From a virus, in IMG/VR virus record IMGVR_UViG_3300006916_000130, positions 1-37,791 of that record: 37,791 nt of DNA. The stretch is one strand, 5' to 3'. Below the pieces are notes generated by a model. The model did no database searches and was not told the DNA's origin. It worked only from the letters and a program-made list of their open reading frames with translations. This document shows positions 1-37,791 of the stretch, one piece after another. The stretch's first letter is position 1, and the number at the start of each line of letters is the position of its first letter. Both the position numbers and the translations under genes were made by a program.

Positions 1-1106
1 TAGTACAATTGTTTCTCAGTATTAATTCTATCAAATATATCTTTACCGTGTTCTAATCTTAAAAATACAACTAATGTATTACCTGGTAATGTTGAAGCCA
101 TTTTAGCTATGAGGCTGTTTCTTTTTTCATGCGTTACTATAAACTCAACCTCTTCATTATAGTTCATATCTTTAACTTTTTTACGATCTGTTTCCTCATA
201 GCGAAGCTGTACTAATCTGATATTCATTTGAGATACTTGATCTCTTTCCATAAGCTCTTTAGTAGATATCATCTTATGTACAGAACCAAAAAGTCCTTTT
301 AACACCAACTCATGCGTCTTAGCTTCTTGTAATGTTCCTGTAAGACCAATTCGATCTGGACATATAATCATTTTATTCATAATAGATTGAATAGATTTAG
401 CTTGCGCATGATGTACTTCATCTACTACAACAGAACCAAATTGTGCGAACCATCCAGCAGGCATTTTATATATAGATTGCCAGGTAGATATAACAACTCT
501 CTCATCAGTTTCTTTTTCTACACCACCTGTAATGCCATGCATGTTGTTAAACTTACTGTTTGAATAGTCTTTGAAATCAGATATCATTTGACTAACTAAA
601 GAAACTGTTGGTACAATAATAAGTATTTTTCTATCATGAGTTTCAAGCCACCATCTAATTAGTGCATAGATAATAAGAGACTTACCTGAAGCTGTAGGTG
701 ATAATAAAAGACAGCGTTGTTTAGTTACTGCTGTCTTAAACGCTTCTATTTGATAGTCTCTCATTTCAATTCGTTCACCTTTAGAGTAAGGTTTAAGAAC
801 ATCAAGAAAACTATCTAAGAAATCTGTATTTGTCGGTTCTAATATCTGAGACTGTTTACCTTCAAAGTAACACTCTACATCCATATCTTTTGCAAACTTA
901 GTTATATCACCCATCAACCCTGCATAGATAGTACTGTCGCGTAAATTAGCTAAACGTATTTTACCATCCCAAAATTTACTTCTATATTGAGGAGTAAATT
1001 CTGCACCAGGTACTTTAAATGTAAAGTAATCGCTCAGCATTCTAAGGTCACTTTTGTCACCATCGAATTCAAAATAGACGTCGTTCTTTTTTCGGAATGT
1101 TATCAT
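1..1106 (-). CDS. uvsW: UvsW-like DNA/RNA helicase (partial, C-terminus outside window)
   Basis: This is a superfamily 2 helicase matching T4 UvsW, which unwinds branched DNA and R-loops during recombination-dependent replication and repair. I translated it from the ATG at 1106; 368 codons are inside the window and the frame is still open at base 1. Visible motifs are RDYQ near residue 116, Walker A SPTASGKS at about 136-143, the DEVHH box at 229-233 and TGT (motif III) at 256-258. The N-terminal 100 residues match the small accessory domain of UvsW. The ATG overlaps the TGA stop of uvsY (ATGA), so the two are probably translationally coupled. A TATAAATA late box inside uvsY, about 95 nt upstream of this start, could give separate late expression, as is known for T4 uvsW. 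Motifs V-VI lie beyond the window. Confidence 0.9.
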   Translation of the reverse strand, partial: MITFRKKNDVYFEFDGDKSDLRMLSDYFTFKVPGAEFTPQYRSKFWDGKIRLANLRDSTIYAGLMGDITKFAKDMDVECYFEGKQSQILEPTNTDFLDSFLDVLKPYSKGERIEMRDYQIEAFKTAVTKQRCLLLSPTASGKSLIIYALIRWWLETHDRKILIIVPTVSLVSQMISDFKDYSNSKFNNMHGITGGVEKETDERVVISTWQSIYKMPAGWFAQFGSVVVDEVHHAQAKSIQSIMNKMIICPDRIGLTGTLQEAKTHELVLKGLFGSVHKMISTKELMERDQVSQMNIRLVQLRYEETDRKKVKDMNYNEEVEFIVTHEKRNSLIAKMASTLPGNTLVVFLRLEHGKDIFDRINTEKQLY

Positions 1107-1537
1107 AGACTGCCAGAGGTAAATCTTGCCCAATCAATAGCGTTTTTGATAGATTGGTTTCTCCACTTTATTTGCTCAAGAATATGATTGAGACCTTCAA
1201 GTAGAATATTTATATACTCTATTCTTTGTTCAAGTGCAACTACCTCTGGATCAGTATTGACATGTTTATCAATACCTGACTTTGTTTTAAGTTTTAAGTC
1301 GAAAGGTTTTTCTTTATACTCTGCTGCAGTTGCTTGTCCAGAATAGTATAACTCCTTATCTTTCTTTAGTGCATCTAACTTATGGAATATAGCTATTTTT
1401 TTAGCTTTTAAATCCATAAGTATAGACAGATACTTATGATGCAATTTAGGTACATCCACAGATGCTGAGTCAAGAGCAGTTTTATCAATACCTGCATCTT
1501 CTTCCCACATTTTTAGCAATTCGTCATGCGTTAACAT
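1103..1537 (-). CDS. uvsY: UvsY-like recombination mediator
   Basis: The 144-residue product resembles marine T4-like UvsY (T4 UvsY is 137 aa), the mediator that loads UvsX recombinase on gp32-coated single-stranded DNA. Recognisable parts are an N-terminal KMWEEDAGID segment, a central PFDLKLKTKSGIDKHV block and a C-terminal IKNAIDWARFTSG ending. It is helical and charged, with no membrane segment. It overlaps uvsW by the ATGA junction, which supports the assignment. There is no Shine-Dalgarno upstream of the ATG at 1537, and an in-frame stop at 1556-1558 leaves no room for an upstream ATG. A minus-strand TATAAT at 1544-1549 sits where transcription would start at about the A of the ATG, so the mRNA may be leaderless. 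Function is by family; the promoter reading is inference. Confidence 0.85.
   Translation of the reverse strand: MLTHDELLKMWEEDAGIDKTALDSASVDVPKLHHKYLSILMDLKAKKIAIFHKLDALKKDKELYYSGQATAAEYKEKPFDLKLKTKSGIDKHVNTDPEVVALEQRIEYINILLEGLNHILEQIKWRNQSIKNAIDWARFTSGSL
1207..1214 (-). promoter_or_regulatory. T4-type late promoter box inside uvsY
   Basis: Exact TATAAATA on the minus strand, within uvsY coding sequence. Expected transcription start is near 1201, giving a leader of about 95 nt for uvsW. T4 uvsW is a late gene, so this position makes sense, but a chance match in AT-rich DNA cannot be excluded. Confidence 0.5.
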
Positions 1538-1545
1538 GCTTTTAT

Positions 1546-1553
1546 TATAAATA
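1546..1553 (+). promoter_or_regulatory. T4-type late promoter box upstream of phoH
   Basis: Exact TATAAATA on the plus strand, in the uvsY-phoH intergenic region. Expected start is near 1559, about 89 nt before the phoH ATG. It is the only such box I found in a plus-strand intergenic region. It overlaps a minus-strand TATAAT (1544-1549) that could serve uvsY. Confidence 0.5.
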
Positions 1554-1561
1554 ATTTAATG

Positions 1562-1621
1562 GTAAAGTTCTTTACTAATTCATATCAAACCTCCAGCCTT
1601 TCCGGCCACGGAGGTTTTTTT
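1562..1621 (+). terminator. Two hairpins followed by a T-run: intrinsic terminator or attenuator, possible small RNA
   Basis: The first hairpin pairs GTAAAG (1562-1567) with CTTTAC (1570-1575). The second pairs AAACCTCC (1587-1594) with GGAGGTTT (1610-1617), and the loop contains a further GCC/GGC pair. A run of seven T (1615-1621) follows on the plus strand, so the polarity is plus. All genes to the left are on the minus strand, so the only obvious transcript it could end is one begun at the 1546-1553 box. It would then act as an attenuator for phoH or release an RNA of about 60 nt. Confidence 0.6.
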
Positions 1622-1647
1622 AATTTTCATCCCAGGAGAGATAATAA

Positions 1648-2334
1648 ATGGCACGAGCTAAAAAGAAAGAAACTTTCGTGAAAGAAATTCAATCGTCTAC
1701 CGCCTTCCATATCCAACCTAAAAATCCAACTCAACAATATCTTCTTGACTGTATAGACCAATCTGTAATGACAGTGTGTATTGGTCCTGCTGGTACAGGT
1801 AAGACATTTTGTACAGGAATGAAAGCAGCTCAATTAATATTGAAAGGTGGTTATGACAAGATCGTGCTTACAAGGCCAAATGTTTCAACAGGAAGATCAT
1901 TAGGTTACTTTCCTGGTTCAGTAGAAGAAAAAATGACACCATGGCTTAAACCTATTATGAATGTATTACAAGATGGTTTAGGAAAAGGTCGTTATGACTA
2001 CATGGTTTCGAAAGAACAAATTCAGATTCAACCTATAGAAACTATAAGAGGTAATTCTTTTGAAGATTGTATTATCATTGTAGACGAGTCTCAAAACTTA
2101 AATATGTCTGAGATTAAAGCTATTACTACTCGTATAGGTGAAAATTCTAAGCTAGTACTACTAGGAGATCCAGCACAATCAGATGTACATGACGGTGAAG
2201 CATTAGAGGAGTTTGTTGAAATGTGTCATCATTATAATATCGAAGCGCCTATAGTAAGATTTACAACAGATCATATTGTAAGATCTGATATCGTAGCTCA
2301 ATTAGTTAAAATGTTTGCAAGAAATAACATATAA
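1648..2334 (+). CDS. phoH: PhoH-like ATPase
   Basis: A 228-residue P-loop ATPase of the PhoH family, common in marine T4-like phages; its role in infection is still unclear, with RNA metabolism and phosphate-stress links proposed. Walker A GPAGTGKT is at residues 46-53, the conserved LTRPNVSTGRSLGYFPG segment follows at about 74-90, Walker B IIIVDESQN is at 142-150, and LGDPAQ (sensor-like) is at 172-177. The ATG at 1648 has a good AGGAGA ribosome site eight bases upstream. It is an isolated plus-strand gene between two minus-strand blocks. A late box and a terminator-like hairpin precede it and a bidirectional terminator follows it. Length and motifs are complete; the family call is firm, the function is not. 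Confidence 0.93.
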   Translation: MARAKKKETFVKEIQSSTAFHIQPKNPTQQYLLDCIDQSVMTVCIGPAGTGKTFCTGMKAAQLILKGGYDKIVLTRPNVSTGRSLGYFPGSVEEKMTPWLKPIMNVLQDGLGKGRYDYMVSKEQIQIQPIETIRGNSFEDCIIIVDESQNLNMSEIKAITTRIGENSKLVLLGDPAQSDVHDGEALEEFVEMCHHYNIEAPIVRFTTDHIVRSDIVAQLVKMFARNNI

Positions 2335-2335
2335 G

Positions 2336-2357
2336 AAAAGGGGCTTAAGCCCCTTTT
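2336..2357. terminator. Bidirectional intrinsic terminator between convergent genes
   Basis: Perfect stem AAAAGGGGC (2336-2344) with GCCCCTTTT (2349-2357) around a TTAA loop. It has T-runs on the plus strand and a T-rich tail on the minus strand. It lies between the phoH stop and the stop of the minus-strand gene at 2358, so it can end both converging transcripts. Confidence 0.85.
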
Positions 2358-2663
2358 TTAATTTTCTATTCTATAGATGCCCCATTGTTTACCAAAAGAG
2401 CCTCCATCATATTCTAATGTTCCTTTGTAATAAGTCCATCCGCCAATATTAAATGAATCTGGTGTATCAGAACCATCGTTATTGTAACCGCTTCCAGCAA
2501 ATACAGAAACATTGTTCCACCAAACTCTTAAGGTTCCAAAACCTACAGCAACTGTATATTTTGTTCCGCTTCCAGCATAGTATTGACCAGTTTCAGGTTC
2601 TCTATTTTCTGAAGCAGCTGCCGCAGCTTTTGTTAATATAGATCTTGCATAACCTAATGGCAT
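2358..2663 (-). CDS. Hypothetical small structural-type protein (101 aa)
   Basis: I do not recognise this protein. After a short Ala-rich helix-like N-terminus (LTKAAAAASEN) it is rich in Gly, Tyr, Trp and Asn with alternating hydrophobic residues, as in small beta-structured virion or fibre-tip proteins. There are no Cys and no membrane segments. It is the last gene of the late unit that begins at the TATAAATA at 3135-3142 and ends exactly at the bidirectional terminator. An AGGAA ribosome site lies about eight bases before the ATG. Its neighbour (2679-3107) also looks structural, so a head or tail decoration role is possible, but that is context only. Confidence 0.6.
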   Translation of the reverse strand: MPLGYARSILTKAAAAASENREPETGQYYAGSGTKYTVAVGFGTLRVWWNNVSVFAGSGYNNDGSDTPDSFNIGGWTYYKGTLEYDGGSFGKQWGIYRIEN

Positions 2664-2678
2664 AATAATTCCTATCTA

Positions 2679-3107
2679 TTAAGAAGTAAAGTTTAGAGCA
2701 ATATTACCTAAGTAATTAGTACCATCATAAAGAATAGTTACTACATCTATTGCATTTGCAGTAGTAGTTAGTGTGGGTGCACCACCAGGGAATTTTACTG
2801 AAGTAAATGTACCGGTTCTGTTACCTGTACCATCTTGAGTAATTATAAGAGTAACTGATTGACCTGTTTGAAAATTACTCATTGTAAATGCAGCACTAGT
2901 GCCTAATGTTACTGATTGTACAGAAGAGTCGTTTGGATCAATAGTAATAGTGGAAGCAGAGGATTTGGTTACTATTTCTTCTTGAATGCCGCCATTGAAT
3001 GCTGCTCTGGTAGTAAACTCAGATGTGGTTGTTACTTGAGGATTTCTTATAAAGGCAGAAAATCTTCTACTTCTAGAACTGAATGTATTTGCTGCTCTAA
3101 TAGCCAT
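2679..3107 (-). CDS. Putative virion structural protein (142 aa)
   Basis: The start is set at the ATG at 3107, six bases after an AAGGAG ribosome site; the GTG one codon earlier (3110) fits less well. The first 30 residues are basic (SSRSRRFSAFIRNP), and the rest is a Thr/Ser-rich beta protein. Its C-terminal stretch (FPGGAPTLTTTANAIDVVT, then LYDGTNYLG) resembles a beta module that I recall from marine phage tail and fibre proteins, where it forms the end of the fold. A TATAAATA late box 28 bases upstream supports late, structural expression. The exact role is unknown; alternatives are a head fibre or a small tail appendage. Confidence 0.6.
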   Translation of the reverse strand: MAIRAANTFSSRSRRFSAFIRNPQVTTTSEFTTRAAFNGGIQEEIVTKSSASTITIDPNDSSVQSVTLGTSAAFTMSNFQTGQSVTLIITQDGTGNRTGTFTSVKFPGGAPTLTTTANAIDVVTILYDGTNYLGNIALNFTS

Positions 3108-3134
3108 CACTAACTCCTTAAAATAATTTTAAAA

Positions 3135-3142
3135 TATTTATA
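3135..3142 (-). promoter_or_regulatory. T4-type late promoter box
   Basis: Exact TATAAATA on the minus strand. Expected start is near 3129, 22 bases before the ATG at 3107 and leaving room for the AAGGAG ribosome site. Well placed for the two structural-type genes at 3107-2358. Confidence 0.65.
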
Positions 3143-3211
3143 AATTTTTGTATCTTTTTCTTATAATCTGTACAGCTGTCTGAGATGTACTTAAGCCCCA
3201 GAACCATATGT

Positions 3212-3517
3212 TTATACTGCAAATGATTCACCACATCCACATGATGCTGTCGCGTTAGGGTTGATAACTTTAAGATAAGATCCTCCTAATTCATTTACAT
3301 AATCAATTGTACAACCTGCTACAAACATTTCAGCCATATCATCTATGCATAAAATATTATCTATAGTAGGGCCAAAACCTTTCATTTCGGATAGTGACCA
3401 ATCATATTGAAAGCCAGAACAACCTCCGCCTTTTACTGAAAGATATACATATTTACTTTTACCATCAGAGACTACTTTTTTCATATAGTCTTTGGCACTA
3501 TCTGTTAAAGTAACCAT
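3212..3517 (-). CDS. IscA/ErpA-type iron-sulfur cluster carrier
   Basis: A 101-residue A-type carrier (HesB/IscA family) that would hold and hand over iron-sulfur clusters in the host cytoplasm. The three conserved cysteines are present: Cys33 in GGGCSGFQYD, and Cys93 and Cys95 in the C-terminal ASCGCGESF. Length is normal for the family (about 105-110 aa). It overlaps the upstream gene by one base (TAATG), which implies coupled translation. Related genes occur in other marine T4-like phages as auxiliary metabolic genes, possibly supporting host or phage iron-sulfur enzymes during infection. Whether it is closer to IscA, ErpA or SufA cannot be told here. Cys57 and Cys69 are extra and not part of the family signature. 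Confidence 0.9.
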   Translation of the reverse strand: MVTLTDSAKDYMKKVVSDGKSKYVYLSVKGGGCSGFQYDWSLSEMKGFGPTIDNILCIDDMAEMFVAGCTIDYVNELGGSYLKVINPNATASCGCGESFAV

Positions 3518-3756
3518 TAATTTAACCCGCTAATAATCTTTGTAATACTAAAATCTTCGTCATGTTCTACTTCAAGTTCTTTACATTCAACTCTAACAGA
3601 ACCGTTATATTCACCTGACTTTCCACCTCTTAATGTACGATTAATTTTTCTTTTAGCGGAAAGACATTCACTTAGATTATCTCTTATTGTATACTCTTTT
3701 AGAGCTACTGGTTCGCCAAAATACATTAATAATACAAAAAAAGTTCCTACTGTCAT
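3517..3756 (-). CDS. Hypothetical protein with hydrophobic N-terminus (79 aa)
   Basis: Not recognised. The first 12 residues (MTVGTFFVLLMY) are strongly hydrophobic and could be a short signal or membrane anchor without a preceding positive charge. The rest is charged, with two Cys (residues about 31 and 57). Its stop overlaps the start of the IscA-like gene (TAATG), and its start lies three bases after the stop of the gene at 3760, so it is part of a tight operon. An AGGA ribosome site lies about 11 bases upstream. No function can be given. Confidence 0.55.
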   Translation of the reverse strand: MTVGTFFVLLMYFGEPVALKEYTIRDNLSECLSAKRKINRTLRGGKSGEYNGSVRVECKELEVEHDEDFSITKIISGLN

Positions 3757-3759
3757 TTT

Positions 3760-4224
3760 TTAATGTCCTGAATGTTGATCTCTATTAGCTGAAGGGGCAG
3801 CAATCTGACTATTAGAATGAATTAAATCCATAATATCGTTACGAATTTTTTCGTGCGTTGCTTCTAAATTTTCAATTCGTTTTAACATAAAATCAATTTG
3901 TAATTTTTGTTGTTGATCAAATGGTGCTGCTCCACTTTCAATTTCTTCAGTTAATTTATCTAACTCGTTTGCTAAATGTTCAATTAACATAAACTGTTCA
4001 TTATCAGCAGGAAGTGATCCTAGCTCACCTCTAGGCCATTTAATTCTAAACTCTGTATTTTGTTTAAGATCAGATTGCATCATAGTCTGTTCAGTTTCTA
4101 AATTACTCACTCTTTCTACAAGACCAAAATAAGCCCAAGTACCTAAAGCGGTAGCGGCTATCATACTAATAATATTTCTGAGTGGCAATGCAACCTCAGT
4201 TCCTTCATTTATTTTTGGTGCCAT
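3760..4224 (-). CDS. Membrane-anchored coiled-coil protein (154 aa)
   Basis: One predicted membrane segment lies near the N-terminus (roughly residues 17-36, around IISMIAATALGTWAYFGL). Two helical coiled-coil stretches follow (about 37-55 and 80-140, rich in Leu and Glu), then a His/Ser tail. The short N-terminus is probably cytoplasmic. Similar one-segment coiled-coil proteins sit near the head genes in other marine T4-like phages as I recall them, without known function. The ATG follows an AAAGG ribosome site, and the gene is two bases from its upstream neighbour. A role at the host membrane during assembly or lysis timing is possible, but nothing in the sequence fixes it. Confidence 0.6.
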   Translation of the reverse strand: MAPKINEGTEVALPLRNIISMIAATALGTWAYFGLVERVSNLETEQTMMQSDLKQNTEFRIKWPRGELGSLPADNEQFMLIEHLANELDKLTEEIESGAAPFDQQQKLQIDFMLKRIENLEATHEKIRNDIMDLIHSNSQIAAPSANRDQHSGH

Positions 4225-4226
4225 AA

Positions 4227-4499
4227 TTAACCTTTACGCTTCTTTTTTGCCTTTCCAGCTTTCATGTTAGCCATCCAATGAGCTAGTTGACCTTTACGAC
4301 CGCCTTGTTTTGCAACTTTTCTAAGATTAGATACAGATGATTTAGTAGGAACACCATGGCGTTTACTATCACCTTTGTCTTGTGGATTTTTTCCATCCAT
4401 AAAATTTTCTTTTGCAATATCTTGCTTAACCGGTTTAGGTGTAACAGGTTTTTTAAAATTTTGTTTTTGGATGGGTTGTGTTGATACACTACCTCTCAT
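4227..4499 (-). CDS. Small basic protein
   Basis: A Lys/Arg-rich protein of about 90 residues. It has a Pro/Lys linker at the N-terminus (KKPVTPKPVKQD) and a strongly basic C-terminus (GRKGQLAHWMANMKAGKAKKKRKG region). Such composition suggests nucleic-acid binding or packaging with the capsid, but no fold is recognisable. Two starts are possible: ATG 4505, giving a 7-base overlap, or ATG 4499, which gives the TAATG coupling seen at several other junctions here and is preferred. It belongs to the same operon as the two genes upstream, one of which is also basic. Confidence 0.6.
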   Translation of the reverse strand: MRGSVSTQPIQKQNFKKPVTPKPVKQDIAKENFMDGKNPQDKGDSKRHGVPTKSSVSNLRKVAKQGGRKGQLAHWMANMKAGKAKKKRKG

Positions 4500-4831
4500 T
4501 ACCATTGCTTACAACTCCAATATCTAGCTTTAGTTTTCGGACCCGGATTTGCACAATTGTGTCTTGCTCTAAATGATTTTCTTCTTGCAGGGATATCAGC
4601 TTTAATTTCCATATTAGGATCACCAAAGTTAACTTTAATTGTATTACCCTTTTCGTTCTTAACATACACTGAACGTTTTTTAGGTCCTCCAGGTGTTAAA
4701 AATGGTTTATTAAGAGTTACATTTTTTTTCTCGCCATCTTCTTCATAGATAGCAGTTTCTTCTACTTCACCCCATTCGTTTAAAGTAGTTTTTACATTTT
4801 CAAAAACATTATCTCCAGTTAAAATACTCAT
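4499..4831 (-). CDS. DUF5872-like small protein
   Basis: About 110 residues from the ATG at 4831, two bases after the upstream stop; the TTG start at 4855 would overlap that gene by 22 bases. The N-terminal half is acidic. The C-terminal half has the pattern GGPKKRSVYVKNEKGN, then NFGDPNME, then RKSFRARHNCANPGPKTKAR and YWSCKQW. I associate this with DUF5872, a small domain found in marine phages and large DNA viruses. Two Cys and a His in that block (HNC and SCK) could bind a metal. Function is unknown. The family call is from memory and should be tested by a profile search. Confidence 0.65.
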   Translation of the reverse strand: MSILTGDNVFENVKTTLNEWGEVEETAIYEEDGEKKNVTLNKPFLTPGGPKKRSVYVKNEKGNTIKVNFGDPNMEIKADIPARRKSFRARHNCANPGPKTKARYWSCKQW

Positions 4832-4833
4832 TT

Positions 4834-5079
4834 TTATTTCTTTGGGCTGCCCCAAACCTCCCTTGCGTTAACTTTAATAAATTTCTTATTTGTTTCATTA
4901 GTATTTGGATTAGGTATTGTTAAAACAACATTTTTAAGATTCAAAAAAGCTCTTAATTGAGCGTCTTGCCTACCACTAGAACTCATATGCTCTTTTCTAG
5001 CTATCTTATGATACTTATTAGGTTGTTGGTGTGTAATACCTTTTGATACCTGTTTTGCTCTTTGTCTTTTTTTCGCCAT
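4834..5079 (-). CDS. Small basic conserved phage protein (81 aa)
   Basis: The N-terminal half is basic and helical (MAKKRQRAKQVSKG, YHKIARKEHM). The C-terminal half contains VLTIPNPNTNETNKKFIKV, a motif I recall from hypothetical proteins of marine T4-like phages. There are no Cys and no membrane segment. The ATG follows an AGAGG ribosome site, eight bases after the stop of the tube-fold gene, so they probably share the late transcript that starts near 5668. Function unknown; its basic nature fits RNA, DNA or capsid-interior binding. Confidence 0.6.
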   Translation of the reverse strand: MAKKRQRAKQVSKGITHQQPNKYHKIARKEHMSSSGRQDAQLRAFLNLKNVVLTIPNPNTNETNKKFIKVNAREVWGSPKK

Positions 5080-5087
5080 ATTAACCT

Positions 5088-5669
5088 CTAAATATTATTA
5101 TTATTTAATCTACCATTAGTATAAGTTTGATTTTCAAAATACAAATATCTAAATGATGCTGTACTAGTTATATAATCAATATTTGCACTAGTAGAATCAT
5201 ATGTAGGACCGTCTATGCTTATTGGAAAACAGTTAATAAAATTCCAATGTACTAATGGATTGTTACCATCATCACAACCAAAGACAGTTATATTTGATGT
5301 TGTTCTACTAAAATCTTCTAATGTTGAACTTGTAGATGATGTAACATAATTCTTATACTGTTCATGACTTTCCGGATGATTAATAGCTTTCAACCAATTT
5401 AAAACCGATCTATAATTTTCAAAATTTTTATCAATGAGAAAAGTAAAATCTAATGAACTATAATCTACACCATTACCAGGAATAAAAGCTCTTCCGGAAT
5501 TTAATCTGTTAGGTAAATTTACTTCACCTCCTGTTACATTAGGTATAATTAAACCTTGTAAGCAGAATACTACTTGTGGAAGATTTTCTGCAACAGCATA
5601 AAAGTTTTGAGGAGCTACAAAAGAAAGCTCAGGTATTCTACTTGAAACTGTATCGTATGATAGTGCCAT
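5088..5669 (-). CDS. Tail-tube-fold protein (gp19-like paralogue)
   Basis: A 193-residue beta protein whose pattern follows T4 gp19-like tube subunits. Segments comparable to the real gp19 at 14089-14715 are DFTFLIDKNFENYRSVLNWL (versus the gp19 segment around VINDNNFAVRNAFERW) and, near the C-terminus, FPISIDGPTYDSTSANIDY followed by a strand like the last strand of gp19. It could be a baseplate-tube initiator of the gp48/gp54 type or another tube-like head-tail part; I cannot decide. It is the first gene after the gp23 terminator. It has no other Met and no Shine-Dalgarno, and the late box lies five bases upstream of the ATG, pointing to a leaderless mRNA. It ends with TAG, which shows amber is a normal stop here. 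Confidence 0.55.
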   Translation of the reverse strand: MALSYDTVSSRIPELSFVAPQNFYAVAENLPQVVFCLQGLIIPNVTGGEVNLPNRLNSGRAFIPGNGVDYSSLDFTFLIDKNFENYRSVLNWLKAINHPESHEQYKNYVTSSTSSTLEDFSRTTSNITVFGCDDGNNPLVHWNFINCFPISIDGPTYDSTSANIDYITSTASFRYLYFENQTYTNGRLNNNNI

Positions 5670-5673
5670 ATTA

Positions 5674-5681
5674 TATTTATA
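5674..5681 (-). promoter_or_regulatory. T4-type late promoter box abutting the start codon
   Basis: Exact TATAAATA on the minus strand between the gp23 terminator and the ATG at 5669. With the usual late spacing, transcription would start at or within one base of that ATG, so no 5' leader would exist. Confidence 0.6.
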
Positions 5682-5687
5682 ATAAAA

Positions 5688-5713
5688 AAAGAGGCAGCCT
5701 AAGCTGCCTCTTT
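5688..5713 (-). terminator. Strong intrinsic terminator after gp23
   Basis: An 11-bp perfect stem AAAGAGGCAGC (5688-5698) with GCTGCCTCTTT (5703-5713) around a CTAA loop, followed on the minus strand by a run of T. It lies 19 bases past the gp23 stop and would end the capsid transcript. Confidence 0.88.
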
Positions 5714-5731
5714 GTAAAGAATCGTAACGAC

Positions 5732-7219
5732 TTACACGTTGTCGATACGGAACTTACGATAGTAGACGTTAGTGTTAGGAGCGACCAAGCCTTGTGACTG
5801 GATTGCATTAGCACCGCCAGCAAATGGGTTTGAAACCATTCCGTAACGAGTCTTAAATCCAATTTTTGGCTGGAAAGTCTCCTGTGCAACTGCACGAACC
5901 ATTTGCAATGGAACGTATGGGCAATAGAACATACCAGCGTCCATGTTGTTTGAACCCTTGTATCCAACAACAGCATAGTCACCTGATGTTGCATATGGGT
6001 CAACATAAACCTTCATACGACCATTGAGGGTACCTGCGAATACACCAGAAGTAACATCAACGTTAAGGTTGTCTGACAAACCTGATGAATAGTCAAGAAG
6101 ACCAGCCATTGTCAAGCTTGAAGCAACGTTTGCTGAGCAAAGAATAAAATTACCTTTACCACGGCGAGTTTCAAAAGCAACTTTGTTTGCTTCTTTTTCA
6201 AGCTGCAGCATTAGGCCTTTTTGGCGCTCAACTGACCAACGACCTTGACCATCAGCAATGAGGTCAAAAATACCATCGTTAGTTAAACCATCTGCACCAT
6301 ACTTAGCTTGGCTGAGCATTGTGCGTACAACTTCACGGTTAATTTCAGCAAGAATTTCAGTTGACAAAATGTTTGACAACTCAGCTTCTGCATCAAGACC
6401 GTGAACTGCTTTAAGATCTTGAACCAATTCCATGGTGTATTCACTCTTGAGCGCACGTGTCTTTGCTTCGACAGCTGTACGTTCGATTGTGAATGACATT
6501 TCACGGAAGTTGTCCCCTTCACCTTCTCTTGTTGACATGCCATAAGGTGAAGTACCTTCTGCCATGGATGGGTTATAGCCAGTGTTAAGAGCTGGATCAG
6601 CACCTACTGCATCAACGAATGGATCGTTAACTGGTGAGGTATGTTGGTTGTTAAAGCTGTCTGATTCTGAGACAGATGTAGAACCATCATTGTAAGCTCT
6701 TCTAACTGCAAGAGGATTAGAAGCAGACGCATCTGAACCACCTGCACCGTGTGGGTCTGGCGAACCAGTGTTGAATGGTGTACCAGAGAAGTTCGGGAAT
6801 ACTTCGTTGTAGAAAGCTTCTGCAGCGTTAATTCCACCTTCAGTCTCATTGTTAGCACCGTAACGAGCACGAAGTGCAAAGATCAATCCGGTTGGAGCAG
6901 ACATTGGCTGCACACCGCAAAGATCGAAAGCCATCATTTGTGGCATAGCACGACGGACGAGAGAGATGATGATCGGGTCATAACCAGCGCGGCCAGTAGC
7001 ATTAATAGCTGCGTTAGTTCCAGCACCTGAGAACGCACCACCAAATGATGCACCAGATACCATTGACTCATCGAGAACACCTGCCTCTTCCTTCAATGCC
7101 TTTTCAGTATTTTCTAGGACCTGAGCAACAACCGCTTTACGATCACGATCCTTAATAGCATCTAGATCTTCGTGGTTAATTACTGGCGCCCATTTTTCCA
7201 TAAGGACATCGGTTGACAT
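5732..7219 (-). CDS. 23: Major capsid protein gp23
   Basis: A 495-residue HK97-fold major capsid protein of the T4 type (T4 gp23 is 521 aa). Recognisable segments are EKWAPVINHEDLDAIKDRDR near the N-terminus and IISLVRRAMPQMMAFDLCGV followed by QPMSAPTGLIFALRARYG, a hallmark of gp23. Later come FTIERTAVEAKTRALKSEYT and ELVQDLKAVHGLDAEAELSN, then the C-terminal YYRKFRIDNV. The N-terminal 50-60 residues should be removed by gp21; ALKE/E and VLDE/S both fit the [IL]-x-E rule. The ATG follows a strong AAGGAG ribosome site. A near-consensus TATAAAAT (7238-7245) lies 19 bases upstream. Codons here are less AT-rich than in the neighbours, as expected for the most highly expressed gene. It is the last gene of the head block. 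Confidence 0.97.
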   Translation of the reverse strand: MSTDVLMEKWAPVINHEDLDAIKDRDRKAVVAQVLENTEKALKEEAGVLDESMVSGASFGGAFSGAGTNAAINATGRAGYDPIIISLVRRAMPQMMAFDLCGVQPMSAPTGLIFALRARYGANNETEGGINAAEAFYNEVFPNFSGTPFNTGSPDPHGAGGSDASASNPLAVRRAYNDGSTSVSESDSFNNQHTSPVNDPFVDAVGADPALNTGYNPSMAEGTSPYGMSTREGEGDNFREMSFTIERTAVEAKTRALKSEYTMELVQDLKAVHGLDAEAELSNILSTEILAEINREVVRTMLSQAKYGADGLTNDGIFDLIADGQGRWSVERQKGLMLQLEKEANKVAFETRRGKGNFILCSANVASSLTMAGLLDYSSGLSDNLNVDVTSGVFAGTLNGRMKVYVDPYATSGDYAVVGYKGSNNMDAGMFYCPYVPLQMVRAVAQETFQPKIGFKTRYGMVSNPFAGGANAIQSQGLVAPNTNVYYRKFRIDNV

Positions 7220-7237
7220 TTTGTTTCTCCTTCAAAA

Positions 7238-7245
7238 ATTTTATA
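7238..7245 (-). promoter_or_regulatory. Possible late promoter for gp23 (imperfect box)
   Basis: TATAAAAT on the minus strand, two changes from TATAAATA, 19 bases upstream of the gp23 ATG and in the same position as the exact boxes before gp18 and gp22. Likely but not certain. Confidence 0.4.
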
Positions 7246-7286
7246 ATGTCTAAATTTTCTTATATATTTAATACTCTTTTATTTTC

Positions 7287-9356
7287 TTACTTAGTCACAG
7301 TCTTTGAAAGAAACTTCGCATACTGCGATACAGTACTGTCATCTTCTTCGATAACTGTACCACCGAATACTTCCTCACTCAATGAGCTAAGAAGCGGTTG
7401 CTCAGATGACTCATCAAAATAGCCTTCTTTAAGCTGCTCGACTTTATATCTGAACTCTTCGATGTCATCAGCTTCAACATTCTCAGACAACTTTTCTAAG
7501 CGGATCTTTTGTGTCTGTGGAAGGTCTTCACCAATGGCTTCGACAATTTCTTTTCTCTTGATTTCCAAAAGCTCTTTTTTAGCTGCTTCTAATTCAGAAG
7601 TTTGCTCTTCAATCTGCTCTTTATATGACTCAACTGCTTCAGTTAATTCATCTACAACAGATACTTCTTCCTCTGGAATATCAATAAAGTTTGATTCGAA
7701 AACAGTCTTCATTTCACGAATAAAGTTTTCTGCAATTTCTGTACGAAGTGAATATTTAATCTCAAGTTGATTTTCTTCAAGCCATTCATTTACGACATAA
7801 TCCATATACTGGTTAACTCTTTCGTTGACTTCATCAACTTTCTCTTCTAACATTTGAGCATATTCAGCTTCGATCTCTTCTTTAATAAGACTTGCTTTTT
7901 CATTTACAGCTGTTTCAAAAATAACTGCTGCTTTTTCTTTAAAGTCTTGCTCTAAATCTTCTGTTAAGTCATCAATGTCTTCTTTAACAGGACCTTTAGG
8001 GTTAGCTTTAGTTGGAGTCTCATTAGGGTCTTTAGATTGATCATGAGGACCTTCACCAGGGTTACCACCTTTAGTTTGAGGCTGGTTACTTCCTTTTTCT
8101 TCTTTAGGACGTTGACCATCATTAGAAACTGTAGGAGCTTTTTCTAGCTTTTCACCAGTTGCTTCTTCAACTTCTTCTTCATCAGACTCTACTGACTCCT
8201 TCTTAGCCATTGCAGCTTTAATAGCTTTGTCTTTATTATCCATGTACTCTTTATCATCAGGCTCATGCTTACCATCACCATCCATGTCACCTTTATCTTT
8301 AGCTTCAGTAACTTCTTTGTAATGATCTTCAATTTCTGCCTGCTCTTCTTCAGATAAGTTAGAATAGAAATCATGGAACTCTTCTTCAGTAAGACCTTCG
8401 ATCTTTTCCCAATCCCATTCCATTTCTTCTTCTACTGATTCATCTGCTTCTTCTTTATCGTCATCGTCGTCATCGTCGTCGTCATCGTCGTCAGACTTAT
8501 CATCAGATGCTTCTTCAACAGACTCATCAGCTTCTTCTTTGTCATCATCTTTATCTTCTTCGTCATCATCATGTTTAGCTTCTTTTAATGCTTCATAATG
8601 ATCATTAAACTCTTTAAGCTCTTCTTCACTTAATTGATCGACAAGCTCATTAAATTCATCTTCTGATAACGAATCAATTTTTTCCCAATCCCACTCTTTT
8701 TCTTCTTCAGTGAGTTCAGCTTCAACTTCTTCTTCAGCTTCCTTCATGTTCTTCATTGATTCTTTTTCTTCATCAGGAATCTGCTCATCATTAGAATTTT
8801 TTTCTACTTTAGTATCTTGACCTTCTTCAACAGCTTTATTATCTTCTCCGTCAGTATCATCAGAGCTATCATCTGCATCATGTAGATCTTCATCCATAGC
8901 TTGATTGTGTGGACCTTTATTTGGTTCAGCTGATGCAGAAGCATCTGAAGGAAAGCCTTTGTTCTTATTACGAGTTTTTCCAACATCTTTATCTCCACCT
9001 GCATCCATAGCAGCACCTTTTTCAGAACCCAAAACTTCACTTGAGTTGTCAGAAGCACCAGATGCAATCTTACCTTTATTCATATCACCAACGTCTTTAT
9101 CTCCGCCGGCGTCAATAGCTGCACCTTTTTCAGAACCAATAACCTCTGAAGAATTATCTTTCTGATTATCTGCTTTAGGTTTTGCAGTATCACTCAATTT
9201 GTTAGCTGCAATAGCTTTATCAGTTTTATCTTGAGCTTCGTCAACTTGCTCTTCTTCTGACATTTTATTTTGAGGGTTCTTAACCTTTTTAGGTGCAGTC
9301 ATATCTGCCTCGAGAAGCTCCTCAATAACTGTAATTAGATCGTTATTCTTTTCCAT
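7287..9356 (-). CDS. 22: Prohead core scaffold gp22 with long acidic N-terminal extension
   Basis: The C-terminal part (about residues 460-689, from KEDIDDLTEDLEQDFKEKAA onward) is a charged coiled coil matching T4 gp22, the main scaffold protein that fills the prohead and is later digested by gp21. T4 gp22 is about 269 aa; this protein is 689. The extra N-terminal ~450 residues are extremely acidic and contain two repeat families. SSEV[IL]GSEKGAA occurs at 69-90 and 105-126. A 41-residue EWDWEKI... unit occurs at 221-261 and 313-353. A run of 12 Asp lies at 289-300, and an EF-hand-like DMDGDGKHEPDD loop at 357-368. It lies between gp21 and gp23 as in T4. The late box at 9378-9385 and a GGAG site precede the ATG. 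Confidence 0.9.
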   Translation of the reverse strand: MEKNNDLITVIEELLEADMTAPKKVKNPQNKMSEEEQVDEAQDKTDKAIAANKLSDTAKPKADNQKDNSSEVIGSEKGAAIDAGGDKDVGDMNKGKIASGASDNSSEVLGSEKGAAMDAGGDKDVGKTRNKNKGFPSDASASAEPNKGPHNQAMDEDLHDADDSSDDTDGEDNKAVEEGQDTKVEKNSNDEQIPDEEKESMKNMKEAEEEVEAELTEEEKEWDWEKIDSLSEDEFNELVDQLSEEELKEFNDHYEALKEAKHDDDEEDKDDDKEEADESVEEASDDKSDDDDDDDDDDDDKEEADESVEEEMEWDWEKIEGLTEEEFHDFYSNLSEEEQAEIEDHYKEVTEAKDKGDMDGDGKHEPDDKEYMDNKDKAIKAAMAKKESVESDEEEVEEATGEKLEKAPTVSNDGQRPKEEKGSNQPQTKGGNPGEGPHDQSKDPNETPTKANPKGPVKEDIDDLTEDLEQDFKEKAAVIFETAVNEKASLIKEEIEAEYAQMLEEKVDEVNERVNQYMDYVVNEWLEENQLEIKYSLRTEIAENFIREMKTVFESNFIDIPEEEVSVVDELTEAVESYKEQIEEQTSELEAAKKELLEIKRKEIVEAIGEDLPQTQKIRLEKLSENVEADDIEEFRYKVEQLKEGYFDESSEQPLLSSLSEEVFGGTVIEEDDSTVSQYAKFLSKTVTK

Positions 9357-9377
9357 TGTATTAAAACTCCGTTAATC

Positions 9378-9385
9378 TATTTATA
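9378..9385 (-). promoter_or_regulatory. T4-type late promoter box for gp22
   Basis: Exact TATAAATA on the minus strand directly after the gp21 stop codon (9386-9388). Expected start is near 9372, 16 bases before the gp22 ATG and upstream of its GGAG ribosome site. Confidence 0.65.
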
Positions 9386-10048
9386 TTAAAGTGTTTTTAA
9401 GAAGCTCTCAAATACTTCTAATTTAACTTTGTTGAGCTCTTTCATATTAGCTCTTTTTAATTTTTCTCTCTGGAAGTCAAGATCAACTTGTCTCCACATT
9501 CCAGACTCGTAAATCCATTCTGCTTGCTCATAAACACCTTCTACGAAAGAAGATTGAGCTGATGGGTCAAAAACAACATCAGCAGCAGTAGTGAGGGTAA
9601 AGTCTTCACCCACAATATTGATACCATTAGTAGGCATAAGAGAACCTAAACCTCTTGATGATACACCAATTTTAACACCGTCTGATAAAAGATTCTCAAC
9701 AATCTTTCCCATAGGTGTTGAAAGAACTTTAGCTTTACCTTCATAATACACAGCATCTTTACCTTGCGTCTTTGTAAGACTCTCAGTCATAATAGCTGCT
9801 CTTTCTGGATTAACAACAGGTTCTGCTGGATGATTAAGCTCACCAAGAGCTCTTTTCTCGTCAATGTAATCTTTTTTATAATTATCTACAGCATTATCCA
9901 TAACTGATTCAGGGTATATTCTTTTGTTTTTATTTTCTTTAACAGCTTGCAAAAACGGACCTTGAATATACATTCTTTTATTGTCACCTTTTCCTTCAGA
10001 AAGAACAGACAAGTCATTAAATTTTATATCTTCTTTAATGAGTTTCAT
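9386..10048 (-). CDS. 21: Prohead core protease gp21
   Basis: A 220-residue serine protease of the T4 gp21 family (T4 gp21 is 212 aa). It matures the prohead by cutting gp22, gp23 and other core proteins after [IL]-x-E sites. The likely catalytic His is His73 in ALGELNHPAEP and the Ser is Ser130 or Ser131 in KIGVSSRGLGS. The AAIMTESL and DFTLTTAADVVFDPSAQSSF segments are typical of the family. An AGGAG ribosome site precedes the ATG at 10048. It is followed directly by the late box of gp22, so protease and scaffold can be expressed from different transcripts. Neighbours are in T4 order (21-22-23). Confidence 0.95.
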   Translation of the reverse strand: MKLIKEDIKFNDLSVLSEGKGDNKRMYIQGPFLQAVKENKNKRIYPESVMDNAVDNYKKDYIDEKRALGELNHPAEPVVNPERAAIMTESLTKTQGKDAVYYEGKAKVLSTPMGKIVENLLSDGVKIGVSSRGLGSLMPTNGINIVGEDFTLTTAADVVFDPSAQSSFVEGVYEQAEWIYESGMWRQVDLDFQREKLKRANMKELNKVKLEVFESFLKTL

Positions 10049-10050
10049 TT

Positions 10051-10383
10051 TTAACTCCTGAATTCAATAAGCACATTTCCAGATGCAGCTGAAGTAAAAG
10101 AAACAGCAGCTTGACTGTCCACTTCTAAAGGAATTCCTCCAATTTGAGACAACTCCCATCTTCCAGTTTCAAACACTTTACCATCAATAGTACAATCAGA
10201 TGTTCCCATGTTTATAACTGATTCAATTCTACTAGCTTTAATTACAACTGTACCTATATCTTTAGTAAATGTAAAATCATCTGAATCTAAAGAATGATTT
10301 GATCCGTGTACGTGAAATACTACTCTATTCCCTGGAGTAGATCCGTTATTACCAACTTGTTTTGCAGTTACTCTATATGCCAT
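10051..10383 (-). CDS. Hypothetical protein between the core genes and gp21 (110 aa)
   Basis: Not recognised. It is a small, mostly beta protein with one Cys (about residue 63), Gly/Asn-rich near the N-terminus (VGNNGSTPGNRVVFHVHG). It has a single DSD (SLDSDDF), the motif that fills the fibre genes. The C-terminus VSFTSAASGNVLIEFRS looks like the last strands of a jelly-roll or Ig-like domain. Its position inside the head operon, with an AAGGA ribosome site and two bases from gp21, suggests a head decoration or head-internal protein. That is inference from context only. Confidence 0.6.
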   Translation of the reverse strand: MAYRVTAKQVGNNGSTPGNRVVFHVHGSNHSLDSDDFTFTKDIGTVVIKASRIESVINMGTSDCTIDGKVFETGRWELSQIGGIPLEVDSQAAVSFTSAASGNVLIEFRS

Positions 10384-10394
10384 TTTCTATATCC

Positions 10395-11195
10395 TTAATT
10401 AGTTGTATTAGCAAGTGATCTAGATCTACCTTTTACTCTTCGTTTAGTGATCTTTGCTTTAAGCGCGGCTTTCTTTTTAGCGCCGCCGCCCATAGCTTTT
10501 TTAGCTCTCTTTAATTTAATACCTACGCGTCGTAAAGCTGCTTTTTGTGTACCTGTTTGTGGCAAACATCTATTACCTGCTAACCTCATACCAGGTCCGC
10601 AAATCTTTTTCTTTTTAATTTCACCTTTAGCTCTTTTAAAAATTACTTTTGCTCTCTGAGGTTTACCTTTAGCTTTTTTACCACCAGCTGGGTTTTTTTC
10701 TTCACCTAACTCTTTTTCATTTTTGTTAATTTCATAACATTCACAGTGTTCACAATCTGGTCCACAAGTACACTCACTAACGGGCGCACCACAACATGCT
10801 TCTGGACACATGTCCTCATCTTCAATTAACTCTATTTCATACTCTTCGGCAAATAGTAACTCTTTTAAAGCATTCATTCCATTTACACTAGGATCAATTT
10901 TAGACAAATCAAATTCAAAGACGAGATCCATAATAGAACCATCTTCATTAGGAGCAAAGTCAAACATTTCTTGTACTTCTGAATGATTCTCTATTAGAGG
11001 TCTATCCACCTCTAACTCACCATCAAAAGAAACCACTTCTTCATATTGTTCGATTTCAATCTCTTGTTTAATTTCTTCTAGCTGCTCTTCAGAGAATAGA
11101 AAATGAGTATCGAATGAGACACCATTCATCATTTGCTTTTTAAGCTCTTCTCTAAACGTTTGAGTTTGGTATTGTTTCCATTCAAGAAGGTTCAT
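10395..11195 (-). CDS. Cys-rich, basic-tailed head-core-region protein (266 aa; gp68 position)
   Basis: It lies where T4 has gene 68 (prohead core), but I cannot align it with confidence. The start is ATG 11195, eight bases after GAG; GTG 11204 and ATG 11201 are alternatives. Three parts are visible. Residues 1-125 are acidic and helical (NLLEWKQYQTQTFREELKK). Residues 130-153 hold eight Cys in 24 residues (MCPEACCGAPVSECTCG, then CEHCECYE), suggesting a metal cluster or disulfide knot. From residue 165 there is a Lys/Arg-rich tail containing CGPGMRLAGNRCLPQTGTQ. A basic tail could bind DNA or the acidic gp22. It overlaps the stop of the 52-aa gene by 14 bases. Confidence 0.6.
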   Translation of the reverse strand: MNLLEWKQYQTQTFREELKKQMMNGVSFDTHFLFSEEQLEEIKQEIEIEQYEEVVSFDGELEVDRPLIENHSEVQEMFDFAPNEDGSIMDLVFEFDLSKIDPSVNGMNALKELLFAEEYEIELIEDEDMCPEACCGAPVSECTCGPDCEHCECYEINKNEKELGEEKNPAGGKKAKGKPQRAKVIFKRAKGEIKKKKICGPGMRLAGNRCLPQTGTQKAALRRVGIKLKRAKKAMGGGAKKKAALKAKITKRRVKGRSRSLANTTN

Positions 11196-11340
11196 TGTCA
11201 TCACTCTTTAAATAATCTTTGGCCATTTCTTGTTTAATAACATTAAGTTTCTCAAACGCTAATTGAGTCATATGATCCTTTACAGATTTTGTAAAATCAT
11301 TAGTATCATCAGCTTGTAAAAAATTTCTTAAATCTATCAT
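11182..11340 (-). CDS. Short prohead-core protein, gp67-like
   Basis: A 52-codon frame that I read directly: ATG at 11338-11340, TGA at 11182-11184. It encodes MIDLRNFLQADDTNDFTKSV followed by a charged helix and a short acidic tail. It sits between the portal/neck genes and the next core-region gene, where T4 has gene 67, a small acidic core protein. The helical, charged composition fits, and I recall similar short LRNFL-type proteins at this place in marine T4-like phages. Its end overlaps the start of the 266-aa gene by 14 bases, suggesting coupling. A near-late box AATAAATA (11345-11352) lies just upstream but is probably too close to the ATG. Confidence 0.55.
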   Translation of the reverse strand: MIDLRNFLQADDTNDFTKSVKDHMTQLAFEKLNVIKQEMAKDYLKSDDNEPS

Positions 11341-11357
11341 AATTTATTTATTCCTTT

Positions 11358-12470
11358 TTAACCCCAGAGTATAGAATCCATTTCGAGAGTTGCGTTCTTC
11401 AACTCTTCTTCTAACTCTTGAATCTCAGTAGTCGCTTCTTGCCATAAGCCCTGACCGTCAAGTTGTACACCACCAGGGAGTTCTGTATTTTGATATTTCT
11501 TTAAATTAGAACCCCACTGCTGCTTTGCTAACGCTGTTGCGTATCTTTTTAACCAAGTGTTTTTATAAACCTCACCATTTGTTTCTGGATCTGCTACCTC
11601 GTAAACTTCACATAATAGATAAAAACTTTTACCAGATTGAGTTTTTATTCTTTTCCAATCCACATCTAAGTATAATCTACTTTTGTACATATTAAATCTA
11701 ATAGCTGGAGCTGTATTAAGCATAAAATCAATATGTTCTACATTTAATTTCTGTGTATAATAGTTTGATAATCCAGTACCATAAGCACCACTATAAAACA
11801 TATCAAAGTTGTTTAAGAAATATTGATATTCAAAATTATACATTCCTGCTTGAGTAAAAGAATCTACTTTAGACACTTTAGTAACAGAAATAATATTGTC
11901 AGGTACTTTAATTCCTATCTGCCCTGTACTAGTAACTGTTATATTTTCTTCTTCTAATAATACATCTTCTTCTTTAAAATATTTGTTAAAACCATCATGT
12001 CTAGTTACTTGAGTATATCTTATTGGAGAATCAGAATCAGAAAAATCTAAATCTGAATCTAAAGCTCTATATGTTACACCATCAGAATCTAAAACAAGTG
12101 CACCATACTGATCTGAATCAAATGAAGGAGCCTCTGAATCGTACTTCACATATATTCTTTTACCTTGTACGTTATCTTTTTTTAACATAACTCTTTGACC
12201 GATTCTGTAACTGTTAATTACATCAGAATCAAAATCAGGAGCGGTTAAATCTTGATGTCTTCTATTATTTCTACTTAATAAACCAGAATCAACATAAATG
12301 GTTCTCCATGATCTTTGAGCTCCATCGTAATGATATTGATGAAAAAATTGAACAGCTTCATCAATACAATCTTCTAACTGTACATCAGCAATCTCAACGT
12401 TAATAACTGGCGCGCCCAGTCTACGTAAGACCCAATCTGCTAACTCTTGTTTACTGTATGGTAGTGGCAT
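11358..12470 (-). CDS. 13: Neck protein gp13 with DSD-rich insertion
   Basis: 370 residues from the ATG at 12470 (the TTG at 12482 is less likely; GGAG lies four bases before the ATG). T4 gp13 (309 aa) joins head and tail at the neck. The match is clear at the N-terminus (LRRLGAPVINVEIADVQLED, then FFHQYHYDG) and C-terminus (WLKRYATALAKQQWG, then LPGGVQLDGQGL). Residues about 61-185, corresponding to a much shorter stretch in T4, hold an insertion with five DSD motifs (81, 118, 128, 138, 145). The gene follows gp20 directly, whereas in T4 it precedes gp14 elsewhere in the cluster. An exact late box (12495-12502) inside gp20 gives it a 19-base leader. Confidence 0.88.
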   Translation of the reverse strand: MPLPYSKQELADWVLRRLGAPVINVEIADVQLEDCIDEAVQFFHQYHYDGAQRSWRTIYVDSGLLSRNNRRHQDLTAPDFDSDVINSYRIGQRVMLKKDNVQGKRIYVKYDSEAPSFDSDQYGALVLDSDGVTYRALDSDLDFSDSDSPIRYTQVTRHDGFNKYFKEEDVLLEEENITVTSTGQIGIKVPDNIISVTKVSKVDSFTQAGMYNFEYQYFLNNFDMFYSGAYGTGLSNYYTQKLNVEHIDFMLNTAPAIRFNMYKSRLYLDVDWKRIKTQSGKSFYLLCEVYEVADPETNGEVYKNTWLKRYATALAKQQWGSNLKKYQNTELPGGVQLDGQGLWQEATTEIQELEEELKNATLEMDSILWG

Positions 12471-14061
12471 CGTGCTCCACAATCTCCGTTTCAGTATTTA
12501 TAGTAAGAACATCTTTTTCTCCCGAAGGAATAATTACAGGGCTTGCAACATTAACGCTTTCAAAACCAAAAGGTTCAGGAGGCATATCTGGATCTTTAAT
12601 CTGTTCTTTTTCCATTTCATTCATAATTTCAGCATCAATTCTAGCTATATCTTCTTCTGTTTGACCAAGAATAACTTTACGAACATATTCAATAGAGAAA
12701 TATTTACCTACATATTCAGATGCATCTCTTAACACGCTTAATTGATCATTAAGTAACTCAACTTGTTTAAGCTGATCAAAATGCATGTCTTTAAGATAAT
12801 CATATGAGATGTATTGTCTCATCTCTTCAAATTCTTTTTGAGTACATACACCTTTAAGCACTAACTGTACTCTTAAAACTTCATTAAAGATCTCAGCAAA
12901 TTGTTTTCTTAAACGTTTTATAAACTTACTAAACTTTATCTCGTCTCTTGAGATGTCTGATGCTCTTCCGAGTTGGAAGTTGTTGTCTTGATTGATTCTT
13001 GAGATTGGGACATTGAGTGATTGATATAACTTCTCCTTGAAGTAATTGACATCATCAAGATCTCCAAGATTTTGTCCTCCAGGGAGTGTCGAAATTTCCG
13101 TACCACGCGAGCCTTCTCTACGAGGGAGCCAGAAGTCTTCAAGGAGTGACATAAACTTTCTAGAGTCACGAATTTCTCCTGTGTTAGGGTTATAGTCTAT
13201 TTTATTTCTATACCTATTCATCATATCACGAAGATAGGTTTCTGCTTTAATTTTGGGTAATGTACCTACATCAACATAAAAGATTCTTCTTTCAGGTGCT
13301 CTTGCAATACGATAAACAATAAGAGCATCTTCCATAGAACGTAAATTGTTAAAAGGTTTAATTGCTTTATCTAAATAACCTACAATCATTCCTTTATTTC
13401 TATCTACTAACCCTGATGGGCAAAATACTATTGAATCTTTTGAAAGCTTAACTGTACTATTACTATTACCTCCATCAGGAGAATATTCGAAATACTCTTC
13501 TACTTTAGTAAGAATAGGTACACCGGTTCTAGAATCTTTTTCATAAAAAGGCTTAACATGTCTTTTAATTTTTAATGCGTCAATAGGTCTTAATTCTCTA
13601 ATACCGTCTTTAGGACTATTAGGATCTATAATAACTTGATAGTGAATTCTGCCATCTACATACTATTGACGAAATATATCATAAGAACGTCTTTGAAACT
13701 TTAACAAGTGTAGGGTTGTTTTAAATTCTTCTCTAATAGTTTCTTTAATTCTATCATCAATATTAAGTAAATCTAAACGAATAGAAACCGATGGTCTTTC
13801 ATGTTCTGTAATAAAAGATTCATTTACAATATCATCAATTGCAGCATCTGCTTCCGGATAAAAAGAAATGTCTCTATATTGAGCTATTAACGCATGTTCA
13901 TTCCTGGCTTTGCTGTATTGCTCATATGTATAACCAATACGACCACCTACAGGAAGATCAGTTCCATCATCCATCGGTTGAGGAATAGGTGACGGAACTG
14001 GTTTATCATTTTTATTTTGAACTAATTCAAACCCGAATAGTTCTTCTTTTTGAATAGCCAT
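12451..14061 (-). CDS. 20: Portal protein gp20, interrupted by an in-frame amber codon
   Basis: The dodecameric portal through which DNA enters the head, read as one frame of 537 codons (T4 gp20 is 524 aa). The start MAIQKEELFGFELVQNKNDK is preceded by GAGGGG. Conserved parts include GRIGYTYEQYSKARNEHALI, ADAAIDDIVNESF, YVDGRIHYQVIIDP, FCPSGLVDRNKGMIVGYLD, RNKIDYNPNTGE, DFWLPRREGSRGTE and FQLGRASDISRDEIKFSKF. Codon 133 is TAG (13663-13665), between DIFRQ and YVDGR, where relatives have Trp as I recall; TGG to TAG is one base. Reading continues in frame on both sides with no other lesion, so the gene is otherwise intact. If the stop is real the portal would be cut to 132 residues unless suppressed. 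Confidence 0.9.
12495..12502 (-). promoter_or_regulatory. T4-type late promoter box for gp13 inside gp20
   Basis: Exact TATAAATA on the minus strand, inside the 3' end of gp20. Expected start is near 12489, 19 bases before the gp13 ATG at 12470. It would let gp13 and the core genes be made independently of gp20. Confidence 0.6.
13663..13665 (-). other. In-frame amber (TAG) codon in gp20
   Basis: Minus-strand CAA TAG TAT GTA GAT GGC: TAG falls at a position where TGG (Trp) is expected. On the plus strand the change is C to T. Two other genes here end with TAG (5088 and 36961), so genome-wide recoding of TAG is unlikely. Options are a sequencing or damage-type C-to-T error, a minority or amber mutant genome, or suppression. 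Confidence 0.9.
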
Positions 14062-14088
14062 AAGGACCCCTCATTATGTAATGAAGAG

Positions 14089-14715
14089 TTATTGTGTTAC
14101 AGGTACGGTACTAATATCCGCAGTAGTTCTACCTGTAGTAGGTGTGCTAGTTGTATTAGCCTCCCACCACTGGTATGCAAATGTAACAGCAAACTCTTCA
14201 ATTGTATCTGTACTGTCGTAAGAGACGTCAATTGTATCTACAACAGTTGGCCAAGCTCCTACAATAACATATCTTTTAATGACTGCACCTGTACGACTAA
14301 GCTGTTCTATTTCCATATTAGCCGTGTATGAGTCAAATGAAGAAGCATTTACACCTCTTCCTGATACGTTTGTAGCAGCACCATTAATCGCATCTTGCCA
14401 TCTTTCGAAAGCATTTCTTACAGCAAAGTTGTTATCATTAATAACCTGTACTGTCCAAGCATCAAAAATAGTATCTCCTGATACTTTTAATTGTCTACCT
14501 CTAAACGGTACAATAACTTCGCCAATTGTCCTAGCCGGCATTGCGGCGGTTTTAATCATGAAAGAGCTAAGAGCTTCTGTTTCACCTGCACCAAAAGCTG
14601 AATTCGCTAAACCTTGAATATCAGCATTTGGCCAGTTACAGTTTACTCTAAATAGGTTAGCTCTTGCACCCCCACCAGCTAAAGCTGTTTTAAAATCATC
14701 AATACGAACTGTCAT
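14089..14715 (-). CDS. 19: Tail tube protein gp19
   Basis: A 208-residue tail tube subunit (T4 gp19 is 163 aa; marine relatives are longer). It would stack in hexameric rings inside the sheath. Recognisable segments are RANLFRVNCNWPN near the N-terminus, MIKTAAMPARTIGEVIVPFR, GRQLKVSGDTIFDAWTVQVI, and the C-terminal strand VTFAYQWWEANT. A GGAG ribosome site lies six bases before the ATG, inside the last codons of gp18, so the sheath and tube genes are coupled. It is followed 27 bases on by gp20. The order 18-19-20 is as in T4. Confidence 0.96.
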   Translation of the reverse strand: MTVRIDDFKTALAGGGARANLFRVNCNWPNADIQGLANSAFGAGETEALSSFMIKTAAMPARTIGEVIVPFRGRQLKVSGDTIFDAWTVQVINDNNFAVRNAFERWQDAINGAATNVSGRGVNASSFDSYTANMEIEQLSRTGAVIKRYVIVGAWPTVVDTIDVSYDSTDTIEEFAVTFAYQWWEANTTSTPTTGRTTADISTVPVTQ

Positions 14716-14716
14716 G

Positions 14717-16816
14717 TTATGCTCCTGCTACCTCACTAAATGATACTCCAGTTCTTACTGCAACAAAGTTCAATGTAATGAAGTTGATTGAGCGAGCTGG
14801 TTTAATATAAATATCAGCTACAAATCTATTACCATCGATGACTTGACCTGTATTGTTTGAAGTATCACAAACAACTTTAAAGTCTGTTAAACCTCTTCTT
14901 GCTTGAATTTCAGCAAGAAATGGCTCTACTGCATTAACAAAAGTTCTTCTAGTTAAGTCATCGTTGAATTCAAACAACTGGAACTTAGCTGCAGTTGCAA
15001 TTGCTTTTTCAAGTACAATAAACAACCTACGAACATTAATTCTATCAAATGCAGATGGTCTAGATAAAGCAGTTTTATCTCCATATAGAAGTGTTCCTTG
15101 ACCTCTAAAGGTAACTACAGGGTTAATTCTATTTGGATATAGCTGATCTCTTTCTGTTTGATTAGGGTTAAAGGATAATTTAACCACATTATTAATAAAG
15201 CCTCTATTAAGACCTGCAGGAGAGAACCAGGCATCATTTGTAAATTCTGCTCTAGCTGTTAAACCTGCTGTGTCTGAGTTAAGAGGAATCCAAAAATACT
15301 CATCATTATATCTATCATATTGTCTCTTATAACCAGAGTCAAACACCGCGTATGAAGATGAGTTAAATGAACTATAATAGTCTATTACTTTTTGCGCTGT
15401 AGGATTATTCACTGAAGCAGAATAACTTGGTGAGCAAAATGCAATTGCATCTTTTCTTGTTTCGGCAATGGTAATAACATATTTCGAAACTGTAGCTGAT
15501 CTTTCTCCAGTAATAAGCAAATTGACATCTACTGCATCATCATCAGATAATAGATCATAAGCTGTTGTATAGTTACCATCTGAAACACTTGCGCCGTCTG
15601 TTCCACCATCTAAGGAATACTTTCTTACTCCTGTTAATGACATATTTGTTGATAGATAATTAAATCTACTATTACCAGTCAAAGATGTAAGAGAAGAACC
15701 AATTGTTGTATTTCCAGTAATTGTTCCGCTTTGAGCTGCTGTTTCCTCATTAAGTAAATAGATCCATTGAGACTGATCATTGATAATATCTACATAATAA
15801 TTAGGCCCGCTATCACCTGATTTAGCATTTTTAGCTTTTGAAACATATGGATAAGTTTCTAAAACTTCATTTGCTGTACCTGTAATAAGAGTGTCGGTTG
15901 TATACACAATAATATGCATTTCGTCTTCAGGAGTTGTTGTGTAATTACTTCCCCAAGTACTAGTTCCAGGTACAGTGTCAAATAAATCTGACCCTTTAGT
16001 TGAACCAAACAATACAGTATTCTTAAAATCCGAATCTGTCATTGAAGCGTCCATTAAAATAATTCCAATACTGTTACCCAGTGCACCTGGATATCTAGCA
16101 TAAACAGAACCATTTACTAATGTTGATTTTTCAACTAAGAAATCATCTAAGTTGTTTAGTTGTGCAGAAGTTAATGTAGTTGCACCTGCTTCGGCATCTG
16201 TATTGACAAAAAACGTAATAGTAACACCGTTAATAGTTTGAGCAGATGGTAACGTAATACCTGTTGCGCTATACTTAACAGTCGGATCGGTAATGCCTGC
16301 AATTGCATCTGAGTCAATTGTTACTGAACTAGCACCAGCTGTAACTAAAGCCTCTCTAAAAGCGTCAGCAATTGAACCTAACGTTAATGCATCTGCTGTA
16401 AATGCTACTGTAGTAGAACCATCATAAGCAACCGCGTTACTAGATGTAAATACCGTTGAAGATGGCGAACCTGTAAACACTGCTGAGATTGTACTTGCTG
16501 AACCAACAACCGGCTCTGATGCTGCATTTCTTGCACCATCAGAAATAGCTCTAACTACTTGAAGGTTATTTGCATAACCTAAGAAATTAGCTGCAGCGTA
16601 CCAATCATCTCTAGTACTAGATGCGTCATTTGTTGAAACTTTAGGGTATCCAAACTTAGCAATTAGATCTTTTTCTGAAGTTACCGTTGTTACATCTAAC
16701 GCAGGTCCCCATTCAAATTTACCAGCAAAACCTCCAATTGATGTTGCCACCGCTGGAATAATGTTAGTAAGATCTTTTTCTAAAATTTGCACACCTGGGC
16801 TAACTAAAAATGCCAT
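14717..16816 (-). CDS. 18: Contractile tail sheath protein gp18
   Basis: A 699-residue sheath subunit (T4 gp18 is 659 aa). The N-terminus FLVSPGVQILEKDLTNIIPA and SIGGFAGKFEWGP are diagnostic. So are the C-terminal segments FRGQGTLLYGDKTALSRPSA, FDRINVRRLFIVLEKAI, and FVADIYIKPARSINFITLNF near the end. The middle (about residues 110-250) is the variable outer domain, rich in Ala, Ser and Thr; it holds only two DSD motifs, unlike the neighbouring fibre genes. An AGGAG site and an exact late box (16845-16852) precede the ATG. It is the first gene of the 18-19-20 unit. Confidence 0.97.
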   Translation of the reverse strand: MAFLVSPGVQILEKDLTNIIPAVATSIGGFAGKFEWGPALDVTTVTSEKDLIAKFGYPKVSTNDASSTRDDWYAAANFLGYANNLQVVRAISDGARNAASEPVVGSASTISAVFTGSPSSTVFTSSNAVAYDGSTTVAFTADALTLGSIADAFREALVTAGASSVTIDSDAIAGITDPTVKYSATGITLPSAQTINGVTITFFVNTDAEAGATTLTSAQLNNLDDFLVEKSTLVNGSVYARYPGALGNSIGIILMDASMTDSDFKNTVLFGSTKGSDLFDTVPGTSTWGSNYTTTPEDEMHIIVYTTDTLITGTANEVLETYPYVSKAKNAKSGDSGPNYYVDIINDQSQWIYLLNEETAAQSGTITGNTTIGSSLTSLTGNSRFNYLSTNMSLTGVRKYSLDGGTDGASVSDGNYTTAYDLLSDDDAVDVNLLITGERSATVSKYVITIAETRKDAIAFCSPSYSASVNNPTAQKVIDYYSSFNSSSYAVFDSGYKRQYDRYNDEYFWIPLNSDTAGLTARAEFTNDAWFSPAGLNRGFINNVVKLSFNPNQTERDQLYPNRINPVVTFRGQGTLLYGDKTALSRPSAFDRINVRRLFIVLEKAIATAAKFQLFEFNDDLTRRTFVNAVEPFLAEIQARRGLTDFKVVCDTSNNTGQVIDGNRFVADIYIKPARSINFITLNFVAVRTGVSFSEVAGA

Positions 16817-16844
16817 TGTGAAACTCCTGTAATAACTCTTTCTA

Positions 16845-16852
16845 TATTTATA
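16845..16852 (-). promoter_or_regulatory. T4-type late promoter box for gp18
   Basis: Exact TATAAATA on the minus strand between the 430-aa fibre gene and gp18. Expected start is near 16839, 23 bases before the gp18 ATG. Confidence 0.7.
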
Positions 16853-16860
16853 TTTCTCAT

Positions 16861-18153
16861 TTATTGAGTGACAATGATACGGCCATTGTCATATGATGAT
16901 TCTACGACTGCATCAAATGTCATGTCTTCAAACCCTGATTTAAACCTAAAATGTATTTTATCATCACTGCTTAAAGCGGAATCATAATCGATTCTAAACG
17001 AATCAAAATACTCCATAGCTACTGAATCATTGTTAACTGTATAAGCTATAGTTCTTAAAATAGAAGTATAATCAGATCCTCCACTTACTGTAAATGATCT
17101 TCTAATAATTTCGCCACCACCTAAACTATAAACATACCAACTAATCTTAGTATCTGCAGACAGTTCAGGTCCTACTTGAGTGTATTCAACTGTGTTAAGA
17201 TCTGAATCTGTTAAAGCAATAGATGAGGATGTTACACCTATACCTAACAATGCTTCCAGCTTAGCTATTCTGGTTAAATGTGACCCTGTTTCATCTTTGA
17301 TAGCGTTAGCTAATATATCACTATCAGCAAGATCTATTCTATTTAGATCTATAGTTCTAACCACTCTATCTGAATCGTAGTAATCAGAATCTTCTAGAGC
17401 AGTAAGTCTAAGTTTAGCAACATACACTTCGTTTCTAGTCCATAGTCTATCTGAATCAACATTAAATTCTAGTACAGCAAGTCTTGTCTCTAGATCTTGA
17501 ACTTTAAGTTCGTCAGAATCTAATCTTGCGTAAATATCATCTATTTGTTCTTTAGTAACACCAATAGCTAAAATCTTTGCTCTTAAATCAGAATCATCTG
17601 AATCATGTCTTGCTGTCAATGTAGCTAAATCTTCTTCTACCTGAACTACTCTTTCTAATAATCTACCATCAGAATCTAATTGTCCTAATATTGAAGTTAT
17701 TCTAGCTGCATCTGAATCTACATCTCTTCTAAGAGCACTAATAGCTAACATATCACTATCAAGTCTATTAATAATATCAAACGTAATAGTCTGCTCTGAA
17801 TCAAGTGAAAGCTCTAAGTTGTCTACTTTTTCTTGAAGTGCTTGTATCTTTAAGCTATCTGAATCTGCATCAGCTCTTAAATTATTGACTTCATTTCTAA
17901 GATCAGACACAACTTTAAGATCAGAGTCAGTAAACAATGAATGCTCTCTAACCATATTTTCTACCCTATCAGAATCTAATCCTGATACAGCAGCTAATTT
18001 TTCTTCTATTAGAGCAACAATATAATCTGAGTCAATATTGACTCTGAACACACCTTCAAAATCACTGTTTTCATTAAAGTCAACAATAATACCAACGCCG
18101 GATTCGACGCGTACCATCATAGGGTAAAATTCAGAATCAAAACTATATGCCAT
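16861..18153 (-). CDS. DSD-repeat coiled-coil fibre-like protein (430 aa)
   Basis: A short N-terminal beta part (about 1-55) is followed by a long helical region to about residue 300, then a beta-rich C-terminal domain of about 120 residues that may form a fibre tip or binding domain. The helical region carries about 15 DSD motifs. Units such as DSDLKVVSDLRNEV (14 residues) place hydrophobic residues in heptad positions, so a parallel, probably trimeric, coiled coil is likely. It resembles a shortened version of the 1769-aa protein at 27243. The ribosome site (TGAG) is weak; a variant late box AATAAATA is near 18175. Probable tail or whisker fibre; the attachment site is unknown. Confidence 0.65.
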   Translation of the reverse strand: MAYSFDSEFYPMMVRVESGVGIIVDFNENSDFEGVFRVNIDSDYIVALIEEKLAAVSGLDSDRVENMVREHSLFTDSDLKVVSDLRNEVNNLRADADSDSLKIQALQEKVDNLELSLDSEQTITFDIINRLDSDMLAISALRRDVDSDAARITSILGQLDSDGRLLERVVQVEEDLATLTARHDSDDSDLRAKILAIGVTKEQIDDIYARLDSDELKVQDLETRLAVLEFNVDSDRLWTRNEVYVAKLRLTALEDSDYYDSDRVVRTIDLNRIDLADSDILANAIKDETGSHLTRIAKLEALLGIGVTSSSIALTDSDLNTVEYTQVGPELSADTKISWYVYSLGGGEIIRRSFTVSGGSDYTSILRTIAYTVNNDSVAMEYFDSFRIDYDSALSSDDKIHFRFKSGFEDMTFDAVVESSYDNGRIIVTQ

Positions 18154-18182
18154 GTGTTAACAACTCAACTTTATATATTTAT

Positions 18183-19391
18183 TTAATACCAAATCTGATC
18201 TGGAGTTGAGGAACCTCCTCCTCCACCACCGCCGCCTCCACCTGAGACGTTTGTTGGAATTTGTCTTCTTACAGTAATATCTCTACTAAAATTATCTTCA
18301 TTTTTTACAGCATCGGCATCATAAGGAACATTATTGTTATTTGATCTTATAGGAAATACATGCGTAGGTGTATATTGATCTCTTATTGTACCGCCAGCAG
18401 CAATTCTTACTCTGTTAGTAACAGAATCTCTAAACGATTCTCTTTGTCTTGTATTATATAATATAGGATTAAAATTTAATGTAAAGTCGGAATCAAACGA
18501 TAAAGCTGAATCACTATCATCTGCAGAATGTAATAATTCACTAGTGTAATTTTCTGATGTAAACTGGCCTCTTTTTAAAGATGATTCATATAATAAAGTA
18601 TGTAAAGATGACACTTCATCTGAATCTATTTGAGATCCAAAGATGCCCATGTCTCTAAAGTAGCCTGGATACTGGCCAGAATAACCAAACGAACTCCATG
18701 TAGATCCAGACTTAGTCCTTGGAACTGATCCAACATATTGACCGTCTACATAATATAAAGATTCACCGTTTCCATCTAATGCGGTTGTTCCTTTTCCTAC
18801 TACAATTAGTGTCTGCCATTTTAATTCAATATCATAACCTGTATCATAAAATGCATTACCAACTCTATTAGAATAAAATCCTAAATCTCTTGTGTTATCC
18901 CTAATCATTGGCTGGTGGTCGTTATTACCTCTATAGAAAGTTCTCCAACCCGAATTAGTCTCTCTTGGATACCAAACAAAAAACATTGTATAGAATTGAC
19001 CTAATGTTTCACTGTCAGGTGTAGTAAAAGTTATAACACCGTTTGTACCATCAACATCTAATCCGTCTTTACCTCCAATGTTTTGAATAGCTCTTACCCC
19101 AGATAAAGAATCAGAATCAACATAGAAGTCTTCAAGTGTTTCCCCGGATACATGTCCTCTAAATTTAACTCTATGAATTGGGTCTCTAGAATCAATAAAA
19201 CTAGCTACAGGGTCATTATTACCTGTACCGTTTATAGTATGTTTTGCTAAATTGAGTTCGGTGTTAATATGAGATGGCCAGCTAGGATAACCAGATGCTC
19301 TAATGCTGGTTCTCCCGCCGTTTCTAATTAGATAGTTTCTAACAGGATGCTGATCAGAGTCAAAACCATTAGACCTAATAGCAAATCTCAT
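18183..19391 (-). CDS. LamG/concanavalin-like lectin-type structural protein (402 aa)
   Basis: Residues about 70-280 read like a laminin-G or concanavalin-A jelly roll. TFTTPDSETLGQFYTMFFVW, the LYYVDGQYVGSV strand pair and YFRDMGIFGSQIDSDEVSSL are typical of such domains, which bind sugars. The C-terminus has a ten-Gly run before SSTPDQIWY. Several DSD motifs occur in loops. An AGAGGAG ribosome site sets the start at 19391. In a fibre gene block this is best read as a receptor-binding or adhesin component. The lectin call is from pattern recognition and needs a profile search. Confidence 0.6.
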   Translation of the reverse strand: MRFAIRSNGFDSDQHPVRNYLIRNGGRTSIRASGYPSWPSHINTELNLAKHTINGTGNNDPVASFIDSRDPIHRVKFRGHVSGETLEDFYVDSDSLSGVRAIQNIGGKDGLDVDGTNGVITFTTPDSETLGQFYTMFFVWYPRETNSGWRTFYRGNNDHQPMIRDNTRDLGFYSNRVGNAFYDTGYDIELKWQTLIVVGKGTTALDGNGESLYYVDGQYVGSVPRTKSGSTWSSFGYSGQYPGYFRDMGIFGSQIDSDEVSSLHTLLYESSLKRGQFTSENYTSELLHSADDSDSALSFDSDFTLNFNPILYNTRQRESFRDSVTNRVRIAAGGTIRDQYTPTHVFPIRSNNNNVPYDADAVKNEDNFSRDITVRRQIPTNVSGGGGGGGGGGSSTPDQIWY

Positions 19392-19403
19392 GATTAGCTC
19401 CTC

Positions 19404-21251
19404 TTAAAGACTTACATTTGCAACAATATCACTTAAACCTGCGCCTGTAATTTTAATAGCTTGAGATGTTTCCCCACTAGATGAAGTAGTAACAGTTGTA
19501 CTTGTTGTATCATCTCCGAAGGTCATAGTAGAACCATCAATTGTAAGATTTATATCTGTTGCTATTCTATCACCATTAATGTCAAATGCACTAATATCTA
19601 CAGTACTACTAATAGTAGTTCCAGTATAGTTGTATGTAGATGATGCAGGTGTTACAGTAATACTAATTGGTGTATTAGGAGTAAAGACATGAACATCCAT
19701 CCAATTACCATTATTTCCTTCTATACCCCAAATTCTATCTGTACTATCTCTAGCAACAGCATGGAATCTACCTGGTATTGTACCAGTTCTGACCCAGCCA
19801 GTAGTATTATTCCAAGCATAAGTATAGAAGACATCATAACAAATAACACCTAAAATGGTTCTAGCATCGTTTAAGAATACAGCATTTCTAATTGTCTTAG
19901 GTACTTCAACTTCACTATGGAATGTAAGAGCAGTAGCATCAGTTGAACTCACTGCGTAACTAATAATCGTCCGTGCATCGTTTGTAGAGTCAGCTGATTG
20001 ATAAGAACTAGACATTGGTATTACTGATAAGTATCTATTACCACTATTCTTAAATGTTTCGTTCCAAATTACTGATGAGTGACCAGCATTTGATTGTGAA
20101 ATACTAATTTGACCACTAAACCTAGCTGAGCTTGCATCAGCAATATTGTCTGCTTGACCTCTTGTAAACGTATCTGCTGTTGTATCCCATTCAAAAACAA
20201 ACGGATGGTAATCATAGTTAGCGTCAAAGTAAGGTGTGTAGAATACTTTTGTATCGCTATCATTATATTTCGGGAACCATGTACTTGAATAGTTAAGTGT
20301 TTTACCAATTGTTGTATAACCTCTTGCACCACCATACAATGTATTTGATGTAGATGGTACAGTGTTGAAGGTATGTAAATCTGTAGTAGTATCTGCAGAC
20401 ACGTTATGCTTTGTAATATATTGAGTGTATTCATTAGCAGAGTTATTATAAAGATAAATTGGTTTATCATCTTGTGTACTTCTACCAATTAATTGTACAA
20501 AGTAATATGATCTTTGTGTTCTGTTTGCCTGTGTAGATGAATCAGGATCATCAAAATCAATATGACCTACACCTTCCATCGGTCTATTCATATACGAAGT
20601 TCTCCATTCAAAAGAGATCATTGAGATTCTAGAATCACCATCGCCCAAGCATGCTGGAACTTGAATGCCATCAATAGTAGTGTTGTTTGAAGTTGTGCCA
20701 CCAGAGCTTGCAGCAACTTCACCACCTACATATTCATGATATGGTTGACCGTCAGGCTTGTTTGGCTCTGAACGTACTTGATACCATGAATAAACAGGCC
20801 GAGTGCTAAACATTCGTATTGAGTTAGTACTTCCGTCTGCAGCTACAAATCTTTTATATGGACCAGAAGTGTTAGATGGGTCAAGTGATTTAATATGAGA
20901 TGTGTCAATATTATTTCTTCCATCATTACCTGTTGTTGTAACTTTATGATCATGTGCTACTGGTTTAGTAAGATGCATACAACCCATCATACCAGCTCTA
21001 GGTCCACCAGTACTGTATCCCGCATCACCTGTACTGTAGTTAGTGTATGTAGCTCCTGCAGTTGTAATTTCATAATCTGTTTTGCTTGAAGAACCATTTT
21101 TAAATACTGCACTAGTATTGAACACAGGTGCTAAAGTGGTTTTGTTATGACCTTCACCTTCAATATAGATATAATTATTACCAGCTCCGGATCTATCATC
21201 TTCCCAGACACTGGTTACACCTTTTTTACTTGCTTTTTTAATTAATGCCAT
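19404..21251 (-). CDS. Large structural protein with C-terminal Ig-like domain (615 aa)
   Basis: Not matched to a named family. The N-terminal 500 residues are rich in aromatic and polar residues with recurring strand-like units (for example YFVQLIGRST, HPFVFEWDTT, RTIISYAVSS, RTILGVICYDVFYTYAWN), reminiscent of a beta-propeller or beta-helix with about four-strand repeats. The last ~90 residues (ITVTPASSTYNYTGTTISST onward) look like an Ig-like or Big-type domain. It shows almost no DSD compared with its neighbours. CGGAG precedes the ATG. Position inside the gp17-gp18 fibre block suggests a tail-associated structural or depolymerase-like protein, but no catalytic motif is visible. Confidence 0.6.
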   Translation of the reverse strand: MALIKKASKKGVTSVWEDDRSGAGNNYIYIEGEGHNKTTLAPVFNTSAVFKNGSSSKTDYEITTAGATYTNYSTGDAGYSTGGPRAGMMGCMHLTKPVAHDHKVTTTGNDGRNNIDTSHIKSLDPSNTSGPYKRFVAADGSTNSIRMFSTRPVYSWYQVRSEPNKPDGQPYHEYVGGEVAASSGGTTSNNTTIDGIQVPACLGDGDSRISMISFEWRTSYMNRPMEGVGHIDFDDPDSSTQANRTQRSYYFVQLIGRSTQDDKPIYLYNNSANEYTQYITKHNVSADTTTDLHTFNTVPSTSNTLYGGARGYTTIGKTLNYSSTWFPKYNDSDTKVFYTPYFDANYDYHPFVFEWDTTADTFTRGQADNIADASSARFSGQISISQSNAGHSSVIWNETFKNSGNRYLSVIPMSSSYQSADSTNDARTIISYAVSSTDATALTFHSEVEVPKTIRNAVFLNDARTILGVICYDVFYTYAWNNTTGWVRTGTIPGRFHAVARDSTDRIWGIEGNNGNWMDVHVFTPNTPISITVTPASSTYNYTGTTISSTVDISAFDINGDRIATDINLTIDGSTMTFGDDTTSTTVTTSSSGETSQAIKITGAGLSDIVANVSL

Positions 21252-21263
21252 TTTATACTCCGA

Positions 21264-21506
21264 TTAAATTTCTTCTTGATTCATGAACCAGGTTACCACT
21301 TCAGCTTCATCTGCCCAATCACCTCTAGAACCATCTCCGTTTGTCTTCCATGGCTGCTCTTTAATTAGAGTAGAAACACCATCTTGAACAACATAAATTT
21401 TTGCAACTCCACCATCTAGTTCAGCACTATAATTAATAGTAGTAGTGACATCAGCACCTTCTGAATCTTGGTGTAAAATATTATCTTTTGTAAAACTAGT
21501 AGCCAT
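21264..21506 (-). CDS. Small hypothetical structural protein (80 aa)
   Basis: A short acidic protein with beta-like first half (TINYSAELDGGVAKIYVVQD) and a helical end (WADEAEVVTWFMNQEEI). No family recognised. An exact TATAAATA box lies 16 bases upstream and an AGAGG site eight bases upstream, so this small gene heads its own late unit that continues into 19404-21251. Size and composition would fit a fibre chaperone or connector, but this is not shown by the sequence. Confidence 0.55.
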   Translation of the reverse strand: MATSFTKDNILHQDSEGADVTTTINYSAELDGGVAKIYVVQDGVSTLIKEQPWKTNGDGSRGDWADEAEVVTWFMNQEEI

Positions 21507-21521
21507 AATAACCTCTTTGTA

Positions 21522-21529
21522 TATTTATA
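21522..21529 (-). promoter_or_regulatory. T4-type late promoter box
   Basis: Exact TATAAATA on the minus strand overlapping the stop codon (21525-21527) of the preceding fibre gene. Expected start is near 21516, leaving a 10-base leader that still includes the AGAGG site of the 80-aa gene. Confidence 0.6.
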
Positions 21530-23042
21530 TTTTCTTGTACTTGAATTGAATGTTAAGATCTTCACCTTTGTTAGTAGAACCTACAGCATCAACATCGATG
21601 GTAATATAGTCACCTTCATTCATATTAATTATAGGATCTGTTACTGTAACTGTTGTAGCACTAGCAGAGAAGCTAAATGTTTCAGCTGAAGAACCATTTT
21701 TATTGACATCAATGGTAACTGTACCATCAGCAGCAGTACCTAACTTAGGACTTATAGAAAAAATTTGCAAATCAAAAGGTGCATACCATCTAGCTGTGCC
21801 AGTTGTTACAGAAAGCTCACCTTGTTGATACAAAGATATGTTAAAGATAGTATTTTCTTTTGCGACAACAGATGCAGAATCTGAATCAAAAGTGTTTGCA
21901 GTAACAATATCTGTAATTTTTTCTCTTAACTGAGTGGTATTGTCTAGGTATGTTCCGATGTCTTGTGGTTTGAATTTACCTAAGTTTGTATCATAGATAA
22001 GACACACATTACTTGGAATAGTAGGCACTGCTCTTATCTCAGCTGTAGTAGCATGTTTTTCTTGAGTGTGTTGCCAAACAGGTCTAAGTATACCTGTCCC
22101 ATCTGAATCTACTTCTAGTTTTTTAACACTAATAGAATTTTTCATTCCAGAATGAACACCACATTGGTAGTAAATTGTTCTTATTGGCGAGTCAGAAGGA
22201 ACAGTATAAACAACTTGACTTGAACCATTATTTCTAGAACCTACTACACCGTCATCACTATCAAGTTCACCATAAAAAGTATTAGCAGCAAAGTAAGTAC
22301 CATCATCTGTAGTGAGGTAAAAAGGATGACCTTGAGTGGAGCTATCTAATATAAACGTATATACACCACCTCTATAGAATGGTCCAATAGTTGGGTTATT
22401 ACCACTAGCAGTACCAGTGAATACAAACTGATTTGTGCCACTTCCATCTGAATCTACTGCTACGTTATAAGTTACTGTAGGAGCTGTAAGTAATGGAGGT
22501 GTAACATCTGAGTCAACTGTGAATGTTAATTTTTGAATGCCCATTCTTGTTTTAGTAACTGGATTAAGAACATTAGATTCTGAATCATAAGTAACCCATG
22601 AAACATTATTTTGACTACCAGCACTTTCTATCCATTTTAAAAATATTTTATGTGTCTGTGTCATACTAGAATGTATATCTCTAGCTGCAAAGTTACGTAC
22701 AGTGTATGTACCTTTTCTATATATAGGCACAGTGCTTTGAGTTTGGTCTAAAAGTCTTACTCTCTCGTATGCTACAGTGCCTGGATTCCAAGACCACTTC
22801 CACATAGCGTTCTGGCCAGCACCTGGTGCATCAACGTTAATTGTAAATGTTTCCGGATCAACAGCTAAAGTAAATTCTAAAATACCATCACTATCTAATG
22901 CTTTATCACCAATAACAATAGACGAAGAACCAACCGCAACTTCACCTATACCTAAAGAAGTAGCGCTTACTTTTGAGTCTCTTACATTACCAGCTCTACC
23001 AACTAGCTTTGCAATTCCATGTGCTTTAGATCTTCTTGCCAT
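21525..23042 (-). CDS. Fibre-block protein with cupredoxin-like module (505 aa)
   Basis: The start is ATG 23042 (TAATG with the upstream stop); a longer form from 23054 is unlikely. The N-terminus MARRSKAHGIAKLVGRAG and following VRD resemble the start of the 954-aa protein, suggesting a shared docking peptide. Around residues 198-310 is a beta module with GHPFYLTTDDG and, about 50 residues later, IYYQCGVHSGMKN. His, then Cys-x2-His-x2-Met, is the ligand order of type 1 copper sites. The C-terminal ~120 residues are a beta sandwich. DSD motifs occur in loops rather than helices. Likely a tail-fibre or baseplate-associated structural protein; copper binding is inference. Confidence 0.6.
   Translation of the reverse strand: MARRSKAHGIAKLVGRAGNVRDSKVSATSLGIGEVAVGSSSIVIGDKALDSDGILEFTLAVDPETFTINVDAPGAGQNAMWKWSWNPGTVAYERVRLLDQTQSTVPIYRKGTYTVRNFAARDIHSSMTQTHKIFLKWIESAGSQNNVSWVTYDSESNVLNPVTKTRMGIQKLTFTVDSDVTPPLLTAPTVTYNVAVDSDGSGTNQFVFTGTASGNNPTIGPFYRGGVYTFILDSSTQGHPFYLTTDDGTYFAANTFYGELDSDDGVVGSRNNGSSQVVYTVPSDSPIRTIYYQCGVHSGMKNSISVKKLEVDSDGTGILRPVWQHTQEKHATTAEIRAVPTIPSNVCLIYDTNLGKFKPQDIGTYLDNTTQLREKITDIVTANTFDSDSASVVAKENTIFNISLYQQGELSVTTGTARWYAPFDLQIFSISPKLGTAADGTVTIDVNKNGSSAETFSFSASATTVTVTDPIINMNEGDYITIDVDAVGSTNKGEDLNIQFKYKKI
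22120..22450 (-). other. Cupredoxin-like module 1 (His, CxxHxxM)
   Basis: Encodes a YRGGVYTF strand, GHPF, then YYQCGVHSGM. Spacing and order (His early; Cys, His, Met clustered late) match blue-copper folds. Similar HSGM modules are, as I recall, repeated in marine phage structural proteins. Confidence 0.55.
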
Positions 23043-25906
23043 TATAGTAACCACTCCACGTCTATAGCGTACCTACCTGAAATAATTTCAACATTATATG
23101 TACCGTAAGGCTGCCCATTTGATTGTACAATAAATCTTTTATTACTAGTATCATGTGTAACAGTTATAGCAGGAGGAGAGCCTATTGTGCTACCAGCTGA
23201 CATCTGTGAACTAGTCCATGTACCATTTACAGTTCTTAAACCCCAAGATGCATCTGATCTAGCACCAGAACCCGAACCACCATTATGACCTGCATAATCA
23301 TACTTAATTATATGTGCGTCATAATAACCTGCACCTTCTTGATTGTGAGGTTCACCGTAACTTATAATACAAATAGTAGATTGACCTAAGTTATAATCTA
23401 TTCTACATACTTTTCTTTCAGCAAAATATCTAGCATCATCAAGATCATTTTCACTATCTGTAGCTATAGATGCTGCACCTACTAGTTTTAAATGATATTC
23501 TGGAGTACCATCACTATCTAGACCATTTCTTCTTCTACCAAATCTAGCACCTTTAACAGTATAAGGATTAGTGGTTGTTAACGCTGCAGCAACATTTTCA
23601 TAAACTATTCCTACCACTTGATCTGAATCAAAGCCAGCACTTCCAGTATTTTCGTTAATAATGGCAACAACTTGGTCACTATCAAAACCAGTTACTTGTG
23701 TTCCTAGATATCTATAAACAATTAATACATCTTCTGAATCAGGAGCTGTTAAAAGATATATACTTGACCCATCTGTTGCAGTATAATCATCTGAGTCTTG
23801 TAACAAAATACCATTTAAAAATACTTGTATTTTACCTGGCGTGTAACTTAATACAGAACCATTTTCATCTCCGCCAGAGAATTCAGAATCAAAAGGAGTA
23901 TGACTACCTGCAGGAGCTACCTTATAGATATATTTGTTTGTGATAACATCATCTGGCGAACCAAGATATTTAACCACTGTAAGTATATCCTCTGAATCAG
24001 TAGCTTCTGTAAGTACAACTGATGTACCATTTATTGCTGTATAATCTCTTAAAGCTCCTTCAGTTAATAATAAACCGTTTAAGTATACTTGAATTCTACC
24101 TACACTGTATGATAAGGTTTGATTATTATCGTCCTCACCTGTAAACGTTGTTTGAGGAGCAGCTGTAGTAAAATTATAAACAGTTTGTGTTATATTAGAA
24201 GTAGTAGGACGAGCTACTAAAGTTCTAATTACAGCAGATTCAGAATCTAAATCATTACGTAAATTAGCTACAGTGGTTAAATCTGAATCAGTTAACCCAC
24301 TTAACTGCGCAAACTTAGCATTAAACAATGCATAGTCTGAATCCATAGAAGTTCTTAATGCTTGAATAACTAAGCTATCGCTATCAGCATCTCTTCTTAA
24401 TTCTGAAATAGCAGCTACATCAGAATCGACAGAACCTGATGTTGAGTTTTCAGTAATAATAGACTTAATTTGATCGCTATCAAAACCAAAAGGTTGCCAT
24501 GTGGTTAGAGGAGTTGATCTAGCAAAAATTGTAATCTGGCTAAACTCGTTAGGGTAGCCTGAAGTGCCTTGAGTGGTAGTAATACTATTAGTACCGACCG
24601 TTGCAATAACTCTAGCATCTGAACCACCAGAGTTTCTAGCAATTTGCTGACCAACAGAGAAAGAACCCTGTACAGTTTGACCAGGTGGTATAGTACTAAA
24701 CGTCATTGTACTACTTGGACCTGTTTGAGAGTTGGTTACGAATCCTGTATTAGTATATCCAGATAAAGGCCCATTAATATTTGTTAACACGTATGCTTTA
24801 AACGGCTGAGCTATAAATGCTATATCTCCAGCTTTAGCTTCACCGACAGCACCACCGTTAGCACTATTTTGATTTAAAACACTTAAGGTAGCGTTACTGG
24901 TTATACGATATACTCTATTTGTTCTATTACGAAAATCAGAATCTAAGTCAGAAGTAAGTGTAGTAGTTCTAGCTAACACTTCAGTGTCTGCTCTAACAAT
25001 ACTTGTAACGTTATCTGAGTCAAGAGCACCAGCAGCAGCTAAAGTTTGTACTGTAGAGTTAAGACCACTAATTGTAGTACTTTCACTATCAATAAAAGTT
25101 CTAATAGTATCTTTAACCATGTCACTATCAAAACCAAATGGCTGCCAAGTAGTTAAAGGACTAGACCTAGCATAAATTGTTATGTTGCTGAATTCGTTTG
25201 GATAACCAGACGTACCTTGGGTTGTAGTGATTGTATTCGTTCCTACCGTAGCAATAATCCTTGCATCTGATCCACCAGAGTTTCTAGCGATTTGTTGACC
25301 TACTGCAAATGAACCTTGAACTGTTTGTCCAGGTGGAATAGTATTAAAGGACATAGTACTACTAGGACCTGTTTGTGAATTGGTAACAAAACCTGTATTA
25401 GTATAACCTGATAACGGTCCAGTAATATTAGTAAGAACATATGCTTTAAATGGATGTGTAATAAAAGCAATGTCACCTGCTTTAGCCCCACCTGTAGCTG
25501 CTCCGTTAGCCGCGTTTTGGTTAAGAGTGCTTAATTCAGACGAAGATGTAATTCTATATACTCTGTTTGTTCTGTTTGTATAATCTGAATCAGTTAAAGC
25601 ACCGCTACTAGTACTTTGCAAAGATGTTACGTCATTTCTTAAAGTAGAAACAACAGAAAGATCGCTATCTGTTAATCCTTCAAAAGTTTCAAATTTAAAA
25701 TTAAACAAAGCATAATCAGAATCAATAGCTTGTCTTATAGCTTGAATAGAAATACTATCACTATCAGCATCTCTTCTTAGTTCTGCAATAGCTGATACAT
25801 CGGAATCAGCTGAACCCCCAGATACGTTAACAACTTCATCTCTAACAATACCATCATCTCTAACTAGTCTTGAAATATACCATGATTTTGATCTACGTCT
25901 TGCCAT
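23042..25906 (-). CDS. Multi-domain DSD fibre protein with internal duplication (954 aa)
   Basis: Order of parts: basic N-terminus MARRRSKSWYISRLVRDDG; a DSD coiled-coil stretch; beta repeat A (about 105-265); DSD linker; beta repeat B (about 325-480), nearly the same protein sequence as A (shared NRTNRVYRITS, GDIAFI, FKAYVLTNI, GPLSGYTNTGFVTNSQTGPS); a second coiled-coil stretch; two NGxLL beta modules (about 570-740); and a C-terminal domain of about 150 residues with LKLVGAASIATDSEND and the end DVEWLL. About 18 DSD motifs. Almost certainly a trimeric tail fibre or tail spike. The stop overlaps the next start (TAATG). Ribosome site AAGGA, 11 bases from the ATG. Confidence 0.7.
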   Translation of the reverse strand: MARRRSKSWYISRLVRDDGIVRDEVVNVSGGSADSDVSAIAELRRDADSDSISIQAIRQAIDSDYALFNFKFETFEGLTDSDLSVVSTLRNDVTSLQSTSSGALTDSDYTNRTNRVYRITSSSELSTLNQNAANGAATGGAKAGDIAFITHPFKAYVLTNITGPLSGYTNTGFVTNSQTGPSSTMSFNTIPPGQTVQGSFAVGQQIARNSGGSDARIIATVGTNTITTTQGTSGYPNEFSNITIYARSSPLTTWQPFGFDSDMVKDTIRTFIDSESTTISGLNSTVQTLAAAGALDSDNVTSIVRADTEVLARTTTLTSDLDSDFRNRTNRVYRITSNATLSVLNQNSANGGAVGEAKAGDIAFIAQPFKAYVLTNINGPLSGYTNTGFVTNSQTGPSSTMTFSTIPPGQTVQGSFSVGQQIARNSGGSDARVIATVGTNSITTTQGTSGYPNEFSQITIFARSTPLTTWQPFGFDSDQIKSIITENSTSGSVDSDVAAISELRRDADSDSLVIQALRTSMDSDYALFNAKFAQLSGLTDSDLTTVANLRNDLDSESAVIRTLVARPTTSNITQTVYNFTTAAPQTTFTGEDDNNQTLSYSVGRIQVYLNGLLLTEGALRDYTAINGTSVVLTEATDSEDILTVVKYLGSPDDVITNKYIYKVAPAGSHTPFDSEFSGGDENGSVLSYTPGKIQVFLNGILLQDSDDYTATDGSSIYLLTAPDSEDVLIVYRYLGTQVTGFDSDQVVAIINENTGSAGFDSDQVVGIVYENVAAALTTTNPYTVKGARFGRRRNGLDSDGTPEYHLKLVGAASIATDSENDLDDARYFAERKVCRIDYNLGQSTICIISYGEPHNQEGAGYYDAHIIKYDYAGHNGGSGSGARSDASWGLRTVNGTWTSSQMSAGSTIGSPPAITVTHDTSNKRFIVQSNGQPYGTYNVEIISGRYAIDVEWLL
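24468..24942 (-). repeat. Internal duplication, copy B
   Basis: Encodes a domain of about 155 residues nearly identical in protein sequence to copy A at 25114-25590, but with many third-base differences, so the copies are old and kept by selection on the protein. Confidence 0.8.
25114..25590 (-). repeat. Internal duplication, copy A
   Basis: Partner of 24468-24942. Both copies run from NRTNRVYRIT to SPLTTWQPFGFDSD or TPLTTWQPFGFDSD. Confidence 0.8.
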
Positions 25907-25920
25907 ATTCTATTTAATCC

Positions 25921-26874
25921 TTACCAATTGATAGTTCCAATACCTTCTGTAAATTTATACACTCTGTATCCAGGTCTAGTAGTAATAGTTTCGTATGTTA
26001 ACCCAGCGCCTATAGTAGGGGCATCAAAAGTATCTGCGTATGCTATAATAACACAACCGTTGCCTCCATCACCTCCAGCGTATTCACCAGGTGAGCGACC
26101 GCCACCGCCGCCGCCTCCACCGAAGCCATCTGTACCAGGTGAACCTGCACCTGTGTGGTTGCCATCACCGCCACCACCAGAGCCTCCTGTACCACCACCA
26201 TCTTTAGAAGAGGTTACTCCACCTCCACCACCACCTGCATAATAAACAGCTGAACCTGTTATACTGTATTGTCTTCCAATACCACCTGCACCACCGTAAT
26301 CACTAATACCATTAGCACCTGCGCCGCCAGCTCCACCACCGCCACCGCCACCAACTTCACCAGAGCCGCCTCCATTACCTCCAGCAAAACCATAATCAGT
26401 TTCATAAGACGCAGAAGCAGCACCACCAGATCCAGAAGCAGAACCACCACCACCTGATGCACCAGCAGAACCATTTGCACTGTTTGATCTAGCTCCGTAA
26501 CCACCTCCATCAACATAATCAGAATCTGATATATCAGAGTCAGTAGTCACAATAATTCTAGTAGTACCACCTATACCACCATTGCCTCCATTGCCTACGG
26601 CTCCGCCAGAACCAACCTCAATTTGCATTTCAAGACCTATAAGACTATAGGTACTTTTAAAAGTGACGCCGCCGGCACCTCCTCCACCACCTCGTGACCA
26701 ACCACCCCCTCCGCCTCCACCGACGAGAAGATATTCAATTTGAGATGGTTTTTGAAAACCTGGCCAGTTATTATCTGTAGTAAGAGATACTAGATCGTTA
26801 AGTCCAAACACACCTGAAACGGCTGTATTGGAAATTGTAATATTCTTGCCAAGAGTTCTACCTCGAAAGCTCAT
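25921..26874 (-). CDS. Glycine-rich tail adhesin-like protein (317 aa)
   Basis: After about 45 residues of ordinary sequence comes IEYLLVGGGGGGGWSRGG, and the middle 200 residues are a Gly-rich array with runs of six to eight Gly. It closes with GGDGGNGCVIIAYADTF and a short C-terminal domain. This layout matches glycine-rich domains that pack as polyglycine type II helices in tail-fibre adhesins such as the gp38 of S16-like phages, where loops between Gly runs decide receptor choice. Two DSD motifs are present (TTDSDISDSDYV). It overlaps both neighbours' junctions tightly (TAATG with the gene upstream). Likely receptor-binding tip; a simple structural Gly-rich protein is the alternative. Confidence 0.65.
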   Translation of the reverse strand: MSFRGRTLGKNITISNTAVSGVFGLNDLVSLTTDNNWPGFQKPSQIEYLLVGGGGGGGWSRGGGGGAGGVTFKSTYSLIGLEMQIEVGSGGAVGNGGNGGIGGTTRIIVTTDSDISDSDYVDGGGYGARSNSANGSAGASGGGGSASGSGGAASASYETDYGFAGGNGGGSGEVGGGGGGGAGGAGANGISDYGGAGGIGRQYSITGSAVYYAGGGGGGVTSSKDGGGTGGSGGGGDGNHTGAGSPGTDGFGGGGGGGGRSPGEYAGGDGGNGCVIIAYADTFDAPTIGAGLTYETITTRPGYRVYKFTEGIGTINW

Positions 26875-27239
26875 TAAGAAATTTCCTCATATGAACAAAT
26901 AGCTTCTAAATCACTATCAGCGCTAGCTAATAATCTTAAAGAATCACCTTCTTCTAAATAAATTGGTTTAGTGATAATATCTAAAGTACTATCTGCAGGA
27001 ACAGAAACAGTATATGTCAAATAATGTTGAGTTCTATTATTTGAACCAGCTTTCATAATACTTGTAGTGATACCTGCAGCTGCACTACCATCAATGTTTG
27101 CAACATACAATGCATTTAATTTAATTACTTTTCCCGAATCACTATCATTAGTAACAAAATCTGTAGCCGTGGTTGTAACTTCCATCGCTGCAGACTTTCC
27201 CGTGATAGTGGTTACATTTACTATATTAGGGGCTGCCAT
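26874..27239 (-). CDS. Conserved small structural protein (121 aa)
   Basis: The start MAAPNIVNVTTITGKSAAME and the pattern KVIKLNALYVANIDGS, then PIYLEEGDSLRLLAS, recall small proteins found beside fibre genes in marine T4-like phages; they look like a single beta sandwich and may cap or connect fibres. It carries two DSD motifs (NDSDSGK and ADSDLEA). GGAGG lies seven bases before the ATG. Its stop overlaps the adhesin start (TAATG), so adhesin and this protein are made together. Confidence 0.6.
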   Translation of the reverse strand: MAAPNIVNVTTITGKSAAMEVTTTATDFVTNDSDSGKVIKLNALYVANIDGSAAAGITTSIMKAGSNNRTQHYLTYTVSVPADSTLDIITKPIYLEEGDSLRLLASADSDLEAICSYEEIS

Positions 27240-27242
27240 ATC

Positions 27243-30200
27243 TTATCCTCCAAAAACTATTGCCATGGCTATTGCTTTACCGGTCGTTACACCAGAGCTA
27301 TTTTCATTTACTATTGCTACAACTTGATCACTATCAAAACCAGATTGAGTTGTACCAAGATACTTAAAGATTGAAACTACGTCATCTGAATCAGGTGCTG
27401 CTCTTAATGTAACAGTACTACCATCAGTAGCAATATAATCATCTGAATCTTCAAGTAAGATACCATTTGAGTAAACTTGAATCTTACCAGCTGTATAACT
27501 TAATGTATTACCGTGTTCGTCACCTCCAGTGATTTCTGAATCGCCTACTACACTGTTTCCATCTACACCATACTTATAAGTAAATCTAGTAATGTTAATT
27601 GCATCAGAAACAGTCGCATCAACACCCAGATACTTAATAATAGATAACTTGTCATCACTATCAGCTGCAGTAACTAATGTAACAGATGTACCATTAGAAG
27701 CTGTATAATCAGTAGTATCTAACATTAAGATACCATTCAAGAATACTTGAATTTTACTTGACACATATGATAATGTATTTCCGTTATCATCTGAACCACT
27801 AAATGACGTCTGGCCTTGTGTAGCTGTATAATCAAATCTAGATAAACTTAAACTTAATTTATTTGCTCTATCTGAATCTAAATCGTTCCTAAGATCTGCT
27901 ACAGCTTTAAGATCAGAATCGGACATACCTATTACGTTTTCATTCATAATAGCTACGATAACTTCGGAATCATATAGAGCTTCGTGTTTTTGAATTACTA
28001 CTACATCATCTGAGTCAGCTGCTAAGTTTAATACAACAGAAGTACCATTAGTAGCAACATAATCATCTGAGTCATTAATAAGTACACCATTTATGAATAC
28101 ATTGATTCTGTTAACTGTATACGCCAACGTTTGATTGCTTCTATCAACACCACTAAATGTTGATTGACCTTGAACAGCTTTATATTTGAAAGTAGTAAAT
28201 TTAACTTCTTTTTGAACTGATCCACTACCACGTAAATTTTCTAAATCATTTCTAAGATCTGCTACTACCTTTAGATCTGAATCAGTCATTCCTGTTCCAG
28301 AGCTAGTTGGATTCTCATTAATAATAGCTACAATCTGATCAGAATCAAATCCAGAACCTACGCTTAATCCATCTACAGTTTCTTGTAATGCTTGTAATTT
28401 TATTGAATCAGAATCAACATCACTTCTTAATTTAGCAACGACAGCTAAATCAGAATCTTGCATACCTGATTCTGATATTACTGCTATCATAGAAGCAATT
28501 TGATCTGAATCAAAACCTTGTTTACCAATCTTGATAGAGCCTACCATTCCAGAGTGTACTGTACATTGATACACTAAAAACTCAGGTGCGTCCATAGGTA
28601 CTACAAATTTTACTTCTCCTATTTGAGCACCGTTATTAGAAACCCCTGTTGAATAAGCAGAACCACCACTAGATAATCTAATCTGGAATGGATGACCACT
28701 TGCATTAACTCTAAAATTATAGGTATGACCTCTGTTAAGATATAGTGTTGGGTTATCTACACCTGATGGAAAACCATCTCCGGTGAATGTATATGCTGAA
28801 GCCCCGTTATTAGTAACATTAAACGAAACATCCATTTCGGTTCTAGTAGCTTGTATAGATGTCTCGTCAGAATCAAGTCTAGATTGAATAGTGCTTATAG
28901 TCGTATCAATAGCTTGTAATTGTAATTCATCTGAGTCTGCTCTAGTCTCTAATACATCTAAACGACCGCTATGTAATTGTAATACTAATTCATCAGAATC
29001 TAACCTAGGAGCTAAACTAGAACTCAATGCTTGAATTGCTAAAGAATCTGATTCAGCATTTTGTCTCAATACTACTATAGCAGCAGCATCTGAATCAGCA
29101 TCTCTTTTTAAATTAGCTAATGATAAAGAATCTGAATCTTGAGATAATAATATAAGTTGAATTCTAGCAGTCTCAGAATCAATATCTGATCTTAAAGCAT
29201 CAACTTCATTTCTAATATCTGCAACTACTTGCAAATCAGAATCAGTCATACCAGTACTTGGTACAACGTTTTCATTTATAATATCCACTATTTGATCGGA
29301 ATCAAACCCTGCTTGCACAGTACCAAGAAATTTAATAACTGTTAACACATCATCTGAATCTGGTGCGTTTATTAAAGAAATTGTTGACCCGTCAGTAGCT
29401 AAGTAGTCAGTTGTATCAGTAAGTAAGATACCGTTTAGGTATACATGAATTTTATTAACAGCATAACTTAATGTTCTACCATTATCATCTGCTCCTGTAA
29501 AATCAGAATCGTTAGCAGATGAAGTAAATGTAAAAGCTGTTACATTAATTGCCTGTGAACCACCTAGGCTAGCTACTGTTGTTTCTAAAGCTTGAAGTTT
29601 AGCTGAATCTGAATCTACATCGTTTCTTAAAGCGCTAATAGCTAATGTATCAGAATCTAGTCTAGCTACCAAAGGAGCGTCGTTATAAGTTCCAGCTACA
29701 AGAGCATCAACATCTTCTCTTAATGCTTGTATTTCAATACTATCTGAATCAGCATCTGCTCTTAAATTATCTACATCATTTCTAAGAGTAGCAACAACAG
29801 CTAAATCTGAGTCGCCTATACCTACAAAGTTATCAATCTGAGTCTGTAAATTTTGAATTACAGTTTCATCTGAATCTAGTCTAGTATTAATTGTAGTAAT
29901 ATCAGAATTATTAGCTAATTTAATCCAGTTACCTGCATGTGCAAAATAACCAGCACCAGTTGCATGTACGTGTGCAAACATACCATGATATGTTGTCGCG
30001 TTTGGTAAATCAACTTCATTAGAATATACGTTTGCAAATAATACTTTGTTACCGTTACCATCGATGTCACCAGACATTGTACCACCAGCTAATGGTAACC
30101 TTGCCGAAATTGCAATCTCATCTGAATCTAATCTGCTATTTACATTATTAATAGAAGTGCCAAGATTTTGAATAGCAATTTCATCAGAATCTGCTCTAGT

Positions 30201-32552
30201 TTCTAATACATCTAAACGACCGCTATGAGTTTGTAATTTAGCTTCATCAGAATCTAGTCTTGGAGATATTGTTGTGCTTAGTGCTTGTATAGCTAATGAA
30301 TCTGATTCAGCGTTCTGTTTAAGAACTACAATAACTGCGGCATCAGAATCAGCGTCTCTTCTCAAAGCACCTAAAGATAATGCATCTGAATCTTGAGATA
30401 ATAATATAAGTTGAATTCTAGCAGTCTCAGAATCAATATCTGATCTTAATGAATCTACCGTGCTTCTTAAAGTATTGACTACAAGAGTATCTGAATCTTC
30501 ATTGCTTTCTAAAGAAGCAATTCTACCACCATAAGCATTTAATGTAGCAGTATTAGTATCTATACTACCTTGAATAGCTTGAACTTTAGCTGATTCTGAA
30601 TCTCTACTTAACTCCAATAAAGTAATACGACCACCTTGTGAGTTGGTAGTAGAATTTAAAGTTTGAATATCGTTAAAGTTAGATGTTATTCTGGTATTGA
30701 AAGCTGTAAAATCTGAATCTAAATCATTGCGAAGATCAGCAACTACTTTTAGATCAGAATCAGTCATTCCGTCTTGATTCTCTAGTGTGGTAATTCTTCC
30801 ATCTAGTAATTGTAATGCAGTCTCATCTGAATCAGCTCTAGTTTCTAATACATCCAAACGACCGCTATGAGTTTGTAATTTAGCTTCGTCAGAATCTAGT
30901 CTTGCAGAAGTGCTACCAGCACCTGAACTTTCTAATGTAGTAATTCTTCCATCTAATAATTGTAATACTAATTCATCAGAATCTAATCTTGATACAATTG
31001 TAGGATCGTTTACTACGTTCTCGTTAATGATAGCTACGACTTGATCGGAATCAAATCCTGTATCATCAACTGCGTTTTCTAATGTGGTAACTCTACCATC
31101 TAGTAATTGTAATACTGTTTCATCTGAATCAGCTCTGGCTTCTAAGCTGTTAAGTCTATTGTTTTGAACTGTATTAGAAGCTTGATTAACATTTACATCA
31201 TTTTCAATATCAGAAAGTCTAGCATTTACTCTAGCACTTTCAGAATCCATATCAGTTCTAAGAGCTTGAATAGCAGTAGTATCAGAATCTAAGTCTGCTC
31301 TAATAAGTGTAATATAAGCAGCATCTAAATCTGCTTGTGATTTAAGAGCTTGAATTACAGCAGAATCAGAATCAGCATCTCTTCTAAGTACCGCTATAGC
31401 AATTTGATCTGAGTCAGCATTTGAAAGTAATAATTGAATACGAGATGTTTCAGAATCAAGGTCGGCTTTTAGTTGAGTAATAGCAGTATTAGTAGCAATG
31501 CCATGTTCAGCGAACATGTTAACAACTTCTTCTGAATCCAACATTGTAAATACAAAATCAGAATCAACTTTTCCTAAGTTGTTGTTAACAATATTAATGA
31601 TAGCTACTGTGTTCTTAGTAACCGAACCCATAACTTTATCTGAGTCATAGAACCACCCGTGTTCTCTACCCATATTATAGACTTCTTCAGAGTCTAAAGT
31701 AGCTTCAAAACTAGCAGTTAATCCAGCTACATCTATATTTTTATTAATAGTTTGTACTGTTCTGTCTGAATCATAACTAGCAGCTGCTACATTAAAACCT
31801 TTTATAGCAGATTCAATTACTAAATCCGAATCATGGAAAGGATTGTATCCAAAACCTCCAGCAGAAGAATAATAATTAAATATGTTCGCGCCGCTAGGGT
31901 CATATGCAAAAACAAAACTACGTAAGAATGTTAATAAAGACCTTTCCGAATCAAGATCAACTTCTAAACCAAACAATCTAGCATCTTGAACTGCTTGATC
32001 AGAATCCATATCGTCTCTTAAACGACGATTTTCTCTTACTTGATCAGAATCATTGTCTGCTACTAAACCATAAACTCTCTCTTTTAAAGCTTGAACTTTA
32101 GCAGACTCAGAGTCTATAGATAATTGTTGTAAGATAAATTTGGTATTAGAAATTATTCTATCAGAATCAATATCAGCTGATAATTTATTTTCTATAGCTT
32201 TTGTTAAAGCGTAATCAGAATCTAATCTAGCTAATATGTTTTCTATTTGAGTAGCAAGATATTGTAAGACAGGGCTATCACTATCAACATCGTTTCTTAA
32301 TTTAGCTACAACAGCTAAATCAGAATCAGTCATTCCAGCGCCGCTGCCACCTCCACTTAAAGAAGATAAAGCAGCAATGTCAAGATTTTTTAATACAGTA
32401 GCAACTACAAGATCAGAATCATATACAGATTCTGTATTTGAACTAATATAACTTGTTACAAATTCTTCAATAGTTTGAGCAGGAGTGCTAATACTAATAC
32501 CTTGCAAGCCACTGAGCACACCAGTCCTAGGGTTATACGTAAATCTTGCCAT
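27243..32552 (-). CDS. Giant DSD-repeat tail fibre-like protein (1769 aa)
   Basis: Start ATG 32552 with AGAGGA five bases upstream (a TTG at 32555 is less likely). The protein alternates coiled-coil stretches with beta modules. I count about 54 DSD and a dozen DSE. Many are exactly 14 residues apart, for example DSDQIAIAVLRRDA followed by DSD, or 21 apart (LDSDEAKLQTHSGRLDVLET, then RADSD). Other parts are a GMFAHVHATGAGYFAHAGNW segment seen in marine phage structural proteins, four NGILL beta modules, one cupredoxin-like module (RGHTYNFRV, GHPFQI, YQCTVHSGM) and repeats of FDSDQVVAIINEN. It is the first fibre gene after gp17 and the longest gene here. A trimeric tail fibre is the best reading. 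Confidence 0.75.
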   Translation of the reverse strand: MARFTYNPRTGVLSGLQGISISTPAQTIEEFVTSYISSNTESVYDSDLVVATVLKNLDIAALSSLSGGGSGAGMTDSDLAVVAKLRNDVDSDSPVLQYLATQIENILARLDSDYALTKAIENKLSADIDSDRIISNTKFILQQLSIDSESAKVQALKERVYGLVADNDSDQVRENRRLRDDMDSDQAVQDARLFGLEVDLDSERSLLTFLRSFVFAYDPSGANIFNYYSSAGGFGYNPFHDSDLVIESAIKGFNVAAASYDSDRTVQTINKNIDVAGLTASFEATLDSEEVYNMGREHGWFYDSDKVMGSVTKNTVAIINIVNNNLGKVDSDFVFTMLDSEEVVNMFAEHGIATNTAITQLKADLDSETSRIQLLLSNADSDQIAIAVLRRDADSDSAVIQALKSQADLDAAYITLIRADLDSDTTAIQALRTDMDSESARVNARLSDIENDVNVNQASNTVQNNRLNSLEARADSDETVLQLLDGRVTTLENAVDDTGFDSDQVVAIINENVVNDPTIVSRLDSDELVLQLLDGRITTLESSGAGSTSARLDSDEAKLQTHSGRLDVLETRADSDETALQLLDGRITTLENQDGMTDSDLKVVADLRNDLDSDFTAFNTRITSNFNDIQTLNSTTNSQGGRITLLELSRDSESAKVQAIQGSIDTNTATLNAYGGRIASLESNEDSDTLVVNTLRSTVDSLRSDIDSETARIQLILLSQDSDALSLGALRRDADSDAAVIVVLKQNAESDSLAIQALSTTISPRLDSDEAKLQTHSGRLDVLETRADSDEIAIQNLGTSINNVNSRLDSDEIAISARLPLAGGTMSGDIDGNGNKVLFANVYSNEVDLPNATTYHGMFAHVHATGAGYFAHAGNWIKLANNSDITTINTRLDSDETVIQNLQTQIDNFVGIGDSDLAVVATLRNDVDNLRADADSDSIEIQALREDVDALVAGTYNDAPLVARLDSDTLAISALRNDVDSDSAKLQALETTVASLGGSQAINVTAFTFTSSANDSDFTGADDNGRTLSYAVNKIHVYLNGILLTDTTDYLATDGSTISLINAPDSDDVLTVIKFLGTVQAGFDSDQIVDIINENVVPSTGMTDSDLQVVADIRNEVDALRSDIDSETARIQLILLSQDSDSLSLANLKRDADSDAAAIVVLRQNAESDSLAIQALSSSLAPRLDSDELVLQLHSGRLDVLETRADSDELQLQAIDTTISTIQSRLDSDETSIQATRTEMDVSFNVTNNGASAYTFTGDGFPSGVDNPTLYLNRGHTYNFRVNASGHPFQIRLSSGGSAYSTGVSNNGAQIGEVKFVVPMDAPEFLVYQCTVHSGMVGSIKIGKQGFDSDQIASMIAVISESGMQDSDLAVVAKLRSDVDSDSIKLQALQETVDGLSVGSGFDSDQIVAIINENPTSSGTGMTDSDLKVVADLRNDLENLRGSGSVQKEVKFTTFKYKAVQGQSTFSGVDRSNQTLAYTVNRINVFINGVLINDSDDYVATNGTSVVLNLAADSDDVVVIQKHEALYDSEVIVAIMNENVIGMSDSDLKAVADLRNDLDSDRANKLSLSLSRFDYTATQGQTSFSGSDDNGNTLSYVSSKIQVFLNGILMLDTTDYTASNGTSVTLVTAADSDDKLSIIKYLGVDATVSDAINITRFTYKYGVDGNSVVGDSEITGGDEHGNTLSYTAGKIQVYSNGILLEDSDDYIATDGSTVTLRAAPDSDDVVSIFKYLGTTQSGFDSDQVVAIVNENSSGVTTGKAIAMAIVFGG
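27345..28205 (-). repeat. Three NGxLL beta modules in the giant fibre protein
   Basis: Three successive modules (about 27345-27600, 27610-27840 and 27970-28205). Each reads F.G.DDNG.TLSY, then KI.VFLNGILL, DY.A..GTSV.L and DSDDV..I.KYLG. A fourth lies at about 29315-29560 and two more in the 954-aa gene (about 23690-24190). This is a common tail-fibre building block; here its last loop carries DSDD. Confidence 0.7.
28530..28800 (-). other. Cupredoxin-like module 2 (His, CxxHxxM)
   Basis: Encodes RGHTYNFRV, GHPFQIRL and VYQCTVHSGMVG. All four potential type 1 copper ligands are present, as in module 1 at 22120-22450. Confidence 0.55.
29131..29195 (-). repeat. 65-bp perfect repeat, copy 1
   Basis: Identical base for base to 30385-30449. 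It is the core of a longer duplicated coiled-coil block of about 88 residues (ARIQLILLSQDSD, then NAESDSLAIQAL, then SGRLDVLETRADSDE). Perfect DNA identity suggests recent copying or gene conversion. Confidence 0.85.
30385..30449 (-). repeat. 65-bp perfect repeat, copy 2
   Basis: Partner of 29131-29195 inside the same gene; direct orientation, about 1.25 kb apart. Confidence 0.85.
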
Positions 32553-32582
32553 CAAAGTCCTCTAGAGTTTTATTATTTATTG

Positions 32583-34439
32583 TTATAAATTTACAGTTTT
32601 ATAAACATCTTCATACCAGGAAGGTAATTCTGGCTCTCTATCATCAACCACAACCCACACATCTCCAGAGTTGTCCATTATTCTTTCATTCATAGCGCCA
32701 AGAGTTTGAAAACCTAAAGGCATCATGTCATTATCTTGTTCATTAAGTTTATCCTTGTAAATAGATTCTGAAGGATTAGTCTCAGTTAATTCTTTCCAAT
32801 AATCAGAACCTACACACCAACCGAATAAAACCATACACATAACTAAATCATCATTAGTACCTGGTTCTGCTTCAAAGGAAGAATTTACATTATCATTTTT
32901 TCTAGTAAATGTTGTCATCTCAACATAAATTTCATAATCTTCTGTAATAAGTTTATCAGTTTCAATTAAAGATTTAAAGTTTGAACAACCTTTTGTCTTA
33001 ACTGATGAGCTTGTTGTAACTCCTAATTTAGAACCTTGTCCATCGCCTAGTACAAAGCCTGCTCTTCCTTTTGATACTGTCTTAAGTAAATTATCATATT
33101 CAAAATCTTCATGTAATGTACCTACTACTTGACCTCCAACATCGTTAGCTTCAACGAGAATATGAGCATTATTAAAATAATGTCCTATGTTAGTTAAAAA
33201 TTGAGGATAAATCATAGGTGTAATAGTATTAGATCTAAATTTAGCTACTACTTTATAAGGTACTGTTGTAACATCAAACACAACAAATGCAGAATAGTCT
33301 AATCTTAAACCTCTGGCACAATCAACTGTAATTAAATATCTATGATCTTCTTTTGGTTCTTCATAAAAATCAACTTCGTCTTTTTTTCTAATAGGGTTAA
33401 TGAAGGACATAGAAGCTAATTTAGAAGGAGATATAAGAGTAGAAGCTGAACCTATAAATTGAGTTTCAAATTCTTGTCTAAATTGATCTTCTGAAGTGTT
33501 TGCTATTTGTTGTTGCTTCCAATCTTCATCTCTTCCTGGCACATCCCACCAATTAATTTCTATTGGCTTGAAAGCTGATCTTTGTTCTTGAGCTTCCATC
33601 CACATTTTATAAAAATGATTCATACCTTTTGGTGTAGACACAACTATCATTTTGGTATCAGCACCAGATGAAATGGTAGGATAAACTGAACGGAAAAAGT
33701 CTTCTGCGTCATGTGGAGGAACGAACGCAAATTCATCTAGAAAAATTAATGAGAAGGACATACCACGAGCAGCGGATCCAGAGCTTGAAGTAGCTATAAC
33801 TCTACTTCCATTTTCTAAATTAATAGATCTTTTATTATATGTTTCTACACCTTGCTGTAACCAGAAAGGTAAACTTTCGTATGCTAATTGTAATCTACCT
33901 AATAGTTCTTGAGCTAGTTCACCTTTGTTAGCTAGAATACCTACATTCTTTCCTTGATTAAAAAGAATATACCAAAGAATAAAAGCAACACTTGTTGTAG
34001 ATTTACCACACTGTCTAGGCAGTTTACAAATACTAAATCTGTTATTTTTAAAACTATCTACCATATTTTTTTGAAAATCATACAAAGTAAATGGAATAGT
34101 TCCATAATCAACTGACATAATTTTTACATATGTTTCAGCAAAATATATAGGATCTTCCATACATCTTTTATATTCTCTAAGTTGTTCTGGGGTATATTCT
34201 AGATTAGAATGTGGTGCTTTTACATTTGGGTTACCCAAATAATGGGATACACCTGTTGGATTTCTATCAAATAGCTCTGGGTGAGTCTCTTCTGTTGGTG
34301 CGTCTTTGTAAGTTCTTTGTTCGGATAACCAACCAAGTAAATCTTTTTTACTCTTAACTAGTATTTCACCATATGCTTTCCAATCTTTATGTAGATTAGA
34401 ATCATATTCTTTTTTAAATACTACTTGATAATTACTCAT
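32583..34439 (-). CDS. 17: Terminase large subunit gp17
   Basis: A 618-residue packaging motor (T4 gp17 is 610 aa) with ATPase and nuclease domains; it pumps DNA through gp20 and cuts the concatemer. Walker A is in CKLPRQCGKSTTS (about 138-150) and Walker B in LIFLDEFAFV (231-240, Asp235-Glu236). The coupling motif VVSTPKG is at about 266-272, and nuclease acids include Asp373 (ITVDCARG) and Asp381. Further conserved segments are ILVEANDVGGQV and the GTNDDLVMCMVLFGW block near the C-terminus. Its ATG overlaps the gp16 stop (ATGA). It is the last gene before the fibre block. Confidence 0.97.
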   Translation of the reverse strand: MSNYQVVFKKEYDSNLHKDWKAYGEILVKSKKDLLGWLSEQRTYKDAPTEETHPELFDRNPTGVSHYLGNPNVKAPHSNLEYTPEQLREYKRCMEDPIYFAETYVKIMSVDYGTIPFTLYDFQKNMVDSFKNNRFSICKLPRQCGKSTTSVAFILWYILFNQGKNVGILANKGELAQELLGRLQLAYESLPFWLQQGVETYNKRSINLENGSRVIATSSSGSAARGMSFSLIFLDEFAFVPPHDAEDFFRSVYPTISSGADTKMIVVSTPKGMNHFYKMWMEAQEQRSAFKPIEINWWDVPGRDEDWKQQQIANTSEDQFRQEFETQFIGSASTLISPSKLASMSFINPIRKKDEVDFYEEPKEDHRYLITVDCARGLRLDYSAFVVFDVTTVPYKVVAKFRSNTITPMIYPQFLTNIGHYFNNAHILVEANDVGGQVVGTLHEDFEYDNLLKTVSKGRAGFVLGDGQGSKLGVTTSSSVKTKGCSNFKSLIETDKLITEDYEIYVEMTTFTRKNDNVNSSFEAEPGTNDDLVMCMVLFGWCVGSDYWKELTETNPSESIYKDKLNEQDNDMMPLGFQTLGAMNERIMDNSGDVWVVVDDREPELPSWYEDVYKTVNL

Positions 34440-34795
34440 TCTTTACCTAGAAGCTCTAATAAATCTTTTGTGTTTAACTTAACATTTAAATTATTATTTG
34501 TAGTAACTTTCTCTTTATTAGGGTTGTTAAGTTTTTCTGTACGCAATTGGTGTTCCATCATCTTCTGTGCTATATCACTTAATGCTGTAGCTGTTCCAGT
34601 TGCTACCTCAATAGCTCTTGGATGTTCTGATTCTTGTGCTAACTGAACAGCTGCATCAAGAATGTCTTGTAATCTTTCTGCTGATGAATATAACAACTCT
34701 CTGGAATAAGTATAATCATCGCCTCTATTTTGAAGTATCTTTGCTACGTCTTTCTCTATAGTAGATACTTCTTGAGAAATATCTTTCTCACTCAT
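34436..34795 (-). CDS. 16: Terminase small subunit gp16
   Basis: A 119-residue, mostly helical protein matching marine T4-like gp16 (T4 gp16 is 164 aa), which recognises the packaging substrate and regulates gp17. The central part, YSRELLYSSAERLQDILDAA followed by PRAIEVATGTATALSDIAQK, forms the helical pair typical of the family. A short C-terminal tail (NLNVKLNTKDLLELLGKE) could contact gp17. The AGGAG site and the upstream late box at 34874-34881 set the start. The ATGA overlap with gp17 shows coupled translation. Confidence 0.9.
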   Translation of the reverse strand: MSEKDISQEVSTIEKDVAKILQNRGDDYTYSRELLYSSAERLQDILDAAVQLAQESEHPRAIEVATGTATALSDIAQKMMEHQLRTEKLNNPNKEKVTTNNNLNVKLNTKDLLELLGKE

Positions 34796-34873
34796 AAAAT
34801 AATCTCCTGTATATCTATAATAATCTAAATATGTAGAAGCTTGTTTTACGAACGAGAAGCTACTCTCTATTAT

Positions 34874-34881
34874 TATTTATA
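34874..34881 (-). promoter_or_regulatory. T4-type late promoter box for gp16-gp17
   Basis: Exact TATAAATA on the minus strand in the divergent intergenic region. Expected start is near 34868, giving a 73-base leader before gp16. The same AT-rich stretch reads TTATAAA on the plus strand just before the ANL1 gene, so one site may serve both directions. Confidence 0.65.
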
Positions 34882-34889
34882 AAGGTACT

Positions 34890-35522
34890 ATGATTACATT
34901 CTTTACAAGTGGTTCTACAGGCAAACCAAAACAAATTAGATATCAGTATTCTGCTTTAGATAAATTAGCTGATAGAGCTATAGAACTGTACAAATATGAT
35001 AGCTCTTCTAGAATTTTAAATTTATATCCTAACAGTTCTATTGCGCATTATACTATAAGTTCTTATCCAGCTCAAAGAGCAAAAGCTGAGTTGTTAAATT
35101 TTTATTGGAATGTATACGGTTTTTATTCAGTTTTTAAAAATTTTAATCCAACCCATATAGCATGTTTACCTAGACATATTATGTTGCTATCTAAAACTAA
35201 AACGTGGAAAGATATCGACTTTTTAGGATGTACTATTATAATAGGTGGTGATAAGATAGATAAAGATATGCTTAAAATGTTAATTAACAAAAAAGCAAAA
35301 GTTATAACTACTTATGGTTCTACAGAAAACGCGCCCCCGGTTTTATTAGGAGAAAACTCTCTATGGATGACATCAATAGAAAAAAATGTTACTTTGAAAC
35401 ATGATGGTGAATTGTATATTAATAATAAACCTACAGGAGATTTATTTAGAATGAGTGAAGATAGATATTTTAAATTTGTTTCTAGAAAAAATAAAATTAT
35501 CAACAAAACTTGGAAAAAATAA
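34890..35522 (+). CDS. Minimal ANL-superfamily adenylation core (ANL1, 210 aa)
   Basis: An adenylate-forming (acyl or amino acid activating) core. The P-loop motif A3 TSGSTGKPK is at residues 7-15, right at the N-terminus. IIIGGDKID (A4-like) is at about 116-124, TYGSTE (A5) at 141-146 and PTGDLF (A7-like) at 181-186. FVSRKNKII (A8 hinge-like) is at 196-204, just before the end. Full ANL enzymes have about 150 residues before A3 and about 110 after A8; both are missing. The frame is open upstream for 66 bases but without ATG, GTG or TTG, so ATG 34890 is the start. The ribosome site AAGG is close (four bases). It overlaps the next gene by one base (TAATG). Substrate unknown; activity without the C-terminal lid is uncertain. 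Confidence 0.7.
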   Translation: MITFFTSGSTGKPKQIRYQYSALDKLADRAIELYKYDSSSRILNLYPNSSIAHYTISSYPAQRAKAELLNFYWNVYGFYSVFKNFNPTHIACLPRHIMLLSKTKTWKDIDFLGCTIIIGGDKIDKDMLKMLINKKAKVITTYGSTENAPPVLLGENSLWMTSIEKNVTLKHDGELYINNKPTGDLFRMSEDRYFKFVSRKNKIINKTWKK

Positions 35523-36961
35523 TGAATCCATTTTACTTATTACTCCCGGAAGACAAACCAGCTATAAGTGATATTAATGGTACTATTACTTACAAAGACT
35601 TAATTAAAGAAGCTGTTGAAATAAAAGACTGGTTAATGTCTATGGGTTACAAAAATGGCCATAGAATTGGTGTAGCTGGTAATCAATCTATCAGAACGTA
35701 CAAATATTTTTTAGCTGCTCAAATGCTTTCTTCAGCTGTAGGATTAAGATTAGATCATAAAGGTAATGATTGGAATTTCAAAATTCCTGCAGCTAATATT
35801 AATGTTGTTTTAGAACTTAAAGACGAAGTAGTAATACATCACAAACATTTTGATAAAACAACAGAATGTCCTAAAGAATTTGCTATGTACTTTAGTTCAG
35901 GAACTACTAGTAATAATTATGGTAGACCACAAACTACACCAATGGTTTGGGAAGTGGATGATTATAATTGGGGACAAAGTTTAGAAATAAACCATTATTG
36001 CAGAGCATTAGTTAATCCTTATGTTAGAGAATCATCAGATCAAAATATTCAAATACAAGCTATGCAGCCATGGATTACTTGGGGCCAAGAAATGGTTACA
36101 TCCAATTTAATTAAACAAGGTCATACTATTTTAGTAGATAAGTTATCTGAATGGGATACATTAGTAGATAGATATAAACCTACTTGGACAACTTTATTTC
36201 CTATGATAGCTCTTAAAATTTTACAAGCCAACAAAGGTACAGATCATAGTTTTAAATGTGTAGAAATGTCAGGAGCTAGGCCAACTAATAAACAGATTGA
36301 AGATTTTAGATCATTCTTTAATTGTAATTATTTTATTTCTCACTATGGTACATCTCAAGCAGGAAATATAATGTATACTAGTGGTAACGGTTCTAATCTT
36401 CAACATATAGGCAAACCTTGTGAAGGATTTGTTCATGCTTATGGTAAAGACTTTGTACGTATAGGTAAGAATAATACATTTGAAATGAAATGGCCAGCAT
36501 GTCCTCCTTGGCTAGTAAATGAAGATGGTTACTATGATTCAAATGATGTGGTTGAAATGGGTAAAGATGGAAATTATCAATTTTTGGGTAGAGCAAATGA
36601 AATGCTTATGATAAGAGGTGGATCTAAATTTCAGGCTCCTAGTGTTGAAGATAGGCTATTAGAAAATTTTAATATTAAAGAAGCTTATATTTTTCCTATA
36701 CCAGATCCATCTATTACTGACAAAGGTTCTTTATTTCAATTACCTGGATGTTTGTATTTTGGTAATCTTTCTCCAGAAGAAGTTAGCGAAGTTTGTAATA
36801 ATGAACTACCTCCATATATGCGCCCAGTAAAAATTTTTAAATTAAAAGATAAACTTTCTAAATTTACAGAAGAAAATATATGGAAGGTAAGACGATTAAA
36901 TATGTATGATACTATAAAAGAGAATTATAATGAATGGTGCGAAGCTTCTTATCATCAATAG
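35522..36961 (+). CDS. ANL-superfamily acyl/aryl adenylate-forming enzyme (ANL2, 479 aa)
   Basis: Start ATG 35522, coupled to ANL1 (TAATG); a TTG at 35510 is less likely. It has near-complete ANL architecture: TITYKDLIKEA (A1 region), A3 FSSGTTSNNYGRP (124-136), A5 SHYGTSQAG (273-281), A7 GYYDSNDVV (336-344), A8 FLGRANEMLMIRGGSKF (354-370) and a C-terminal subdomain with PPYMRP and Lys455 in ENIWKVRR, where the catalytic A10 lysine normally lies. The A7 Asp is Asp342. The usual A3 Lys is replaced (NNYGRP), which is odd. It would activate a carboxylic acid as an acyl-AMP, then possibly a thioester. Substrate cannot be read from sequence. It ends with TAG and overlaps the next gene by 32 bases. 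Confidence 0.75.
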   Translation: MNPFYLLLPEDKPAISDINGTITYKDLIKEAVEIKDWLMSMGYKNGHRIGVAGNQSIRTYKYFLAAQMLSSAVGLRLDHKGNDWNFKIPAANINVVLELKDEVVIHHKHFDKTTECPKEFAMYFSSGTTSNNYGRPQTTPMVWEVDDYNWGQSLEINHYCRALVNPYVRESSDQNIQIQAMQPWITWGQEMVTSNLIKQGHTILVDKLSEWDTLVDRYKPTWTTLFPMIALKILQANKGTDHSFKCVEMSGARPTNKQIEDFRSFFNCNYFISHYGTSQAGNIMYTSGNGSNLQHIGKPCEGFVHAYGKDFVRIGKNNTFEMKWPACPPWLVNEDGYYDSNDVVEMGKDGNYQFLGRANEMLMIRGGSKFQAPSVEDRLLENFNIKEAYIFPIPDPSITDKGSLFQLPGCLYFGNLSPEEVSEVCNNELPPYMRPVKIFKLKDKLSKFTEENIWKVRRLNMYDTIKENYNEWCEASYHQ

Positions 36962-37664
36962 CCTTCAAGGTGCAGGTGGACATAGATTAGGTAGAATACT
37001 ATCTTGTTTTGAAGACGTATATTGGTATTCTCATCCTAATAATGGTTTAGAACCATGGTCATTAGCTCTTAATAATAAAATAAAAGAATCTACTATATCA
37101 AAATATCATTATGATAGAATTCTATCTAATGGTGAATCTATACCACTTATTGGAAGTCGTATTGAGAAATATTGGGACTCACCAAAGTGGTATAACAATT
37201 GGTTATCTATTATGAAAACTTTAGATCTACCAGATAAGTTTTTAACATTTGTAGTACACGATAGTCCCAAATATTTAAGATCATTTTTTCCTGAAGCTTT
37301 TATTGTTAATTTAATTAGTGATCCTGATAAGTCAACAGACAGGCACATGAATACATCTGCCAAATTTAGAATTGATTTCAAAATGAGAGGTCAAAGACCT
37401 GATTATAAAAGTGTTTGGGTAGAAGCATCTGAGCAATTGCTTAGTACAAATAAAGATGCTACTGAAGCAGATTTATGGGAGTACATGTATAAAACAGATC
37501 ATTATCAAGGTATGAAAATTAAAAATAGAGAAGCTAATAAACTTAACTTTAAAGAAAAATCTTATGCAAATATTACTTTAGATTACGAGTCTTTAAAATT
37601 GTATGATTTAGAAAAATATTTTGGAGTATTGGATGCTAGTCACAAAAGACTCTTGCACCAATGA
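36930..37664 (+). CDS. Putative P-loop, sulfotransferase-like protein (244 aa)
   Basis: The N-terminus KLLIINSLQGAGGHRLGRIL is a beta strand followed by a Gly-rich loop and helix, where sulfotransferases bind the phosphosulfate cofactor. FIVNLISDPDKSTDRHMNTS later could be the second cofactor-contacting strand and helix. This is a weak resemblance, and a kinase-like or glycosyl-transfer role is not excluded. It starts 32 bases inside ANL2 in another frame, with AGAG eight bases before the ATG. It overlaps the following gene, also by 32 bases. Context suggests it modifies or accepts the product of the ANL enzymes. Confidence 0.45.
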   Translation: MNGAKLLIINSLQGAGGHRLGRILSCFEDVYWYSHPNNGLEPWSLALNNKIKESTISKYHYDRILSNGESIPLIGSRIEKYWDSPKWYNNWLSIMKTLDLPDKFLTFVVHDSPKYLRSFFPEAFIVNLISDPDKSTDRHMNTSAKFRIDFKMRGQRPDYKSVWVEASEQLLSTNKDATEADLWEYMYKTDHYQGMKIKNREANKLNFKEKSYANITLDYESLKLYDLEKYFGVLDASHKRLLHQ

Positions 37665-37791
37665 TCAGTTAGAAGAGTTTATAACTAAAACTAGAAAAAT
37701 AGGTTATAGAGATCATAAAACTGTTAAGAGTTTAGAAATAGAAAAAACTATTAATGAAAAATGGGGTAAGTTCTTTTTTACTTTTAAAGAA
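37633..37791 (+). CDS. Unknown protein, 5' part only (possible GNAT-like N-terminus)
   Basis: An open frame of 53 codons from the ATG at 37633 to the window end, starting MLVTKDSCTNDQLEEFITKT and continuing through KIGYRDHKTV to EKWGKFFFTFKE. It overlaps the previous gene by 32 bases in another frame. The ending WGKFFFTFKE resembles the first strand of GNAT-type acetyltransferases in some marine phages, but too little is visible to decide. Confidence 0.4.
   Translation, partial: MLVTKDSCTNDQLEEFITKTRKIGYRDHKTVKSLEIEKTINEKWGKFFFTFKE

Follow-up and report, generated by a model that had tools for sequence, protein, structure and literature searches.

The four plus-strand genes at the right end of the window (the whole stretch of 37,791 nucleotides that was analysed) represent one occurrence of a gene module that dozens of uncultured viruses carry. 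The module joins a truncated member of the ANL superfamily of adenylate-forming enzymes (ANLmin) to a GNAT-fold protein, in most cases also to a P-loop protein of likely sulfotransferase-like fold and often to a DUF6356 protein. Some marine T4-like phages add a full-length ANL-like protein (ANLfull). The folds are already known, while the gene combination, the truncated ANL protein and the motif losses are new. Our preferred explanation, held tentatively, is a module for acyl activation and transfer that probably acts at the host membrane or surface and yields an acylated membrane or surface compound. If this is true, an unrecognised set of genes for acid activation and transfer is common to many uncultured viruses, including contigs as long as 383 kb.

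The module in the window

The 37.8-kb virus record that makes up the window encodes a T4-type capsid protein, gp23 (E 3.6e-136), and the module adjoins the packaging genes of this marine T4-like phage. The minus strand carries the genes for the small and large terminase subunits and a tail-fibre-like gene, and there are few other genes on the plus strand, a PhoH-like gene (E 7.7e-76) among them. The features of the window are as follows.

1648-2334, plus strand: PhoH-like gene
27243-32555, minus strand: tail-fibre-like protein, 1770 aa, with many 'DSD' repeats
34796-34889: intergenic region between the divergent terminase genes (minus) and module (plus)
34890-35522, plus strand: ANLmin, 210-aa minimal adenylate-forming core (PF00501, E 2.5e-10)
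35522-36961, plus strand: ANLfull, 479-aa full-length ANL-like protein (PF00501, E 3.7e-14)
36930-37664, plus strand: P-loop protein, 244 aa, predicted sulfotransferase-like fold (AlphaFold2, Foldseek, VIA)
37633-37791, plus strand: 5' end of the GNAT-fold gene, ATG at 37633, open frame running off the contig end

The sequence-only reading had described four overlapping plus-strand frames, and both the coordinates and the overlaps (TAATG at 35520-35524, 32 bp at 36930-36961 and 32 bp at 37633-37664) were confirmed. The length of ANLfull assumes a start at the ATG at 35522; there is also a TTG at 35510. The same reading had proposed two adenylate-forming proteins and suggested profile searches for AMP-binding, Sulfotransfer and GNAT. 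Both ANL proteins passed the PF00501 cut-off (40.2 and 52.8 bits against 29.9), while the P-loop and GNAT-fold proteins have no Pfam family of their own. The four genes are an incomplete operon: the contig ends within the GNAT gene, and in relatives a DUF6356 gene follows, any copy of which would lie beyond the end of the window.

An octamer TATAAATA is located at 34874-34881 on the minus strand of the intergenic region. It was rejected as a T4 late promoter for the module, as it faces the terminase side and such octamers are not enriched; 10 were observed in the window compared with 6.6 expected, and therefore nothing is claimed for it.

The module across viral contigs

All copies of the module found here are on metagenomic contigs. 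An ANLmin query yielded 178 encoding stretches, and 80 of these were retained; the GNAT queries gave 22 and then 31 loci. From the profile annotation of 134 loci we derived 60 non-redundant IMG/VR locus groups, in which, within 5 kb, ANLmin is present in 60, GNAT in 46, the P-loop protein in 39 and DUF6356 in 27, fewer than half. Since either ANLmin or GNAT was used to retrieve the loci, a fair count has to start from GNAT: all 22 non-redundant loci of this set have ANLmin within 3 kb, 13 have the P-loop protein and 11 have DUF6356. Conversely, ANLmin was without any partner within 6 kb in 6 of 51 groups, and without GNAT within 3 kb in about 10 groups, several of which adjoin a GMP-reductase-like gene. 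The capsid gene gp23 was present in 5 of the 19 records searched, including contigs of 204 kb, 151 kb and 383 kb; most of the others are fragments.

The order ANLmin-ANLfull-P-loop(-GNAT) of the window is common to L004 (80-96% identity), L019 and L020, and L020 continues with GNAT, DUF6356 and a methyltransferase-like gene. L005 and L006 are also syntenic. In L006, a 91-kb T4-like contig also numbered G001, the genes run DUF6356-like, ANLmin, GNAT and SGNH-like, followed by ANLfull, the P-loop protein, a second GNAT and DUF6356; identity to the window is 70% for ANLfull, 55% for the P-loop protein and 27% for ANLmin. Other orders are ANLmin-GNAT-P-loop, GNAT-DUF-ANLmin-P-loop, P-loop-GNAT-DUF-ANLmin and ANLmin-P-loop-GNAT. 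The first of these was reached by P-loop queries, without ANLfull, on contigs of up to 383 kb. Consecutive module genes on the same strand overlap in 217 of 260 pairs, an upper estimate because longest-ORF starts and redundant loci were used. GNAT and the P-loop protein are fused in a single reading frame on two contigs (L050/L103 and L113), and the distance matrices of the three families are correlated over 38 loci (Mantel r 0.62, 0.43 and 0.66; 0 of 2000 permutations). Thus the earlier proposal of one linked cassette holds, given the synteny across the 60 groups, the frequent overlap and the fusions. Homologues scattered without synteny were not what was found, and no pathway already assigned to the gene set turned up.

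Between the window and L004, dN/dS is 0.08 for ANLmin and 0.06 for ANLfull compared with 0.05 for terminase, and the pairwise values of the module genes range from 0.06 to 0.36. Such low values indicate that the genes are maintained. Pseudogenes or chance open reading frames were rejected on the same grounds, dN/dS being well below 1 and the orthologues syntenic in other contigs. It might still be argued that the genes are host cargo that is decaying or neutral and has no function in common, as bacteria are rich in homologues of these folds and ANLfull has lost catalytic residues. This highly improbable reading is already contradicted by the dN/dS values and by a membership that is kept despite varying gene order and fusions. 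Moreover, pattern scans of species genomes with the ANLfull and GNAT alignments found no relative, though such scans miss distant ones.

The minimal ANL protein

ANLmin begins at the P-loop (FFTSGSTGKPK, residues 4-14), continues through A5 (TYGSTE, E146) and A7 (TGD, D184), and ends after the A8 Arg (R199). Its PF00501 match spans positions 168-330 of the 384 in the profile. Among 77 unique sequences, including a few cut by contig ends, the ATP, Mg and ribose residues S7, G8, E146, D184 and R199 are conserved at 97-100% (the SG of the P-loop is invariant, and the A5 Glu, A7 Asp and A8 Arg reach 97-99%) and K14 at 92%. At most 36 residues (median 15) precede the P-loop, so the N-terminal part of the ANL large domain is missing. 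A7 is followed by a median of 20 residues, the alignments stop at or just after A8, and the C-terminal domain with the A10 Lys is absent from these 77 sequences. ANLmin, with a typical length of 208-256 aa, is therefore shorter than ANL enzymes at both ends, by the N-terminal third and by the C-terminal domain. To our knowledge, it is the smallest ANL core known.

The best solved match of ANLmin is the o-succinylbenzoate-CoA ligase MenE (3ipl, E 9e-14), to which its profile aligns over residues 168-376 of about 500. It shares with the ANL superfamily (PF00501) the P-loop, A5 Glu, A7 Asp and A8 Arg, and unlike ANL enzymes it stands alone and was seen here only in viral contigs. The Lys of the ANL C-terminal domain normally assists adenylation, and this domain makes thioesters. 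Since the domain is missing, ANLmin may bind rather than catalyse. It could then be a non-enzymatic acyl-adenylate or ATP binder, such as a regulator or a chaperone, with the GNAT-fold or the P-loop protein as the real enzyme. The missing N-terminal third and the likewise degenerate ANLfull are in keeping with this, but near-complete conservation of SG, E146, D184 and R199 fits chemistry better than loose binding, and we regard such a role as rather doubtful. The retained ATP and Mg residues suggest acyl-adenylate formation. If true, the smallest known ANL core has been kept under selection, which raises the questions of how small an ANL enzyme can be and still adenylate, and which compound phages make with it.

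The full-length ANL-like proteins

ANLfull contains both ANL domains. An alignment of 7 full sequences shows that it keeps D342, R357 and the A10 Lys of the C-terminal domain (K455 in WKVRR, invariant in 7/7), and the C-domain profile PF13193 is matched below the cut-off. Two catalytic positions are lost: the P-loop is without its Lys (SSGTTSNNYGRPQT), and in A5 (YGTSQ in 7/7 sequences) Gln279 replaces the Glu that serves as Mg ligand in ANL enzymes. The closest solved relative is coronafacate ligase Cfl (7a9j, E 3e-13), although the match is weak and generic. Compared with Cfl and other amide- or CoA-forming ANLs, the C-domain Lys is present in ANLfull, whereas the P-loop Lys is absent and Gln stands for the A5 Glu in all seven. 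Judged by these motifs, the ANLfull of some T4-like marine phages is a degenerate full-length ANL. NCBIfam places the module ANLs only generically.

Another family also recurs close to the module, made up of divergent full-length ANL-like proteins of about 470 aa whose catalytic motifs are altered. This second family forms one cluster with ANLfull, found in 10 of the 60 groups. Examples, among others, are as follows.

L052:11607-13034, minus strand: second-family ANL-like protein
L092:7742-9166: second-family ANL-like protein
L079:779-2197: second-family ANL-like protein

The GNAT-fold, DUF6356 and P-loop proteins

The GNAT fragment of the window is 70% identical to L020:10109-10702, and this complete homologue was modelled in place of the cut copy (pLDDT 83.4). 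The earlier suggestion of an acetyltransferase is supported at the level of fold: Foldseek gave 144 hits at E<=0.001, the whole GNAT fold is shared with PA3270 (8gxj/1yre; VIA Z 12.9, 157 residues, rmsd 3.2), and the profile matched 3t9y (E 3.8e-5). Unlike GNAT acetyltransferases, however, the module proteins have no Pfam or PHROG family, and the acetyl-CoA motif Q/RxxGxG/A was found in 0 of 63 members.

The GNAT-fold protein might instead be a Mom-like or tRNA-directed acyltransferase for nucleic acids, with ANLmin giving the acyl donor, so that phage DNA is modified or host tRNA crippled. Jumbo phages are known to encode GNATs of the Mom family (PMC7824862), and the structural matches include the tRNA-acetylating toxins TacT3 and AtaT (Z 10.7-11). 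Dozens of unrelated GNATs match equally well, however, and none of the genes that recur around the module was recognised as a base-modification gene. For 17 GNATs, the Pfam and PHROG matches contained no Mom profile. We consider a nucleic-acid target decidedly unlikely.

DUF6356 (PF19883), a small membrane protein, is a common partner in the module. It was above the Pfam cut-off in 13 of the 19 records searched, and 3 of the 4 relatives tested passed this cut-off; the hydrophobic segment is present.

The AlphaFold2 model of the P-loop protein has a pLDDT of 87.9. Sulfotransferases top the Foldseek list (E 2e-3), in line with the 'possible sulfotransferase-like' label given from sequence. By VIA, TPST1 scores Z 8.4 (rmsd 4.0, 166 aligned) with kinases tied at Z 8.0-8.2, and two relatives match PF13469/PF17784 weakly. 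As the sulfotransferases lead with the kinases nearly tied, a sulfotransferase-like fold class is likely from this weak match, while the family is not fixed. The conserved residues are G17, R22, W32-Y33, N38-G39, P42, H60, R63 and H110. The predicted P-loop alpha/beta fold resembles that of the PAPS-dependent sulfotransferases (TPST1/2, schistosome and cytosolic SULTs; Pfam Sulfotransfer_3), whereas the 47 members here are without the Lys/Arg-Ser-Gly-Thr loop: neither [KR]SG[TS] nor a Walker A motif was found in any of them, nor the PAPS 5'-PSB loop [KR]SG[TS][TSW] in the first 60 residues. A GxxGxx[LIVM][GA]R-like motif was found in 38 of the 47. With neither CoA nor PAPS motifs, both the GNAT-fold and the P-loop proteins may have other activities.

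In 19 of the 60 groups, the module has near it another sulfotransferase-like family, marked by the motif TGAPGSKWS. Examples, among others, are as follows.

L145:7918-8631: TGAPGSKWS family
L051:10465-11172: TGAPGSKWS family
L036:9855-11211: TGAPGSKWS family

Comparison with known genes

When ANLmin, ANLfull, GNAT and the P-loop protein were used as tblastn queries against 50,697 records of cultured phages, only weak generic ANL matches appeared, and the gene set was absent. The GNAT and P-loop families have no convincing match in Pfam or PHROGs, and the set as a whole is in no family library (Pfam, PHROGs, NCBIfam). Annotation pipelines miss these two families because there is no family model for them. 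In the open-access literature, no paper was found on the gene set or on phage DUF6356.

Proposed function

The natural reading of the sequences, as first suggested, is that an acid is activated, transferred and used for decoration. The details argue against the textbook versions, because ANLmin has no C-terminal domain, ANLfull has the Gln, GNAT has no CoA motif and the P-loop protein has no PAPS-loop motif. In the explanation that we prefer, ANLmin would bind ATP and a small carboxylic acid and make or hold the acyl-adenylate, and the GNAT-fold protein would pass the acyl group to an amine acceptor. The P-loop protein would carry out a second group transfer or prepare the acceptor, and DUF6356 would locate the activity to the membrane. 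During infection this would yield an acylated compound of the host surface or membrane, which might, for example, alter the cell surface to the disadvantage of rival phages.

Acyl transfer may proceed without CoA, because the thioester domain is lost, no carrier protein is nearby and GNAT is without the CoA motif. A motif search found no convincing carrier-protein-like small ORF in the 134 loci, and a link to an acyl carrier protein was rejected for this reason. A specific form of this, in which ANLmin hands its acyl-adenylate directly to GNAT in a virus-specific CoA-independent route while ANLfull or the P-loop protein supplies the missing parts, seems to us somewhat speculative and not likely.

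For the acceptor, we modestly favour the membrane or surface over DNA or a virion protein because of the membrane protein partner and the proposed surface-changing habit of marine T4-like phages (PMC7029224). The LPS genes of pelagimyophages have already been read as surface alteration against co-infection, and these marine T4-like phages likewise carry envelope-modifying accessory genes (PMC7029224). Theirs are glycosyltransferases and sugar-synthesis enzymes, and 'acetyltransferase' is absent from the main text of that paper.

Alternatively, the module could modify the virus's own tail fibres or virion proteins by placing the activated acid on lysine or N-terminal amines of the fibre. The window module is 2.3 kb from the tail-fibre-like gene, a tail-fibre family is near the module in 14 of the 60 groups, and in L161 and its like a fibre gene is directly upstream of ANLmin-GNAT. 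By motif, however, 43 of 51 groups have no tail-fibre gene within 6 kb, and T4-like phages have many reasons for accessory genes near fibre genes. In L004, two shorter fibre genes replace the 1770-aa gene. A virion target also fits poorly with the membrane protein partner, and we judge it unlikely.

Other genes near the module

Several further genes were observed beside the module. An IMP dehydrogenase/GMP reductase-like gene, recognised by eye, precedes ANLmin in 9 of the 60 groups, with 2OG-oxygenase-like genes behind. An FAD-dependent halogenase-like gene, also recognised by eye, abuts an ANLmin-GNAT pair downstream of a tail-fibre gene. TctA (PF01970, E 4e-91) followed by a TctC-like binding protein makes a phage-borne tricarboxylate transporter pair, and a radical-SAM/SPASM-like gene pair recurs downstream of the module.

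L131:4950-5990 and L112:4964-5998: IMP dehydrogenase/GMP reductase-like gene
L161:6456-7676, minus strand (also in L162 and L163): FAD-dependent halogenase-like gene
L006:13358-15839 and L020:11367-13848: TctA/TctC-like pair
L020:13848-14640 and L022:10765-11620: radical-SAM/SPASM-like pair
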